From Sinorhizobium medicae (GTDB lineage: Bacteria > Pseudomonadota > Alphaproteobacteria > Rhizobiales > Rhizobiaceae), in the NCBI RefSeq assembly GCF_007827695.1, contig NZ_VITA01000006.1:248001-312000 (forward strand): 64,000 nucleotides of DNA. The letters are read 5' to 3'. The number at the start of each line of letters is the position of its first letter. Position 1 is the stretch's first letter. The notes under the pieces were generated by a model. That model saw only the letters and a list, made by a program, of their open reading frames with translations, did not search any database and had not been told where the DNA came from. Positions 1-64,000 of this stretch are shown in pieces. The translations under genes were made by a program, and so were the position numbers.

Positions 1-1025
1 TCCCGATCCTGATGGCCTCCTGGAAGCTGGCGCCGGCGCTTGCCGCCGGAAATTGCGTCGTGCTCAAGCCCGCCGAGCAGACGCCGGGTTCGATCCTCGT
101 CTGGGCTGACCTGGTCGGCGATCTCCTGCCGCCGGGCGTCCTCAACATCGTAAACGGTTTCGGCCTCGAAGCGGGCAAGCCGCTTGCCACAAGCCCGCGT
201 ATCGCCAAGATCGCCTTCACCGGCGAGACGACGACCGGGCGGCTGATCATGCAGTATGCCAGCCAGAACCTCATTCCCGTCACGCTGGAGCTTGGCGGAA
301 AGTCGCCGAACATCTTCTTCGCGGACGTCGCCAGCGAAGACGACGACTTCTTCGACAAGGCGCTCGAAGGCTTTGCCATGTTCGCGCTGAACCAGGGTGA
401 GGTCTGCACCTGCCCGAGCCGGGCGCTTGTCCAGGAGAGCATCTACGACCGCTTCATGGAGCGGGCGGTAAAGAGGGTCGAGGCGATCCGCCAGGGTAAT
501 CCGCTCGATGCGGCAACCATGATCGGTGCCCAGGCGTCGAGCGAACAGCTCGAGAAAATCCTCGCCTATATCGAGATCGGCAAGGAGGAAGGCGCGGACG
601 TCCTGACAGGCGGAGGACGCAATGTGCTCGAAGGCGATCTTTCCGGCGGCTATTACGTCAAACCGACCGTGTTCCACGGTCACAACAAGATGCGCATCTT
701 CCAGGAGGAGATTTTTGGGCCGGTCGTGTCGGTGACGACCTTCAAGACGGAAGCCGAGGCGCTGGAAATCGCCAACGATACGCTTTACGGCCTCGGCGCC
801 GGTGTGTGGAGCCGCGATGCGAACCGCTGCTACCGCTTCGGCCGCGAGATTCAGGCGGGCCGCGTGTGGACCAATTGCTATCACGCCTATCCGGCCCATG
901 CTGCTTTCGGCGGCTACAAGCAATCCGGCATCGGGCGCGAGACGCATAAGATGATGCTCGACCACTATCAGCAGACGAAGAACATGCTGGTCAGCTACAG
1001 CCCGAAGGCGCTCGGCTTCTTCTGA
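1..1025 (+). CDS. aldehyde dehydrogenase, 5' end outside window
   Basis: This is the C-terminal part of an NAD(P)+-dependent aldehyde dehydrogenase; the reading frame is open from base 3, so the start lies before the window. The visible part begins inside the cofactor-binding domain ([17 protein letters not shown], then [10 protein letters not shown]). The general base is the Glu of [11 protein letters not shown] and the catalytic Cys is the first Cys of [11 protein letters not shown]. The EVCTCPSR form of the cysteine motif is typical of the AldA/ExaC-like acetaldehyde and alcohol-pathway subgroup. The C-terminus has the usual [11 protein letters not shown] motif. The DUF779 gene 80 bases downstream is the usual partner of this subgroup. 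The exact substrate cannot be read from sequence. Confidence 0.95.
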
Positions 1026-1106
1026 TCCGGCTGAAACCTATCGATCCCGCGGGCTCCCGATCGTTCGTCGGGGGCCCTGCGGCATTTGCGAAGGAGGAGA
1101 TGCAAA

Positions 1107-1487
1107 TTGACGAATGACGCAACGGTGCCGCGCGTGCTAGCGACGGATGCTGCGGTAGATCTCATCCGCGAAATCCGCCGCGATCATCCGGACATACTCT
1201 TTCATCAGTCGGGCGGCTGCTGCGACGGCTCATCGCCCATGTGCTACCCGGCCGACGACTACATCGTCGGCGACAACGACGTGAAGCTTGGCGAGATCGA
1301 CGGCGTGCCGGTCTATATCAGCTCAAGCCAATACGAGGTCTGGAAGCACACGCAGCTGATCATCGATGTCGTACCCGGCCGCGGTGGGATGTTTTCGCTC
1401 GAAAACGGCCGGGAGAAGCGCTTTCTCACCCGCTCGCGTCTGCTGGGCGGCGGCGGCGACGCGTGCGCGGTGCAGGCTCGAGGCTGA
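1107..1487 (+). CDS. DUF779 family protein, partner of aldehyde dehydrogenase
   Basis: Small cytosolic protein of about 126 residues in the DUF779 family, whose genes commonly sit directly downstream of aldehyde dehydrogenase genes. It has the conserved cysteine-rich stretch HQSGGCCDGSSPMC near the N-terminus and the ISSSQYEVWKHTQLIIDVVPG core. Its biochemical role is unknown; the paired cysteines suggest metal binding or a redox role (inference). I chose the TTG at 1107 because an AAGGAGG ribosome site ends about 9 bases before it. The longer frame from 1086 would translate through that site, and the ATG at 1100 is out of frame and stops at once. Confidence 0.85.
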   Translation: MTNDATVPRVLATDAAVDLIREIRRDHPDILFHQSGGCCDGSSPMCYPADDYIVGDNDVKLGEIDGVPVYISSSQYEVWKHTQLIIDVVPGRGGMFSLENGREKRFLTRSRLLGGGGDACAVQARG

Positions 1488-1559
1488 AGCTCTCGAACTG
1501 TTCGCTTTTTGTTCGTTTCATGCTATCGCGTCTCGTCTGCAGCGGCGAGAGTAGAGCAC

Positions 1560-2390
1560 ATGGAAAATCAACAAGACAAGCACAGGGCATTCCGCGCCCT
1601 GCATGATCGTCAGGGCGCTTTCGTAATTCCCAATCCCTGGGATGCAGGTTCTGCGCGAATCCTCGCGGCGCTCGGCTTCGAGGCGCTGGCGACGACGAGC
1701 GCCGGCCTTGCCTTTTCCATTGGCCGAAGGGATTCGTCGGCGGCTCTCTCGCGGGACGTCATATTGCAGAATGCCCGCGACATCGTCGGTGCGACCGATT
1801 TGCCCGTGTCCGCCGATCTGGAGGACGGATTTGGTAAAGATCCCCTGTCCTGCGCCGAAACGATTTCGCTGGCGGCAGGCGTCGGGCTCGTCGGCGGCTC
1901 GATCGAGGATGCGACCGGCGATGCCGCCGACCGCGTTTTCGAGTTCAGCCTGGCGGTGGAACGCGTTGCCGCGGCCGCGGAGGAGGCGCGCAAACACCCC
2001 TTCGTCCTGACGGCCCGGGCGGAGAACTTCCTGTGCGGGCGGTACGACCTCGACGACACCATCCGGCGCCTCGTCGCATTCGAGGAAGCCGGCGCGGATG
2101 TGCTCTACGCTCCAGGGCTGCCGGATATCGAAGCCATCCGCACGGTCTGCTCTGCCGTCAAGCGCCCGGTCAACGTCGTCATGGGGCTGGCGGGGCAGGT
2201 GTACTCGGTGGAACAGCTGCAAGAGGCAGGTGTGAAGCGCATCAGTGTCGGCGGCTCGTTTGCACGGGCGGCCCTTGCAGGACTCATGAGCGCGGCACGG
2301 GAGGTCAAGGAGCGCGGCACGTTCAACTATTCCAAAAGTGCCATGCCAGCCGCCGAAGCGGCATCCTATATGCTCGACGCCAAGAGATGA
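1560..2390 (+). CDS. isocitrate lyase/PEP mutase superfamily protein
   Basis: A (beta/alpha)8-barrel enzyme of the phosphoenolpyruvate mutase/isocitrate lyase superfamily, 276 residues. Visible markers are the N-terminal PNPWDAGSARIL, the acidic Mg2+-binding segment SADLEDGFG and the following GGSIEDATGD. The KKCGH catalytic-cysteine loop of isocitrate and methylisocitrate lyases is absent; TARAENFL occupies the equivalent area. It is therefore more likely an oxaloacetate-decarboxylase-like or carboxyphosphonoenolpyruvate-type enzyme, cleaving or forming C-C or P-C bonds in a 2-oxo acid. The start is the ATG at 1560; the frame is open further upstream to 1509 but without a ribosome site. It lies 72 bases after DUF779 on the same strand. 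Substrate unknown. Confidence 0.85.
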   Translation: MENQQDKHRAFRALHDRQGAFVIPNPWDAGSARILAALGFEALATTSAGLAFSIGRRDSSAALSRDVILQNARDIVGATDLPVSADLEDGFGKDPLSCAETISLAAGVGLVGGSIEDATGDAADRVFEFSLAVERVAAAAEEARKHPFVLTARAENFLCGRYDLDDTIRRLVAFEEAGADVLYAPGLPDIEAIRTVCSAVKRPVNVVMGLAGQVYSVEQLQEAGVKRISVGGSFARAALAGLMSAAREVKERGTFNYSKSAMPAAEAASYMLDAKR

Positions 2391-2441
2391 ATGGCGGTCG
2401 CGTTCACAGGGATCAGCAGCGCCGCTTCTGCGGCGCAAGCG

Positions 2442-3374
2442 TCAGTCGAACAGGCTCGAAACCGATTCTTCCTGGCTCGTGCGGCTAATCGCTTCGCCGA
2501 GCAGTGCTGCGGTCGAGATGACGCGGACGTTGTGCGCCGACTGGACCGCCGTCGTCGGCTGGATCGAGTCGGTGATCACCAGTTCTTTCAGCATCGAGGA
2601 CGTGACCCGGGCGACTGCGCCCCCCGAGAGCACGCCATGGGTGATGTAGGCGGTGACACTGGTCGCACCGTTCTTCAGCAAGGCCTCGGCGGCGTTGCAG
2701 AGCGTACCGCCGGAATCGACGATATCGTCGATGAGGAGGCAGTCCTTGCCGTTGACTTCGCCGATGACGTTCATGACCTCGGATTCACCGGGCCGGTCGC
2801 GGCGCTTGTCGACGATCGCAAGCAGACAGTCCAGTCGTTTGGCAAGCGCCCGGGCACGTACCACGCCGCCCACATCGGGCGAAACGACCATGACATTCTT
2901 GAGATTGTAGTTCTCCTTCACGTCGCGCGCGAGGATCGGAATGGCGTAGAGGTTGTCGGTCGGAATATCGAAGAAGCCCTGGATCTGCCCAGCGTGAAGA
3001 TCGAGGGTCAGAACGCGGTCGGCGCCGGCTTCGGTGATGAGATTGGCGACCAGCTTGGCGGATATGGGTGTGCGGGGGCCGGGTTTGCGGTCCTGCCGGG
3101 CATAGCCGAAATAAGGAAGCACGGCAGTGATGCGGCGGGCGGAGGAACGGCGGACCGCGTCGATCATGATGAGGAGTTCCATCAGATGATCGTTCGTTGG
3201 GAAGGACGTCGACTGGACGATGAAGACGTCCTCGCCGCGCACGTTCTCGCCGATTTCGACGAAGATTTCCTGATCGGCGAAGCGCCTTACTGTGGCTTTG
3301 CCGAGCGGCAGGTTGAGATAGTTGCAGATCGCTTCGGCCAGCAGCCGGTTCGAATTGCCTGCGAAAACCTTCAT
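2442..3374 (-). CDS. prs: ribose-phosphate pyrophosphokinase
   Basis: Makes phosphoribosyl pyrophosphate from ribose 5-phosphate and ATP for purine, pyrimidine, His, Trp and NAD synthesis. The 310-residue length matches the bacterial class I enzyme. Motifs seen: [16 protein letters not shown] at the start, [11 protein letters not shown], the ATP site around [21 protein letters not shown], the catalytic flexible loop with KRRD, and the PRPP signature [19 protein letters not shown]. The start at 3374 is preceded by AAGGCGGA; the open frame reaches 3467 but the extra residues are unlike the family. It is transcribed convergently toward the mutase-like gene, with a gap of about 50 bases. Confidence 0.97.
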
Positions 3375-3658
3375 TGACGGTCCGCCTTGAGCTGGCGCGG
3401 CCACGTCCGGTCGTCCGGGGGGTGGGTTCTCCGCGCAGATTCCGTGAGCCATTCCGATTGCGGGCAATCACTTGCGGACGGCCGCCGTCAGAGCTGATCG
3501 GCCGCTTTTTAGCGTCCTTGAAGGTGAATGCAAGGGGATTGCTGCGGCGCAGCGCTCAATATGCGAAAAACTTTGCGTCAAGTGGCCAAGTTGACGATGA
3601 TTCCTGGCCCGTTGACGAGAATCGAGAAACGCAGGTGGGCGATAGCCGGGTGGACGCG

Positions 3659-4537
3659 CTATCCGCCGATCGACCGGCGCCATTCCAGATAGGCGTCGAT
3701 CGTCTCGTTGCCGATCGCCTCCATAGTCTCAGCCGGAACGGCGCTCCAGGGGTCGGCAGCGGTGTTTGCAACCGTGTCCTGTCCCTGAATGCGATGGAGG
3801 CGATTGCCGCCGCCGTCGAGTATGTCCCAGACATAGACGACGGTGGTCTTGCCTCCGTCGTTCAGCGCCGAAAAATAGCCCTTGAGAATATGGTCGCTGG
3901 TCTTGTCGGTGGAGCTCTTGATGGCGATTCCCTGAGCTCGCGCCGACGCGCCGAGCTGTTTTGAAAGTGGCGTGACCGCCTGCACCGGGGCGCCGATGAT
4001 CGGCAGGAAGCGGATCCCCCCCGAGCCGGTTGCAGCCGTAGCAGGCGACGCGGCGGCCTGTTGCGTTTGCGCGGGAACCTCCGCCGTTTCGGCGGGTGCG
4101 GTCTGCTCGCCGCCGCTCTCCTGTGGCGCCTCTTCCACGGGAGGCGCCTGATGCTGAACGATTTGGGAGCGCTCCTCCTGAGGCTGTATTGCCTGCACCG
4201 GCGATTCGCCCCCGGCGAGGCGGCTTGCCTGGCCTTCCAGTGTGCCGGCCGGGTCGGTGTAATCGCTATAGCCGACATTGCCGGTCCCGTGCTGCGGGGG
4301 CGGGCTCGAAATGTTCGGCTGCGCAGCGAAGGCGGCGGTGCGGCCAGGCGGCACGTCTTCCATCGGCATCACCGCTGTTTGTGCCGACATGGCGTCGAGA
4401 TCCGACTGGGTCACCGGCGGCGAGCGGAAGCTGCCTTCACCCACATCCACCTGCGGGATCAGGGCGTCCGTCGTGTTGCAGCCGGCCAAAGCTGCGGCAA
4501 GGCCAAGGCTTGCGATCGGATTGATCTGCTTGCGCAT
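3659..4537 (-). CDS. predicted lipoprotein, low-complexity Pro/Ala/Gln-rich
   Basis: A 292-residue envelope protein. The N-terminus MRKQINPIASLGLAAALAGC is a lipoprotein signal with the lipobox LAGC, so Cys20 should be lipidated. Residues 80-175 are rich in Gln, Glu, Ala and Pro (linker-like), followed by a folded C-terminal part containing ILKGYFSALNDGGKTTVVYVWDILD and a conserved-looking end DAYLEWRRSIGG. I recognise this as a conserved rhizobial hypothetical lipoprotein but know no function. The start at 4537 is chosen over 4546 because GGTGGGAACG precedes it and it gives a compact signal peptide. Confidence 0.8.
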   Translation of the reverse strand: MRKQINPIASLGLAAALAGCNTTDALIPQVDVGEGSFRSPPVTQSDLDAMSAQTAVMPMEDVPPGRTAAFAAQPNISSPPPQHGTGNVGYSDYTDPAGTLEGQASRLAGGESPVQAIQPQEERSQIVQHQAPPVEEAPQESGGEQTAPAETAEVPAQTQQAAASPATAATGSGGIRFLPIIGAPVQAVTPLSKQLGASARAQGIAIKSSTDKTSDHILKGYFSALNDGGKTTVVYVWDILDGGGNRLHRIQGQDTVANTAADPWSAVPAETMEAIGNETIDAYLEWRRSIGG

Positions 4538-4557
4538 CGTTCCCACCGTCTCCGCTG

Positions 4558-4610
4558 GATCACGATGATCTTAGGTCGAATCGACTTAGGATCATGACCG
4601 TGATCGCTTC
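4558..4610. repeat. dispersed palindromic intergenic repeat, copy 1
   Basis: Imperfect inverted repeat running GATCACGATGATCTTAGGTC / GACTTAGGATCATGACCGTG with a short centre, ending GATCGCTTC. It lies between the lipoprotein and the M24-fold gene. Near-identical full copies occur at 12807-12858 and 41519-41566, with half copies at 15012-15045 and 44277-44305. The GATCACGATG...CATGACGTGATCGCTTC design recurs, so this is a repeat family and not a local hairpin. Confidence 0.75.
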
Positions 4611-4794
4611 CAAAGAGTTGAGACGCGGGACGCGGGCGGAAAGCCGCCCGCACTCTTCCTCATCCCGCTCCCGAACATCGGGCGCCGGTTGCGGCCGCTG
4701 CAGCGTCGCACGTTCCATGAACGCTCAAAGGTTCTGCAGCGGGATCAGCCGCCGACACCGTTTCACTTCAGGCGGAAATCATAGGGCGATTTCC

Positions 4795-5946
4795 TTACGC
4801 AGATATGAAGTCCAGTCCGTAGCGCGAAAGAGGCCGCGGGGTGTCGGCTGTGGTGAGGTAGGTCTGGCCAAGCGTCATCGCGGTGCCGCTGTCCGAATCC
4901 ATGATGATCATGTGGACGAAGAGCGACATGTCGGGCTCGATCTCCTGGGGGTTGCCGACATGGAACATCTGGTGCTCCATCCAGGAAGGCGAAAAGCGTG
5001 CGCCGAGCGAATAGCCGCAGGCGTTCAGGCGGTGACGGGCAAGCCCGCGCTCGTCCATGATCTTGGCATGAACGTCGAAGACGGTGCCGAAGGTGTTTCC
5101 GGGCCGAAGCACCATTTCGATCGCCTGGATCGTTTCCCGGCAGGCGCTGTAAAGCTCCCGATGCCGGTTGGTCGGTTCGCCGATAACGATCGTGCGCATC
5201 ATTGCCGCGTGATAGTGGGCGCTGACGCCCGCCCATTCGAGGGTGAGCTGGTCGCTGGCATCGAGGTTTCTCCGTCCTGCCTTGTAGCGGCAGAGCAATG
5301 CGTCGGCCCCGGATCCTATGATGAATTCATTGGCGGGATAGTCGCCGCCGCCGGCGAAAACCGCGCCTTGCATCGCAGCCAGGATATCCGCCTCGCTGCC
5401 GCCCGGACGGATCAGCGGCAGCGCAGCGTCGAGCGCGTCGTCGGCAAGGCTCGCCGCCTTCTCGACATGGGCAATTTCCGCCGGACTCTTGATCAGGCGC
5501 AGGCGGCTGACAAGCAGCGATGCGTCGACCAGTTCCCCGAAAGTTGAGAGCTGGTGATCCACGAGGCGCGCGGTTTTGCCGGTCATGCCATGGGTATCGT
5601 ATTCGACTCCGATGCGGCAGCCGAGGAGATCGAGCTCGCTGAGCAGGTTCTTGAGATCCATGGCCGGATCGGCATTGACGCGGTCAACCCAGATCTCGAT
5701 GCGCTCGATATTCGACGTGTGGCGCGCCTGCCGCAGGTCGGCCGATCGGGTGAGCAGGACCATCGAACCATCCCGCTTGACGACGAGCGTCTGGAAGAAG
5801 CAATAGCCGAATGTGTCATAGCCGGTAAGCCAGTACATGCTTTCCTGTGCGAAGAGCAGCACGGCGTCGAGTTTCTCTTCCTGCATCTTGGCCGTGAGCC
5901 TCGCCAGGCGGGCCGCATATTCCTCTTCGGCGAAGTGAAGCGCCAT
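4795..5946 (-). CDS. M24/creatinase-fold protein with non-canonical metal ligands
   Basis: A 383-residue pita-bread-fold protein: N-terminal creatinase-like domain (residues 1-150) and C-terminal M24 domain (about 160-383). At the positions where Xaa-Pro peptidases carry metal ligands the sequence differs. The DxG...D segment reads LTLEWAGVSAHYHAAMMRT, the HGxG segment reads NACGYSLGARF, and the EPG-type Glu segment reads PDMSLFVHMIIMD. This points to a creatinase-like or ectoine-hydrolase-like hydrolase, or a pseudoenzyme, and not an active dinuclear peptidase. The start at 5946 follows GGGAGG and lies 1 base after the pgeF stop, so the two are probably cotranscribed. Confidence 0.8.
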   Translation of the reverse strand: MALHFAEEEYAARLARLTAKMQEEKLDAVLLFAQESMYWLTGYDTFGYCFFQTLVVKRDGSMVLLTRSADLRQARHTSNIERIEIWVDRVNADPAMDLKNLLSELDLLGCRIGVEYDTHGMTGKTARLVDHQLSTFGELVDASLLVSRLRLIKSPAEIAHVEKAASLADDALDAALPLIRPGGSEADILAAMQGAVFAGGGDYPANEFIIGSGADALLCRYKAGRRNLDASDQLTLEWAGVSAHYHAAMMRTIVIGEPTNRHRELYSACRETIQAIEMVLRPGNTFGTVFDVHAKIMDERGLARHRLNACGYSLGARFSPSWMEHQMFHVGNPQEIEPDMSLFVHMIIMDSDSGTAMTLGQTYLTTADTPRPLSRYGLDFISA

Positions 5947-5947
5947 C

Positions 5948-6742
5948 TCAAGCCTCCCGTATGGAAATCGCGGATATCTGCCGTCCATAGTCAGGCTCCT
6001 GCCTGTGCGTGGTACGGCGGTAGGAGAAAAAGCGGTCCTCGTCGGCATAGGTGCAGATGCCGAGATTTTCCGCGGTCACGCCGGCTTCCGCCAGACGCCG
6101 GACCGTCAGTCCGGGCAGATCGAACATGGCATGGCCGTCGCGGCCGGACGGGGTGAAAAAGGACTTGTAGCTTGCATCTGCGGCGACGAAACGGGCCACG
6201 AATTCGGGGCCAACCTCGTAATGCCTCCGGCTGATCGACGGGCCCAGGCAGGCAATGACACGCTCGCGACGGGCACCAAGCGAGATCATCGCTTCGATGG
6301 TGCTTTCGAGCACGCCGCCCAGCGCACCCTTCCATCCGGCATGGGCGGCACCGATCACGCCTGCTTCCGGATCGGCAAACAGAACTGGTCCGCAGTCGGC
6401 AGAAAGAACGCCGAGAACGATGCCGGGGGTCGCCGTCACCAGTGCATCGGCATCCGGCCGCGTGCCGTCATAGCTGGCGTCGACGATGATCGCATCCGGT
6501 GAATGGATCTGGTGCACAGTCGCAAGCCGCCGTGGCTCCGCATTGAACCAGCGGGCGACCCGAGCGCGATTTGTGCCGACTCGTTCCCGGTCGTCGTGAG
6601 AGCCGAGACCGACATTCAAGCCGCGATAGATGCCCTCGGACACGCCTCCCTCGCGGGTGAAATAGCCGTGTGCGATTGACGGGCCTGCCTTTGCGCCGAA
6701 GAGCGGGCTCTGCACAGGGGATAGCGAGGCATCATCCTGCAT
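5948..6742 (-). CDS. pgeF: peptidoglycan editing factor / multicopper-polyphenol-oxidase-like protein
   Basis: A 264-residue protein of the YfiH/PgeF/LACC1 family. Family members are Zn-dependent and have been described both as purine nucleoside-active enzymes and as factors that keep non-standard residues out of peptidoglycan precursors. The metal triad is visible: His in TVHQIHSPDAI, Cys in SADCGPVLFADP, and His in GAAHAGWKGAL. The C-terminal NLGICTYADEDRFFSYRR is also typical. The start is ATG at 6742, giving MQDDASLSPVQSPLF; the frame runs further upstream but that part is unlike the family. It is the third of four minus-strand genes in order lgt, methyltransferase, pgeF, M24-fold gene. 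Confidence 0.92.
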   Translation of the reverse strand: MQDDASLSPVQSPLFGAKAGPSIAHGYFTREGGVSEGIYRGLNVGLGSHDDRERVGTNRARVARWFNAEPRRLATVHQIHSPDAIIVDASYDGTRPDADALVTATPGIVLGVLSADCGPVLFADPEAGVIGAAHAGWKGALGGVLESTIEAMISLGARRERVIACLGPSISRRHYEVGPEFVARFVAADASYKSFFTPSGRDGHAMFDLPGLTVRRLAEAGVTAENLGICTYADEDRFFSYRRTTHRQEPDYGRQISAISIREA

Positions 6743-6869
6743 TCGGTGTTTTCGCCCTCGTGATTTTCTAAGTTCATTGGAATTGAGGGCGCATTGCGGC
6801 CCGTCGACTTGCAGCTGATTTGCCGCCGCGATGTTGACCCGGCGGACCGGCACTGTCAATCGCCCCGCT

Positions 6870-7973
6870 CTAGGGCGCCTTCTTCTGAAAGGGTGCCAGG
6901 GCGACTTCCGGACTGCTGACCACCAGTACCTTGAACAATTCTCCCATCTTGCCCGGGCCGGAGCCCGCAAGCCGTTCGACATCGTCGCGAATGCCTTCCT
7001 GCGTCGATTCGCCCTTGTCCCGGCCAAGCGCTGCGGCGCGTTCCAGGAGGCCGAGGCCGACCAGGAAATCGCCCTGACGGACGAGTCCGTTTACCTGTAC
7101 CCCTTCCGCTTTCGCCCGGCTCGCCAATTGCTCGAAATCGACATGGCTGGTCATGTCGGCGAAACCCGGATTGGCGAGTGGCGGATCGTATTCATGGTTT
7201 CGCACGGCCTGCAGAGTGTCGCCGTAGCCGGTCGCCAGATGGCCGTAGTCGATGATGAGCGCCGTGCCGCCGCCGGCGCGAAGGCGCTCGCAGAGCGCGG
7301 CCATCACGGCGTCGCGAGCCGGCGCGATTTCGAAGATCGTGCCTTCGGGAACAGAGGCGGCCGGAGTGGGAAGAAGCGTCGGATCAATGCCGCCAGCGCC
7401 TGCGGCAAATGTCAGTCGATCCTCCGTATCGAGGCCGATCATGCGTTCGCGGAAGCCCTGCGGGGTCCGCACGAACTGACGGATCGGGATTGCGTCGAAA
7501 AGCTCGTTCGCAGCCAGGAGCAGGAATCCCGACGGCAGGCTGTCGAAGCTCTCATGCCAGCGAATCTTGCCTTCGTGCTCGGCCAAACCCTTGGCTTGCA
7601 CCTCGCGAAGCCGATCGCTGGTCTCGACGAGATGCACCGTCGCCGTCCCGTAAAGCGTCGGCGCCAGCCGGCGGATGACGCGCAACATGTCGGACATCAT
7701 CGTGCCGCGACCTGGCCCGATCTCGCTTATAATGGCATTTGCGGGTGCTCCGTGCTGCTGCCAGGCATGCACGAGGAATATGCCGATCATCTCGCCGAAA
7801 AGCTGACTGATCTCCGGCGCGGTGGTGAAGTCGCCAGCCGCCCCGAAAGGCTCACGGACGCGATAGTAGCCGTGCTGCGGATCAGCAAGGCAGAGGGAGA
7901 AATAGTCGGTAACGCTGATCGGTCCATTGGCCCGGATCAGCGCCTTGATCTTGTCGGCGAGAGGATTCGTCAT
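6870..7973 (-). CDS. MidA/NDUFAF7-family SAM-dependent methyltransferase
   Basis: A 367-residue class I methyltransferase of the MidA family. The mitochondrial relative NDUFAF7 dimethylates an arginine of complex I subunit NDUFS2, so a role in complex I assembly is plausible (inference). Seen: ISVTDYFSLCLADPQHGYY near the N-terminus, GDFTTAPEISQLFGE, the SAM-binding IISEIGPGRGTMMSDML, LAANELFDAIPIRQF, and the C-terminal QGDFLVGLGLLERA. The start is ATG at 7973, 11 bases after the lgt stop; a TTG at 7988 would overlap lgt. Tight spacing suggests cotranscription with lgt. Confidence 0.9.
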   Translation of the reverse strand: MTNPLADKIKALIRANGPISVTDYFSLCLADPQHGYYRVREPFGAAGDFTTAPEISQLFGEMIGIFLVHAWQQHGAPANAIISEIGPGRGTMMSDMLRVIRRLAPTLYGTATVHLVETSDRLREVQAKGLAEHEGKIRWHESFDSLPSGFLLLAANELFDAIPIRQFVRTPQGFRERMIGLDTEDRLTFAAGAGGIDPTLLPTPAASVPEGTIFEIAPARDAVMAALCERLRAGGGTALIIDYGHLATGYGDTLQAVRNHEYDPPLANPGFADMTSHVDFEQLASRAKAEGVQVNGLVRQGDFLVGLGLLERAAALGRDKGESTQEGIRDDVERLAGSGPGKMGELFKVLVVSSPEVALAPFQKKAP

Positions 7974-7984
7974 GACCCGTCCAG

Positions 7985-8827
7985 TCAAGCGGCGGCGGCA
8001 GCGCTGCGCGCCCGCGCAATGGCCCAGATTCCTATAAGCGCCATCGGCACTGAAAGCACCATGCCCATAGTGAGCCAGTCCCCGGCAAGATAGCCGATCT
8101 GTGCATCCGGTTCGCGGAAGAACTCCACGAAAATGCGGCTTGCGGCATAGCCGCAGACGAATATGCCGGTGACGAGGCCGGGGATTTTCAAAGCTTTGCG
8201 GCGATAGACGAACCAGGCGAGGACGGCGAGAAGAACCAGGCCCTCGAGAGCGGCCTCGTAGAGCTGGCTCGGATGGCGTGCAAAGGGCCCTCCCGTCGGG
8301 AAGACGACCGCCCAGGGCACAGAAGACAGGCGGCCCCAGAGTTCTCCATTGATGAAATTGGCGATGCGGCCAAAGAAAAGTCCGATAGGCACCACGGCAG
8401 CCACCACGTCGAACAGGCTCCAGATGGGGATCGCGTTTCTACGCGCAAAGATGATCATCGCCAGGGTCGTGCCCACAAGACCGCCGTGAAAGGACATGCC
8501 GCCGTTCCAGATCTGGATCGCGCGGAGGGGGTCGTCGAGGATGGAGCCGAGATCGTAGAAGAGTATGTAGCCGATGCGTCCCCCGAGCACGATGCCGCCG
8601 GCGGCCCAGAGCAGGAAATCGTCAAGTTGCGTCAGGTTGCAGGCGGGGGTTCCGTTGCGCCAGAGGGCGGCGTTCTGGACGATGCGGCGCGCATAGAACC
8701 ACCCGAGGAGGATACCCACTACATAGGCGAGGCCGTACCAGCGCACCGCGAGCGGCCCGATCGTGAAGATCACGGGGTCGATTTCGGGGAAGGGGAGAAT
8801 GGCGAGGCGGGTCGCGATGGTTTCCAA
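7985..8827 (-). CDS. lgt: prolipoprotein diacylglyceryl transferase
   Basis: Inner-membrane enzyme that moves diacylglyceryl from phosphatidylglycerol to the lipobox cysteine of prolipoproteins. The length of 280 residues is normal. It has about seven hydrophobic segments, the substrate-binding MSFHGGLVG, the Lgt signature [21 protein letters not shown], and the late [12 protein letters not shown]. It heads a minus-strand series with the MidA-type methyltransferase, pgeF and the M24-fold gene, and diverges from ubiK (gap of 274 bases). It serves the several lipoproteins in this window, such as those at 3659 and 38896. Confidence 0.97.
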
Positions 8828-9101
8828 GATACTCTCTCGTGCCGGACCGATGGTTTGGGCGGAACATGACGAGCGAATGCGGCGCGGTCAAGCACCCCCT
8901 TGCTGCGGCGCAACAAGGGCTCCCGGTCTCTCGACGTACCAGGGCGGCCGAAACACGCTATATTGCTGCATGTCAATTCGAGGGGCCGGGAGATGTCGCG
9001 TTTCGTCGCCGGCGTCATTTTCCTTGCATCCTCCCTTCGGGGGCCCTACCTGAATCAGAGACTTCGCCGCATGTGGCGGACTGGAAATGGAGACCAGAAA
9101 G

Positions 9102-9392
9102 ATGAGCACAGGCGCCAACCGTATTCTCGATGATCTCGCCCGGCTGATGACGGATGCCGCAGGCGCGGCCCAAGGGGTGCGGCGCGAGGTCGAGGCGGCA
9201 TTTCGGGCGCAGACCGAAAACTGGCTGAACTCACTTGACGTCGTCAAGCGCGAGGAGTTCGAGGCGGTCAAGGAGATGGCGGCACGGGCTCGGGACGAGA
9301 ACGATTCTCTGCTGGCTCGCATCGAAGCACTCGAAGCGCGTTTGGCAGTGGCCAGCGGTCCCGCAGCGGGCGACATCACGACCGGCAAGTAA
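9102..9392 (+). CDS. ubiK: UbiK-family (BMFP-domain) ubiquinone biosynthesis accessory factor
   Basis: A 96-residue, strongly helical protein of the BMFP/YqiC family. In enterobacteria the homologue UbiK assists ubiquinone synthesis as a lipid-binding partner of the Ubi complex. Visible: the N-terminal helix RILDDLARLMTDAAGAAQGV, then a central LNSLDVVKREEFEAVKEMAA, and a C-terminal coiled coil LLARIEALEARLA of the type that drives trimerisation. The start at 9102 is preceded by GGAG; the frame from 9087 adds five residues with no site. The symbol is assigned by family. Confidence 0.8.
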   Translation: MSTGANRILDDLARLMTDAAGAAQGVRREVEAAFRAQTENWLNSLDVVKREEFEAVKEMAARARDENDSLLARIEALEARLAVASGPAAGDITTGK

Positions 9393-9847
9393 AACCCTAT
9401 TGACGCAGCTCTCGCTGAGAGACGCTGTGAGCGGCCGTGCCGCCGCCCTCATTGCCCATTCTATCCACGTCGCCAGCTTTCCGCATTGCCGCCTTCGCAC
9501 ATCACGACCATCGCGGCTAACAAAACGAAAAGTTTTCCACCTGTGGACACTGGCAAAAAACCTTTATCGCAGAGTCGTTTAAGCAGCCGCGCTGAATCAA
9601 AATCATAGCGGGCACGGCTGCTCATCCCTGCAATTTTTCGGCTCGGGGGCTGGCACGCTGACTCTGCCGTTATACACTGATTTTAAATGATGATTCGACG
9701 CGGGCCAAGCAAGCTCCGGGCAGGGTTAGTAAGCCAGGGTAGTCGCGGGTCCAGCAATCATAGTGTTCGTATCCGGTACTGGGTTTGCAGTGTTGCGTCC
9801 TGTGAGCGTGACTTTGCGCGCCTCTGCCGCGCCTTTTAGGGTGATGC
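9393..9847. other. 455-base intergenic region, no gene seen
   Basis: No convincing ORF. It is unusually A/T-rich at 9520-9610 and 9670-9700 for this chromosome and holds TTTTCCACCTGTGGAC at about 9530, a short quasi-palindrome loosely like DnaA boxes but with mismatches. The promoter for the YbjN-proC pair must lie here; I could not fix its elements. Confidence 0.5.
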
Positions 9848-10348
9848 ATGAGCCTTTTGGAAATGGAAGCCGAGCGCCAGTCCAACCCGGTCGATATGAT
9901 CGAGTTCGTCGCCGCGAACAATGACTGGTCCTTCGAGCGTTCCGGCGAAGACGAGATCGCCATGACCGTCGAGGGCAGGTGGGCGGACTATCATGTTTCC
10001 TTTTCCTGGATGGAAGAGTTCGAGGCGCTGCATCTGGCTTGTGCTTTCGACATCAAAGTGCCGGACAGCCGGGCAAACGAAGTGATCCGGCTTCTGTCCC
10101 ATATCAACGGGCAGGTGCTGATGGGTCATTTCGATCTGTGGCGCCAAGAAGAAGTCATCATCTTCCGGCAATCTCTGTTGCTTGCTGGCGGGGCGGAGCC
10201 TACCAACCAGCAAGTCGAAGTGCTCCTGTCGAATGCGCTCGACGCCTGCGAATCCTATTTCCAGGCGTTCCAGTTCGTCGTCTGGTCGGGCATGGATGCG
10301 CAGCGCGCGGTGGACGCGGTTCTGTTCGAGACCGTTGGGGAGGCATGA
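9848..10348 (+). CDS. YbjN domain-containing protein
   Basis: A 166-residue cytosolic protein with a YbjN (type III secretion chaperone-like) fold. The conserved core reads VDMIEFVAANNDWSFER, SFSWMEEFEALHLACAFD and LLSHINGQVLMGHFDLW. YbjN proteins affect stress responses and motility in E. coli, with no defined activity. It ends 2 bases before the GTG start of proC, an arrangement conserved in many alphaproteobacteria, so the two are almost surely one transcript. Whether it takes part in proline synthesis is unknown. Confidence 0.88.
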   Translation: MSLLEMEAERQSNPVDMIEFVAANNDWSFERSGEDEIAMTVEGRWADYHVSFSWMEEFEALHLACAFDIKVPDSRANEVIRLLSHINGQVLMGHFDLWRQEEVIIFRQSLLLAGGAEPTNQQVEVLLSNALDACESYFQAFQFVVWSGMDAQRAVDAVLFETVGEA

Positions 10349-10349
10349 A

Positions 10350-11174
10350 GTGAGCATCGCCGTTAAGGGTCCGATCGTGCTTGTCGGTGCCGGCAATATG
10401 GGCGGCGCCATGCTCGCGGGTTGGCTGAAAAGCGGGATCGCTGGTGGCGATCTTCTCGTAATCGATCCCGGACCGCCGCCTTCCATGGCGAAGCTGTTGG
10501 CGGATAACGGTGTCCGACATTCGACGTCAGCTCCGGCGGGGATCAAAGCGCGCGTGGTCTTCCTTGCCGTCAAGCCGCAGGTGATGGAGTCGGCTCTGCC
10601 GCCCGTAAAGGGGCTGGTCGGTTCCGAAACCGTGATCGTTTCCGTCGCCGCGGGCAAGACGCTCGGCTTCATCGAGCGCCACCTCGGCGAGGCTGCAACG
10701 GTTCGCGCCATGCCGAACACGCCCGCCATGATCGGGCGCGGTGTGACCGGTGCCTTCGCAAATGCCCGCGTCAGCGAAGCGCAGCGCGCGCTGGTGCACG
10801 ATCTGCTGAAAGTCAGCGGTCCGGTTGAATGGGTCCGGACCGAAGCGGATATAGATGCCGTGACCGCCGTCTCCGGCAGCGGCCCCGCTTACGTCTTCTA
10901 TCTCGTCGAGTGCATGGCAGAGGCCGGGCGCAAGGCCGGCCTCGAGGCGGACCTAGCCATGCGTCTCGCTCGGGAAACCGTCGCGGGGGCTGGTGAACTC
11001 CTCCATCAGTCCCCCGACGATGCAGCGCGCCTGCGCCAGAACGTTACGTCACCCGGCGGCACCACGGCTGCGGCGCTCGACGTTCTGATGGGAGAGGGCG
11101 GCATGCAGCCGCTCTTCGATAAGGCCATTGCAACAGCCCGCAAGCGCGCAGAAGAGCTGGCCGGCTCGCGGTAG
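10350..11174 (+). CDS. proC: pyrroline-5-carboxylate reductase
   Basis: Last step of proline synthesis: reduces 1-pyrroline-5-carboxylate with NAD(P)H. The 274-residue protein has the N-terminal Rossmann motif IVLVGAGNMGGAMLAGWL, the VAAGKTLGFIE segment, AMPNTPAMIGRGVTG, and the C-terminal family signature RLRQNVTSPGGTTAAALDV. The start is GTG at 10350, placed 1 base after the upstream TGA and preceded by GGGGAGG inside the YbjN gene. The open frame continues back to 10182 only because it lies in a shadow of YbjN. Confidence 0.96.
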   Translation: MSIAVKGPIVLVGAGNMGGAMLAGWLKSGIAGGDLLVIDPGPPPSMAKLLADNGVRHSTSAPAGIKARVVFLAVKPQVMESALPPVKGLVGSETVIVSVAAGKTLGFIERHLGEAATVRAMPNTPAMIGRGVTGAFANARVSEAQRALVHDLLKVSGPVEWVRTEADIDAVTAVSGSGPAYVFYLVECMAEAGRKAGLEADLAMRLARETVAGAGELLHQSPDDAARLRQNVTSPGGTTAAALDVLMGEGGMQPLFDKAIATARKRAEELAGSR

Positions 11175-11323
11175 TCTCGCCGTACAGTGCCGCGTGCGAA
11201 CAAGATTTGAAGCGCCGTACGCACCACCCGAAGACAGAAGTCGCCGATTGCGTGGCTGCGCTGGCGTCGTGCAAGCGCGTGAAGCTGCTGGCTGTCCGGG
11301 ATATCAAGCTCTTGTTCGATCAT
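11006..11323 (-). CDS. small basic protein, uncertain, overlaps 3' end of proC
   Basis: An ATG at 11323 with AGAAGG about 8 bases upstream opens a frame that begins MIEQELDIPDSQQLHALARR and continues with an Arg-rich amphipathic stretch (SHAIGDFCLRVVRTALQILF). This N-terminal 60 residues, outside proC, looks like a genuine small rhizobial protein. The remaining residues are antisense to proC and look random, so the gene may have lost its own stop or may end in an unusual overlap. It is divergent from the LysR gene at 11427, with a palindrome between them. Function unknown. Confidence 0.35.
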   Translation of the reverse strand: MIEQELDIPDSQQLHALARRQRSHAIGDFCLRVVRTALQILFARGTVRRDYREPASSSARLRAVAMALSKSGCMPPSPIRTSSAAAVVPPGDVTFWRRRAASSGD

Positions 11324-11390
11324 CACATTCACCTTCTGACAATTGCCATCGGATGATAAGGCTTAACTTTCTCGACGATAATCCGTATTG

Positions 11391-11414
11391 ATTTCGTTAT
11401 ATCTGTGACGAAAT
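11391..11414. promoter_or_regulatory. inverted repeat, probable LysR operator
   Basis: ATTTCGT-N10-ACGAAAT, a perfect 7-base inverted repeat ending 12 bases before the LysR start codon and between divergent reading frames. This position fits an autoregulatory site of the LysR-type protein encoded next to it. Confidence 0.5.
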
Positions 11415-11426
11415 GGAATAGATGCC

Positions 11427-12389
11427 ATGGATCGACAGGAGGCGATGGCGGTGTTTCTCGCCGTTGTCGAGGAGGGGGACTTCTCGGCGGCTGCCCGGCG
11501 GCTGCGAATGACGCCATCCGCCGTCAGCAAAATCGTTGGCCGGCTCGAATCCCGGCTCGGAGTTCGGCTGTTGCAGCGCTCGACCCGCAGTATCAGCCTT
11601 ACGGCCGAGGGAAATTCCTATTCGGAGTCGGTCCGGCGCATTCTCGGCGATATGGAAGAGGCCGAGCTGGCGATTCAGCCGGGCGCCGAGCCGCGCGGCC
11701 GATTACGCGTCAGTCTTCCAAGTGCATTCGGCCATCGTCTGATCGTCCCGATGCTGCCGGCCTTCATCGGACGCCATCCGGCCATCGAACTTGAACTGGA
11801 TTTCACCGACGCGATCGTCGATCTCGTAAATGGCGATGCGCACGTGGCGGTGCGTGTGGCTGCCCAAGGCGACTCCACGCTCGTCACGCGGCGTCTGGCC
11901 CCCAATAGGCGCGTCATCTGCGGTGCTCCTGATTACTTCGAGCGTCATGGTGTCCCCATGAGGCCCGACGACCTCCTGAAGCACATCTGCCTCGGCATTT
12001 CGTCGCGTGGTGGGCTCAACCTGTGGGAGTTCGATGAAGCTGGCGGCCGCCGGTCGATGCGCATTCGAAGTTCGATCGAGGCCAACAGCACGGAAGCACT
12101 GCGCCGGCTTGCGCTTGCCGGAATGGGGATTGTGCGGCTTTCGGAGATGCTGGTCGGGCAGGACATCAGGGCTGGGCGCCTGAAGCCGGTGCTCACGGAC
12201 TGCAATCATGCCGAGGCCGAGCCGATCAGCGTCGTCTATCCGCATCGCCGGTTCCTCTCGCCACGGGTGCGCGTATTCGTCGATTTCCTCGCTGAACAAT
12301 TTGCAAAATCGATCGCAGAAGGAGGCGATGCTGCCCGTGTGATACGAGGTACATCCGGCGGTCTTCCCGAATCCGACGCAATGCGTTAA
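11427..12389 (+). CDS. LysR-family transcriptional regulator
   Basis: A 320-residue LysR-type regulator: winged HTH at residues 1-60 ([40 protein letters not shown]), linker helix, and a periplasmic-binding-like effector domain from about residue 90. The sequence belongs to the large AaeR/DsdC-like subgroup with the [13 protein letters not shown] turn. An inverted repeat lies just upstream. The effector and targets are unknown; the only divergent frame is the small one at 11006-11323. The CsaA-like gene follows 32 bases downstream on the same strand. Confidence 0.93.
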
Positions 12390-12421
12390 GCCTGCTCCGA
12401 GTTCCTCAGCAGGGAATCGCC

Positions 12422-12763
12422 ATGGCGGAAATCATCGAATTTGCCGATTTTGAACGCGTCGACATTCGTGTCGGGACAATCATCGAGGCAGAAACCTTTC
12501 CCGAAGCACGCAAACCGGCTTATAAGCTGAGGATCGATTTCGGCTCTGAGATCGGCATCAGGAAATCGTCGGCGCAAATCACGGCGCACTATCGGCCTGA
12601 AGATCTCGTCGGCAGGCAGGTGCTGGGTGTGGTGAATTTTCCCCCGCGCCAGATCGGTCCCTTCCGTTCCGAAGTGCTGACGCTCGGCTTCGAAGACGAG
12701 GCGGGTGCCATTGTTCTCGCCTCCACCGGCAAGCCTGTCCCGAACGGCAAGAAACTGATGTGA
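12422..12763 (+). CDS. csaA: CsaA-like tRNA-binding-domain protein
   Basis: A 113-residue protein consisting of one OB-fold EMAP/tRNA-binding domain, as in B. subtilis CsaA, a dimeric protein with export-chaperone-like activity. Seen: [43 protein letters not shown], and the C-terminal [16 protein letters not shown]. Length and motifs match CsaA and not the longer MetRS C-terminal fusions. Its role in alphaproteobacteria is not established. The start at 12422 is preceded by AGGGAA. Confidence 0.85.
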
Positions 12764-12806
12764 GCTGCGCTACCGGCCGCTCCAGTCCGGCGGGGGAGGG
12801 CTCCCA

Positions 12807-12858
12807 GATCACGATGTTTCAGGTCGGATCGACCTAAAAACATGAACGTGATCGCTTC
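12807..12858. repeat. dispersed palindromic intergenic repeat, copy 2
   Basis: Begins GATCACGATGTTTCAGGTCG and ends CATGAACGTGATCGCTTC around a GGATCGACC centre. It matches the copy at 4558-4610 in both arms, and here sits between two converging genes, csaA and the histidine kinase. Confidence 0.75.
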
Positions 12859-12864
12859 CGAATT

Positions 12865-14283
12865 TCACGTCGGGACGCGCACGGTTGCGCGCAGGCCGCC
12901 AAGCGGGCTGTCTGCGAGCGTGACGTTGCCCCCATGGCTGCGGGCGATGTCACGTGCGACTGCAAGGCCGAGGCCGGTGCCGGAGCTGTCGAGATTGCGG
13001 GCTTCGTCGAGGCGGAAAAAGGGTTTGAACACGTCTTCGCGCGAGCGTTCCGGAATGCCGGGACCATCGTCATCGACCGTGATGATCAACCATTTCGCGC
13101 TCTGGCGCGCTTCGATATGCACGGTGCGCGCATAGCGATACGCATTGGATGCGAGATTGGAGATCAGCCGGGTGAAGGCGTTCGGCCTGACGTGGATTTC
13201 GTCCTCGCCCTGAATGGCAGTGGTCAGTATCTTGCCGTACAGCTCCGCCTCCGCCGCAAGCCGGGCCATCAGCTCGCTCAGCTTCAACCGGCCGACGTCC
13301 TCTTCCGCCTCTCCTCGAGCGAAGGCGAGATAGCCTTCCAGCATGTTCTGCATGTCCTCCACGTCCTGATTGAGGCTCTCCAGGTCCGGATTGTTGCCGA
13401 CAAGTGCAAGCTGCAGCTTGAAGCGGGTCAGAATCGTCCTCAAATCGTGGCTGACGCCAGTCAGCATCGCGGTGCGCTGTTCGATCTGGCGTTCAATCCG
13501 TTCGCGCATCAGGATGAAGGCGAGACCGGCGCGCCGGATTTCGTCGGCGCCCCGCGGGGCGAAATCGTCGATCTTCTGACCTTTACCGAAGCTCTCGGCA
13601 GCGCTTGCCAGCGCAAGGATCGGCCGGATCTGACCGCGCAGGAAGAGGATCGCAATCGTCAGCAAGACGAGCGACGCGCCGACCATCCACACGAGGAAGA
13701 TGTGCGTGTTGGAAGCATAGGCCTGGTTGCGCCGGGCATAGACCCTGAGAATACGGTCGTCTTCAAGCTTGATGCGGATTTCCACGATCTTCGAATTGCC
13801 GACAGTGTCGATCCAGAAGGGGCGCCGGATCTGGCTTGAAATCTCCTCGCTGAGAATCTGGTCAAGGATTTCGAAGAAGGGCTTGGGACGCGGCGGCGGC
13901 AGTTCGCCACCCGGTTCGACGGTTATGTTCAGATCGAGTTGATCGCGAGCGATGCGGACGATCTGGTCGATATCGCCCTCCCGCGGAAACGTCGTTATCA
14001 GGTCGACGATGGCGGCGATGTCGCTGGTCACCGCGGAAGACAGGCGTTGGGTGACAAGCTGCCAGTGCCGCTCCATAAACACGAAGGCGACCACCGACTG
14101 CAGCAGCACCATCGGGATAACGACGATCAGCAGCGAACGCGCGTAAAGGCCCATCGGGAGCCGGCGCCGCAGCCATCGGACGAGGCGCTTCCAGGCACCC
14201 TCCGTCGGTGCCGATCCTTCGCGCTTCAAACCGTCAAAGCTTGCCATGCCCCTTGATCCGGTCCTTGATTCTGAGCTCATCAT
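12865..14283 (-). CDS. EnvZ-type sensor histidine kinase
   Basis: A 472-residue inner-membrane kinase. Order: cytosolic N-terminus, TM helix at about 45-70 (SLLIVVIPMVLLQSVVAFVF), periplasmic sensor domain (about 75-195), second TM at about 197-217, HAMP linker, dimerisation domain with phospho-acceptor His in GVSHDLRTILTRFKLQL, and the ATPase domain with N box (ISNLASNAYRYA), G1 (DDDGPGIP) and G2 (GTGLGLAV). The ATG at 14283 overlaps the regulator stop (TGATG), indicating translational coupling. It resembles the alphaproteobacterial PetR/CenR-associated kinases; the stimulus is unknown. Confidence 0.93.
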   Translation of the reverse strand: MMSSESRTGSRGMASFDGLKREGSAPTEGAWKRLVRWLRRRLPMGLYARSLLIVVIPMVLLQSVVAFVFMERHWQLVTQRLSSAVTSDIAAIVDLITTFPREGDIDQIVRIARDQLDLNITVEPGGELPPPRPKPFFEILDQILSEEISSQIRRPFWIDTVGNSKIVEIRIKLEDDRILRVYARRNQAYASNTHIFLVWMVGASLVLLTIAILFLRGQIRPILALASAAESFGKGQKIDDFAPRGADEIRRAGLAFILMRERIERQIEQRTAMLTGVSHDLRTILTRFKLQLALVGNNPDLESLNQDVEDMQNMLEGYLAFARGEAEEDVGRLKLSELMARLAAEAELYGKILTTAIQGEDEIHVRPNAFTRLISNLASNAYRYARTVHIEARQSAKWLIITVDDDGPGIPERSREDVFKPFFRLDEARNLDSSGTGLGLAVARDIARSHGGNVTLADSPLGGLRATVRVPT

Positions 14284-14984
14284 CAGTCAACGCTCAGCCG
14301 GTAGCCGATTCCGCGAACGGTCTGCAGCCAGACTGGGTTGGAAGGATCGTCCTCGATCTTGCGCCTCAGGCGGTTTATCTGCACGTCGATCGTCCGCTCG
14401 CCGACCTCGGCGTCGTCGCCGATCAATTCGTGGCGCGGGATGGTTTCGCCGGCTCGCTGCGAAAACAGCGTCATGATCTCCTGCTCACGATCGGTGAGGC
14501 GGATATGGTCGGCTCCGCGGCGCAGTTCCTTGCGTACGACCGAGAAGGTATACGGCCCGAAAATGACCTGGTCGACTTTGTGCGTCTGTGTCGGCTGATT
14601 GCGGCGCAGGATATTGTTTATCCGGAGTACGAGCTCGCGCGGCTCGAAGGGCTTCGGCAGGTAATCGTCGGCGCCCGCTTCCAGCCCTTCGATACGCGAA
14701 TTCGCTTCTGCCAAAGCCGTCAGCATGATGATCGGGACCGACTTGATCTGTCTGAGGCTCTGGGTCAGGGCGATTCCGCTTTCGCCGGGCATCATCACAT
14801 CGACGACCAGAAGATCGAAATCAATGCCTATCAACTTGCGCCGGGCCTCGTCGGCATCGGCTGCCGTCGTTACGCGAAACCCCTGCTCGACCAGATAGCG
14901 GTTGAGCAGGTCGCGAATGCGCCGGTCGTCGTCGACGACCAGGAGATGTGCCGCATCGTCGGAGACTGTCGCCTTTGCCATCAT
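14283..14984 (-). CDS. OmpR-family response regulator (PetR/CenR-like)
   Basis: A 233-residue regulator with an N-terminal receiver domain (LLVVDDDRRIRDLLNRYL; phospho-acceptor Asp in LLVVDVMMPGESG; conserved Lys in DDYLPKPFEP) and a C-terminal OmpR winged HTH (GERTIDVQINRLRRKIED, WLQTVRGIGYRLSVD). First gene of the two-component pair with the overlapping kinase. The start at 14984 has GAGGG nine bases upstream. Similar regulators in Caulobacter and Rhodobacter control envelope integrity; that role here is inference. Confidence 0.94.
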   Translation of the reverse strand: MMAKATVSDDAAHLLVVDDDRRIRDLLNRYLVEQGFRVTTAADADEARRKLIGIDFDLLVVDVMMPGESGIALTQSLRQIKSVPIIMLTALAEANSRIEGLEAGADDYLPKPFEPRELVLRINNILRRNQPTQTHKVDQVIFGPYTFSVVRKELRRGADHIRLTDREQEIMTLFSQRAGETIPRHELIGDDAEVGERTIDVQINRLRRKIEDDPSNPVWLQTVRGIGYRLSVD

Positions 14985-15011
14985 CGTTCGGTACCCTCAT
15001 TGCCGGCAAAG

Positions 15012-15045
15012 CCGGATCCGACCTAAAAACATCGTAATCCAGGCG
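15012..15045. repeat. half copy of the dispersed palindromic repeat
   Basis: GGATCCGACCTAAAAACATC followed by GTAATCCAGGCGC corresponds to the right arm of copy 2 (GGATCGACCTAAAAACATGA). The left arm is missing. It lies just upstream of the response regulator. Confidence 0.5.
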
Positions 15046-15257
15046 CCGCTGTCTCCATTCTCTTGATCCAAGCGCTACCTGTTTTGCATCAACGGGAAGC
15101 CGACGTCCAACCAGCGGCGCACAGATCGCGTAACATTTTGAATCATTGTGTGACTCTGGAGCCCACCCCCTTACAGCGCCGCGCGTCCAGCGAGGCGCAA
15201 ACAGCTGCGTGTTTTTCTCCTCTGTTCGGCGAGGATCAAGAGGAGCATGCCGGTTGA

Positions 15258-15740
15258 TCAGCCCACAGTGTCGTTCATCATATTTGCCAGAAAGCGCTTC
15301 ACCGTTTCCCGTGCGCCCGGTCCCGCCTTTGCCAATGCATCCGCTATGCGGCGGGACTGTGGCTCGGCAAGGGCTCGCGCCAAGGCCCGGCCCTCGGTTG
15401 TCGTGTAAAGCATGCGTTGACGCCGGTCTTCGGGACCGGTCACCTGCCGGATATAGCCGGAATCGATCAACTGTTTGAGCACGCGGGCCAGGCTCTGCTT
15501 GGTGATCTTCAAAGTGTCGAGGAGGTCAGCGACGGTCATTCCCGGTTCGCGGTTGACGAAATGCACGACGCGATGGTGCGCGCGGCCAAATCCGCTCTTC
15601 TCGAGAATGGCGTCCGGATCGCCGGTGAAGTCGCGATAGGCGAAAAAGAGCAGTTCGATGATCTCGAAATCGATCGTGCCCTCATCGTCCTCCGGGTCAT
15701 TGTTTATGCCCAGGCTCTTGTTCTTGGTCTGGCCGGCCAC
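15258..15740 (-). CDS. MarR-family transcriptional regulator
   Basis: A 160-residue winged-helix regulator. The recognition region reads MTVADLLDTLKITKQSLARVLKQLI and the wing reads TGPEDRRQRMLYTTTEG, both standard for MarR. The N-terminal extension of about 25 residues is acidic. A near-perfect inverted repeat 50 bases upstream (15790-15812) is a good candidate for its own operator. No obvious target gene is adjacent, so it may act at a distance as well as on itself. Confidence 0.92.
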   Translation of the reverse strand: MAGQTKNKSLGINNDPEDDEGTIDFEIIELLFFAYRDFTGDPDAILEKSGFGRAHHRVVHFVNREPGMTVADLLDTLKITKQSLARVLKQLIDSGYIRQVTGPEDRRQRMLYTTTEGRALARALAEPQSRRIADALAKAGPGARETVKRFLANMMNDTVG

Positions 15741-15789
15741 GCAGTCGTTTCCTTTCGATCGATATGCCGTTCACGAAACATACTGCAAT

Positions 15790-15812
15790 ATATGTCAGTT
15801 TGGTTGACATAT
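15790..15812. promoter_or_regulatory. MarR-type operator palindrome
   Basis: ATATGTCA-N7-TGACATAT, a perfect 8-base inverted repeat, with half-site centres 15 bases apart, located 50 bases upstream of the MarR-family start codon. It overlaps where that gene's promoter should be, consistent with autorepression. Confidence 0.65.
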
Positions 15813-15882
15813 TTCCACGAAGTCTCAGGCTTTCCGGCCGCAGAAGTCCAAATCGCCTGTCGATGCCTTCGATAGCCCACAA

Positions 15883-15906
15883 AAAAGGCGGCCGCGGCCG
15901 CCTTTT
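15883..15906. terminator. bidirectional intrinsic terminator
   Basis: AAAAGGCGGCC-GC-GGCCGCCTTTT, a perfect GC-rich stem with A and T tracts on both sides. It lies 28 bases after the stop of the minus-strand gene at 15934. Confidence 0.8.
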
Positions 15907-15933
15907 GCTTGCATCGAATATCACCCGAAGGGC

Positions 15934-16200
15934 TTAAGCCCGCTTGCCGACGAACTGACCGACAATGCCGTTGAGCACGCCGCCGCCGACAAGGGCGCCG
16001 ATTGCCTGCATGGCAAGACCGGTCGCGGCGGCCTCGCCGCCGAGCATCTGGATCAGGAACCCGCCGCCCAACCCGCCAATGGCACCGACGATCGTACGCG
16101 CGACCACGCTGAATGCCTGCTGCTTCAGCATGGCGCTGGCCGCGTTGCCGCCTGCTGCCCCCGCAATCAACTGAGTAATGATAGGCACTAATGCTTCCAT
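15934..16200 (-). CDS. small glycine-rich hydrophobic protein
   Basis: An 88-residue protein composed almost entirely of Gly, Ala, Ile, Leu and Val, with repeated GxxxG-like spacing (IVGAIGGLGGGFLIQMLGG, AIGALVGGGVLNGIVG) and a basic tail GKRA. It probably forms two or three closely packed membrane helices. The start at 16200 has a strong GGAGGG site; the longer frame upstream lacks coding character. Function unknown; small peptides of this look include bacteriocin-like and holin-like proteins, but no immunity or transport gene is nearby. Confidence 0.75.
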   Translation of the reverse strand: MEALVPIITQLIAGAAGGNAASAMLKQQAFSVVARTIVGAIGGLGGGFLIQMLGGEAAATGLAMQAIGALVGGGVLNGIVGQFVGKRA

Positions 16201-16452
16201 CGGTCCCTCCGTCCTGCGACCCGCATCCCCGGGGTCACGGCATGCCGGACGATCCGGCACGGGAAGGTTGAAGCCGATGGGAGGAATTGTCAATTTTACC
16301 ACCATCGGTGTCGCCGCCGGACGACGACCCGGTACCACACCCGAGCGGTAGTCGATTGAGTTGCTTCAGGAATTCGTTCGAGAGGCCCGTGAGAACGACG
16401 ATGTCGGATCGTATGAGCCTGTTACGGTCGGCGCGCTTTGCCGAGTGATTCG

Positions 16453-16492
16453 CCGAGGCGCAACGCCTGCTATTGACGGCGTTGCGCCTCGG
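16453..16492. terminator. 15-base perfect stem-loop, probable terminator
   Basis: CCGAGGCGCAACGCC, 10-base loop, GGCGTTGCGCCTCGG. It lies 29 bases past the stop of the minus-strand SH3 protein gene. On the plus strand it is followed after six bases by a short T run, on the minus strand by none, so its efficiency is uncertain. The rest of the 320-base gap (16201-16520) holds nothing else I can identify. Confidence 0.55.
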
Positions 16493-16520
16493 TCAGATTT
16501 TTCGTGCTTCCGCTTTGCAG

Positions 16521-17153
16521 TCAGCGATAGACGTAGACCACCCGCCTTGTACCCGGGTCGACGAGTACGGGCTGGCCGTTGATGGTCACGTACTGGTACT
16601 CATAGTCGGGAATGGGCTGAACGGAGACTGTGTTCGGCAGCGTGGCACCCACCACGGCTTCTCCATCGACGTAAACCGTGTCGACCGGATTCTCGGTGAT
16701 ATAGGTGCGCACCGTCGGAGGCGGCGTTACGGCTTCGACTTCTTCGACCGGGCCGACCAGTTCGAGCGGTTCGGACGTCGCCGCAACCATCTCGCCCTCA
16801 TAGGTCACGGTGGGCACCGACAATTCGGTGCGGCGCTCCTGTATCACGGCGGTGGTACCGCCCATATCCGTTGCCAGATAGCGGGCATAGGCCCAGCCGC
16901 GCAAGCCGTTGACGTCGATGCGGCACCAGTTGCTCCCTTCCATGCAACCGTCGAGCACAGCGGCGCTGCCGCGTGTCGCGACGCCGACCGCCGGGTATTG
17001 CGGACCGGGGCCGGCGCGCACGTTGAGGTCCGTCAGCGTCGTCGCACTCATTTCGGCGTAGGCCGAGGGGATGACGGCAAGCAGCGCGCTCGCCGTCAAG
17101 GCAGCCCTTAATCGGGCCGCTTTAGAAGGGGTCGGAGAGAGGGTCTTCATCAT
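16521..17153 (-). CDS. exported SH3-domain protein with DUF1236 region
   Basis: A 210-residue periplasmic protein. Signal peptide at residues 1-34 (AALTASALLAVIPSAYA, cleavage after AYA), then a bacterial SH3 domain at about 38-100 (TLTDLNVRAGPGPQYPAVGV, NWCRIDVNGLRGWAYARYLA), a Pro/Glu linker, and a C-terminal DUF1236 segment (YEYQYVTINGQPVLVDPGTR, RVVYVYR). SH3-type domains of this kind bind peptidoglycan; DUF1236 is common in rhizobia and unassigned. Two ATGs lie in tandem (17153 and 17150) behind GAGGAG; either may be used. Confidence 0.88.
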   Translation of the reverse strand: MMKTLSPTPSKAARLRAALTASALLAVIPSAYAEMSATTLTDLNVRAGPGPQYPAVGVATRGSAAVLDGCMEGSNWCRIDVNGLRGWAYARYLATDMGGTTAVIQERRTELSVPTVTYEGEMVAATSEPLELVGPVEEVEAVTPPPTVRTYITENPVDTVYVDGEAVVGATLPNTVSVQPIPDYEYQYVTINGQPVLVDPGTRRVVYVYR

Positions 17154-17339
17154 CTTGCTCCTCTTGCATTTGCAGGCCAGAACGCGCCGCAGCAAAAGGA
17201 TGTTCCCCCTGTGACATCACGAAATGTCAGGATGAAACATATTGCCATGACAAGCGTTGATCGGACTGGCGCGTGGCCGAGGCCCGGCTTTTCTCATTCG
17301 CCGGCGAAACGGGGCGCACTATCAAGGCGGGAGTGAAAG

Positions 17340-17495
17340 ATGCAAGGTGAGATATTGCACGATGACGAACTTGCCGCAAAGCGGCTGCGTCCGCTAGTGG
17401 TGGTCGTCGTGGCCGCGAAACTCGGAGTTTCTGCATTGCTCCTTGCGACGGTCCACCTTCCGCCACCCGCTTCGGAAATCGCCGCGCTACGTTGA
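17340..17495 (+). CDS. 51-residue single-helix membrane protein
   Basis: A short frame, MQGEILHDDELAAKRLRPLV followed by VVVVAAKLGVSALLLATVHL and PPPASEIAALR. The acidic N-terminus, a KRLR stop-transfer-like cluster, one hydrophobic segment and a Pro-rich tail are the layout of a small inner-membrane protein. The site GGGAG lies 7 bases before the ATG. No known family is evident. It lies alone in the 450-base gap between the divergent SH3 and MBL-fold genes. Confidence 0.55.
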   Translation: MQGEILHDDELAAKRLRPLVVVVVAAKLGVSALLLATVHLPPPASEIAALR

Positions 17496-17603
17496 TTTGC
17501 GCTGTCATCCCGCTCGCATATCGCTATAGCTGAGAACGGCCGGGTAAGGGTAGGGCTTCTCGTTCCCAGGTCACCTCATGAGCAACAGCGAGGCTTGGGT
17601 CCA

Positions 17604-18245
17604 ATGTTACAGGCAGGCATCATTCCGGTGACGCATTTCGAACAGAACTGTACCGTCCTGTTCGATAGCGAAAGCAAGGAGGGGGTGGTGGTCGATCCTG
17701 GCGGCGACGTCGACATCATTCTGCAGACGGTCCGCGAGAACGGCATCCTGTTGAAGGCAATCTGGCTCACCCACGGCCATATCGATCACGCCGGTGGCGC
17801 CAAGGAGTTGAAAGAAGCGCTAGGCCTGGAGATTGTCGGGCCACACAAGGCCGACCTGCCGCTGCTCGAAAGGCTGGAGGATCAGGCGGAGCGCTTCGGT
17901 CTCGCCATGAAGGTCCAGAACGTCGTTCCGGATCGATGGCTGGAAGACGGTGATACCGTCTCCTTCGGCGACCACCTCTTCGAGGTCTTGCACTGCCCGG
18001 GACACGCGCCCGGCCACGTGGTCTATTTCAACCGGGCACAGAAATTCGCGCATGTCGGCGACGTGCTCTTTCACGGTTCGATCGGCCGCACCGACCTGCC
18101 GGGCGGCAATCATCAGCAGCTTCTGGATTCGATACGCGACAAGATCCTGCCGCTCGGGGATGAAGTGGGCTTCATCTGCGGCCATGGCCCAGGGGGGCAG
18201 GTCGGTGAAGAGCGCCGTAGCAATCCCTTTTTGCGCGGTCTCTGA
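17604..18245 (+). CDS. metallo-beta-lactamase-fold hydrolase, glyoxalase-II-like
   Basis: A 213-residue hydrolase of the YcbL/GloB type. The dinuclear zinc site is complete: THGHIDHAGG, the His of HCPGHAPGHVVY, the Asp of HVGDVLFHGSIGRTDLPGG, and the final His of FICGHGPGG. Members hydrolyse S-lactoylglutathione or related thioesters. It is shorter than classic glyoxalase II and lacks the C-terminal helical domain. The ATG at 17604 gives MLQAGIIPVTHFEQNC, the normal N-terminus; the TTG at 17595 adds three residues and lacks support. Confidence 0.9.
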   Translation: MLQAGIIPVTHFEQNCTVLFDSESKEGVVVDPGGDVDIILQTVRENGILLKAIWLTHGHIDHAGGAKELKEALGLEIVGPHKADLPLLERLEDQAERFGLAMKVQNVVPDRWLEDGDTVSFGDHLFEVLHCPGHAPGHVVYFNRAQKFAHVGDVLFHGSIGRTDLPGGNHQQLLDSIRDKILPLGDEVGFICGHGPGGQVGEERRSNPFLRGL

Positions 18246-18266
18246 TGGTTCGGTGTAAACTCAAAT

Positions 18267-18302
18267 AAAAGGACGCATGACTTCGCGGTCATGCGTCCTT
18301 CG
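18267..18302. terminator. bidirectional intrinsic terminator
   Basis: AAAAGGACGCATGAC-TTCGCG-GTCATGCGTCCTT: an 11-base perfect stem with a flanking A/T tract, placed between the converging MBL-fold and BA14K genes. Confidence 0.85.
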
Positions 18303-18321
18303 GATAATGCCGCCTCGGTAT

Positions 18322-18735
18322 TCAGCCTGCGTTGCAGAAATGGCTGCGGCCGTCATAGCCGACGAAGGTGCCGGTATCGGGGTTGAACGAGCGGTAGCGC
18401 TGCGAGCAGTAGCGATACCAGGCAGGGGTCCAGGGCTCGAGGCCGTAGGTCTCGACTACCGGGCGATAGGCCGGCCGATAAACCGGGCGCGGGCGGTAAA
18501 CGGGGCGGGGCTCGTAATAGTCGGGCTCCGGATCGATATAGACCCGCTCGCCATAGTAGCGCGGCGGCGGCGAGGCGATCGCGCTGCCGATGAGAGCGCC
18601 TGCGGCCAGGCCCACTGCGCCTGCTACCCACGCATCGTCGTTATTGCGGTGTCCAGCCTGAGCCGTGCCGAAGGTAGGGATAACGATAGCGGCCGCGGCG
18701 AGTGAGAGAACGGCTGCTTTGATGAACTTGTTCAT
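18322..18735 (-). CDS. BA14K-family exported protein
   Basis: A 137-residue secreted protein. The signal peptide covers residues 1-28 (KAAVLSLAAAAIVIPTFG, cut after AQA). A Gly/Ala-rich hydrophobic segment follows (VAGAVGLAAGALIGSAIA), then a Tyr/Pro/Arg repeat region (RPVYRPRPVYRPAYRPV), and the BA14K signature WYRYCSQRYRSFNPDTGTF with a Cys near the end. BA14K of Brucella is an immunoreactive lectin-like protein; rhizobia carry many copies. The start at 18735 is chosen because it begins the signal peptide. Confidence 0.88.
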   Translation of the reverse strand: MNKFIKAAVLSLAAAAIVIPTFGTAQAGHRNNDDAWVAGAVGLAAGALIGSAIASPPPRYYGERVYIDPEPDYYEPRPVYRPRPVYRPAYRPVVETYGLEPWTPAWYRYCSQRYRSFNPDTGTFVGYDGRSHFCNAG

Positions 18736-18824
18736 GGGTTTCAATCCTATGCATGCGACCGGACAGTTTCCGGATTTCATGATGAACAAAGTCTATATAC
18801 GCCAAACTGAATGGAGCCTGAACG

Positions 18825-18848
18825 AAAAAACCCGGCAAAAATGCCGGG
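18825..18848 (-). terminator. intrinsic terminator of the cold-shock gene
   Basis: Read on the minus strand: CCCGGCA-TTTTT-TGCCGGG followed by TTTTTT. It lies 32 bases after the cold-shock protein stop and has the standard orientation. Confidence 0.85.
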
Positions 18849-18879
18849 CTCGAGCGTAAGTTTTGATGCAGAGACGGCG

Positions 18880-19095
18880 TTAGCCGACGATCTGCAGGTT
18901 GACCGCCTTCGGTCCTTTGCCGCGGCGATCCGGCTCGGTGTCGAAGGAGACTTTCTGGTTCTCCGTCAGACCGCTCAGGCCGGAAGCCTGCACGGCAGAA
19001 ATATGTACGAAGATGTCCGCGCCACCGTTCTCAGGCTTGATGAAACCAAAGCCCTTATCGGTATTGAAGAATTTTACAGTGCCAGTCTCGGCCAT
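18880..19095 (-). CDS. cold-shock-domain protein
   Basis: A 71-residue single cold-shock domain, an RNA/ssDNA-binding OB fold acting as an RNA chaperone. Both RNP motifs are present: KGFGFIKPENGG (RNP1) and DIFVHISAVQ (RNP2). Length matches CspA proteins of rhizobia. A long untranslated leader, usual for this family, could lie in the 660-base gap upstream. A strong terminator follows. Confidence 0.95.
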   Translation of the reverse strand: MAETGTVKFFNTDKGFGFIKPENGGADIFVHISAVQASGLSGLTENQKVSFDTEPDRRGKGPKAVNLQIVG

Positions 19096-19759
19096 GCGTC
19101 AGGTCCTTTTCACTCACCCGATTTGCGGGCAGCATTGCAGTTTTGCCCAGTTTGGGCGTGGGGGCAGTTCTCGACAATTGAGGAAAGGGTCCTGGTTATC
19201 GCGACCAGCCGCAGGAAGGAAAAACAGCCTCCCCCGTTGGCCGCCCGGAGTGGGTTGCGTCTCCGGCCCGCTTTTATTTCAAGATCTTCCCGTGTTCGCA
19301 GATTGCCCGAACACAGTAAGAGTGATGGGTTTATTTTGAATTGGCAAGCAAAACTTTTCTGACGAGGTATTGCGTCTTTTCATTGCTCAAAAAGAGGTCA
19401 GTTCGGCGATTAGATTCCATTATTCAAAAAGCATCGCAAGCTGTTGAATTCAAAGCTTTTTGGGTAGACGCTCGGGGCAGGGTGGACCATTTGCGCCAAA
19501 TTCCGTCGCTCATGGGCTTGCCGCAACTTTGTGCAGCCGGGTTTCTCCCTCCAAGCGCCTGATATCGCTGCTGGTTCTCGCAGCATGGCGGCGAGTGCGA
19601 GCACAGCGCGCATGTCTACAGAAAAACTAAAGGATATCTTGCCGCCCGAAGGCTTTTCGCTGTTCCAAGCAAAATTGAGGGGTTTGGAGAGTATTAGTAG
19701 TATTAACCCTTATTCGGGGCGCGGAGAAATTGCACGGCGCGGCAGGCGCAAGCCGCTGT
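19096..19759. other. 664-base gap with no clear gene
   Basis: Lies upstream of the cold-shock gene and downstream of the DMT transporter gene. Several short frames exist (for example 19531-19812 +) but none has a ribosome site together with coding character, and that frame runs into the transporter antisense. The first part probably contains the cold-shock promoter and leader. No hairpin with a T tract was seen for a separate small RNA. Confidence 0.45.
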
Positions 19760-20662
19760 TCAGACGGCAGCCTTCGCCGCCTCACGGCGCTTCTTGGTCA
19801 GTTCCGGGATGAGCTCGACCGCAAGCATCGCCAGGAAAATGACGGCGCAACCGACATAGCCGACGGGAGTGATGGTCTCTCCGAGCAAAAGCACGCCAAA
19901 AAGGGCGGCGAAAAGCGCCTCGCTCGAGAGGAAGATGGCGGCCTGCGGTGCGGTCGTATAGCGTTGGCCTACGACCTGGCAGATGAAGGCGATGCCGCTT
20001 GAAAAGACCCCGGCATAGAGGATCTGCGGGAGCGCGCCTTTGATCGCGGCAAGGCTCAGCGGTTCGAACAGGCCGGCCAATACGCAGCCTGCGATGGCGC
20101 AGACGGCGAACTGCGTCATTGACAGGAGCATCGGCCGGCCCGTGGCCGGAGCGAATATGCCCACCAACATCAGCTGAACCGCCCAGAACAGTGCACAGAC
20201 GATTGTCAGCATATCTCCGCCGGTCAGTGCCGAGAGCGCGCCGCCGCTCAACAGGAAGATGCCGAAAGTAGCGAGCAGGGCGGCAGGCCAGATGACCCAG
20301 TGCGGCCGGCGGCGCAGGAAGACGACCGTGAGTACCGGTACGAAAACGACGTAGAGCCCGGTCAGAAAGCCGGAATTGGTGACGGTGGTGGTGAGTAGGC
20401 CGTATTGTTGTGTGACGGCTCCGCCGAAAAGCGCCAGTCCAATAAAGACGAAGTTGGGCATGGCGTGCCGTGGCAAGGGAGTGGCTGCTTGCCTCTTTTC
20501 AAGGAGCGCCAAGGGCAGTGCCACGAGCGCCGCAATAGCAAAGCGCAGGCCGATGAACCAGAGCGGCCCGATCGCTTCCATCGCCGTCGACTGGGCCACG
20601 AAGCCCGCACCCCAGATCGCGCCGGAGAACAGGAGAAAAAGATTTGCCTGAATGCGTGTCAC
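19760..20662 (-). CDS. EamA/DMT-family transporter
   Basis: A 300-residue inner-membrane protein with ten predicted helices arranged as two EamA repeats, from FLLFSGAIWGAGFVAQSTAM to GYVGCAVIFLAMLAVELIPE. The second repeat contains the typical YAGVFSSGIAFICQVVGQRY and LLLGETITPVGYVG. Such carriers usually export amino acids or other metabolites; the substrate is unknown. I choose GTG at 20662, with GGAG eight bases upstream. The frame is open to 20740, but that stretch is Arg/Pro-rich and unlike a membrane-protein start. Confidence 0.9.
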   Translation of the reverse strand: MTRIQANLFLLFSGAIWGAGFVAQSTAMEAIGPLWFIGLRFAIAALVALPLALLEKRQAATPLPRHAMPNFVFIGLALFGGAVTQQYGLLTTTVTNSGFLTGLYVVFVPVLTVVFLRRRPHWVIWPAALLATFGIFLLSGGALSALTGGDMLTIVCALFWAVQLMLVGIFAPATGRPMLLSMTQFAVCAIAGCVLAGLFEPLSLAAIKGALPQILYAGVFSSGIAFICQVVGQRYTTAPQAAIFLSSEALFAALFGVLLLGETITPVGYVGCAVIFLAMLAVELIPELTKKRREAAKAAV

Positions 20663-20844
20663 AGATCGGCTCCGGGGTCGTGGTCCTGCTCGCGGGAGGT
20701 GCGCAATTCTCGCCCCATATCCACAATGCGTGATAATCAACTCAAAGCCATACTGCTCCGGTGATTGCAGGTCGCTCTACCAGTTGCGTTTTTTCCGGGC
20801 AAGCCGCGCGATGTTGCCTCGGCCGGCAGCCTTCCGGATGCGTG

Positions 20845-22035
20845 CTACTGTGTCGGGGCTTTGGAGACCCTGAGCACTTCGCCATCTTCCTCATCGGTGA
20901 CCATGATGAGTGCCCCGTCGGGAGCGACGATGACGTCGCGGATTCGGCCGAATTCGCCGTCGAACAAACGTTCCTCGGCCGTGACCGTGCCGGTCTCGTC
21001 GCGGTCGAGGCGGGTAAGCAACTGGTATTTCAGTGCTGCGATCAAGAGATCGCCGTTCCACTCTGGAAACATGCTGCCGCGGTATACGGCAATCGCACCC
21101 GGCGCGATCGAGGGGTCCCAGTAAAAGAGCGGCTGCTCCAGGCCTTCCTTCGCCGTGCCTTCGCCGATCTCCACACCGGAATAGTCCTTGCCGAAGGTGA
21201 TCACCGGCCAGCCGTAATTTCTGCCAGGCTGCGGATTGTTCACTTCGTCGCCGCCGCGCGCGCCGTGCTCGACTGTGAGGAGCTTGCCATCTTCCGGATC
21301 AAAGGTAATTCCCTGGGGGTTCCGATGTCCGGTGGACCAGATTTCGGCCAGGCCGCCAGTACCGCCACGAAACGGGTTGGAGGCGGGGATGCTGCCGTCG
21401 GCATTGATGTGGAGGACCGAGCCGGCATGGTCGTGCGGGTCCTGGGCGCGTTCACCTTCACCGCGATCGCCAATGCCGAAAAACAGGCTGCCGTCCTTGT
21501 CGATGGCAATGCGTGAGCCGAAATGCTGCCCCTTCCGGGTGAACCGGTTCATCCGGAAGATCTCCTTCGCATCCGTCAGGCTCCGACCATCCTGCGAGAG
21601 GGCCGCGCGGACAAGGGCCGTGCCGTAGCCGCCTTCGCCGCGCGCGGATAAGGTGAGATAAATAGTCCTGTTCGTCGCGAATTGCCGATCGAGAGCGACA
21701 TCGAGAAGGCCGCCCTGGCCGTGGGCGGCCACTGTGGGTACGCCCTTGATCGCGTCTGAAAGCTTGCCGTCGCGCAGGATGCGTAGCCGGCCCGGTCGCT
21801 CGGTAACGATAAGCGCCCCATCGGGCATGGCCTCAACCGCCCAGGGATGTTCGAGCCCGGAGGCGAGCGTCTCGACGAGAACGGTTCCTGTCTGCGTCGA
21901 AAATTCCCGCGCCTCCTGCGCAAGCGCAGCGAATGCGGTGAAGTTCACAAGGAACGGGGCCGCAGCCGCCATACTGGATATTAGGATCGCAGGGATATTG
22001 CTTGATCCGAGAGCCGTCCAGCGCCTATGCCGCAT
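20845..22035 (-). CDS. PQQ-dependent sugar dehydrogenase family protein, exported
   Basis: A 396-residue protein of the soluble aldose dehydrogenase (YliI/Asd, GSDH) family, a six-bladed beta-propeller binding PQQ and Ca2+ and oxidising sugars in the periplasm. A signal peptide occupies about residues 1-40, ending near ALAQ. Family motifs: LEHPWAVEAMPDGALIVTER, HGQGGLLDVALD, the catalytic-His segment near GLLDV, STGHRNPQGITFDPE, and HGARGGDEVN. The start is ATG at 22035, with CGGAG seven bases before it. PQQ synthesis genes are not in the window. Confidence 0.9.
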   Translation of the reverse strand: MRHRRWTALGSSNIPAILISSMAAAAPFLVNFTAFAALAQEAREFSTQTGTVLVETLASGLEHPWAVEAMPDGALIVTERPGRLRILRDGKLSDAIKGVPTVAAHGQGGLLDVALDRQFATNRTIYLTLSARGEGGYGTALVRAALSQDGRSLTDAKEIFRMNRFTRKGQHFGSRIAIDKDGSLFFGIGDRGEGERAQDPHDHAGSVLHINADGSIPASNPFRGGTGGLAEIWSTGHRNPQGITFDPEDGKLLTVEHGARGGDEVNNPQPGRNYGWPVITFGKDYSGVEIGEGTAKEGLEQPLFYWDPSIAPGAIAVYRGSMFPEWNGDLLIAALKYQLLTRLDRDETGTVTAEERLFDGEFGRIRDVIVAPDGALIMVTDEEDGEVLRVSKAPTQ

Positions 22036-22175
22036 TGCTTTTCTCCGGTCTTTGCCTGCGGGAACCGCATCGTTTCGTCTCGGAGGTCCGTAGGCGCGGG
22101 CAAACCTGAATGGGTGCAGATCTGAAACTGGAGCGGCATGCACAAGGCTTCAAGTCACATCGGATCAAAACGGCT

Positions 22176-22448
22176 TTATCGCGTCACCGAACCCGTGGTC
22201 AGCGGTGCCGGCATCGCCTCCGAAAGCCCCGACTGTGAATCCTTGCCGGTCACGTCCTGTTCTTCGACATCTCTCAGAAGGAGATACTGGGCCACTTCGT
22301 ACTTGGCCTTCACATAGAAGCCTTTACCGACAAGCATCAGTCCGGCGAGGACGAATAGGGCGACAATCGCGAAGACGACGGTTTGGATTGCCGAAAGCCG
22401 GGCGAAGAGGTCGGCGCCTGGCTTCCGCTCCTTTTCATTATCATCCAT
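22176..22448 (-). CDS. small single-pass membrane protein
   Basis: A 90-residue protein: charged N-terminus (MDDNEKERKPGADLFARL), one hydrophobic helix (TVVFAIVALFVLAGLMLVG), then a mixed C-terminal tail ending TTGSVTR. No family recognised. Its start overlaps the stop of the next upstream gene by 8 bases, so the two are translated as a coupled pair of membrane proteins. Confidence 0.65.
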   Translation of the reverse strand: MDDNEKERKPGADLFARLSAIQTVVFAIVALFVLAGLMLVGKGFYVKAKYEVAQYLLLRDVEEQDVTGKDSQSGLSEAMPAPLTTGSVTR

Positions 22449-22638
22449 GGCGCCAAGTCTCATGTCGAACATGGGCTGTCGTCGGCTGCTCGTCGGAACT
22501 TGCCTGCCCGGTGGCCTGTGTCATCAATCCGAGGACCATTACGATGCAGGCGGCAAGTGCGGCCAATGCGATATAGAAACCCCAGCGCGCCTCGTTGCGG
22601 CGGGTGCGCGAGGAAGCGACTTCATCATCAAGAAACAT
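22441..22638 (-). CDS. small single-pass membrane protein, partner of the overlapping gene
   Basis: A 65-residue protein with N-terminus MFLDDEVASSRTRRNEARWG, one hydrophobic helix (FYIALAALAACIVMVLGLM) and a polar tail. It overlaps the start of the following gene by 8 bases and is divergent from aatA. The pair may form a small membrane complex (inference). Function unknown. Confidence 0.6.
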   Translation of the reverse strand: MFLDDEVASSRTRRNEARWGFYIALAALAACIVMVLGLMTQATGQASSDEQPTTAHVRHETWRHG

Positions 22639-24161
<1,523 letters not shown>

Positions 24162-24175
24162 CCTCCTCACGACTT

Positions 24176-24220
24176 CTGAACATGAAAAAGCCCGCCATCG
24201 GCGGGCTTTTTCATGTTCAG
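24176..24220. terminator. bidirectional terminator with a 21-base perfect stem
   Basis: CTGAACATGAAAAAGCCCGCC, loop ATC, then the exact reverse complement. The core GCCCGCC/GGCGGGC is followed by TTTTTC on either strand. It ends aatA at 15 bases past its stop and also serves the convergent gene at 24282. Confidence 0.9.
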
Positions 24221-24281
24221 AACTTGATTCAGCGATCTCCGGATACGGTTCAATCAGCAATCCTACGCCGTTGAAACGGAA

Positions 24282-25148
24282 TCATTTTCGTTGCCGGATC
24301 TCCTCGATGACGGCGGAAATGTCCTCATCATGACCGCCTTTGTCGATGCGCCCGCCGGCCAGCCGCAACATGGGTTCGATGAAATCGGGAGCGACGCCCT
24401 GTTCTGCGCTCGCTCTTACGATATTCTCGAGTGCGACTTTCTGCATGGCGATATTGGAGACGACGTTTCGGCCGTGCATATCGCTGTCGACCTTGTCGGC
24501 AAGGTCGGGAAGGGTGCCGCTCATCGCCTGGATCCACGGTTGGAGCAGCGGCAGGAAGTCGGCAGCTTTGCCTCCGGCGCTTGTCACCAACGCGCTCGCA
24601 TGCAGGAAGCCCGAAAAGAGGCCGTACATTCCCGAAAGCAGCGCCAAGTCGTAGAGTGAGGCGAGGCTCACTTCGTCGCCGAGATGGCGGCTTTCGGCAA
24701 GCGCATCGAGCGTTTTCCTGTGCCGCTCGAAGAGCGTAGGCGAGCCGCTATAGAGAATCAGGGCGCCAGCCTCGCCGATCATCGGCGGGATCGCCATGAT
24801 CCCGCCGTCGAGATAGGTCGCCCCCTTGGCCGCCAGCCATGCGCCGAATTCCCTGGCGTCACCCGGTGTGCCGTTGGTGAGGTTGAGAAGGTCGCGGCCG
24901 GCGAGGACGCCCTCCGCCTGCGTCAGCACCGCACGTGCGGCGGGATAGTCGACGACGCAGAGAATGGTGAGCTCGCTCGCCGCGATCGCTTCGGCCGGAC
25001 TTTCCGCGATTTTCGCGCCAGCCTCGGCAAGCGGCTCGGCGCGGCGGCCCGTTCGATTCCAGATCGTGACGGTGTGACCGTTCTTAAGAAGCGTTTGTGC
25101 GAGCGCCGTCCCCATGGCGCCCAGGCCGAGAATTGAAATGCTGCTCAT
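24282..25148 (-). CDS. NAD(P)-dependent oxidoreductase, imine-reductase-like
   Basis: A 288-residue beta-hydroxyacid-dehydrogenase-superfamily enzyme of the imine reductase type. N-terminal Rossmann motif ILGLGAMGTALAQTLLKNG with the NADPH-type WNRTGRR loop, then LLNLTNGTPGDAREFGAWL and GGIMAIPPMIGEAGALILYS. In the helical C-terminal half the motif YDLALLSGMYG replaces the catalytic Lys of true hydroxyacid dehydrogenases. Natural substrates of this group are mostly unknown. It follows the SDR gene by 26 bases on the same strand, so the two form an operon opposite the LysR gene. Confidence 0.87.
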   Translation of the reverse strand: MSSISILGLGAMGTALAQTLLKNGHTVTIWNRTGRRAEPLAEAGAKIAESPAEAIAASELTILCVVDYPAARAVLTQAEGVLAGRDLLNLTNGTPGDAREFGAWLAAKGATYLDGGIMAIPPMIGEAGALILYSGSPTLFERHRKTLDALAESRHLGDEVSLASLYDLALLSGMYGLFSGFLHASALVTSAGGKAADFLPLLQPWIQAMSGTLPDLADKVDSDMHGRNVVSNIAMQKVALENIVRASAEQGVAPDFIEPMLRLAGGRIDKGGHDEDISAVIEEIRQRK

Positions 25149-25174
25149 GGAAGTTCCTTTCCAAAGAAGGTCGT

Positions 25175-25954
<780 letters not shown>

Positions 25955-26012
25955 TCAACAATGGTGATGAACAGATGCACTTGTGGACGAATTTGTGCTA
26001 GATGGGCGTCTG

Positions 26013-26027
26013 TGGACCTATTGTCCA
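26013..26027. promoter_or_regulatory. candidate LysR-binding inverted repeat
   Basis: TGGAC-CTATT-GTCCA in the divergent promoter region, with further GTGGA half-sites at about 25982 and 26033. It lies 23 bases upstream of the LysR start and 77 upstream of the SDR start. Confidence 0.4.
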
Positions 26028-26049
26028 TATTTGTGGATGATGAGTGCTC

Positions 26050-26940
26050 ATGGCCAATCTCAACGACTTCACCTTTTTCGTTCATGTGGTGGATCACCAT
26101 GGCTTTGCGCCGGCGGCGCGCGCGTTGAATGTGCCGAAGTCGACGCTCAGCAAGCGCGTAGCCGAGCTGGAAAGGAACCTCGGCGTCCGGCTGATCAACC
26201 GCACGTCCCGTCATTTCGCGGTGACGGAAACCGGCAAGGATTTTTATCGCCATGCGGCGGCGATGATGATCGAGGCGGAAGCGGCGGAGAATGTCGTCAG
26301 GGGCAGACTTGCCGAACCGAACGGCACGGTGAGGATCACGGCTTCGGTGCCGACCTCGCAGCTGTCGCTGGCCCCGCTCCTGCCGCAACTCGCACTTGCC
26401 TATCCGAAGCTGCGCGTCACGCTGCATGCGACGGACCGCTTTGTCGATATCATTCAGGAAGGCTTCGATCTTGCCGTGCGCGACCATTTCGCGCCGCTGC
26501 CCGATTCCGGTCTCGTCCAGCGCCGGGTCGGAACCCAGGCAAAGCTGATCGTCGCTTCACCGCTTTATTTGCACAGGAACGGAACTCCCGAACGCCCGGA
26601 GGATCTCGATCGTCATGACGGGCTGCTTACGTCGCTCGCGTCCGAAGGCTGGATGATGGAGCGCGCCGATGGGTCAACGGTATCGGTCTCGCCGAAGCCG
26701 CGTTTCGTAGCGGATGAATCCCGCGTGCTGCGAGAAGCTGCGCTCGCCGGTCTCGGCATCACGACCTTGCCCGGTAAGCTCTGTCAGCAGGAGATCGAAA
26801 GCGGTACGCTTATCCGCATCCTTCCCGGATGGACCGCCGGCAAGGTGGTGACGACGATCCTGATGCCGCACCGGCGCGGGCAGCTTCCCTCCGTGCGGGC
26901 AACAGTCGATTTCATCGCTGAGCGTCTCGTCGACGGCTGA
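26050..26940 (+). CDS. LysR-family transcriptional regulator
   Basis: A 296-residue LysR-type regulator. HTH at residues 1-60 (LNDFTFFVHVVDHHGFAPAA, NVPKSTLSKRVAELERNLGV), then the effector domain. RTSRHFAVTETGKDFYRH is typical of the subgroup that controls divergent oxidoreductase genes. The divergent SDR and imine-reductase-like genes are its obvious targets. I place the start at ATG 26050; a GTG at 26044 in the same frame would add two residues. Confidence 0.92.
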   Translation: MANLNDFTFFVHVVDHHGFAPAARALNVPKSTLSKRVAELERNLGVRLINRTSRHFAVTETGKDFYRHAAAMMIEAEAAENVVRGRLAEPNGTVRITASVPTSQLSLAPLLPQLALAYPKLRVTLHATDRFVDIIQEGFDLAVRDHFAPLPDSGLVQRRVGTQAKLIVASPLYLHRNGTPERPEDLDRHDGLLTSLASEGWMMERADGSTVSVSPKPRFVADESRVLREAALAGLGITTLPGKLCQQEIESGTLIRILPGWTAGKVVTTILMPHRRGQLPSVRATVDFIAERLVDG

Positions 26941-26948
26941 GGCAAGAA

Positions 26949-26967
26949 GGCCCGCACGAGGCGGGCC
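26949..26967. terminator. short GC stem-loop between converging genes
   Basis: GGCCCGC-ACGAG-GCGGGCC between the LysR stop and the carA stop. Neither side has a good T tract, so this is a weak or auxiliary terminator. Confidence 0.5.
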
Positions 26968-26978
26968 CTGAAAACGGC

Positions 26979-28184
26979 TCAGCGCTCGGCGAGTGCCGGT
27001 TCGCCTTTCTTCTCACGAATGAGGTTCAGGAAGCGGCGGAAGAGGTAATGGCTGTCCTGCGGGCCCGGCGAAGCTTCCGGGTGGTGCTGGACCGAGAAGA
27101 CCGGCCTGCCGTCGACGCGCAGGCCGCAATTGGTGCCGTCGAACAGCGAGATGTGAGTCTGTTCAACCCCTTGCGGGAGCGAGTTCGCATCGACTGCGAA
27201 GCCGTGATTCATCGAAACGATCTCGACCTTGCCGGTGGTGTGGTCCTTGACCGGGTGGTTGGCGCCGTGGTGGCCCTGGTGCATCTTCTCGGTCCTGGCA
27301 CCCAGCGCCAGCGCCAGCATCTGGTGGCCCAGGCATATGCCGAAGACCGGGATATCCGTCTTGAGGAGATCCTTGATGACCGGCACGGCATATTCGCCGG
27401 TTGCGGCCGGGTCGCCCGGGCCGTTCGACAGGAAGATGCCATCGGGCCTTAGCGCCAGAACTTCCTCGGCGCTCGTCTGAGCCGGGACGACGGTGACACG
27501 GCAATTTAGCCCGGCGAAGAGGCGGAGAATGTTCCGCTTGACGCCGTAGTCGAGGGCGACGACATGATAGGCGGCATCGGTTTCGCCGAGCGTCGAATAG
27601 CCCTCGTCCCAGATCCAGGGCTTCTCATCCCAGCGATAGGACTGGCCGGAAGTGGCGACCTTGGCGAGGTCGAGGCCTTCGAGACCGCTCCACGCCTTCG
27701 CCTCGGCCTTTAACGCCCCGACATCGAAGACGCCCGCCGGATCGTGTGCGATGACGGCGTTCGGCATGCCGTTTTCGCGGATCCAGGCGGTCAGCGCACG
27801 CGTGTCGATGCCGCAGAGGCCGATGATGCCGCGCGCCTTCAGCCAAGTATCGAGATGCCTGGCGGCGCGGTAGTTGGAGGGCTCCGTGATGTCGGCCTTG
27901 AAGATCACGCCGACGGCACCGTGGCGCGCGGCGGGTGTCAGATCCTCGATGTCCTCGTCATTGGCGCCGATATTGCCGATATGCGGGAAGGTGAAGGTGA
28001 CGATCTGACCGAGATAGGAGGGATCGGTCAGGATTTCCTGGTATCCGGTCAGCGCCGTGTTGAAACAGACCTCGGCCTGAACCTTTCCGGTCGCGCCGAT
28101 GCCCTTGCCTTCGATCACCGTGCCGTCGGCCAGAACGAGCAGGGCAGTGGGTTTCTGGATTGTCCATGCGGGTGTCGCGGTCAT
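26979..28184 (-). CDS. carA: carbamoyl-phosphate synthase small subunit
   Basis: Glutaminase subunit that supplies ammonia to CarB for carbamoyl phosphate, feeding arginine and pyrimidine synthesis. 401 residues. The N-terminal CPSase domain contains LADGTVIEGKGIGATG, FNTALTGYQEILTDPSYLGQ and YRAARHLDTWL. The C-terminal class I amidotransferase domain has the nucleophile Cys in VFGICLGHQMLALALG and the catalytic HHPEASPGP. carB is not in the window; carA and carB are often separated in rhizobia. A promoter-like sequence lies about 130 bases upstream. Confidence 0.97.
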   Translation of the reverse strand: MTATPAWTIQKPTALLVLADGTVIEGKGIGATGKVQAEVCFNTALTGYQEILTDPSYLGQIVTFTFPHIGNIGANDEDIEDLTPAARHGAVGVIFKADITEPSNYRAARHLDTWLKARGIIGLCGIDTRALTAWIRENGMPNAVIAHDPAGVFDVGALKAEAKAWSGLEGLDLAKVATSGQSYRWDEKPWIWDEGYSTLGETDAAYHVVALDYGVKRNILRLFAGLNCRVTVVPAQTSAEEVLALRPDGIFLSNGPGDPAATGEYAVPVIKDLLKTDIPVFGICLGHQMLALALGARTEKMHQGHHGANHPVKDHTTGKVEIVSMNHGFAVDANSLPQGVEQTHISLFDGTNCGLRVDGRPVFSVQHHPEASPGPQDSHYLFRRFLNLIREKKGEPALAER

Positions 28185-28316
28185 CGTCTCTATCCCGTTG
28201 CGGCCGAAAGCGAGGCTTGAAAGCCGGTCGGTTCAGGGCCATTTCATATCGCATGCGGCATGGCGCGCGGAGACCCCGCGGGAGAAAGTTCATGCCGATG
28301 TACGTGCAGGTGCCGG

Positions 28317-28345
28317 AAAATAGCCAAAGGCTCCGGCAAGGTCAA
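28317..28345 (-). promoter_or_regulatory. predicted sigma70-type promoter of carA
   Basis: On the minus strand TTGACC, a 17-base spacer, then TATTTT. The -10 box ends 133 bases before the carA start, leaving a leader of about 125 bases. The rest of the 324-base gap (28185-28508) contains the upstream region of yqeY, with no further feature seen. Confidence 0.4.
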
Positions 28346-28508
28346 CCAGCCGCTGTGAATTGTCTGGAAATAAAACACCTTATTATTCAAGCGGTTGTCA
28401 AAGACGTTTGATTGTACCTGCCGCACTGGTTTAAGACGATGGCAAAGAACGCATCGAACCGGCCCCGCAGATTGAGCACTGGGGTCGGTTTCGACATGGA
28501 GTTAAGAC

Positions 28509-28958
28509 ATGCGCGAGCATTTCGCCAATGCACTGAAAGAAGCCCTCAAGGCCAAGGATACCCGGCGCGTCTCGACCGTCCGCCTCATCCAGGCCGCGAT
28601 CAAGGATCGCGACATCGCCAATCGTGGCCATGGCAAGGACCCGGTCGGCGACGATGAGATCCTGCAGATACTCGTCAAGATGATCAAGCAGCGCGAAGAA
28701 TCGGCCCGCGTTTACGACGAGGGCGGCCGGCCGGAGCTTGCCCAGCAGGAGCGGCAGGAAATCGCCATCATCAACCAATTCCTGCCCGAGCAGCTTTCCG
28801 AAGAAAAGGTCAAGGAAGTCTGCGCCAAGACCGTTGCGGAGATCGGCGCGCACGGGCTGCGCGACATGGGCAAATGTATGAACGCTTTGAAGGAGCGCTA
28901 TCCGGGCAAGATGGATTTCGGCAAGGCCTCCGGCGTCGTTAAGGACCTCCTGAAGTAA
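28509..28958 (+). CDS. yqeY: GatB/YqeY domain-containing protein
   Basis: A 149-residue helical protein equal to the tail domain of the GatB subunit of tRNA amidotransferase. Seen: MREHFANALKEALKAKDTRR, TVRLIQAAIKDRDIANRG, a conserved QREESARVYDEGGRPELAQQ, and IINQFLPEQLSEE. Its role as a stand-alone protein is not settled; it is often found beside dnaG and rpoD in bacteria, as here. The ribosome site GGAGTTAAG precedes the ATG. Confidence 0.9.
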   Translation: MREHFANALKEALKAKDTRRVSTVRLIQAAIKDRDIANRGHGKDPVGDDEILQILVKMIKQREESARVYDEGGRPELAQQERQEIAIINQFLPEQLSEEKVKEVCAKTVAEIGAHGLRDMGKCMNALKERYPGKMDFGKASGVVKDLLK

Positions 28959-29152
28959 GTCGCGGCGCCCGCTTCCGGCGGGCGTCGCCTCCCTGGCATT
29001 TGCATTCCCGGCTTGAGCGCGTGCCTGTGAATAGCGGGCAAGGTCCAGGGCTGCCCGTGGCTTCCTCCGGCGATGCCGCTTATATGGAGGTTCCATGCCT
29101 GCCGCCCGAAGTCGTCGCACGGGGTTCGGGCGGCATGCAGCAGAGGTAATCC

Positions 29153-31168
29153 ATGCGCTTTTCACCGTCCTTCCTTGACGAGATACGCGACCGCGTCCCC
29201 ATTTCGGACGTGGTCGGTAAACGCGTCACCTGGGATCGGCGCAAGACCAATGTTTCGCGCGGCGATTATTGGGCCTGCTGCCCCTTTCACGGCGAAAAAT
29301 CGCCGAGTTTTCACTGCGAGGACCGCAAAGGCCGCTATCATTGCTTCGGCTGCGGCGTTTCCGGCGACCATTTCCGCTTCCTGACCGAGCTCGAAGGCCT
29401 CAGCTTTCCGGAAGCCGTGCAGCAGATCGCCGATATGGCAGGCGTCGCGATGCCGCAGCCCGACCCGCAGGCCGAGCAGCGCGAGCGGGAGCGCACGAGC
29501 CTGCTCGACGTCATGGAACTTGCGACGCACTTCTTTCAGGATCAGCTTCAGAGTGCGACCGGGGCGAAGGCGCGCGCCTATCTGCGCGAGCGCGGGCTGA
29601 CCGGCCGTACGATCGAGACATTCCGCCTCGGCTTTGCACCCGACAGCCGAAACGCGCTGAAGGAGTTCCTGGCGGGCAAGGGGATCGGCAAGGAGCAGAT
29701 CGAGGCCTGTGGCCTCGTCGTTCACGGACCGGATATTCCTGTTTCCTATGATCGCTTCCGCGACAGGATCATGTTTCCTATCCTTTCCGCGCGCGAGAAG
29801 GTGATTGCCTTTGGCGGGCGGGCCATGTCGCCGGATGCGCCGGCAAAATATCTGAATTCCAACGAGACGGAGCTCTTTCACAAGGGCAATGTCCTCTTCA
29901 ATTTCACGCGGGCACGGCGTGCCTCGCAGGGCGCCGATGGCGCAGGCACGATCATTGCCGTCGAAGGCTATATGGATGTGATCGCGCTTCATCAGGCCGG
30001 GATCGAAAATGCCGTCGCGCCGCTCGGGACCGCGCTTACCGAGAACCAGCTCGATCTGTTGTGGAAGCTTACCGCCCAGCCGGTGCTCTGCTTCGATGGC
30101 GACGGCGCCGGTATCCGCGCCGCCCACCGGGCTGTCGATCTCGCATTGCCCCATCTGAAACCGGGCCGTTCCGTGCGCTTTGCCATGCTGCCGGAGGGCA
30201 AGGACCCCGACGATGTGGTGCGCCAGGATGGACGCGAGCCCTTCGACAGGGTGCTCGCCAATGCCCGCTCGCTCGCCGACATGGTCTGGCTTCGCGAAGT
30301 GCAGGGCGGCGATTTCGACACACCGGAAAAGCGCGCCGAGCTCGAAGGGCGGCTGCGGCAGGTGAGCGCGGTCATCGCCGACGAGAGTGTGCGCCGCCAC
30401 TACGGGCAGGACATGCGCGACCGCCTGAACGCGTTTCTTCAGGGGAGCGCGCCTTTCAGAGGCGAGAGGCGGCCGTTCGATCGGGGCGGAAGGCAGGGCG
30501 GAGGCCAGGCCGGACGCCAGGGCGGCAGGGGCTGGTCGCGAGCTGCGAACCCGGTCCTGGGCGCGGCCGTGGAGGCCGGCACTGCCGGCAGTTCCAAACT
30601 CAACCAGATGATGAAGGCCGGCGGCTCGCTTCGACCGCCGGTGCTGCGCGAGAGCGTGCTCGCATTGACGATCGTCAATCATCCGCAACTGCTATTCGAC
30701 GAATATGACGAGATCGCCACGATCGAGTTCGACCACCGTGACCTGCAGCGCTGCTGGGCCGCGGTTCTGAACGCCGCGGCAGCGAACGGGTTGCGGCTGA
30801 CGCGGGAAACCCTCCTGGAGCAGCTTGAGGCGGAGGGTTTTTCCCAGTTGATCGGCGCTCTCGACCAGCAGATTAGAAATGCGCGGCTTTGGACGGCAAC
30901 TGAGGCAGCGGCGCCGGAGGATGCACGCGAAGGCTATCTCCAGGCCCTGACCCTTCACCGGCGGACGAAGGCGCTGCTTTGGCAGAAACGGGAACTCGAA
31001 CGCGAAATCGCAGAAGCCACGGCCTCCGAAGACGCCGATCAAGGGCAGCGGCTCGTGCGCGCCATGGAGGAAGTACAGCTGGAGCTTCACCGGATGGACA
31101 AGCTCGAAGCAATCATCGAAGGCTTCGGCGTGCTTTCGGGGAGGGTGAAGGGGCCTGCGGCGCGGTAA
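29153..31168 (+). CDS. dnaG: DNA primase
   Basis: Makes RNA primers at the replication fork; 671 residues. N-terminal CHC2 zinc domain (CCPFHGEKSPSFHCEDRKG then YHCFGCGVSGDHF, about residues 38-70), RNA polymerase core, the Toprim domain (IAVEGYMDVIALHQAGIENA and LCFDGDGAGIRAA, about 265-345), and a C-terminal DnaB-binding helical domain. A Gly/Arg-rich linker (GERRPFDRGGRQGGGQAG, about 440-460) separates core and C-terminus and is more disordered than usual. The start has AGAGG nearby. It lies before rpoD, as in the classic macromolecular-synthesis region, but with recQ, kbl and tdh in between. Confidence 0.97.
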   Translation: MRFSPSFLDEIRDRVPISDVVGKRVTWDRRKTNVSRGDYWACCPFHGEKSPSFHCEDRKGRYHCFGCGVSGDHFRFLTELEGLSFPEAVQQIADMAGVAMPQPDPQAEQRERERTSLLDVMELATHFFQDQLQSATGAKARAYLRERGLTGRTIETFRLGFAPDSRNALKEFLAGKGIGKEQIEACGLVVHGPDIPVSYDRFRDRIMFPILSAREKVIAFGGRAMSPDAPAKYLNSNETELFHKGNVLFNFTRARRASQGADGAGTIIAVEGYMDVIALHQAGIENAVAPLGTALTENQLDLLWKLTAQPVLCFDGDGAGIRAAHRAVDLALPHLKPGRSVRFAMLPEGKDPDDVVRQDGREPFDRVLANARSLADMVWLREVQGGDFDTPEKRAELEGRLRQVSAVIADESVRRHYGQDMRDRLNAFLQGSAPFRGERRPFDRGGRQGGGQAGRQGGRGWSRAANPVLGAAVEAGTAGSSKLNQMMKAGGSLRPPVLRESVLALTIVNHPQLLFDEYDEIATIEFDHRDLQRCWAAVLNAAAANGLRLTRETLLEQLEAEGFSQLIGALDQQIRNARLWTATEAAAPEDAREGYLQALTLHRRTKALLWQKRELEREIAEATASEDADQGQRLVRAMEEVQLELHRMDKLEAIIEGFGVLSGRVKGPAAR

Positions 31169-31270
31169 TCATCTGTCGTGCGGCGAGTCAGCAGGCTAGC
31201 GGAATGCTGCCTGTGGTTTACACGCGAGCACCCGCGACGCCATATTGTACGCACCGACGAAAGCGATTCC

Positions 31271-33121
31271 ATGCCCGAAAGCCACAGCACCGCCTGCCTG
31301 TTCGAAACGGAAGGCGTCCGCAATCCGCTCGATCTCTTGAAACGCATTTACGGCTATTCCACCTTCCGCGGTCAGCAGCAGGAGGTCATCGAGCATGTGG
31401 TTGCCGGCGGCGATGCCGTCGTGCTTTTTCCGACCGGGGCGGGCAAATCGCTCTGCTTCCAGATTCCGGCGCTCTGCCGTGGCGGCGTCGGCGTCGTCGT
31501 TTCGCCGCTGATCGCTTTGATGCGCGATCAGGTGGAGGCGCTCAAGCAGCTCGGCGTCCGGGCGGCCGCCCTCAATTCCTCCCTGACGCGGGAGGAGGCG
31601 ATTGCCGTTCGCCGTTCGCTTTCGACCGGCACTCTGGACCTCATCTATGTGACGCCGGAACGCGCCGTCACCGATGGTTTCGCCGAAATGATCGCCGGTG
31701 CCGAAATTGCTCTTTTCGCGATCGACGAGGCCCATTGCGTTTCGCAATGGGGACATGACTTTCGCCCGGAATATCGCGGCCTCGGCTGCCTCGCCGAACG
31801 CTTCCCGAACGTACCGCGCATCGCGCTCACGGCCACCGCGGATCCGCACACACGCGCCGACCTGATCGAGCGCCTGGCACTTGGCGCGGCGCGGGTTTTC
31901 ACCTCCAGTTTCGACCGCCCGAACATCGCCTATGAGATCGTGGAGCGCGATCAGCCGCGCCAGCAATTGCTGCGCTTCCTGTCGCGCTTCAAGGATGCAA
32001 GCGGCATCGTTTATTGCCTCTCTCGCGCGAAGGTCGAGGACACGGCGGAATGGCTGAATACGCAGGGGATTCGTGCGCTCCCCTATCACGCCGGCATGGA
32101 CAGGGCGTTGCGTGACGCGCATCAGGACGCTTTCCTCAAGGAGGAGAATTTGTGCCTCGTCGCAACCGTCGCCTTCGGTATGGGAATCGACAAACCGGAT
32201 GTGCGCTACGTTGCCCATCTGGATCTGCCAGGTTCGGTGGAGGCTTATTACCAGGAGACGGGGAGGGCCGGGCGCGACGGGCTGCCTTCGGAAGTGTGGA
32301 TGGCCTATGGCATGGCCGACGTCATCCAGCGCCGGCGAATGATCGACGAGGGCGGTGCGCCCGAGGAGGTCAAGAGAATTGAGCGGGCGAAACTCAATTC
32401 GCTGCTTGCAATTTGCGAGACGGCAGGCTGCCGGCGCCAGGCGGTCCTCGCGCATTTCGGCGAAGCGCATCCGGGCGGGTGCGGCCATTGCGACACCTGC
32501 CTGAAACCGGTCGAGACCTGGGACGGTACGGAAGCGGCGATCAAGGCGCTCGCGGCCGTTTACAGGACCGGCGAGCGTTTCGGAACCGGCCATCTGATCG
32601 ATGTACTTATGGGCAGCGTGAACGAAAAGACCGAGCGCTTCGGGCATGTCGACATGCCGGTGTTCGGGGCCGGCAAGGACCTGCCGGCGCGCACCTGGCA
32701 ATCCATCTTCCGCCAACTGCTCGCCGCGGGGCTCATCTCCGTGGATCACGGCGCCTTCGGGGCATTGAAACTCGAGCCTGAGGCACGCAGCGTCTTCCGC
32801 CGCGAGCGGCAGGTGCTCTTCCGCAAGGACCGCCCGAGTTCCGGTAAGGCGGCGCGCGGCCAGAAGGCGACGCGAGAGCGGTCCGACCTCGCGGGCTCCG
32901 ATCTCGAGTTGTTTGAGCGGCTTCGCTCCGAGCGTCTTACTATCGCCCGCGAGATGGACGTGCCGCCCTATGTCGTCTTCCCGGACGCTACCTTGATTGC
33001 GCTTGCCAAGCGCCGACCGCGCGATTTCGACGATCTCCTGGGCGTCCCCGGTATCGGAGAGACCAAGCGGGAGAGGTACGGACAGGCTTTCCTCGCGGTG
33101 ATCGAGGCTTTCGAGGGCTGA
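31271..33121 (+). CDS. recQ: ATP-dependent DNA helicase RecQ
   Basis: 3'-5' helicase in recombination and fork repair; 616 residues. Order: helicase core with Walker A ([16 protein letters not shown]) and DExH box ([20 protein letters not shown]), second RecA domain ending [14 protein letters not shown], zinc-binding RQC domain ([11 protein letters not shown] and CGHCDTC), winged helix, a basic linker ([18 protein letters not shown]), and HRDC at about 540-610. The start is ATG at 31271; the frame is open back to 31178 but that part overlaps the dnaG end region and is not family-like. The ribosome site is weak. Confidence 0.96.
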
Positions 33122-33138
33122 CGTCGAGTGATCATCCG

Positions 33139-33250
33139 CCCTCCATCCGCCTGCCGGCACCTTCTCCCGCAAGCGGGGCGAAGGAGACCAGCGCCAGCGT
33201 CGTGCTCGTCCCCGCTCCCTGCACGCGGGGAGAGGGTTAGGGTGAGGGGC
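33139..33250. repeat. RIME-like mosaic intergenic repeat, copy A
   Basis: Starts CCCTCCATCCGCCTGCCGGC, has the hairpin core CCTTCTCCCGCAAGCGGGGC GAAGG, and ends with GCGGGGAGAGGGTTAGGGTG AGGGGC. The CTTCTCCCCGCAAGCGGGGC core recurs at 38720-38790, and the outer arms recur at 62721-62821. It fits the rhizobium-specific intergenic mosaic elements. Confidence 0.7.
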
Positions 33251-33342
33251 ATCAGCACGTGGCGTCGGAAACAGATTCCATGAAAAGTGCCACCGTGTTA
33301 GTCCTCTAGCTGGTGATTTCCATCGATTGCGAGCACTCAGCC

Positions 33343-34530
33343 ATGACCAAGGCCTTCCTCTCCCATCTCAGCTCGGAACTTGAAGGCCTGAAGCAGGCCG
33401 GTCTCTACAAATCCGAGCGTGTCATCACCTCAAAGCAGTCGGGCGAAATCGAAGTCGCTTCCGGTCAGCGTGTCCTGAATTTCTGTGCCAACAACTATCT
33501 CGGGCTTGCCGGCAACGAGGAGCTTGCAGACGCGGCGAAGAAGGCCCTCGACCGTTATGGCTACGGCATGGCGTCGGTGCGCTTCATCTGCGGCACGCAG
33601 GAGGAGCACAAGGAGCTCGAAGCGCGCATATCCTCCTTCCTCGGCATGGAGGACACGATTCTCTATTCCTCCTGCTTCGATGCCAATGGCGGTCTGTTCG
33701 AGACGCTGCTCGGCGAGGACGACGCGATCATCTCCGATGCGCTGAACCATGCTTCGATCATCGATGGCGTGCGTCTCTCCAAGGCCAAGCGCTTCCGCTA
33801 TGCCAATAACGACATGGCGGCGCTGGAAGAAGAGCTGAAGAAGGCGGAAGGCAGCCGCTTCAAGATGATCGCCACCGACGGCGTCTTCTCGATGGACGGC
33901 ATCATCGCCAATCTCGCGGGCGTCTGCGATCTCGCCGAGAAATACGGTGCGATGGTCATGGTGGACGACAGCCATGCGGTCGGTTTCGTCGGCAGGCATG
34001 GGCGCGGCTCTGCCGAGCATTGCGGGGTGGAGGGCCGGGTCGACATCATTACCGGCACGCTCGGCAAGGCGCTTGGCGGCGCTTCGGGCGGGTATACGTC
34101 GGCAAAGGCCGAGCTCGTCGAATGGCTGCGCCAGCGCTCGCGGCCCTATCTCTTCTCCAACACGCTCGCGCCCGTCATCGCCGCCGCTTCCCTCAAGGTC
34201 TTCGAGCTGATCGAAAACGGGGATGCGCTGCGCGAACGGCTTTCCGCAAACGCGGCGCTTTTCCGGGCAGAGATGTCCAGGCTCGGCTTCACGCTCGCCG
34301 GCGAGGGCCATCCGATTATTCCTGTCATGCTCGGGGATGCGGCGCTCGCGCAGGAGATGGCCGCACGCATGCTTGAGAAGGGCGTATACGTCATCGGCTT
34401 CTCCTTCCCGGTCGTGCCGAAAGGACAGGCGCGCATTCGCACGCAGATGTCCGCCGCGCACAGCGAAGCGGATATCCGCCGCGCCATAGCCGTCTTCGAG
34501 GAGGTGGGCCGAGAGTTGAACGTGATTTAA
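33343..34530 (+). CDS. kbl: glycine C-acetyltransferase (2-amino-3-ketobutyrate CoA ligase)
   Basis: PLP enzyme cleaving 2-amino-3-oxobutyrate with CoA to glycine and acetyl-CoA; the second step of threonine degradation. 395 residues, alpha-oxoamine synthase family. Seen: [52 protein letters not shown] and the PLP lysine in [16 protein letters not shown]. The start at 33343 is the family start ([13 protein letters not shown]). tdh follows 40 bases later; the pair is one operon. Confidence 0.97.
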
Positions 34531-34570
34531 GGGGCGAACGGGGGTCCCGCGCAACGCGGAGGAGCGAGCA

Positions 34571-35605
34571 ATGACCAATATGATGAGGGCACTCGTAAAG
34601 ACCAGGCCCGAGGTGGGGCTCTGGATGGAGCGGGTGCCGGTCCCGGAAGTCGGGCCGAATGATGTTCTGATCCGCGTCAGGAAATCGGCGATCTGCGGCA
34701 CCGATGTCCATATCTGGAACTGGGATCAATGGGCGCAGAAAACGATTCCCGTGCCGATGGTCGTCGGGCACGAATTCATGGGCGAAATCGTCGAGGTCGG
34801 GCCGGCCGTGACGAAGCATCATGTCGGCGAGCGGGTTTCCGGAGAGGGCCACATCGTTTGCGGCAAGTGCCGCAATTGCCGCGCCGGCAGGGGGCATCTC
34901 TGCCGCAACACCCTCGGCGTCGGCGTCAACCGTCCCGGCTCCTTCGCCGAATTCGTGTGTCTGCCGGAATATAATGTCGTGTCGATCCCGGACGACGTTC
35001 CCGACGAGATCGCCGCGATCTTCGATCCCTTCGGCAACGCTGTGCACACAGCGCTCTCCTTCGATCTCGTCGGCGAAGACGTGCTTGTCACCGGCGCTGG
35101 GCCGATCGGCATCATGGGGGCTTTGGTTGCCAAGCGGTGCGGTGCCCGCAAGGTCGTGATCACCGACATCAATCCGGTCCGCCTCGATCTCGCGCGCAAG
35201 GTCGGTATCGACTATGTCGTCGACGCATCGAAGGAAAATCTCGCCGATGTGATGCGGGTGATCGGCATGACCGAGGGCTTCGATGTCGGCCTGGAAATGT
35301 CGGGTGCCGCACCCGCCTTTCGCGACATGATCGACAAGATGAACAATGGCGGCAAGATCGCAATCCTCGGCATTGCGCCGGCGGGCTTCGAAATCGACTG
35401 GAACAAGGTGATCTTCAAGATGCTCAATCTGAAGGGCATCTATGGTCGAGAGATGTTCGAGACCTGGTACAAGATGATCGCCTTCGTCCAGGGCGGGCTT
35501 GACCTTTCACAGATAATCACGCACCGCATCGGCATCGACGAGTTTGGTGACGGCTTCGAAGCGATGCGCTCTGGCAATTCCGGCAAGGTCGTGATGGACT
35601 GGTAG
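34571..35605 (+). CDS. tdh: L-threonine 3-dehydrogenase
   Basis: Zn2+/NAD+ enzyme converting threonine to 2-amino-3-oxobutyrate, which Kbl then cleaves. 344 residues, medium-chain dehydrogenase. Catalytic zinc: Cys in [13 protein letters not shown] and His/Glu in [12 protein letters not shown]. Structural zinc: four Cys in [18 protein letters not shown] site: [17 protein letters not shown]. The C-terminal [13 protein letters not shown] is specific to threonine dehydrogenases. The ribosome site GGAGGAGC precedes the ATG. Confidence 0.97.
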
Positions 35606-36052
35606 GCAGCGCGCCCGGGCACCATCTGGGCCGATTTCCTTGATGTAGTGTGCTCGGATGGAGGAGCGGCCCTTGTCTTTCTGTGGGGCGCTCCTACATG
35701 TTGAGCGAAAGCTGATGTACAGCCGCAAATCCCGTACAATAGCGTTTTTTGCCGATTTAGGCGGTTTTTCGCTGGAAACGCTTGACGGGATCAAAAATTC
35801 TGGGAATCACCATTTCGAGCAGAAATGGCGACATGGTACGGCGGATAGGAAATCATGCCAGGGACGTTTCAGTGGCAGGACTGTCGAGGCTTGCCCGTTC
35901 ACCGCGATCGCTGTCGTGGTTAATCAGGAATTAAATATCATCCCGTTACGTCAGGGGAAATAATCGGTGGCGGGTACGCGGCGTGCCCGGACCTCCGAGT
36001 GGCATTGATTACCGGGCGCCGGCCGGTTGCGACAAGGAAAGCGACGAATTAA
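35606..36052. other. 447-base region upstream of rpoD
   Basis: No ORF with coding character (the frame 35658-35963 + lacks a ribosome site and family resemblance). It is more A/T-rich than its surroundings and should hold the rpoD promoters. The one clear element is a TTAA-N7-TTAA box at 35920-35934. Confidence 0.5.
35920..35934. promoter_or_regulatory. perfect CtrA-like box upstream of rpoD
   Basis: TTAA-TCAGGAA-TTAA matches exactly the TTAA-N7-TTAA recognition pattern of the alphaproteobacterial cell-cycle regulator CtrA. It lies 118 bases before the rpoD start codon. Confidence 0.4.
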
Positions 36053-38107
<2,055 letters not shown>

Positions 38108-38130
38108 TCCCAGGAAGTTTCATGATGACG

Positions 38131-38157
38131 AAGCCGGGCCTAGCGCCCGGCTTTTTC
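38131..38157 (+). terminator. intrinsic terminator of rpoD
   Basis: AGCCGGGC-CTAGC-GCCCGGCT followed by TTTT, 24 bases after the rpoD stop. Confidence 0.88.
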
Positions 38158-38377
38158 ATTTCCGCTCTACTCGATTTCCCGGCGCGAAACCGTACGCCGA
38201 TTTCCTCGAAATGCTTTATACTTTGCGCCTTGCGGCAGTGAAGGTCGCTCGTTCCCATCGCCGGGAGTACGGCGTCCCGAGGCCGCGCATGAACGCGCGA
38301 ATGCGCGCCAACCTTTTCAGATAAGAGCATCTTGGACGCCTTCGACCGAAGGCGGGATGCTTTGCGGGAGGTGTGAG

Positions 38378-38671
38378 ATGACCACTTACGTCGTGCTTCT
38401 CAATTGGACCGAGCAGGGGATCCGGAACGTACGCGAGTCGCCGAAGCGGCTCGATGCGGCCAAGAAGGTGCTCGAGGATATGGGCGGGTCCTTCAAGGAC
38501 GTCTACCTGACGATGGGCGAACATGACCTGGTGGCGATCTGCGAAGCGCCGGACGATGCGGTCGCTGCGCGTTTTGCCTTGACGCTCGGCATGAACGGAA
38601 ACGTCCGAACCCGTACTCTGAAGGCCTTCCCCGAGGCGGCTTACCGCGAACTTATCGGTACGCTGGGATAG
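38378..38671 (+). CDS. GYD domain-containing protein
   Basis: A 97-residue ferredoxin-like-fold protein of the GYD family. Seen: TTYVVLLNWTEQGIRNVRES, DVYLTMGEHDLVAICEAPDD, and FALTLGMNGNVRTRTLKAF. The family is common in rhizobia and has no defined role. The start at 38378 is preceded by GGGAGG; the frame from 38357 is only its upstream extension. Confidence 0.85.
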   Translation: MTTYVVLLNWTEQGIRNVRESPKRLDAAKKVLEDMGGSFKDVYLTMGEHDLVAICEAPDDAVAARFALTLGMNGNVRTRTLKAFPEAAYRELIGTLG

Positions 38672-38719
38672 AGCGGGACAAGGAAAAGAGTGTACGGCTT
38701 CCGTTCGGAAAGCCCTTCG

Positions 38720-38790
38720 GCCTTATCCGGCCTGGCGGCCACCTTCTCCCCGCAAGCGGGGCGAAGGAACCCCTTCAGTTCCTCAGGGGT
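38720..38790. repeat. RIME-like mosaic intergenic repeat, copy B
   Basis: Contains CCTTATCCGGCCTGGCGGCC and CACCTTCTCCCCGCAAGCGG GGCGAAGGA, almost the same core as copy A at 33139-33250, followed by a small hairpin CCCCTTCAGTTCCTCAGGGG. It lies between the GYD and transglycosylase-like genes. Confidence 0.65.
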
Positions 38791-38895
38791 TTGGGCGTTC
38801 GCGGCATGTCCCACAGCCTGGTAATCGGCCATCGCATAAAAACCGATCCTTAACATTTACATTTTATCAATCTCTCGCAAACGAGAGGTTCCGCG

Positions 38896-39465
38896 ATGCG
38901 TTGCGTTTTTGTCGTCGTCCTCCTGTTGTTGGCCGGCTGCGGAACGGTGCCGAGAGAGACCCGGAACGCCTGTGCGGTTTTCGAGCAGCGAGACAATCTT
39001 TTCAACAATTGGCGCCGGGCTGCCTATGCGGCAGAGCGTGAATATGGCGTGCCCGTTCCGGTGCTGATGGCGACGGTCTATACGGAGTCCGGCTTCCGCC
39101 ATAATGCCAAGCCGCCGCGGACGAAACTCCTCGGCTTCATTCCGTGGACAAGGATTTCCTCGGCCTATGGATATTCGCAGGCGCTTGACGGCACCTGGGC
39201 GCGATATCAGGCAGAAACGGGCCGATGGACGGCACGCCGGTCGGATTTCGGGGACGCGATCCGCTTTATCGCCTGGTACCACAATCAGAGCCACAAGCGG
39301 AACGGCATTGCCCTGAACGACACGTACAGACTCTATATCGCCTATTACCACGGCCACAGCGGTTATGCCCGCGGCAACTGGAGCGCCACGGCGAAGGCGG
39401 GCGCCAAACGGGCGTCCGGCATGGCCGCTGTCTACGCGCGCCAATTGCGCGGCTGCAATTCGTGA
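38896..39465 (+). CDS. lipoprotein with lysozyme-like (SLT) transglycosylase domain
   Basis: A 189-residue envelope protein. Signal peptide with lipobox at the N-terminus (MRCVFVVVLLLLAGC), so it is lipid-anchored through Cys15. The SLT-like domain follows: VPVPVLMATVYTESGFRHNA with the likely catalytic Glu, GYSQALDGTWARYQAETGRW, and IRFIAWYHNQSH and YIAYYHGHSGYARGNW. It probably cleaves peptidoglycan glycan strands. AGAGG lies 8 bases before the ATG. Confidence 0.88.
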   Translation: MRCVFVVVLLLLAGCGTVPRETRNACAVFEQRDNLFNNWRRAAYAAEREYGVPVPVLMATVYTESGFRHNAKPPRTKLLGFIPWTRISSAYGYSQALDGTWARYQAETGRWTARRSDFGDAIRFIAWYHNQSHKRNGIALNDTYRLYIAYYHGHSGYARGNWSATAKAGAKRASGMAAVYARQLRGCNS

Positions 39466-39578
39466 CCCGGGCGGATGACGCAAGCCGTTAAGCCAGCCAT
39501 TAAAATGTCGCCTCCCCGTCGGAATCTGTACCCCTGGATCGTCCTTGTATTGTCTTTCAAAGAATGGAGGAGACGAAA

Positions 39579-39932
39579 ATGGCCTATGTGGATGGTTTTA
39601 TCGTAGCAGTGCCGACGGCCAATCTGGAGGCATACAAGAAGATGGCCAGCGAGGCGGGTGCGGTCTGGAAGGAGCATGGCGCGCTCAATTACGTCGAATG
39701 CATCGGCGACGACGTTCCCCGCGGCGAACTCACTTCCTTCCCGCGTGCGGTTCAGGCGACGGACGACGAGACGGTCGTCTTTTCATGGATCGTCTACCGG
39801 TCGCGGCAGGACCGCGACGCGATCGTCGCCAAGGTCATGGCGGATCCCAGGCTCCAGGGTGACGCGTGGAAGGATGTTTTCGATGGCAAGCGCCTGATCT
39901 ATGGCGGGTTCGAGGCCTTTCTCGAACTTTAG
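39579..39932 (+). CDS. DUF1428 family protein
   Basis: A 117-residue protein of the YbaA-like DUF1428 family with ferredoxin-like dimeric alpha-beta barrel fold. Seen: AYVDGFIVAVPTANLEAYKK, GALNYVECIGDDVP, FSWIVYRSRQDRDAIVAKVM and the C-terminal KRLIYGGFEAFLEL. Function unknown. The ATG at 39579 has GGAGGAG upstream; an ATG at 39564 in the same frame sits inside that site and is unlikely. Confidence 0.88.
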   Translation: MAYVDGFIVAVPTANLEAYKKMASEAGAVWKEHGALNYVECIGDDVPRGELTSFPRAVQATDDETVVFSWIVYRSRQDRDAIVAKVMADPRLQGDAWKDVFDGKRLIYGGFEAFLEL

Positions 39933-39967
39933 AGCCTTTCCTGTTCAAAGGGTAAAGTGGGGTGAGA

Positions 39968-40390
39968 ATGGCGCAGACCGTCATCACCATGTCGACGACG
40001 GGGCAGGGGCTTTACGAGTTCACAGCCGAGGCCGGCGAATTCGTGCGCGCCACCGGCGTGGCCGAGGGACTGCTCACGGTTTTTGTGCGCCATACCTCGG
40101 CTTCGCTGATCATCCAGGAGAATGCCGACCCGGACGTGAAACGTGACCTGGGTGCATTCTTCCACCGGTTGGTACCGCCGTCTTCCGATCCCTCGATGGA
40201 CTGGATCGTGCACAGGATGGAGGGGCCGGACGACATGCCCGCCCATATCAAGTCGGCACTGACACAGGTGTCGCTCGGCGTCCCCATCATGAAGGGGCGC
40301 CTGGCGCTTGGAACCTGGCAGGGGCTTTATCTCTTTGAGCACCGTGACCGGCCGCACCGTCGCGAGATCGTTCTGCACATCGGCAGTTGA
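39968..40390 (+). CDS. YjbQ/UPF0047 family protein
   Basis: A 140-residue protein of the YjbQ family. Members show weak thiamine-phosphate-synthase activity, and the physiological role is unsettled. Motifs: FVRHTSASLIIQENADPDV, DDMPAHIKSALTQVSLGVPI, GRLALGTWQGLYLFEHRDRP. The conserved His and Asp/Glu residues of the family (HTSASL, ENADP) are present. I choose the ATG at 39968; a GTG at 39962 would fall in the ribosome site GGGGTGAGA. Confidence 0.9.
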   Translation: MAQTVITMSTTGQGLYEFTAEAGEFVRATGVAEGLLTVFVRHTSASLIIQENADPDVKRDLGAFFHRLVPPSSDPSMDWIVHRMEGPDDMPAHIKSALTQVSLGVPIMKGRLALGTWQGLYLFEHRDRPHRREIVLHIGS

Positions 40391-40483
40391 GGATCGAGGC
40401 AACCGTTCGCCGCTGCCGTTTTCTCTTTCGGCGCGGCAGGCATTCTGCGTAGAGTGGAAGCGGGGCCGGTTTCGGAGGAGAAA

Positions 40484-40888
40484 ATGACAGACGCCCAGAC
40501 GATAGCCAGCCGTTTCATGGAAGCCCTGAACGATCGCGACTTCGACGCGCTTTCCCGCCTCGTCGACGAGGACGTTGCGTTCGACTCGCTCAGCGGAGAG
40601 CGAACCCTCGGTGCCGGCTCGCTCAGGAGCTGGATGATGAACTATCTGCGCCATTTCGACGAGAGCTTGAGTGACATCGTGCTGATGCGAGACGCCGCCG
40701 GCCAGCGCGTGGCTGCGGACACGACCGCGCGCGGCACTTACCGCGAGACTTTGGCCGGCTTTCCCGACGCCTCCGGTCAGGCCTATTCCATCGCGAGCGT
40801 CTTTGTCTTCGAGATCGAGGACGGCCTGATCACGCGGCTCAGCCAATATCGTAACATCCGGCTCTTCGAGCGGGAACTCGCGGGCTGA
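40484..40888 (+). CDS. SnoaL/NTF2-like protein (ketosteroid-isomerase-like fold)
   Basis: A 134-residue single-domain protein of the NTF2-like superfamily. N-terminal ASRFMEALNDRDFDALSRLV and VDEDVAFDS form the usual cone-shaped barrel start; DAAGQRVAADTTARGTY and VFVFEIEDGLITRLSQYRNI form the sheet. Such proteins are isomerases, hydrolases or ligand binders; no catalytic call is possible. The start at 40484 has CGGAGGAG. Confidence 0.85.
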   Translation: MTDAQTIASRFMEALNDRDFDALSRLVDEDVAFDSLSGERTLGAGSLRSWMMNYLRHFDESLSDIVLMRDAAGQRVAADTTARGTYRETLAGFPDASGQAYSIASVFVFEIEDGLITRLSQYRNIRLFERELAG

Positions 40889-41026
40889 ACACGATTCGTA
40901 GTGCGTGGCAGGGCGGGATCAACCTGAATACCGCATGAACGGACAGTTCCGGTGCCGTTCAGTTTGGCCGGGCTATTTTTGCCTCAACAGTCAAGCAGAA
41001 CCGCTTCGTCCCACCGGAGAAAAACC

Positions 41027-41380
41027 ATGAAGAAGTTCCTCGTTAATGCCGCCATTGCCGCCGTGATCGGATTGACCGGTCTGGTTTCCACTGCCTCTGC
41101 CCAGTCGCTCACCCTCGAAATCGGCCCGGGTGGCGTCCAGTATCGCGATTACGACCGTCACGACGACTGGCGGGGCCGCGGGCACTACGACCGCCGTGAC
41201 CGCCGTGGTCGCTGTGCACCCGGTCTCGCCGTCGAGAAGGCACGCGACCGTGGCCTTCGCCGCGCCTATGTCGCGGACGTAACGGGCCGCCGCGTCGTCG
41301 TCGAAGGCCGCCGCCGCGGCCACCGCCAGGCCATCGTGTTCGCCAATGCCCGCGGATGCCCGGTCATCGGCCGCTGGTAA
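41027..41380 (+). CDS. small exported Arg-rich protein
   Basis: A 117-residue secreted protein: signal peptide MKKFLVNAAIAAVIGLTGLV cut after TASA, then SLTLEIGPGGVQYRDYDRHD, a run of Arg/Asp/Gly (RGHYDRRDRRGR), and a conserved-looking C-terminal domain with two Cys (GRCAPGLAVEKARDRGLRRA, and NARGCPVIGRW), probably disulfide-bonded. Similar small periplasmic proteins are frequent in rhizobia; function unknown. CGGAG precedes the start. Confidence 0.82.
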   Translation: MKKFLVNAAIAAVIGLTGLVSTASAQSLTLEIGPGGVQYRDYDRHDDWRGRGHYDRRDRRGRCAPGLAVEKARDRGLRRAYVADVTGRRVVVEGRRRGHRQAIVFANARGCPVIGRW

Positions 41381-41420
41381 AAGCCCGAATTTCCGTCTTG
41401 TCTCCCCCGGCTGACGGAAA

Positions 41421-41459
41421 AGGAGCCCTCACGCCTCGGCGTGGGGGCTCCTTAGTTTT
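41421..41459 (+). terminator. intrinsic terminator
   Basis: AGGAGCCCTCACGCC / GGCGTGGGGGCTCCT, a 15-base stem with one G-U pair and a 2-base loop, followed by TTAGTTTTG. It ends the exported protein gene. Confidence 0.75.
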
Positions 41460-41518
41460 GCGCAAGGAAGAATGCATGCGGCTTTCCGCCGGCACCCCGC
41501 GTCTCAACGCTTTGAAAT

Positions 41519-41566
41519 CAATCACGATGTTTTAGATCGATCCGACCTGGAATATCGTGATCAAGC
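41519..41566. repeat. dispersed palindromic intergenic repeat, copy 3
   Basis: ATCACGATGTTTTAGATCGA and TCCGACCTGGAATATCGTGA TCAAGC, matching copies at 4558 and 12807 in both arms. It directly follows the stop of the SIMPL gene (41573). Confidence 0.7.
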
Positions 41567-41572
41567 ACAGCG

Positions 41573-42367
41573 CTACTGGTCGATGGCGAATGTCACGTTG
41601 ACGTTGACGTTGTAGGCATTCTCGCCCGTTGCGATGGGAACCGAATCGGCGGCAAATTCCTTGGCCATGCTTCGCACGACGGGAATCGGCTCGGGCCGGG
41701 AGGGCTGTTCCGAAATTTCAATCAGACGGCCGAGCGAGACGCCGGCCGCCTCTGCCAGAACCCTTGCCTTGTTGATTGCATCGGCGACCGCGGCCTTGCG
41801 GGCCTCCGTGATCACGGCTTCCGGCTTGTCGTTGGTGAACTCGATGCCGCCGCCCTGATTGACGCCGAGGCTTACGGATTTGTCGAGGATCTCGCCGAGC
41901 TGCCCCAGATCCCGCACGCGAACACCGACGCCGTTGACGACCTGGTAGCCCACCAGTTCCGGTGGCCGATTACCGCCGTCATTGTTCTGAGGATAGTGAT
42001 ATTGCGGATTGATCGAAAAGCCGCTCGTCTGAAGGTCGCGCTCGGCGATCCCGGCCTGCTTCAATGCCGAGAGCACGTCCGCCATCGCCTTGTTGTTGGC
42101 ATCGAGCGCCTCGCGCGCCGTTTTTGCGTCTTTGACTACGCTGAGCTGCAGAACCGCCATGTCCGGCGCAGTCGTCGAACGGCCTTCCCCGGAAACCTTG
42201 ATGACCGCCTGGCGGCCCCGGACGGCATCCGGACGCCCCTTTCCGTCTCCCTTGCCATCCTTGCCGGCGGCACTGTCTTGAGCGGCTGCTGCCGCCGCGA
42301 AGGCCCCAGCAAATGCGGCTGCAACTGCTGCGACATGTACGGTGCGGGCAATGCGTGTAGAGCTCAT
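41573..42367 (-). CDS. SIMPL-domain exported protein
   Basis: A 264-residue periplasmic protein of the SIMPL (DUF541) family, related to BP26/Omp28 of Brucella. Signal peptide at residues 1-28 (HVAAVAAAFAGAFAAAAAA, cut before QDS), then a charged Gly/Lys linker and the SIMPL domain: VIKVSGEGRSTTAPDMAVLQ, NNKAMADVLSALKQAGIAER, DLQTSGFSINPQY, and a C-terminal ARVLAEAAGVSLGRLIEISE. BP26 forms ring-like channel structures; the role is not settled. The start at 42367 has CCGGAGAG; the upstream frame runs toward the tRNA and is not coding. Confidence 0.92.
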   Translation of the reverse strand: MSSTRIARTVHVAAVAAAFAGAFAAAAAAQDSAAGKDGKGDGKGRPDAVRGRQAVIKVSGEGRSTTAPDMAVLQLSVVKDAKTAREALDANNKAMADVLSALKQAGIAERDLQTSGFSINPQYHYPQNNDGGNRPPELVGYQVVNGVGVRVRDLGQLGEILDKSVSLGVNQGGGIEFTNDKPEAVITEARKAAVADAINKARVLAEAAGVSLGRLIEISEQPSRPEPIPVVRSMAKEFAADSVPIATGENAYNVNVNVTFAIDQ

Positions 42368-42515
42368 CGGGGTTTCTCTCCGGTTGTTTGTCGCTGATTC
42401 CATGCTTACCGATTGTGTAGCTATTGCGGCAATGGCTTGTCGGCCAAAAAGATTTAGGCTAGAGCCAGCACTGCGGACTGCCATTGGTCCGCAACCGCCG
42501 ACCACGAGGACGGCA

Positions 42516-42591
42516 GGGCCTGTAGCTCAATGGTTAGAGCCGGCGGCTCATAACCGCTTGGTTGGGGGTTCGAGTCCCTCCGGGCCCACCA
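42516..42591 (+). tRNA. tRNA with CAU anticodon, probably tRNA-Ile2
   Basis: A complete 76-base cloverleaf: acceptor GGGCCTG/CGGGCCC with one G-U, D-arm GCTC-AATGGTTA-GAGC, anticodon stem GGCGG/CCGCT around CTCATAA, T-arm GGGGGTTCGAGTCCCTC, and encoded CCA. The anticodon is CAU. The anticodon arm plus variable region (GGCGGCTCATAACCGCTTGG) resembles the minor isoleucine tRNA of E. coli more than elongator methionine tRNA. It would then need TilS lysidine modification to read AUA. The Met alternative remains open. Confidence 0.9.
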
Positions 42592-42846
42592 TTCCCTCAT
42601 TGAACGTCGTTTTTCCTTCATTTTCCCGGGTCTGTCTCGCCGGAATTCTGCTTAGGCGAAAGCGAAACCTCCCGGGCCACATATGTCTTGCAGCGCTCGA
42701 AACCTGAATCGATGATGCGCTCGGGTCCGCACGGCTTCGTATAGTGCTGCTGCGCCATTCCTGCGTTGATCGCGGCATGGGGCGCTGCGCGGAAATCGCC
42801 GAGAGCGTTCTGGTGTCGCTATCCTGAGCCGGAACGGAGACCGCTG

Positions 42847-43178
42847 ATGCCCCGCTGGAAGAAGCCGACCAAAGAAGAAGTCCTGGAAAATCGACGCGAT
42901 CTGGCGAACCGTGCGCGCAGCGGTGAGCTGCGCTTGCCCCATGCCGTTGCTGAAATTCGCAAGGGCTTCGGCATGACGCAAGAGGAGTTTGCGAAGATGC
43001 TGGCGCTCACCAGGAGGCAGGTTGCCGAAATCGAAGCCGGCACAGCGAACCCGACATTGGAGACATTGGAAAAAATGGCCGTCTATTCGGCTTTGGGGTG
43101 GGTTTCGTGCCGGGGACGATAAAGAAAACTGAGAGCGAGCGTGATCCGGCGCCGAAAGGCTCTCACGAACGCCCATAG
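42847..43178 (+). pseudogene. XRE-type HTH regulator with a 3' frameshift
   Basis: The uninterrupted frame (42847-43122) encodes 91 residues: N-terminal KKPTKEEVLENRRDLANRAR and an XRE HTH (MTQEEFAKMLALTRRQVAEI, EAGTANPTLETLEKMA). It then ends in an atypical VYSALGWVSCRGR. Reading one frame over from 43083 gives LFGFGVGFVPGTIKKTESER and so on to a stop at 43178, the ending expected for this family. One missing C near 43080 (GGCC-GTCTA for GGCCCGTCTA) would account for the break. It may be a real frameshift or a base-call error. The start has GGAG. It would be a HipB-like DNA-binding protein; no hipA is adjacent. Confidence 0.6.
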
Positions 43179-43954
43179 CCGATCGACTGGCGTGCTGCAT
43201 CGCATTCTTCGCACGCCACTTCTGCCGGATGCAGGAAGACGAGCGGGTCGTGGGCCAATTGTTCCATTGCGATTTTCACGATGTCGCGTGAGCGGACCAG
43301 GCGGGCATGGGCGTTGCCGATCTGCCCCTCCTTCTGGAGGCCGTTTCGCCTCAACCAGACGTCGGCCAGGCTGAAGTTCTGGCAACAGTGATCATTCTCC
43401 AGATAGGCAATGCGGACCCGGCTGCCATTTTCGACGATCGTGCAGTGTCTCGGCACTCCATAAGGAACCTTGGACATCAGCTCGGCGAGATGCAAGGTGG
43501 TGTTCGAATCGTGTCCGACGCCGAGGAGTATCACCTGTCCGTCGAGTTCATGGATACGCCCTATCGGACTGGGGGGACAATGCGGGGGCAGGGGCAGGGG
43601 GTCCGATGTGATGCGTGCGGCAAGCGGTCCCGCCGCTGCAAAGGCGAACGGATGGTCGCTGCGCACCACACCCTCAAGACGCCAGAAAGTATCGGCGAGT
43701 ATTCCCAGATCCGATGTTGCTGAGGTCGTCGCCGGCTCGAATGGCTCGTCGTCAAGGCCCGACCAGGAGGGCATGACGAGCGTGCCTTCCGGGCCGATGG
43801 CGGTGCGCAGAGCGGCGATCATGCCGGCCGGACCGCCTTCGACCGGCCGGACGCTGCGAAACGAAGAGTGAACGACAAGAACGCCTCCGGGCTTCACCCC
43901 GAGGGTGAGGAGTTGATTGACGAGTTCCGAAATGCGCCATTCACGTTGCGTCAT
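43163..43954 (-). CDS. AAC(3)-family aminoglycoside N-acetyltransferase-like protein
   Basis: About 263 residues, antibiotic acetyltransferase family (AAC(3)/YokD fold), which transfers acetyl from acetyl-CoA to an amino group. Family motifs: GVLVVHSSFRSVRPVEGGPA, GPEGTLVMPSWSG, RSDHPFAFAAAGPLA, and the active-site loop GVGHDSNTTLHLAELMS with the catalytic His. The C-terminal part carries CEECDAARQS. Chromosomal members need not give resistance. ATG 43954 is used here; a GTG at 43975 is possible and neither has a good ribosome site. It converges with the frameshifted HTH gene, overlapping its restored end. Confidence 0.87.
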   Translation of the reverse strand: MTQREWRISELVNQLLTLGVKPGGVLVVHSSFRSVRPVEGGPAGMIAALRTAIGPEGTLVMPSWSGLDDEPFEPATTSATSDLGILADTFWRLEGVVRSDHPFAFAAAGPLAARITSDPLPLPPHCPPSPIGRIHELDGQVILLGVGHDSNTTLHLAELMSKVPYGVPRHCTIVENGSRVRIAYLENDHCCQNFSLADVWLRRNGLQKEGQIGNAHARLVRSRDIVKIAMEQLAHDPLVFLHPAEVACEECDAARQSIGYGRS

Positions 43955-43975
43955 GGTTGTACCGGATGAGTCCAC

Positions 43976-44320
43976 TTTAATTGGTGTTCTGACAGCGCTT
44001 GCTCACGGTATCGGCTTCGAACGCGTTGAAAATAGCGTTGAGGCGGGCGTGGAACAATAATGGGGAGCTCCGTCGGCGCTTTCAGGTTCCCCTTGGGAGC
44101 TATAAGCGGCATCGGTTGCCATGTTCCGCCTTTTCAAGCATGTTCATGCATGGCTGCATCTGGGCTGAAAACCGCGCACACTGGCTATCCGCTCTGCGGA
44201 CCGAGGTGTGATTGCCCTAAGGGGTGGAAGAGGGCTGGGTGAACGAGATTTCGATGCATTCGCCGGCGGCGGCCGGTGGTGACCTAAAATCATATTGATC
44301 TAAAGCCGTTTGGGGTTTTC
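43976..44320. other. 345-base region upstream of the BTAD regulator
   Basis: No ORF with coding character. It ends with a half copy of the dispersed palindromic repeat (44277-44305: GACCTAAAATCATATTGATC). A direct near-repeat CATGTTCATGCATGGCTGCA lies at about 44139. No clear promoter. Confidence 0.4.
44277..44305. repeat. half copy of the dispersed palindromic repeat
   Basis: GACCTAAAATCATATTGATC then TAAAG matches the right arm of the family (GACCTAAAAACATGAACGTG). It lies 16 bases before the GTG of the BTAD regulator, so it is in the leader of that gene. Confidence 0.4.
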
Positions 44321-46159
44321 GTGGCGGTGCCGCATTTTCATCTGCAGACATTCGGGGAATTGCGGCTGGTCGATTCCGGCGGCGTGGTCGTGGCGTGCCC
44401 GGAGCGGGGCCTGCTTATTCTGGCCTACCTCAGCATATCCGGGCAGAGAACGGTCTCCCGCGAAAAGCTCTCGATGCTGATCTGGCCCGAGCGGGAGAAG
44501 AGCGTCGCTTTCAAGAACCTGCGCTCTACCCTGTGGCGCATGCGCCACCTTGCCGCGAACTCGGGGCCGCTCACGTCGGCGACGGAAATAGATGTGACGC
44601 TGGGGGAGATTGCCTGCGACGCCGCCGGTTTCGAGGCGCTCGGGAGCTCGGAGGAAGCGTTTCGCGCCGGGCTCTCGCTCTGGCGCGATACGTTCCTAGC
44701 AGGCGCCGATGTGCCTCCCGGGCGTTATGCGGACTGGGTTGGAGAGCAGCGGAGCGTGTTTACGCAAAAGCTGCGCGCGGCACTTTTAGCCGGCGGAGAG
44801 CGATTTGCCGACAGGTCGATGCTGCGGACGGCGTGCATGCATCTCCTCGAACTCGATCCGGCGGATACTGCCGTGCGCGCAATCCTGGAGCGGTTGACCG
44901 GCGTGGGTCTCGTCATCGGGAAAGGCTCGCCGGACGGGGCCTGGCTGCGGCAGGGGGCCTTTGCAGGGGAGTCGCCCCGGGCGCCGGCAAGGGATGCGAT
45001 AACCCCGCCGGTTGCGCCCGCACCGCGCGTTGCGCTGCTTCCGCCCGCGGCTTTCGGCAGTGATCCGATGCTTCACGCGGTCAGCATGGCCGTGGTCGAA
45101 GACATCACGATCGGATTATGCGCGCTGCGCTCGATGTCGGTTGTTGCCCCTTACACTGCCGAGCGTATTCGGGATGCGGCGGACAAGGCTGCCTTCCTGG
45201 AAAAACATGCCGTCACTTATGCGCTCGACTGTCGCATGTCGGACCAGGGGCTGTTTACTCAACTCATCTTCCTGCCGTCCGACGCGATCGTCTGGGCGGA
45301 GCGCTTTTCGATCTCTCCGGTCGGGCTCCTGCAACAGCGTCAGGAAATTGCCTTTCACGTGGCCAGCGCGGTAGCGGAACAGGTGGAGACCGGGCGTATC
45401 GGGCACCTCGATTACGTGACCAATCCGGACGCCTATTACGCCTATCTCGCCGGCCTGCGAAACCTTTCGAACGTCGGCCTTCCCGAAATCCGCAGGGCAC
45501 GCCGCGATTTCAAGACGGCGCTCAGGCACAAGCCGGATTTTGCCCCGGCGCTAAGCGGCATCGCACGCACCTATGCGATCGAGTGGGTCCTGACGGCTCG
45601 GGGCGACCAGGAGCTTTTGACGGTAGCCGAGCGTCACGCCAAGGAAGCGATCGAGAGCGATGAAGAGCTTCCCGGAGCACATCGCGAATTCGGCGTCGTC
45701 AGACTTTATCAGGGCGACCTCGATGGAAGTCTTGCGGCGCTGGACCGCGCCGAAAATCTGAGCCCGCATTATGCCGACGTGCTGTACAGCCATGCGGACA
45801 CGCTCGTCCATGCCTCCCGCCCGCGTGAGGCTCTCGACAAGCTCGGCAAGGCGCTTTCGCTTAATCCCCTGGCGCCGGACATGTATTTCTGGAGCGCTGC
45901 CGGAGCCAGCTACTTTCTCGAAGAGTATGAGGATGCGATCGGCTACGTTCAGAAAATGAAGGACAAGTCGCCGGGCGACCGGCTGCTTGCAGCAAGCTGG
46001 GCGATGCTCGGCGATCAGAAGAAAGCGCGGTCATACAAGGTGAAGGCCCTGAGGGCCAATCCGACATTCGATGTCGACAAGTGGCTCGCCGTCGTTCCGA
46101 TGAAGGAACAATGGCAGAAGGACCTCTATCGCGAGGGGCTGAAAAGAGCGGGGTTTTGA
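44321..46159 (+). CDS. SARP/BTAD-type transcriptional regulator with TolB-like and TPR domains
   Basis: A 612-residue regulator. N-terminal winged HTH (about 1-90: RGLLILAYLSISGQRTVSRE, LSMLIWPEREKSVAFKNLRS), bacterial transcriptional activator domain (about 95-200), a Pro/Ala linker, a TolB-N-like domain (about 230-365: VAVVEDITIGLCALRSMSVV, YALDCRMSDQGLFTQL, IVWAERFSI), then TPR repeats (about 395-600: GAHREFGVVRLYQGDLDGSL, DKLGKALSLNPLAPDMYFW). SARP-type proteins often control secondary-metabolite genes. Two genes follow without a gap, ending in YcaO, so it probably controls or co-expresses with them. The start is GTG at 44321 with a poor site. Confidence 0.85.
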   Translation: MAVPHFHLQTFGELRLVDSGGVVVACPERGLLILAYLSISGQRTVSREKLSMLIWPEREKSVAFKNLRSTLWRMRHLAANSGPLTSATEIDVTLGEIACDAAGFEALGSSEEAFRAGLSLWRDTFLAGADVPPGRYADWVGEQRSVFTQKLRAALLAGGERFADRSMLRTACMHLLELDPADTAVRAILERLTGVGLVIGKGSPDGAWLRQGAFAGESPRAPARDAITPPVAPAPRVALLPPAAFGSDPMLHAVSMAVVEDITIGLCALRSMSVVAPYTAERIRDAADKAAFLEKHAVTYALDCRMSDQGLFTQLIFLPSDAIVWAERFSISPVGLLQQRQEIAFHVASAVAEQVETGRIGHLDYVTNPDAYYAYLAGLRNLSNVGLPEIRRARRDFKTALRHKPDFAPALSGIARTYAIEWVLTARGDQELLTVAERHAKEAIESDEELPGAHREFGVVRLYQGDLDGSLAALDRAENLSPHYADVLYSHADTLVHASRPREALDKLGKALSLNPLAPDMYFWSAAGASYFLEEYEDAIGYVQKMKDKSPGDRLLAASWAMLGDQKKARSYKVKALRANPTFDVDKWLAVVPMKEQWQKDLYREGLKRAGF

Positions 46160-46176
46160 TGATGAGGGGAAGCGAT

Positions 46177-46392
46177 ATGGCAGAAGTCGTAGTAATTGGT
46201 ATTGCCGGCGAGCAAGGTTTGTGGCTGGCGGATCTGAAAAATGGAACGGTCAGGCCGCTCGATCAGGTGTCGGGCGATCTCGCCACGGCGAACAAGCTCC
46301 GCCTGCAGGGCGGGACGATCGTCAAGAATGTTGATCTCGCAGTAGCGGTGTCGTCGGCCGACAAGGTGTTTTCGGGGCATTTCGACGGGTGA
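46177..46392 (+). CDS. 71-residue protein coupled to YcaO, possible substrate or partner
   Basis: Sequence MAEVVVIGIAGEQGLWLADL, then KNGTVRPLDQVSGDLATANK, LRLQGGTIVKNVDLAVAVSS and ADKVFSGHFDG. It lacks Cys, is rich in beta-forming residues, and has no signal peptide or TM segment. It starts 17 bases after the BTAD regulator (site AGGGGA) and its TGA overlaps the GTG of YcaO (GTGA), so the two are translationally coupled. It occupies the position where TfuA or a precursor peptide sits in other YcaO clusters. I recognise no family. Substrate, recognition partner or neither are all open. Confidence 0.7.
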   Translation: MAEVVVIGIAGEQGLWLADLKNGTVRPLDQVSGDLATANKLRLQGGTIVKNVDLAVAVSSADKVFSGHFDG

Positions 46393-47603
46393 TCGGCTTC
46401 GCTGTCGGCAGTCCTGCAGACACGCGCAATGCTTATTCCGATCGCGTTCTGAGCCCGGAAGAGACGTTCGACCGTGTCCGGCCACTGCTTTCCCGGTTCG
46501 GCGTGACCCGCATCGCACGGCACACGGGCCTCGACAGGATCGGGCTCCCGGTCTGGTGCGCCTACACGCCGAACGCACGATCGATCGCGGTTGCGCAGGG
46601 CAAGGGATTGACGGATCCGGAGGCGAAGGTTTCCGCGGTCATGGAGGCGCTGGAGCGCGCCGTTGCCTGCGAGCCCGCCGTCGGAACAATGGTCGCCACG
46701 GCCCGGACCTTGCGTGCATCCGGACGGACCGTGGAGCTGCTTCCCTGCCTGATTGCGGCCGGGCAGCAGGATATAGGGCCGGACGAAGAACTCGCATGGG
46801 CCCTCGGCTCCGACCTGATCTCCGGCCGCGAGATACTCGTGCCGCTCGCAGCGGCGCTGCTCGACCGTACCCTGCATTCGCGTTTCTGGATGTCGTCGGA
46901 TGGACTTGCGTCGGGAAACGTCGTGGAAGAAGCGATATTGCACGGACTGCTGGAGCGCATCGAGCGAGACGCGCACGTCCTCTGGGGCATCTCGGGGCGG
47001 GAGCACCGTTACGGGTGCTGTGTCGCTCCCGAGAGCCTGGGCGATGCAGCGTTGAACGGTCTCGTTGAGCGCATTGGGGCCGCCGGACTCGATCTCCGGC
47101 TTTTCGAAATCACCAGCGACATAGGCATTCCCTGTTTCCTGGCGCTGCTCGGCCCACCCGATATCGCGACCAGGGGCGGTGGCCGCTTCGTCGAAGTGAC
47201 GAGCGGCTGCGGCGCACATGTTTTTCCCGCCCGGGCGGCGATCAGGGCGGTGACAGAAGCGGCGCAGTCCCGGCTCACCTTCATCAGTGGTGCCCGGGAC
47301 GATGTCTTTCCCGAGACCTTCAACCGGCCCTTGCCGGAACTGACGCGGCAGGCCTTCCTCGCCGAGCCATCCAGACGGGCCATCGCCAGCCCGCAGGTCG
47401 GCGGAAGCCTTGAAGCGCTGCTGCGCCACACCGTTGATCACCTGACGAGCGCCGGCGTGCAATCTGCAATTGCGCTTCGTCTGTCGGCGAACGCGCTTCC
47501 GTTCTCGGTCGTCAAGATCTTCGTTCCCAAACTCGAGAATCCGGATGGTGATCGAGCGCGCCGTTTTGGTCCGCGTGCACTATCCAAAGCGCTCGCATCG
47601 TGA
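46389..47603 (+). CDS. YcaO-family ATP-dependent cyclodehydratase/thioamidation enzyme
   Basis: A 404-residue YcaO protein. YcaO enzymes phosphorylate a peptide-backbone amide oxygen with ATP to form azolines, amidines or thioamides. The signature DRIGLPVWCAYTPNARSIAV is followed by AQGKGLTDPEAKVSAVMEAL ERAV, with the ATP/Mg-binding Glu of EALER. A second typical block is EEAILHGLLERIERDAHVLW, then HVFPARAAIRAVTEAAQSRL. The C-terminus (FVPKLENPDGDRARRFGPRA) lacks the Pro-rich PxPxP tail that marks azoline-forming YcaOs. No TfuA, E1-like, dehydrogenase or transporter gene is adjacent. The GTG start overlaps the preceding TGA. Confidence 0.88.
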   Translation: MIGFAVGSPADTRNAYSDRVLSPEETFDRVRPLLSRFGVTRIARHTGLDRIGLPVWCAYTPNARSIAVAQGKGLTDPEAKVSAVMEALERAVACEPAVGTMVATARTLRASGRTVELLPCLIAAGQQDIGPDEELAWALGSDLISGREILVPLAAALLDRTLHSRFWMSSDGLASGNVVEEAILHGLLERIERDAHVLWGISGREHRYGCCVAPESLGDAALNGLVERIGAAGLDLRLFEITSDIGIPCFLALLGPPDIATRGGGRFVEVTSGCGAHVFPARAAIRAVTEAAQSRLTFISGARDDVFPETFNRPLPELTRQAFLAEPSRRAIASPQVGGSLEALLRHTVDHLTSAGVQSAIALRLSANALPFSVVKIFVPKLENPDGDRARRFGPRALSKALAS

Positions 47604-47738
47604 CGGGAGCGGGCAATGGGGCTCCGGGCGAAGATCCGCTAAATACTCCACCTGAGCGTGTGCAACGCTCGTGAAACGCGCGGAAATGCCGAACTCGTTT
47701 ATAGTCGCCCTCATCACAGGCATGGATTGGGGGTTCAT

Positions 47739-47960
47739 ATGACTAATCATTCTTCGTCCTTGACGGATACCGAGGTGGAACTTGCGAGCATTGCCCGAAT
47801 GTTGAGCCACATTCGCGAGAGCGCTCGTGCCTTGGAGGCACAGGCCGTCGAGTATTGCATCGATATGGCACTGCAAGCGGTCGCCAACGAATTGCGGGAT
47901 CGCGGCGAGCTCGTCATTGCCGCTGCGGGCTTCGACAATAGAACGACCCTGCTGCAATAG
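47739..47960 (+). CDS. 73-residue helical protein downstream of YcaO
   Basis: MTNHSSSLTDTEVELASIAR then MLSHIRESARALEAQAVEYC and IDMALQAVANELRDRGELVI, ending AAAGFDNRTTLLQ. It is predicted to be two or three amphipathic helices with one Cys, soluble, of unknown family. GGGGG precedes the ATG by 4-5 bases. It lies 135 bases after YcaO on the same strand; that gap could hold its own promoter, so membership in the YcaO unit is uncertain. A weak hairpin (48020-48048) follows. Confidence 0.6.
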   Translation: MTNHSSSLTDTEVELASIARMLSHIRESARALEAQAVEYCIDMALQAVANELRDRGELVIAAAGFDNRTTLLQ

Positions 47961-48066
47961 CGCGCTGCGGGGAAACCCGCCTGCGCTGCTACCGCACCCG
48001 ACCGCACTTCTTTCGTCCTCACCATTCCTGTGGCATACAGGAAGGTGGGGATATGAAGAGCAAGCG

Positions 48067-48861
48067 TCAGCGATCCAGTTCCGGATAGACCCTGTCGAGA
48101 AATCCCGGCCGGAGCTTCTCGCCTATCATGCAGTCCGCCGCATTTTCGCCGGCCGCCAGGCGGAGCGCCGGATCGGGCTCGCGCCCGCTTACCTCGAGGA
48201 TCAGCTTCTGACGGATTGCGACCGCGAAATCCTCGGGTTCATGCACGGGCAACACGAAGGAGCCGGGGCCGCCAATGACGCATTCGGCGTAATACCGGTC
48301 GAGCGGCCCGGTCGAGACCGAAGGGCGGATGAGGATTGCAAGACCGTTGATTATAATGCCCCGCGATAGGGCGTCGTTGCGTGCGGGTGTAACCGGCGGC
48401 CCGGTATTGTTCGGCCCGTCGCCGGAGATGTCGATGACCCTTCGCGTACCCGAATATGCGTTCGAATCGATGAGGTCCGAACCAAACAGGATCGCGTTCG
48501 AGATCGAGGTGCCGCGCCGTGTTCCGATTGGCCGAGCCTCCAGCTTGCCGGCGAAGGCTTCGGCGTCGGCAGAACTTTCGATCACTTGCCAGCTCACGAC
48601 TGAGGCCTCGTTTACGAGCCCTGCCCATTCGAAATAGCCTATGGCGATCCGCCCGAGGAGGCCTCCCTGGACCGCATTGATGAAATCCGGATGCCGCAGC
48701 GCCTGCAGATATCCGGAGCGCTGCACGCGCGCCTCCTCCATGTCCATCGAGCCGGACATGTCGACGGCCAGCAGGAGTTCTACGTCGACGTCAGCGGAAA
48801 TGGCTGCCGACTGTATCGGAGCTCCGCTCAGTGCCAGGATCAATGCCATCGTGCCTAACAT
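48067..48861 (-). CDS. DUF1194 exported von Willebrand factor A-like protein
   Basis: A 264-residue protein with a signal peptide at the N-terminus (MLGTMALILALSGAPIQSAA), then a VWA-like domain. The metal-ion-dependent adhesion motif is VDVELLLAVDMSGSMDMEEA and RRGTSISNAI supplies the next ligand, with IDISGDGPNN completing it. The C-terminus contains conserved Cys residues (AECVIGGPGSFV, NAADCMIGEKLRPG). The DUF1194 family is frequent in alphaproteobacteria and unassigned. I use the ATG at 48861; a TTG at 48873 is possible. It converges with the YcaO-side genes. Confidence 0.88.
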   Translation of the reverse strand: MLGTMALILALSGAPIQSAAISADVDVELLLAVDMSGSMDMEEARVQRSGYLQALRHPDFINAVQGGLLGRIAIGYFEWAGLVNEASVVSWQVIESSADAEAFAGKLEARPIGTRRGTSISNAILFGSDLIDSNAYSGTRRVIDISGDGPNNTGPPVTPARNDALSRGIIINGLAILIRPSVSTGPLDRYYAECVIGGPGSFVLPVHEPEDFAVAIRQKLILEVSGREPDPALRLAAGENAADCMIGEKLRPGFLDRVYPELDR

Positions 48862-49092
48862 CGCATCAGCCAATCACCGTGGATCACGCGTCGGGCGTTC
48901 TGCCCCTGCACCCGGGTACCGCGAGGCGCCTTAGAGCGATGTCGCCGTCCGGGTCGATGTCATTCCATGAATGTATCACAGGTTTTGAGATCGGCGACTG
49001 TCGGAGCGATGCAGACCTACAATATTCGGTGATCGCGGTTGGTCTGCGTGGCCTGCCGCAATGTGACCAACCTCGTCGACCAGTAGGCTGGC

Positions 49093-50406
49093 ATGTCTCT
49101 CCACAGCCGCACATCGGATATCGCCTGCATCGACGGGCTGCAGCGCGCCGCCTTCGAATACTTTCTTCGGTATTCGGACATGCGAAGCGGCCTCGTCGCC
49201 GACACGTCTCGCGCGGGTTCTCCGTCGAGCATCGCCGCCACGGGTTTCGGACTTGCGGCCTATCCGGTCGCGGTCGAACGCGGCTGGATCGCCCGGTCGG
49301 ACGCTGCCTGGCGCGTGCTGACCACCCTCCGGTTTTTCGCGGCAAGCCGTCAGGGGAGCGATGCGAGCGCGACCGGTTATCGCGGATTCTACTACCATTT
49401 CCTCGACATGCGGACGGGGGATCGCGTCTGGCGCAGTGAGCTCTCCACGATCGACACCAGCCTGCTCCTCGCCGGTGCCTTGACGGCGGCAGCTTATTTC
49501 TCTGGCCGCAGCGAAGAGGAGAGTGAGCTCAGGCGGCTTGCGGCGCTCCTCTACGAGAGGGCGGATTGGTACTGGGCGCTGAATGGCGGCGACACGGTCA
49601 CGATGGGGTGGCGCCCGCCGGGGCGATTTTTGAAACACCGCTGGCGGGGTCATAGCGAGGCGCTGCTCCTCTACGTCCTGGCACTCGGCTCGCCCACGCG
49701 CCCGATCATGCCGCCGAACTACGAGGCCTACACGGCAGCGCATGAGTGGCTGGAACTCGATGGGGCGGCGCATCTCCATGCCGCCGCGCTCTTCGTCCAC
49801 CTTTTTCCGCAGGCATGGATCGATTTTCGCAGCATCCGGGATAAGGGGATGCGCGACAGGGCCACCGACTATTTCGATAACACCCGCCGCGCCATCCGGC
49901 TGCAGCGCGCCCATGCCGAGGAAAACCCTCATGGATTCGCCGGCTATTGCCGCGACCTCTGGGGTTTCAGCGCCTGTCATGCGCCGAAAGGCTGGTTTCG
50001 GCTTCGCGACGGCCGGCGGCAGAAGTTGCTGGGCTACGAGGCACGCGGCGCACCGTTTGGTGCCGACGACGGAACACTCGTTCCCTGGGCGCCGCTGGCC
50101 GGGCTGCCATTCGAACCGGACGCGTGTCTCGGCAGTCTTTTTCATCTGATGTCGCGTTACCCCGCCCTGGTGAAGGAGGAACGCCTTCCCGGCGGTTTCA
50201 ATCCCAGCCTGCCGGGGGACGGTCCCGAGGGATGGATGGACGATAGACTCGTCGGCCTTGACCAAGGGCTCGTCGTCATGATGATCGAGAATTGGAGGAG
50301 CGGCCTGGTTTGGGAACTGACGCGCGGCATTCCGGCCTTTCGTCAGGGGTTGAGCAGGGCTGGATTTGCGGGAGGCTGGCTTTCGTCGACGCTGCTTCAA
50401 GTCTGA
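49093..50406 (+). CDS. glycoamylase-family (PF10091, GH144-like) glycoside hydrolase
   Basis: A 437-residue (alpha/alpha)6-barrel protein of the COG5368/PF10091 family. The founding characterised member of GH144 is an endo-beta-1,2-glucanase, and rhizobia make cyclic beta-1,2-glucan, so that polymer is a plausible substrate. Seen: QRAAFEYFLRYSDMRSGLVA DTS at the start, TATGF-like SSIAATGFGLAAYPVAVERG, GFYYHFLDMRTGDRVWRSEL STIDTSLLLAG with the conserved Glu and Asp, GWRPPGRFLKHRWRGHSEAL, and the late GFNPSLPGD with DQGLVVMMIENWRSGLVW. No signal peptide is visible, so it appears cytosolic. Start ATG at 49093. Confidence 0.85.
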   Translation: MSLHSRTSDIACIDGLQRAAFEYFLRYSDMRSGLVADTSRAGSPSSIAATGFGLAAYPVAVERGWIARSDAAWRVLTTLRFFAASRQGSDASATGYRGFYYHFLDMRTGDRVWRSELSTIDTSLLLAGALTAAAYFSGRSEEESELRRLAALLYERADWYWALNGGDTVTMGWRPPGRFLKHRWRGHSEALLLYVLALGSPTRPIMPPNYEAYTAAHEWLELDGAAHLHAAALFVHLFPQAWIDFRSIRDKGMRDRATDYFDNTRRAIRLQRAHAEENPHGFAGYCRDLWGFSACHAPKGWFRLRDGRRQKLLGYEARGAPFGADDGTLVPWAPLAGLPFEPDACLGSLFHLMSRYPALVKEERLPGGFNPSLPGDGPEGWMDDRLVGLDQGLVVMMIENWRSGLVWELTRGIPAFRQGLSRAGFAGGWLSSTLLQV

Positions 50407-50455
50407 AACGAGAGAAGCGACCCGAAGCGGCTCAATTCCCTCCTGGAGTGTTGCG

Positions 50456-50935
50456 ATGGTTACCCTTGTTCCTGTGCTCGCATTTGCCGCCGTGATCGGA
50501 TCCGGCCTGATGGCCGGGCTGTTCTTCGTCTTTTCGGTCTGCATTATGCAGGCGCTTTCGCGACTCCCGCCCGAGCAAGGCGTCGCCGTGATGAACGCCA
50601 TTAACGTGGTGATCCAGAACCCGCTGTTTCTCATCGCCTTCATGGGAACGGCGCTGCTTGGCCTGGTGCTCCTGGTCATGGCCGTCATCTGGGGAGGGCA
50701 GGGGAGCTATTTCCTGGCTGCTGGCGGACTCGTCTATCTCATCGGCACGCTCGCGGTGACGATAGCCGTCAACGTGCCGCTGAACGAAGCGCTTGCCGCC
50801 GCCCCTGCCGGACAAGGAGCCACCGAACTCTGGCAGCAGCGCTATCTGACCGAATGGGTCCGCTGGAACCACGTGCGCAGCTTCGCTTCGACCGCTGCTC
50901 TGGCGCTCTTCGTCCTCGGCTTCGCCCGGACCTGA
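50456..50935 (+). CDS. DUF1772 (anthrone-oxygenase-like) membrane protein
   Basis: A 159-residue inner-membrane protein with four predicted helices: FAAVIGSGLMAGLFFVFSVC, FLIAFMGTALLGLVLLVMAV, LAAGGLVYLIGTLAVTIAVN and FASTAALALFVLGF. Between helices 3 and 4 are the conserved NVPLNEAL and WVRWNHVRS. DUF1772 includes fungal anthrone oxygenases; the bacterial role is unknown. The start at 50456 has GGAG nine bases upstream. It is 50 bases after the glycosidase gene, probably cotranscribed. Confidence 0.87.
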   Translation: MVTLVPVLAFAAVIGSGLMAGLFFVFSVCIMQALSRLPPEQGVAVMNAINVVIQNPLFLIAFMGTALLGLVLLVMAVIWGGQGSYFLAAGGLVYLIGTLAVTIAVNVPLNEALAAAPAGQGATELWQQRYLTEWVRWNHVRSFASTAALALFVLGFART

Positions 50936-50948
50936 TGATCGGGCAATC

Positions 50949-51740
50949 TCAGCGGCCGGCATAGCGCGGCTCGCGCCGCTCTTTCCAGGCGGCGAGGCCT
51001 TCGTTGAGGTCGTGGGTCGGAACCATTCGTGCGAATTGCTCGCTCTCGCAAAGCAGACCTTCGCCGATCGCCATGTTGAGGCCGCGCGTCACGGCCGAGA
51101 TGATAGCGGCGGTCGCAACAGGAGAGTGGCTGATAATGCGCGCCGCGAGCGCTCGGGCGGTCTCGATAAGATCCGCGTGCGGAACCACCGCATTTACCAG
51201 CCCCATCTCCAGCGCGCGCTCAGCCGAAAACGCGTCGCCGGTGAGAAGTAGCTCCAGCGCGCGCTTGCGTCCGGCAAGGCGCGGCAGTCTCTGCGTGCCG
51301 CCGAAAGTGGGCGGCATGCCAAGCTTGATCTCCGGCTTGGCAAATCGCGACCGGTCGCTCGCGATCGCGAGATGCACCGCCTCCGTGATTTCGCAGCCGC
51401 CGCCATAGGCGATGCCGTTGACGGCGGCGATCACAGGCTTCGGAAAGGCCTCGAGACGGCTGGTAAGCTGCTGCCCTCTTCGCACGAAATCGCGGATCGC
51501 GGCGTTCACGCCTTCGGCCACGCTGTGGGAGAATTCGTGAATGTCGCCGCCTGCCGAAAAGGCTCGATCACCCGCTCCGGTGAGGATGACGGCATGCACC
51601 TTGGCGTCCACCTCGAGGCGATCGAGGAGGGTCAAAAGCCGGTCGATCAGCTCGTAATTGAGCGCATTCAGCCTTTCGGGCCGGTTGAGCGTCAGGAGGG
51701 CGGTTCCGCCCGAAATTTTCAGAAGCACAGTATCGGACAT
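50949..51740 (-). CDS. enoyl-CoA hydratase/isomerase family protein
   Basis: A 263-residue crotonase-fold enzyme. Oxyanion-hole segments: GDRAFSAGGDIHEFS and VIAAVNGIAYGGGCEITEAV. The two acids of classic hydratases correspond to Glu of GGGCEI and a Glu in FAKPEIKLGMPPTFGGTQRL, so hydratase activity is plausible. The C-terminal LNEGLAAWKERREPRYAGR is typical. It is divergent from a TetR gene across an 83-base region with a near-perfect dyad, and is probably its target. GGGAG precedes the start. Confidence 0.92.
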   Translation of the reverse strand: MSDTVLLKISGGTALLTLNRPERLNALNYELIDRLLTLLDRLEVDAKVHAVILTGAGDRAFSAGGDIHEFSHSVAEGVNAAIRDFVRRGQQLTSRLEAFPKPVIAAVNGIAYGGGCEITEAVHLAIASDRSRFAKPEIKLGMPPTFGGTQRLPRLAGRKRALELLLTGDAFSAERALEMGLVNAVVPHADLIETARALAARIISHSPVATAAIISAVTRGLNMAIGEGLLCESEQFARMVPTHDLNEGLAAWKERREPRYAGR

Positions 51741-51794
51741 GTTTGTCTCCCGTCGGGTGTTGACGAACGGAGGCTAAGTGGGAGACAAAGGAAT

Positions 51795-51816
51795 GTATAT
51801 TCACTAGTCGGTATAC
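51795..51816. promoter_or_regulatory. TetR-type operator dyad
   Basis: GTATATTCACT-AGTCGGTATAC: a symmetric site centred on ACTAGT with arms GTATA/TATAC, three inner mismatches per arm. It ends 8 bases before the TetR start and 55 bases upstream of the divergent hydratase start, so it can control both. Confidence 0.55.
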
Positions 51817-51823
51817 CTGGATT

Positions 51824-52432
51824 ATGGCGGCGACACAAAACACACGCGAACGTATCGTTTCCGCCGCTGCCAGGCTGTTCTATGCGGAAGGAATTCGCGC
51901 CGTCAGCGTGGACGCCGTTGCCGAGGCGGCCGGCTTGACGAAGCGCACTCTCTACTATCATTTCAAGAGCAAGGACGAGTTGATTGCCGCCTATCTTGAG
52001 GAGCGTGACCAGCCCAACCTCAAGCTCTTCCAGAAGTGGTTCAGCGAAACCGACGGTGATGCGGCGTCAAAGATCAAAGCCATTTTTCTCAATCTCGCCC
52101 GGGCTGCCCGGCACCCGAAATGGAAGGGCTGCGGTTTCCTCCGCACTTCGGCGGAACTCGCCAATATGCCCGGCCACCCGGCGATCCGCATAGCGGCAGC
52201 GCACAAAAGGAAGTTCGAGGACTGGCTGCGTCAGAGCTTCGAGACGGAAGGAATTGCAGAGGCGGCCAGGCTCGCGCGGCAGATGCTGCTGCTCCTCGAC
52301 GGCAGCTTCGCGGTCGTTTTGCTCCACCGTGATCCGAGCTATATGGAGACGGCGGGCGAGGCCGCGGCTACGCTCGTAAAGCTGGCGCTTTCGGAACCGA
52401 GTGTGCAGCAACCAGCCGGGAGGGGCAAATGA
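51824..52432 (+). CDS. TetR-family transcriptional regulator
   Basis: A 202-residue repressor: N-terminal HTH at 1-50 (TRERIVSAAARLFYAEGIRA, VDAVAEAAGLTKRTLYYHFK) and a C-terminal ligand-binding domain with the GCGFLRTSAEL segment seen in the subgroup that controls glyoxalase/VOC and detoxification genes. It overlaps the VOC gene by 4 bases (ATGA), and a dyad operator sits directly before its start. The ligand is unknown, perhaps an acyl-CoA or electrophile. Confidence 0.93.
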   Translation: MAATQNTRERIVSAAARLFYAEGIRAVSVDAVAEAAGLTKRTLYYHFKSKDELIAAYLEERDQPNLKLFQKWFSETDGDAASKIKAIFLNLARAARHPKWKGCGFLRTSAELANMPGHPAIRIAAAHKRKFEDWLRQSFETEGIAEAARLARQMLLLLDGSFAVVLLHRDPSYMETAGEAAATLVKLALSEPSVQQPAGRGK

Positions 52433-52788
52433 AAGTCCGACGCATCATGCCTAATTTTCAGGTATCCGATCTGCTCGAGGCAGATCGCTTCTACAGGGCC
52501 CTGCTCGGCCTGGAGATCGTGATGAATCACGGCTGGATCGTCACCTATGCGGCGGATGGCAGTTCCGCCATGCCCCAGGTGAGCTTCGCCACCGAGGGCG
52601 GATCGGGAACGCCGGTGCCGGCGCTCTCGATCGAAGTGGATGATGTGGATGAAGCGTATCGTCGCGCAAAGGCCGCGGGCACAGAGATCGTCTACGATAT
52701 CACCGACGAAGACTGGGGCGTACGCCGGTTCTTTCTGCGCGATCCCTTCGGCAACATCGTCAACGTGCTTTCGCACGCGGAGAGTTGA
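52429..52788 (+). CDS. VOC-family (glyoxalase/bleomycin-resistance-like) protein
   Basis: A 119-residue vicinal-oxygen-chelate protein with two beta-alpha-beta-beta-beta modules: IMPNFQVSDLLEADRFYRAL LGLE, then LSIEVDDVDEAYRRAKAAG and VRRFFLRDPFGNIVNVLSH. No clear His/Glu metal set at the first position, so it may be a binding protein instead of an isomerase. Its start overlaps the TetR stop (ATGA), so both are made from the same message under TetR control. Confidence 0.9.
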   Translation: MKVRRIMPNFQVSDLLEADRFYRALLGLEIVMNHGWIVTYAADGSSAMPQVSFATEGGSGTPVPALSIEVDDVDEAYRRAKAAGTEIVYDITDEDWGVRRFFLRDPFGNIVNVLSHAES

Positions 52789-52833
52789 TCGAGGCGGAAC
52801 ACGGAAGCGCAGCCATGAGGGGCGTGAGCGGGT

Positions 52834-52877
52834 AATCCAGTGGATTATTTCCTGGATTGCACCTACTGACTCAGTAG
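52834..52877. promoter_or_regulatory. two palindromes in the toxin-antitoxin promoter
   Basis: AATCCA-G-TGGATT (52834-52846) and CTACTGA-C-TCAGTAG (52863-52877), both perfect; the second ends 10 bases before the first codon of the broken toxin. Paired sites at this position are usual for antitoxin autorepression. Confidence 0.55.
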
Positions 52878-52887
52878 TATTCCGACC

Positions 52888-53243
52888 ATGGTGAAAAGGG
52901 TTCCCGTCAGTGTCGTGGAGACGCCGGAGTTCCTGTCTGCGACCCGCAAACTCATGAACGATGACGAGCGCGCCTTGTTGGTGGACTATCTTGCCCACAA
53001 TCCCACGGCAGGCGATCTCGTCAGGGAACGGGCGGCATCCGCAAGGTTCGCTGAGAGCTTGAAGGACGAGGCAAACGTGGCGCCGCGCGGGTGGTCTATT
53101 TTTACCATGACGCCGACATGCCGCTCTTTGCACTCACCGCCTGCGCCAAGAACATGCGGGCCGATCTGGGCCAGCAGGACAGGAACGACTTCCGCCAGTT
53201 GACGACCATGCTGGTGGATGCATTCAAGAGGAGAAAGCGATGA
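52888..53243 (+). pseudogene. broken RelE/HigB-type toxin gene
   Basis: The open frame starts like a RelE-family toxin (MVKRVPVSVVETPEFLSATR, DERALLVDYLAHNPTAGDLV) but loses the family sequence after about residue 45. The next frame, from 53025, continues it: GTGGIRKVR, a stop TGA at 53052 where Trp is expected, then ELEGRGKRGAARVVYFYHDA and MPLFALTACAKNMRADLGQQ to the stop at 53241. So there is a one-base deletion in a G run near 53026 plus a TGG-to-TGA change. Two independent lesions argue for true decay and not a single read error. The last codons overlap the antitoxin ATG. Confidence 0.75.
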
Positions 53244-53536
53244 GCAAGGTTGCCGACAGCATCCGGCGCGGCCTGAACGAAGCGCTCGCCTGTGCGGAGG
53301 GCAGTGCCGATGCGAACGCCTTTCGCGTCCATGTGCCCGAGCGGATGGACGTGAAGGCGATCCGCACGAAACTCGAAATGACACAGGAAGAATTTGCCGG
53401 ACGATTCGGGTTCAGCGTCAACACATTGCGCCATTGGGAACAGGGTTCGCGCCAGCCGGAAGGGCCGACTCGCGCTTATCTTCTGGTGATCGACCGCGCT
53501 CCGAAGGCCGTTCAGAAGGCGCTGCAGGCAGCGTGA
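53240..53536 (+). CDS. HigA/NadS-like HTH antitoxin, intact
   Basis: A 98-residue XRE-type regulator: N-terminal MSKVADSIRRGLNEALACAE, VPERMDVKAIRTKLEM, HTH TQEEFAGRFGFSVNTLRHWE, QGSRQPEGPTRAYLLVIDRA. This is the usual reverse-order (toxin first) partner of RelE/HigB-like toxins, normally binding its own operator and the toxin. The frame is undamaged while the toxin is not. It should still repress its own promoter through the upstream palindromes. Confidence 0.85.
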   Translation: MSKVADSIRRGLNEALACAEGSADANAFRVHVPERMDVKAIRTKLEMTQEEFAGRFGFSVNTLRHWEQGSRQPEGPTRAYLLVIDRAPKAVQKALQAA

Positions 53537-53656
53537 GACAGTGTAGTCCTGCGCCGCTTCATGCCCGTTTTACTCGAAAACGCAGCAGGAAGCGGCATGG
53601 AAGACGAGAGAATCAATTCCGGAACGGTCTGGACGGTCCGGGTCTCAACTCAGGCT

Positions 53657-54940
53657 CTAGATCGTCGTCAGCGCGTTGGCGACGTCGGCGACGAGATCGT
53701 CCGGGTGCTCAATGCCGATCGACAGGCGGATCGTGGATTCGAGCACACCGATGCGGGCGCGGACCTCGATAGGCACGCCCGAATGCGTCATCGCCGCCGG
53801 GTGGCTCGCGAGCGATTCCGTGCCTCCGAGACTGACGGCCAGCTTGAATATCTGCAGTGCGTTGAGGAAGCGGAAGGCAGCCTCCTGGCCGCCGGCGATG
53901 TCGAAGGAGAAGGTTGATCCCGCGCCCGTGCATTGCGCGGCGAAGACTCGGCCGACCGGCGCCTCCGGGTCGTGGAACGGCAGATAGTGGATGTGCTCGA
54001 CCTTGGGATGGTCGCGCAGGAATTCGGCGACGATGCGGGCGTTTTCGTTCGCCTTTTCCATTCGCACGGACAGGGTTTCTAGAGAGCGGCCGATCATCCA
54101 GCAGGAATGCGGGTCGAGTTGCGTGCCGATCGAGCCGCGAAGTGCCTTAACCTGTCTGATCAGTGCTTTGGAACCGAGGACGGCGCCGGCGATGAGATCG
54201 GAATGGCCGCCGACATACTTGGTCAACGAATAAAGGGAAAGATCGGCGCCGTGTTCGATAGGGTGTTGAAAGACGGGACCGAGCAGGGTGTTGTCGCAGG
54301 CAACGATCGGCCGATGCGCCTGTCTTTCCTCGATCCTTTCGGCGATGCGCCGGATCATCGCGACATCGACAAGGCTGTTCGTGGGATTGGCCGGGGTCTC
54401 TATCAGGATCATGGAGACCCGTCCCTTGCTCATCGCTTCTTCCGCCGCGGCGCTGACGGCCGCCTCATCGACACCATCGGCAAAACCGGTGGCGGAAATA
54501 CCGAGATTGAGGAACGTCTTGGCCAGCAGGGTTTCCGTGCCGCCGTAAAGCGGCTGCGAATGCAGGATTGAATCGCCCGGCCTCACGAAAGCGAGAAGCG
54601 TGGTGGCGATCGCCGACATGCCGGAGGAAAAGAGGGCGCCGGCTTCGGCCCGTTCGTAGATGGCGAGCCGGTCTTCGACGATCTCGCTGTTCGGATGATT
54701 GAAGCGGGAGTAAACGAGGCCGGCACCGACGCCTTCGGGCGGCTCGCGCCGGCCGGACACGAAATCGAAGAAGTCGCGGCCTTCCTCGGCGGAGTGGAAG
54801 ACGAAGGTCGAGGTCAGAAAGATCGGCGGCTTGACAGCCCCCTCCGAAAGCTCTGGGTCATATCCGTAATTCAGCATCAGCGTTTCGGGATGCAGTTTGT
54901 GGTTGCCTATATGGGTCTTGGAGGGGTGCGGCGCGGTCAT
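53657..54940 (-). CDS. cystathionine gamma-synthase/methionine gamma-lyase family enzyme
   Basis: A 427-residue PLP enzyme of the Cys/Met metabolism family (transsulfuration). Seen: [20 protein letters not shown] near the start, [60 protein letters not shown] and the PLP lysine in [20 protein letters not shown]-terminal [17 protein letters not shown]. It is longer than MetB/MegL by an insert around [20 protein letters not shown]. Whether it is a synthase or a lyase is undecided. No SAM-II-type riboswitch was recognised upstream. Confidence 0.9.
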
Positions 54941-55137
54941 GGGCTTCTCCTTGGGGGCAGGCAGACTCTGCTACGGATTAAATTACAACAAACGCCCCGC
55001 TGGGGTCCTTGCTATTTGCGATCACTTCCTTTTGATGCACGCGATCCTTTGCGCGCGCAGGAATAGTACCGCGCCGCGTCTTCTTGACTGCGCGTCGGCG
55101 GAAGGCGACATTGCCCGGCGTGCGAAGTGGAGTCGCC

Positions 55138-56817
55138 ATGGAACATGTTCAGCAGACGGACCTGCCAAGACCGGTGCCCCGTCGCATCTCCAACTTCTTG
55201 CGTTCGTTTTCCACAAGCGGCCTCCTCATAGGCGTTCTCTTCTTTGCCGTTTCGCTGACGCCAAGTCTCATACCGCGGCCCTACCTTATTCAGGCGGTGA
55301 TCTCGGGCTTCTCTCTCGCGGCGGGCTACGCGATCGGCGTGTTCCTGCGCTGGCTCTGGTCCTTCTTCGAGCTTCCCGAACCGACGGTAAGGCGTGCACG
55401 TACGCTGAAGATCGCCGCCGCCATCGTTTCGATTGCGGCCGCCGTCGTATTCCTATGGCAGGCTTCGCATTGGCAAAACACCGTGCGGCACATTATGGGC
55501 CTGGAGCCGATCGAAAGCGCAGAGCCCGCCACTCTCGGCCTCATGGCCATTCTCGTATTCGCCGCCCTGGTCCTGCTGGCACGGCTATTCCGGCTGACCT
55601 TTCGCGTGCTTTCACGATGGCTGCAATATTTCCTCACGCGGCCGGTTGCCAACGCGCTCGGCGGGCTCGTGGCGCTCGCCTTGTTCTGGTCTGCGGCGAA
55701 CGGTGTGATCTTCAAGTTCGCGCTTCGCGCTGCGGACAGTTCCTTCCAGCAACTGGATTCGCTCATCGATCCTGAGGTCGCACCGCCTGCGGATCCCGGC
55801 AAGACAGGCAGCGCCGCATCGCTTGTGCACTGGGACGAGCTTGGACGGCAAGGGCGGCAGTTCATAGCCTCCGGGCCGACCGGCGCCGAAATCGGGGCGT
55901 TCTTCGGCATCGCGGCGCCGGAACCCGTCCGGGTTTATGTGGGACTGAACTCTGCCGAAACGGCGCGGGAAAGGGCGAAGCTTGCGCTCGAGGAGTTGAA
56001 ACGCGCCGGCGGCTTCGAACGCAAATCTCTGATCGTCATCGTGCCGACCGGCACCGGCTGGATTGATCCGGAGGCGCTCGACACCCTCGAATATCTGCTT
56101 CACGGAGATGTCGCGAGCGTGGCCGTACAGTACTCCTATCTCACCAGCTGGCTGTCGCTTCTGGTCGAGCCGAGTTACGGCGCCGAAGCGGCCGACGCCC
56201 TCTTCGACGAGATCTACGGGCACTGGACGACGCTGCCCAAGGATCGGCGGCCCAAGCTCTATCTCCACGGTCTGAGCCTCGGGGCGATGAATTCGCAGGG
56301 GTCGGTCGATCTCTTCGACGTCATCAGCGATCCCTTTCAGGGCGCGCTCTGGAGCGGGCCGCCGTTCCAGAGCACCTTGTGGCGTTCGGTGACGGCGGAC
56401 CGGGTACCGGACTCACCTGCCTGGCTGCCGCGCTACCGCGACAGCTCCGCCATCCGCTTCACCAACCAGGAGAATGCCCTCGATATCCCCGGCGCGCATT
56501 GGGGCGCGATGCGGATCGTCTACCTGCAATATGCCAGCGACCCGGTGACGTTCTTCGATCCCCATTCCTTTTATCGCGAGCCGGACTGGATGAGGTCGCC
56601 GCGAGGGCCGGACGTCTCACCGGCGCTGAGCTGGTTTCCCTTGGTCACCGGTCTGCAACTGCTGGCCGACATGGCGTTGGCGACGACCTCTCCGATGGGC
56701 TACGGTCACGTCTACGCCCCGGAACACTACATTGACGCCTGGATGGCGGTCACCGATCCGCCGGGGATTACGGCGGCGGATGTGGCGCGGCTGAAAGCGC
56801 AATTCTCCGCGCGTTGA
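55138..56817 (+). CDS. membrane-anchored alpha/beta hydrolase (Abhydrolase_9 family)
   Basis: A 559-residue inner-membrane protein. Four to five TM helices in the N-terminal half (about 22-210: LLIGVLFFAVSLTPSLIPRP, VISGFSLAAGYAIGVFL, AAAIVSIAAAVVFLW, LGLMAILVFAALVLLARLF, NALGGLVALALFWSA), then a cytoplasmic or periplasmic alpha/beta-hydrolase-like domain with nucleophile motif YLHGLSLGAMNSQGS, GALWSGPPFQSTLWRSV and HGDVASVAVQYSYLTSW. Substrate unknown, possibly a lipid. The start at 55138 follows GGAG; the open frame to 55084 is discarded. Confidence 0.87.
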   Translation: MEHVQQTDLPRPVPRRISNFLRSFSTSGLLIGVLFFAVSLTPSLIPRPYLIQAVISGFSLAAGYAIGVFLRWLWSFFELPEPTVRRARTLKIAAAIVSIAAAVVFLWQASHWQNTVRHIMGLEPIESAEPATLGLMAILVFAALVLLARLFRLTFRVLSRWLQYFLTRPVANALGGLVALALFWSAANGVIFKFALRAADSSFQQLDSLIDPEVAPPADPGKTGSAASLVHWDELGRQGRQFIASGPTGAEIGAFFGIAAPEPVRVYVGLNSAETARERAKLALEELKRAGGFERKSLIVIVPTGTGWIDPEALDTLEYLLHGDVASVAVQYSYLTSWLSLLVEPSYGAEAADALFDEIYGHWTTLPKDRRPKLYLHGLSLGAMNSQGSVDLFDVISDPFQGALWSGPPFQSTLWRSVTADRVPDSPAWLPRYRDSSAIRFTNQENALDIPGAHWGAMRIVYLQYASDPVTFFDPHSFYREPDWMRSPRGPDVSPALSWFPLVTGLQLLADMALATTSPMGYGHVYAPEHYIDAWMAVTDPPGITAADVARLKAQFSAR

Positions 56818-56854
56818 TCGGGCGAGGACCGATGGGCGGTAGCGGTGGATGCGT

Positions 56855-57700
56855 TTACAACTCCACCAACAGGCCCTCCATCGCGCCGATGATCTTGCGG
56901 TGCTGGTGGGCGTGGCGGGTGCGCAGGCTCGTTGCGGCGTAAACGGTCTGCGGGATGACCGGCGCATCGGCCACGACGGCAACGCGGTCGGAGATCTGGT
57001 CGGCGGTCGCCTGCGTCACATAGGCCGCGCCGCCGAGCGTGCGCAACAGGTCCATCACCGCCATGTTCTGGCCGGCTGAAAGAGTAGCCGCCGAAAGGTG
57101 CGGAAGTGCCAGGCGGTGCGCACGATCAAAGGCCGGCGAGTAGCTTGATCGGATGTAGGTTTCGGGCCTCACGCCGGCCAAGTCGTGCGTATCGGTGCTG
57201 ACGAGCACGTAATGCAGTTCGCCGATCCGTTCATAGTGAAGATCGGGCAGGAAGTGCGGCGTGTAGAGCACTGCGAGATCGAGCTCTCCGGCGGCGAGAT
57301 CGCGGTTCATCTGGTTCGAATAATCCGCTTCCATATAGATCTCGGTCGTCGGCAGATCGCGGCGGATCGCAGCCACCCATCGGCCTGCAATGGTCTCGGC
57401 CAGATCGTGCTGAATTCCAAGCCGCATCGATCGCTCGAGGGCGCCTGCGCTCGCCACTGCGCGCGTCGCTTCATGCCACTGATTTTGCAAAGCTTTGGCG
57501 TAGTCGAGAAACCGCAGACCGGCAGCCGTCGGGAGGGTCCCGCCCTTGTTGCGCGTGAAGAGTTTCCGGTTGAATTGCGCCTCCAGCGCCTTCACGCGGT
57601 GCGAAACCGTGGATTGCGTGATGTTCAGCCGTTCAGCCGTACGGTTGAAACTGCGCGTTTCCATCAGGTCAAGAAAGGTCTCGATCAGGTCAACCTGCAT
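56855..57700 (-). CDS. LysR-family regulator of the divergent demethylation genes
   Basis: A 281-residue LysR-type protein. HTH at residues 1-60 (VDLIETFLDLMETRSFNRTA, NITQSTVSHRVKALEAQFNR), then the effector domain (about 85-281). It is divergent from the two FAD/GcvT-type oxidoreductase genes, with a 19-base inverted repeat between them. The start is 57700, preceded by AAGGAG eight bases before; the longer frame to 57745 adds residues that include that site. The effector is probably an N-methylated substrate or product (inference). Confidence 0.92.
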   Translation of the reverse strand: MQVDLIETFLDLMETRSFNRTAERLNITQSTVSHRVKALEAQFNRKLFTRNKGGTLPTAAGLRFLDYAKALQNQWHEATRAVASAGALERSMRLGIQHDLAETIAGRWVAAIRRDLPTTEIYMEADYSNQMNRDLAAGELDLAVLYTPHFLPDLHYERIGELHYVLVSTDTHDLAGVRPETYIRSSYSPAFDRAHRLALPHLSAATLSAGQNMAVMDLLRTLGGAAYVTQATADQISDRVAVVADAPVIPQTVYAATSLRTRHAHQHRKIIGAMEGLLVEL

Positions 57701-57732
57701 AGGTGCCGCTCCTTGCATCCCCCTCGGCAATC

Positions 57733-57751
57733 TAATCGAATTCATCGATTA
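57733..57751. promoter_or_regulatory. LysR operator in divergent promoter
   Basis: TAATCGA-ATTCA-TCGATTA, a perfect 7-base inverted repeat with 5-base spacer. It lies 33 bases upstream of the LysR start and 72 bases upstream of the oxidoreductase start, the usual position of a recognition-binding site. Confidence 0.6.
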
Positions 57752-57822
57752 ATAAAGCCGCCTCGCGGCGCTTGATGGACTTCAGCTTCCTCGTCAAAAA
57801 TCGCCGTAACAGAGGAGCCAGC

Positions 57823-60270
57823 ATGTCGAATTTGCCGTCTCACGCACGCGTCGTGATCATTGGTGGGGGCGCCGTCGGCGCCTCCTCGATCTACCATCTC
57901 GCCAAGGCCGGCTGGACAGACTGCGTGCTTCTCGAAAAGAACGAGCTCACGGCCGGCTCCACCTGGCATGCTGCTGGTAACGTGCCGACCTTCTCCTCGT
58001 CCTGGTCGATCATGAACATGCAGCGCTATTCGGCGTCGCTTTACCGCGACCTGGGTGTGCAAGTCGATTATCCGATGAACTACCACGTGACGGGCTCCCT
58101 CCGTCTCGGCCATACGAAGGAGCGCCTGCAGGAATTCAAGCGCGTCGTGGGCATGGGCCGCTACCAGGGCATGGAACTCGACATTCTGGCGCCCGACGAA
58201 ATGCGCAGCCGCTATCCCTTCCTCGAGACGCATGAGCTCACGGGCGCGCTCTACGACCCCTATGACGGCGACATCGATCCGGCGCAGCTCACGCAGGCGC
58301 TGGCCAAGGGCGCACGCGACATGGGTGCGAAGATCATCCGCTTCTGTCCCGTGACCGGTGCCCGGCGCGAAAAGGACGAATGGGTGATCGAGACGCCGCA
58401 AGGCGAAATCCGCTGTGAATACGTGGTGAATGCGGCCGGCTATTACGCCCGTGAGGTCGGCAGGATGTTCGGCCGCGACGTGCCGATGATGGTGATGAGC
58501 CATCAATATGTCCTCTTCGACGAGATTCCGGAACTTGCCGCCTGGTCCAAGGAGGCGGGTCACAAGCTGCCGCTGCTGCGCGACGTCGACAGCTCCTATT
58601 ATCTCCGGCAGGAGAAATACGGCATGAATCTCGGCCCGTACGAGAAGAACTGTCGTGCTCACTGGACGACGACGGACGATCCGATGCCGGAGGACTTTTC
58701 CTTCCAGCTCTTTCCGGACGACCTCGAAAGGCTCGAATGGTATCTGAACGACGCGGTCGAACGCGTTCCGATCCTCGGTACCGCCGGACTCTCCCGCGTC
58801 ATCAACGGGCCGATCCCCTACGCTCCGGATGGAAATCCGCTGATAGGGCCGATGCCGGGCGTGCCGAACGCCTTCGAGGCCTGCGTCTTCACCTTCGGCA
58901 TTTGCCAGGCTGGCGGTGCGGGCAAGGTCCTTGCGGAATGGGTGACCGAAGGTCAGACGGAATGGGACATGTGGTCCTGCGATCCGCGCCGTTACACGGA
59001 CTACACCGATCAGGACTATTGCATCGCCAAGGGCATGCAGATCTACGGCAACGAATATGCGATGCATTTCCCCAAGCACTACTGGCCGGCGGGGCGCAAT
59101 AGAAAGCTTTCGCAGATCCATGACCGCATTGCCGCACTCGGCGCTCAGTTCAAGCCATATAATGGCTGGGAACGCGCCATGTGGTACGCCAAGCCGGGCG
59201 ACGACACGTCGGAGGAGGCGACGCAGACCTGGGGCAGGGAAGGCCCCTGGGCGAAGCGGATCGAGGAGGAGTGCCTGGCCGTGCGCGACGCCGCGGGTAT
59301 TCTCGACCTGCCTGGCTTCTCGCGCTTTCGCTTGAAAGGCGAGGGCGCGCGCGAATGGCTTTCCGGTCTCATTACCGGCCGCGTGCCGAAGCCGGGCCGA
59401 ATCGGCCTTGCCTATTTCGCCGATAGCAAAGGCCGCATCCTCACCGAAATGTCGGTCATGGCAATCGAGGAGGATTTCTTCTTCCTGATAACCGCGGCGA
59501 CGGCGCAGTGGCATGACTTCGAGTGGCTCCGGAAGCACCGCCCTGTTGATGCGGCTTTTACATTGGACGACGTGACGGCGAATTTTTCATGCCAGATCCT
59601 GACAGGCCCGAAATCACGCGCGATCCTGGCCGAGGTCTGCGATGCCGATCTTGCAAAGGGCTGGCTGACGCACCAGACGGCTCAGATCGCGGGGCGCTAT
59701 TGCCAGCTCGTGCGGGTGTCTTTCGCCGGCGAGCTCGGTTGGGAAATCCATACCAAGATCGACGATACCCCGGCGATCTTCGACGCCGTGTGGGAAGCGG
59801 GCCAGAAGCACGGCCTCAGGCCATTCGGCATGGAAGCGCTCGACAGCCTGCGCATAGAGAAGGGTTACCGCGCCTGGAAGGGCGATCTTTCGACAGATTA
59901 TACCGTGCTTCAGGGCGGCCTTGAACGCTTTGTCGACTGGTCGAAGCCCGACTTCAAGGGCAAGGCGGCACTGGAGCGCGAGAAGCAACAGGGGGTTACC
60001 AGGCGTTTCGTGACGTTGACGGTGGAGGCCGAGGCCTGCGACGCGCCCTACATGTCGACGCTGTGGTCCGGGGGCGAGGTGGTCGGCGAGACGACTTCCG
60101 GAAACTGGGGCTATCGGACAGGAAGATCGATCGCGCTCGGCATGTTACGCGCCGATCTCGCCGTTCCCGGGCGCGAGGTCGAGGTCGAGATTTTCGGCGA
60201 CCGCTTCAAGGCCGTCGTGCAGCCGGACCAGCCGCTTTGGGATCCCTCGAATGAAAGACTGAAAGCATGA
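57823..60270 (+). CDS. FAD-dependent demethylating oxidoreductase, DMGDH/SARDH family (paralogue 1)
   Basis: An 815-residue protein of the dimethylglycine/sarcosine dehydrogenase family. N-terminal FAD domain (ARVVIIGGGAVGASSIYHLA, LEKNELTAGSTWHAAG with the His that covalently holds FAD in relatives), then the substrate domain and a C-terminal GcvT folate-binding domain (about 430-815: LPGFSRFRLKGEGAREWLSG, AGELGWEIHTKIDD, GMEALDSLRIEKGYRAWKGD). It is expected to oxidise an N-methyl group to a formaldehyde equivalent passed to tetrahydrofolate. The start at 57823 has GAGGAG. It overlaps paralogue 2 by 4 bases. Confidence 0.92.
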   Translation: MSNLPSHARVVIIGGGAVGASSIYHLAKAGWTDCVLLEKNELTAGSTWHAAGNVPTFSSSWSIMNMQRYSASLYRDLGVQVDYPMNYHVTGSLRLGHTKERLQEFKRVVGMGRYQGMELDILAPDEMRSRYPFLETHELTGALYDPYDGDIDPAQLTQALAKGARDMGAKIIRFCPVTGARREKDEWVIETPQGEIRCEYVVNAAGYYAREVGRMFGRDVPMMVMSHQYVLFDEIPELAAWSKEAGHKLPLLRDVDSSYYLRQEKYGMNLGPYEKNCRAHWTTTDDPMPEDFSFQLFPDDLERLEWYLNDAVERVPILGTAGLSRVINGPIPYAPDGNPLIGPMPGVPNAFEACVFTFGICQAGGAGKVLAEWVTEGQTEWDMWSCDPRRYTDYTDQDYCIAKGMQIYGNEYAMHFPKHYWPAGRNRKLSQIHDRIAALGAQFKPYNGWERAMWYAKPGDDTSEEATQTWGREGPWAKRIEEECLAVRDAAGILDLPGFSRFRLKGEGAREWLSGLITGRVPKPGRIGLAYFADSKGRILTEMSVMAIEEDFFFLITAATAQWHDFEWLRKHRPVDAAFTLDDVTANFSCQILTGPKSRAILAEVCDADLAKGWLTHQTAQIAGRYCQLVRVSFAGELGWEIHTKIDDTPAIFDAVWEAGQKHGLRPFGMEALDSLRIEKGYRAWKGDLSTDYTVLQGGLERFVDWSKPDFKGKAALEREKQQGVTRRFVTLTVEAEACDAPYMSTLWSGGEVVGETTSGNWGYRTGRSIALGMLRADLAVPGREVEVEIFGDRFKAVVQPDQPLWDPSNERLKA

Positions 60271-62714
60271 CGAAGCCGATCCCTGAAAAGGCGCGCGTGG
60301 TCATCATCGGCGGTGGCGTTTCCGGTTGTTCGGTCGCCTATCACCTGTCAAAGCTCGGCTGGACCGACGTCGTGCTGCTCGAGCGCAAGCAGCTCACCTG
60401 CGGCACCACCTGGCATGCGGCCGGGCTGATCGGCCAGCTGCGCGCCTCGCAGAACATGACACGCCTCGCAAAATATTCGGCCGACCTTTACGTGAACCTC
60501 GAGGCGGAGACCGGCATTGCTACCGGCATGCGCCAGAACGGCTCGATCACCGTGGCGCTGACGGAAGAGCGCAAGGAGGAGATCTACCGCCAGGCTTCGC
60601 TAGCGCGTGCCTTCGATGTGGATGTGCGCGAGATCTGTGCGAGCGAAGTGAAGGCGCTCTATCCGCACCTCAACGTCTCCGATGTTAAGGCGGCGGTGCA
60701 CCTGCCGCTGGACGGTCAATGCGATCCGGCCAATATCGCCATGGCGCTTGCCAAGGGTGCGCGGCAGAACGGCGCGACGATCATCGAGGGCGTGAAAGTC
60801 ACCTCGGTGTTGAAGAAGGATGGCCGTGTTGCCGGTGTCACCTGCAAGCAGAACGGCGAGAATTACACCATCGAGACCGAGAACGTCGTCAACTGCGCCG
60901 GCATGTGGGGCAGGGAGCTTGCCCGGCAATCCGGTGTGACGGTGCCGCTGCACGCCTGCGAGCATTTCTACATCGTGACCGAGGCAGTGCCGGGTCTGGG
61001 CCGCCTGCCGGTGCTGCGCGTACCCGACGAGTGCACCTACTACAAGGAAGACGCAGGCAAGATGCTCGTGGGCGCCTTTGAGCTGAAAGCCAAGCCCTGG
61101 GGCATGGAAGGCATTCGCGAGGACTTCTGCTTCGACCAGCTGCCGGAGGACTTCGACCATTTCGCGCCGATCCTCGAAATGGCGGTCAACCGCATGCCGA
61201 TGCTGGAGACGGCCGGCATTCATACCTTCTTCAACGGGCCGGAAAGCTTCACCCCCGACGACCGCTACTATCTTGGCGAGGCGCCCGAGGTTAAGGGATA
61301 TTGGGTTGCCGCCGGATATAATTCGATCGGCATCGTCTCTTCCGGGGGTGCCGGAATGGCGCTGGCGCAGTGGATGAACGACGGCGAGCCGCCCTTCGAC
61401 CTCTGGGAGGTCGACATCCGCCGCGCCCAGCCTTTTCAGAAAAACCGCTCCTACCTGAAGGAGCGCGTGGGCGAGACGCTTGGACTGCTCTATGCAGATC
61501 ATTTCCCCTATCGCCAGATGGCAACCGCGCGCGGTGTTCGCCGCTCGCCCATCCATGAGCACCTGAAGGCGCGCGGTGCCGTGTTCGGCGAAGTGGCGGG
61601 ATGGGAGCGGGCGAACTGGTTCGCGGAACAGGGTCAGGAGCGCGAATATCGTTACTCCTGGAAGCGGCAGAACTGGTTTGAAAATCAGCGGCAGGAGCAC
61701 CTTGCGGTCCGCAGCAAGGTCGGCCTCTTCGACATGACGTCCTTCGGGAAGATTCGTGTCGAAGGTCGCGATGCGCTCGCCTTCCTGCAACGGCTTTGCG
61801 CCAATGAGATGGATGTCGAGCCCGGCCGTGTCGTCTACACGCAGATGCTGAACGCTCGGGGCGGCATCGAGAGCGACCTTACCGTCACCCGGTTCTCGGA
61901 ATCCGCATTTTTCCTCGTCGTGCCCGGTGCGACCCTGCAGCGGGACCTTTCCTGGTTGCGGAGGCACTTGCGTGACGAATTCGTGGTGGTCACTGACGTC
62001 ACCGCCGCCGAAAGCGTACTCTGCGTCATGGGACCGAAGGCTCGGGACCTTATGCAGAAGGTGAGCCCGAACGATTTCTCCAATGAAGCGCATCCTTTCG
62101 GCACCGCGCGCGAGATCGAAGTCGGCATGGGTTTAGCCCGCGCTCACCGTGTCACGTATGTCGGCGAACTAGGCTGGGAGCTTTATGTATCGACCGACCA
62201 GGCGGCGCATGTGTTCGAGACGCTGGAGGCGGCGGGCGCCGACGCCGGCCTCCGGCTCTGCGGCCTTCACACGCTGGACAGTTGCCGGATCGAGAAAGCG
62301 TTCCGGCATTTCGGCCATGACATAACCGATGAGGATCACGTGCTCGAAGCCGGACTCGGCTTTGCAGTGAAGTCCGCCAAGGGCGAATTCATCGGCCGCG
62401 AAGCAGTGCTCGCGAAGCGCGACAAGGGCCTTTCGCGCAGGCTGTTGCAGTTCCGGCTTTCCGATCCGGAGCCGTTGCTCTTCCACAACGAGGCGATCGT
62501 GCGCGATGGCGAGATCGTCGGAACGATCACGTCCGGCAATTACGGACATCACCTCGGTGGCGCGATCGGGCTCGGCTACGTGCCTTGCCAGGGGGAGGGC
62601 GAGGCGGATGTGCTTGCATCGGGCTACGAGATCGAAATCGCCGGAACACGGGTCAAGGCCGTGGCTTCATCGAAGCCGATGTACGATCCGAAGGCGGAGC
62701 GGGTGAAGGCCTGA
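60267..62714 (+). CDS. FAD-dependent demethylating oxidoreductase, DMGDH/SARDH family (paralogue 2)
   Basis: Also 815 residues with the same order of domains as paralogue 1: FAD motif ARVVIIGGGVSGCSVAYHLS, LERKQLTCGTTWHAAGLIGQ LR, then GcvT domain from about 460 (FDMTSFGKIRVEGRDALAFL, GELGWELYVSTDQAAHVFET, RLCGLHTLDSCRIEKAFRHF). The length equality and matching motifs show tandem duplication followed by strong divergence, so the two should act on different steps or substrates. The ATG overlaps the previous TGA, and MttB follows after a repeat-containing gap of 144 bases. Confidence 0.92.
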   Translation: MTKPIPEKARVVIIGGGVSGCSVAYHLSKLGWTDVVLLERKQLTCGTTWHAAGLIGQLRASQNMTRLAKYSADLYVNLEAETGIATGMRQNGSITVALTEERKEEIYRQASLARAFDVDVREICASEVKALYPHLNVSDVKAAVHLPLDGQCDPANIAMALAKGARQNGATIIEGVKVTSVLKKDGRVAGVTCKQNGENYTIETENVVNCAGMWGRELARQSGVTVPLHACEHFYIVTEAVPGLGRLPVLRVPDECTYYKEDAGKMLVGAFELKAKPWGMEGIREDFCFDQLPEDFDHFAPILEMAVNRMPMLETAGIHTFFNGPESFTPDDRYYLGEAPEVKGYWVAAGYNSIGIVSSGGAGMALAQWMNDGEPPFDLWEVDIRRAQPFQKNRSYLKERVGETLGLLYADHFPYRQMATARGVRRSPIHEHLKARGAVFGEVAGWERANWFAEQGQEREYRYSWKRQNWFENQRQEHLAVRSKVGLFDMTSFGKIRVEGRDALAFLQRLCANEMDVEPGRVVYTQMLNARGGIESDLTVTRFSESAFFLVVPGATLQRDLSWLRRHLRDEFVVVTDVTAAESVLCVMGPKARDLMQKVSPNDFSNEAHPFGTAREIEVGMGLARAHRVTYVGELGWELYVSTDQAAHVFETLEAAGADAGLRLCGLHTLDSCRIEKAFRHFGHDITDEDHVLEAGLGFAVKSAKGEFIGREAVLAKRDKGLSRRLLQFRLSDPEPLLFHNEAIVRDGEIVGTITSGNYGHHLGGAIGLGYVPCQGEGEADVLASGYEIEIAGTRVKAVASSKPMYDPKAERVKA

Positions 62715-62720
62715 AGAAAC

Positions 62721-62821
62721 CGCCCCTCATCCGCCTGCCGCCGCATTCTCCCGTTTTGACGGGGAGATGGGAACATACGGCGCCCTCTGAAACCATCCGG
62801 GGAGAGGGCAGGCGAGGGGCG
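62721..62821. repeat. RIME-like mosaic intergenic repeat, copy C
   Basis: Outer arms CGCCCCTCATCCGCCTGCC and GGCAGGCGAGGGGCG face each other around TTCTCCCGTTTTGACGGGGA and CCATCCGGGGAGAGG, a different centre from copies A and B but the same outer arms. It lies between paralogue 2 and mttB. Confidence 0.7.
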
Positions 62822-62858
62822 ATTGCCACACGACGACAGCGCCACTGGGAGATGAATG

Positions 62859-64000
62859 ATGGCTGAGGAATGCGCAGTTGCTGCTTCGAGACGGTCCGGC
62901 GGACGGGCGGCGCGCGTTGCGCTCCGCTCGGCTCCGCTCGCCGAAAATATCCGTCCCGTCCGGCCGGGTCTTTCCGGCGGGCAGTACAAGCCGCTGACGG
63001 AGGCAAACGTCAAACGAATTCACGAGGCAGCGCTCGATGCGCTGGAGCAGATCGGCCTTGCCAATGCGCCGCAATCCGGCGTCGAGATCATGACCGGAGC
63101 CGGGGCGATCCTCGGCGAGGACGGGCGGCTCCGCTTTCCGCGTGCATTGGTCGAGGACATGCTGGCCCTCGCCGCGCGCGACATAACGCTTTTCGCGCGT
63201 GATCCGAAACAGGACCTCGAACTCAGCGGTACGCGTGTCTATTACGGTACGGCGGGCGCGGCGGTCCACGTCGTCGACGTCGAAAAGCGCGAATACCGCG
63301 AGTCCACCGCCAAGGACCTCCTGAACGCGGCGCAGCTCGTCCACCGCCTGGACAATGTCCACTTCTTCCAGCGCGCCATGGTCTGCCGGGACGTTTCCGA
63401 CAATTTCCTGATGGATATCAATACGCTCTACGCCTGCTGCGCCGGAACGACGAAGCATGTCGGCACGAGCTTCTCCGATCCGTCGCATGTCGAGGGCTGC
63501 TTCGATCTCATTCACATGATAGCCGGCGGCGAGGAGCAGTGGCGGGCGCGGCCTTTCGTCTCGAACTCGAACTGCTTCGTGGTGCCTCCGATGAAGTTCG
63601 CGGAGGAAAGCTGCATCACCATGGAGAAGTGCATCCGCGGCGGCATGCCGATCCTTCTGCTTTCTGCGGGCCAGGCGGGGGCGACTGCCCCGGCCCCGCT
63701 TGCAACCGCCATCGTACAGGCGGTGGCCGAGTGCCTTGCGGGCGTCGTCTACGTCAACGCTCTTTCGCCCGGTCATCCGGCTGTCTTCGGTACGTGGCCG
63801 TTCGTCTCCGATCTGAGAACGGGTGCGATGTCGGGCGGTTCCGGCGAGCAGGCGTTGCTATCGGCGGGTTGTGCGCAGATGCACCAGTTCTACCGTCTCC
63901 CGGGCGGCGCTGCTGCCGGCATTGCGGATGCGAAGCTTCCCGATATGCAGGCGGGCTGGGAACAGGCGATCTCCAATGTCATGGCGGGGCTTTCCGGCCT
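62859..64000 (+). CDS. MttB-family (trimethylamine/betaine-type) methyltransferase, 3' end outside window
   Basis: 380 codons are visible and still open at the window end. Family sequence: RPGLSGGQYKPLTEANVKRI HEAALDALEQIGL, YYGTAGAAVHVVDVEKREY, AQLVHRLDNVHFFQRAMVC, SNSNCFVVPPMKFAEESC, GQAGATAPAPLATAIVQAVA ECL. MttB proteins transfer a methyl group from a quaternary or tertiary amine to a corrinoid protein. No in-frame TAG is present in the visible part, so it is the non-pyrrolysine type, whose known members use glycine betaine, proline betaine or carnitine. Tandem ATGs lie at 62856 and 62859 behind GGGAG. The annotated substrate remains unknown. Confidence 0.88.
   Translation, partial: MAEECAVAASRRSGGRAARVALRSAPLAENIRPVRPGLSGGQYKPLTEANVKRIHEAALDALEQIGLANAPQSGVEIMTGAGAILGEDGRLRFPRALVEDMLALAARDITLFARDPKQDLELSGTRVYYGTAGAAVHVVDVEKREYRESTAKDLLNAAQLVHRLDNVHFFQRAMVCRDVSDNFLMDINTLYACCAGTTKHVGTSFSDPSHVEGCFDLIHMIAGGEEQWRARPFVSNSNCFVVPPMKFAEESCITMEKCIRGGMPILLLSAGQAGATAPAPLATAIVQAVAECLAGVVYVNALSPGHPAVFGTWPFVSDLRTGAMSGGSGEQALLSAGCAQMHQFYRLPGGAAAGIADAKLPDMQAGWEQAISNVMAGLSG

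Follow-up and report, generated by a model that had tools for sequence, protein, structure and literature searches.

What does a YcaO enzyme act on when its gene directly follows those of a putative regulator and a protein of 71 residues? This question is raised by a locus in a 64,000-nucleotide stretch of the Sinorhizobium medicae genome (the window), where three ORFs on the + strand are consecutive: REG (44321-46159; 612 aa, GTG start), a TPR protein and putative regulator directly upstream of P71 (46177-46392; 71 aa, ATG start), a candidate RiPP precursor, and YcaO (46389-47603; 404 aa, GTG start), a predicted ATP-dependent backbone amide-modifying enzyme that we infer to be thioamide-forming. 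The ORF coordinates, the 17-base gap between REG and P71 and the GTGA overlap between P71 and YcaO, all described in a first-pass annotation, were confirmed. We consider it probable that the three genes make up the greater part of a thioamide-type RiPP pathway of some Rhizobiaceae, one that in the clade of the window is split across the genome. P71 would be the precursor, with an N-terminal leader and a C-terminal core of ∼22 residues; YcaO would activate a core backbone amide with ATP, and TfuA would help sulfur replace the carbonyl oxygen to yield a thioamide (+16 Da). In the Sinorhizobium clade of the window the TfuA gene no longer lies behind YcaO and would act in trans, from a megaplasmid in S. 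medicae and S. meliloti, with REG controlling the set. TfuA-YcaO clusters themselves are already known; the dispersal of the genes is the new part.

The order regulator-71mer-YcaO is kept in 72 of 80 Rhizobiaceae loci and, because the trio is conserved across species, chance ORFs are very unlikely. Downstream of YcaO lies a 73-aa small-protein ORF, S (47739-47960, + strand), that was matched in 71 of the 80 loci, stands after TfuA in other genera and reached no family above any cut-off in family profile searches. Two scans covered a subset of the flanking ORFs, one with nine proteins (the trio and six neighbours, 40454-50403) and the other with eight, and neither hit a TfuA, E1-like or RRE family near the trio. 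There was no E1-like partner among the neighbours scanned (six in one scan, five in the other) and no dehydrogenase family. The conserved operon showed no protease, exporter or immunity gene, nor any gene for tailoring or export.

The first-pass annotation had concluded that there was no TfuA and no RiPP machinery. This is correct locally and fails genome-wide, as a TfuA gene lies on another contig (C1) and P71 appears to have the anatomy of a RiPP precursor. Among the 80 loci, TfuA (counted as present when at least 550 nt were matched; the L065 match is in two pieces) directly follows YcaO in 69/71 outside the window clade and in 0/9 inside it; the window itself lacks the ycaO-tfuA adjacency. 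Where a genome of this genus carries the other YcaO type, TfuA is adjacent (11/11 genomes in the 60-genome relatives set). All 22 Sinorhizobium-clade genomes with window-type YcaO carry a TfuA of the matching subfamily elsewhere, located on pSymB in S. meliloti 1021. These unlinked proteins share 64–100% identity with the C1 protein in 17 genomes and 45–50% in the other five, whose TfuA proteins form another clade. Likewise, 11/11 genomes checked whose locus is without an intact downstream TfuA carry one outside that position (the 9 Sinorhizobium loci, L063 and L067; the 22-genome set probably includes several of these strains). A self-contained enzyme without TfuA is thus ruled out by the TfuA in the same genome and by the TfuA behind YcaO in relatives, and the system is less self-contained than first thought because its helper gene sits elsewhere. 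We infer that YcaO works with the distant TfuA; two further TfuA proteins in the window's genome (on C12 and C48) could also serve the window YcaO.

On C1, TfuA is paired with an XRE gene, and the flanks of the pair have counterparts on pSymB of S. meliloti 1021 and in two relatives (L161 and L162); only XRE and TfuA of this region match Ensifer operon loci. The C1-type TfuA groups with Ensifer with a support of 82 (SH-aLRT), in trees made by a quick method with SH-aLRT only, from 67 YcaO and 72 TfuA rows after similar loci and short rows were thinned out, and with long-branch warnings for both proteins. The pair may mark the place of a former operon, and the split may have come about by excision, or by duplication with reciprocal loss. 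The split could also mark loss of function in a decaying window-clade system, as suggested by an in-frame TAG in the YcaO gene of one genome (G013) and by a mere YcaO fragment directly beside the REG-P71 of another (G001, locus L155). We regard such decay as very improbable: YcaO is without internal stops in 21/22 window-type genomes, P71 and TfuA are both kept in 22/22, and most YcaO motif residues, presumably those of the ATP/Mg site, are invariant in the 80 rows, window clade included.

The window YcaO is a full-length match to PF02624 (E 8.8e-65), the sole Pfam domain on the protein, with no TPR domain. It passes the generic TIGR00702 model only: it scores 186.3 bits where TIGR03266 requires 365, and 102 where TIGR03604, the SagD model, requires 219. 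Its best solved-structure match is MJ1094 (E 6e-32, over nearly the whole protein), and E. coli YcaO is not among the solved-structure matches. A thioamide is the modification that we favor, as the conserved TfuA points to thioamides. The enzyme might instead form azolines or a macrolactamidine on P71, with a loss of 18 Da, since the YcaO superfamily makes all such products according to the available part of PMC13063428, the P71 core contains Ser, and some units of multi-unit P71 homologues contain Cys. This is distinctly unlikely given that Cys is absent from 38/38 P71 rows (alignment A1), that the neighbours scanned include no E1-like or dehydrogenase family, and that a terminal PxPxP occurs in 0/80 rows of the YcaO family alignment, which bears out the earlier remark that the enzyme lacks a Pro-rich tail.

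P71 looks like a RiPP precursor, with a leader at about residues 1–48 and a core at about residues 49–71; the C-terminal ∼22 residues in the window, the candidate core, are VKNVDLAVAVSSADKVFSGHFDG. The AlphaFold2 model is weak (mean pLDDT 63, pTM 0.50), with pLDDT of 75–82 for residues 1–40 and of 34–36 over the last 22 residues, which are modelled as disordered; its N-terminal part takes the form of a small beta-beta-beta-alpha unit. The leader and core anatomy of this small protein is visible in its homologues, in which 2–5 tandem copies of the C-terminal unit stand behind a single leader (units counted in P0121–P0128); four multi-unit homologues gave self-repeat scores of 54–91 vs shuffle maxima of 31–46. 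The leader had no significant family or fold match in Pfam, Foldseek or VIA-align. As to a known domain, the window protein is without a Pfam family, only single members among 38 gave hits (best E 0.038), and no family name appeared among the matches listed (120 of 314 hits).

Typical RiPP precursors diverge faster than their enzymes, unlike P71: across 62 loci P71, YcaO and TfuA diverge about equally, with mean distances of 0.46–0.49. Because its divergence is no faster than that of the enzymes, P71 could be an accessory protein (leader-binding, scaffold or sulfur-relay), with YcaO-TfuA modifying a housekeeping protein. The modelled beta-beta-beta-alpha unit suits such a role, and Foldseek ranks 1–5 and 7 for P71 are lasso-peptide B1 proteins, which we take to be RREs, at E values of 0.38–0.79 that are not significant; these proteins are absent from the VIA-align list. 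A precedent is E. coli YcaO, which thioamidates ribosomal protein uL16 (PMC13063428, available part). That enzyme has a TPR domain according to the same text, however, the window YcaO has none, and E. coli YcaO is missing from its solved-structure matches. The tandem C-terminal units suit cores better than a scaffold, and extra P71 copies occur beside REG with no adjoining YcaO in several genomes. On balance an accessory P71 appears rather unlikely.

The distribution of P71 bears on the same choice. In 111 sampled Rhizobiaceae genomes, P71 was found in 17/18 with a YcaO of the window's subfamily and in 0/93 others (Fisher p 4e-19, kinship ignored; YcaO counted at an E-value limit of 1e-70 that we chose). 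The exception, G169, has a YcaO at the subfamily edge (41%). All eight genomes with no P71, or only multi-unit P71, at the YcaO locus have a P71 match elsewhere. Because P71 tracks the YcaO subfamily genome by genome, a housekeeping target, which the first-pass annotation had offered alongside the small partner, loses ground, while still being a rival. Action on the small partner now has the best support, and P71, judged by its sequence anatomy, is the putative substrate. The initial interpretation therefore stands in part: the gene order and the action on a small partner held up, and the self-contained system, the lack of TfuA and the lack of a precursor did not.

REG probably regulates the set. 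It had been labelled a BTAD/TolB-like/TPR protein; Pfam supports the TPRs only, since BTAD gave no hit and Trans_reg_C came at E 0.23, and the remainder of the label is compatible with the AlphaFold2 model (mean pLDDT 85), which is no proof. The model consists of a mixed alpha/beta and then helical N-terminal part (residues 1–193) that is possibly DNA-binding, a disordered linker (195–230), an alpha/beta part (about 235–330) and a helical-repeat part (about 336–610). Because rows matching the TPR superhelix fill the fold-search lists, these results cover the TPR part and not the N-terminal part.

REG-P71 pairs without a YcaO in the stretch examined (L159, L200, L201, L203 and L205) hint at signalling. 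REG and P71 might form a receptor-pheromone pair in which the TPR domain of REG binds the thioamidated P71 core, an idea that we hold as speculative and unlikely. Equally doubtful is the corollary that in these Gram-negative rhizobia a REG-P71 module and a YcaO-TfuA maturation module move separately. The P71 core co-varies with the REG TPR part (median partial correlation 0.23, above 0 in 97.7% of subsamples) and with neither the N-terminal nor the middle part of REG in 33 non-redundant pairs (reduced from 78 REG-P71 pairs). The value falls to 0.16 once YcaO is included, core-YcaO being 0.30; the P71 leader and the REG middle part give 0.26, about as strong as core-TPR, and the core and XRE give 0.22 in a test over 62 loci. 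The hint is weak because these values ignore phylogeny.

Malit 2021 mined thioamide RiPPs by selecting clusters with both ycaO and tfuA, and the available text (PMC8120280) reports >500 TfuA-YcaO thioamidated RiPP clusters in Rhizobium. Since ycaO and tfuA are split between distant sites or replicons, a search that requires both genes in the same cluster would be expected to overlook the pathway in two symbionts amenable to genetics, S. meliloti and S. medicae. If the pathway is as proposed, the substrate, enzyme and partner are all named and open to direct experiment. The split is also a natural experiment on TfuA action in trans, and the dispersed REG-P71 units offer a concrete hypothesis on the purpose of a conserved thioamidated peptide in rhizobia. 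We found no literature title on the locus and no match joining TfuA with meliloti; P71 may be an unnamed precursor family in the supplements of PMC8120280. An antiSMASH "TfuA-related toxin" cluster, reported in the strain behind L109 in the accessible part of PMC7356062, may be the operon studied here. TfuA is also mentioned in other Rhizobium genome papers.

Among known systems, MJ1094 (the McrA-glycine thioamidation YcaO, TIGR03266) is the best structural match; the window YcaO differs in scoring under the equivalog cut-off, in being bacterial and in having a small-protein partner. E. coli YcaO shares the superfamily and presumed chemistry (PMC13063428, in the part available), whereas the window YcaO, besides having no TPR domain, has its own TfuA subfamily and adjoins the gene of a small candidate substrate. 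As for the RRNPP receptors (Rap, Rgg, PlcR), REG has TPRs and its gene adjoins that of P71, but its TPR matches are generic, with eukaryotic TPR proteins ranking higher, and export, re-import or peptide binding would be hypothetical for this pair. From the TfuA-YcaO RiPP clusters of the thiovarsolin and thioviridamide class (PMC8120280), the window system differs in that its clade has an unlinked TfuA, that a REG gene accompanies it, that genes for tailoring or export were not observed in its conserved operon, and that P71 is without a family name among the matches listed. It shares with them a YcaO, a TfuA partner and a small precursor-like protein, and the number of precursor repeats varies in both, precursors of thiovarsolin relatives ranging from non-repeating to five repeats in the available text of PMC6511847.

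We recovered all three open reading frames claimed in the first-pass annotation, as well as the gap of 17 bases and the overlap at GTGA: a 612-aa putative regulator (REG, 44321-46159, + strand), a 71-aa protein (P71, 46177-46392, +) and a 404-aa YcaO (46389-47603, +). PF02624 matched over the full YcaO, whose nearest solved structure is MJ1094, and the Pro-rich PxPxP tail said to be absent is indeed missing from the window protein and from all 80/80 family rows. The BTAD/TolB-like/TPR label given to REG (AF2 model, mean pLDDT 85) is backed by Pfam for TPR and for nothing beyond it. Conservation was counted across the 80 related loci listed, and 72 of them keep the proposed regulator-71mer-YcaO order with all three genes reading the same way. 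Six of the eight exceptions (L055, L062, L063, L066, L067, L099) have neither P71 nor an intact REG at the YcaO locus, and in the other two (L075, L088) the P71 homologue is multi-unit and REG is missing; all eight genomes have a P71 match beyond the fetched locus, which in some may share its contig. An XRE-type HTH gene is matched in 74/80 loci, and a conserved 73-aa protein (window 47739-47960, +), with no family match above a cut-off in the family search, in 71/80. An AAC(3)-IV family aminoglycoside N-acetyltransferase homologue (window 43163-43975, −; 490.7 vs an NCBIfam equivalog cut-off of 420 bits) also adjoins the YcaO locus in L039, L040 and L153.

Among 111 Rhizobiaceae genomes, P71 occurs in 17 and the operon's YcaO subfamily in 18, with all 17 in common; the sole YcaO genome lacking P71 (G169) has a YcaO at 41% identity. 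The Fisher test of this co-occurrence takes no account of kinship. Within a 60-genome set, P71 occurs in 34 genomes, and exactly these have YcaO at ≥50% identity; all 34 also have TfuA at ≥45% across nearly full length. Beyond them, G051 combines a 131-residue TfuA match (56%) at the end of a contig with a YcaO at 36% and has no P71. G045, from another family of the order, has TfuA at 44%, YcaO at 37% and no P71; its distant arrangement at L165:5184-9531 comprises REG-like (28%), YcaO (35%) and TfuA (44%) matches, and no P71 was detected there.

Outside the window's clade, defined as the 71/80 loci without the window's VWA/glucoamylase neighbours, TfuA (≥550 nt matched, in two pieces in L065) lies 0-39 nt 3′ of YcaO by tblastn ends in 69 loci; L063 has TfuA fragments only and L067 none. 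TfuA was found downstream of YcaO in 0/9 loci of the window's clade. In L045, TfuA is divergent and upstream of REG. The window's genome has five YcaO and three TfuA genes. One TfuA, on contig C1, lies just downstream of an XRE gene, shares its contig with no YcaO match, and clusters in a tree with TfuA proteins of the operon family, apart from those of contigs C12 and C48. Eight S. medicae plasmid records of ~1.5 Mb show 100% identity to it, and in S. meliloti 1021 the orthologue resides on pSymB, with the XRE gene and flanks common to the window genome.

Of 33 genomes of the genus, the window's own included, 22 have a window-type YcaO (64-100% identity) and 11 another type (56-59%). TfuA is adjacent in 11/11 of the latter and elsewhere in 22/22 of the former, "elsewhere" in G021 being merely ~2.7 kb from YcaO. 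In 17 of the 22, TfuA is 64-100% identical to the C1 protein; none of these has a further full-length match of the 45-50% class, which forms a separate clade and is found in the other five (G001, G012, G021, G024, G025). This TfuA adjoins REG-P71 ~0.8 Mb from YcaO in G025, and is part of a second P71-YcaO-TfuA set in G001 and G024. A plasmid collection yielded four window-type YcaO matches (~80% identity), all on 3.5-3.7 Mb records. One of these, CP090106.1 (L168; 3.72 Mb), carries the window-type operon and bears the label S. meliloti plasmid pSymB. Taken at face value, that label speaks against a tidy chromosome/megaplasmid division of YcaO and TfuA; we regard it as mistaken, given that pSymB in strain 1021 measures 1.68 Mb.

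In quick trees, the window-clade YcaO proteins group together (support 99) and adjoin Rhizobium operons (87), and the C1-type TfuA proteins group together (98) and adjoin Ensifer operons (82). These placements match a hybrid that would have arisen through duplication or transfer and then reciprocal loss; excision from a single operon is a conceivable alternative. A hybrid with reciprocal loss also agrees with the YcaO fragment beside REG-P71 in L155.

The window's genome has further YcaO clusters. C48 (L007) encodes two YcaO proteins and a 457-aa TfuA by family search; by eye, we noted several alike ~109-aa proteins resembling Nif11-type precursors, and candidates for an E1/rhodanese protein, a ThiS/MoaD-like carrier, a PhyH-type oxygenase and a methyltransferase. 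On C26 (L006:7453-9747 and 10054-10608), a 764-aa YcaO protein lies beside an NHLP-like candidate precursor recognized by eye, with Cys-containing repeats in a partly masked region. C12 has a second YcaO-TfuA pair (L008:6948-9165), a 1023-aa ORF overlapping its start region, and weaker matches like this pair occur in many genomes of the genus.

P71 is a candidate precursor. Its AF2 model (mean pLDDT 63, pTM 0.50) has pLDDT of 75-82 for residues 1-40, 61 for 41-50 and 34-36 thereafter, and no Cys occurs in P71 across an alignment of 38 proteins. Homologues carry several copies of the C-terminal unit: two in L155, three in L157, P0127 and P0128, four in P0121 and P0123-P0126, and five in P0122. 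Self-repeat scores of four multi-unit homologues were 54, 67, 60 and 91 vs 500-shuffle maxima of 46, 41, 31 and 34, and four single-unit proteins scored 11-17, under their shuffle maxima. A YcaO-TfuA pair adjoins the multi-unit homologues of L075, L088, L155 and L157.

In the proposed mechanism, the N-terminal part of P71 would steer both YcaO and TfuA towards the C-terminal unit, where YcaO would activate a backbone amide with ATP and TfuA would aid sulfur transfer. The conserved operon showed neither a protease nor an exporter. REG is the probable regulator of these genes, and the REG-P71 pairs away from YcaO suggest two modules, one of regulator and peptide and one of maturation enzymes; peptide feedback on REG is speculative, and the correlation values bearing on it ignore kinship. 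Two REG-P71 copies look broken, with P71 in two pieces in L204 and REG in pieces in L202. Among known systems, the TfuA-related cluster described in PMC7356062 may be a member of the operon family, and thiovarsolin-type precursors are reported to range from non-repeating to up to five repeats (PMC6511847).
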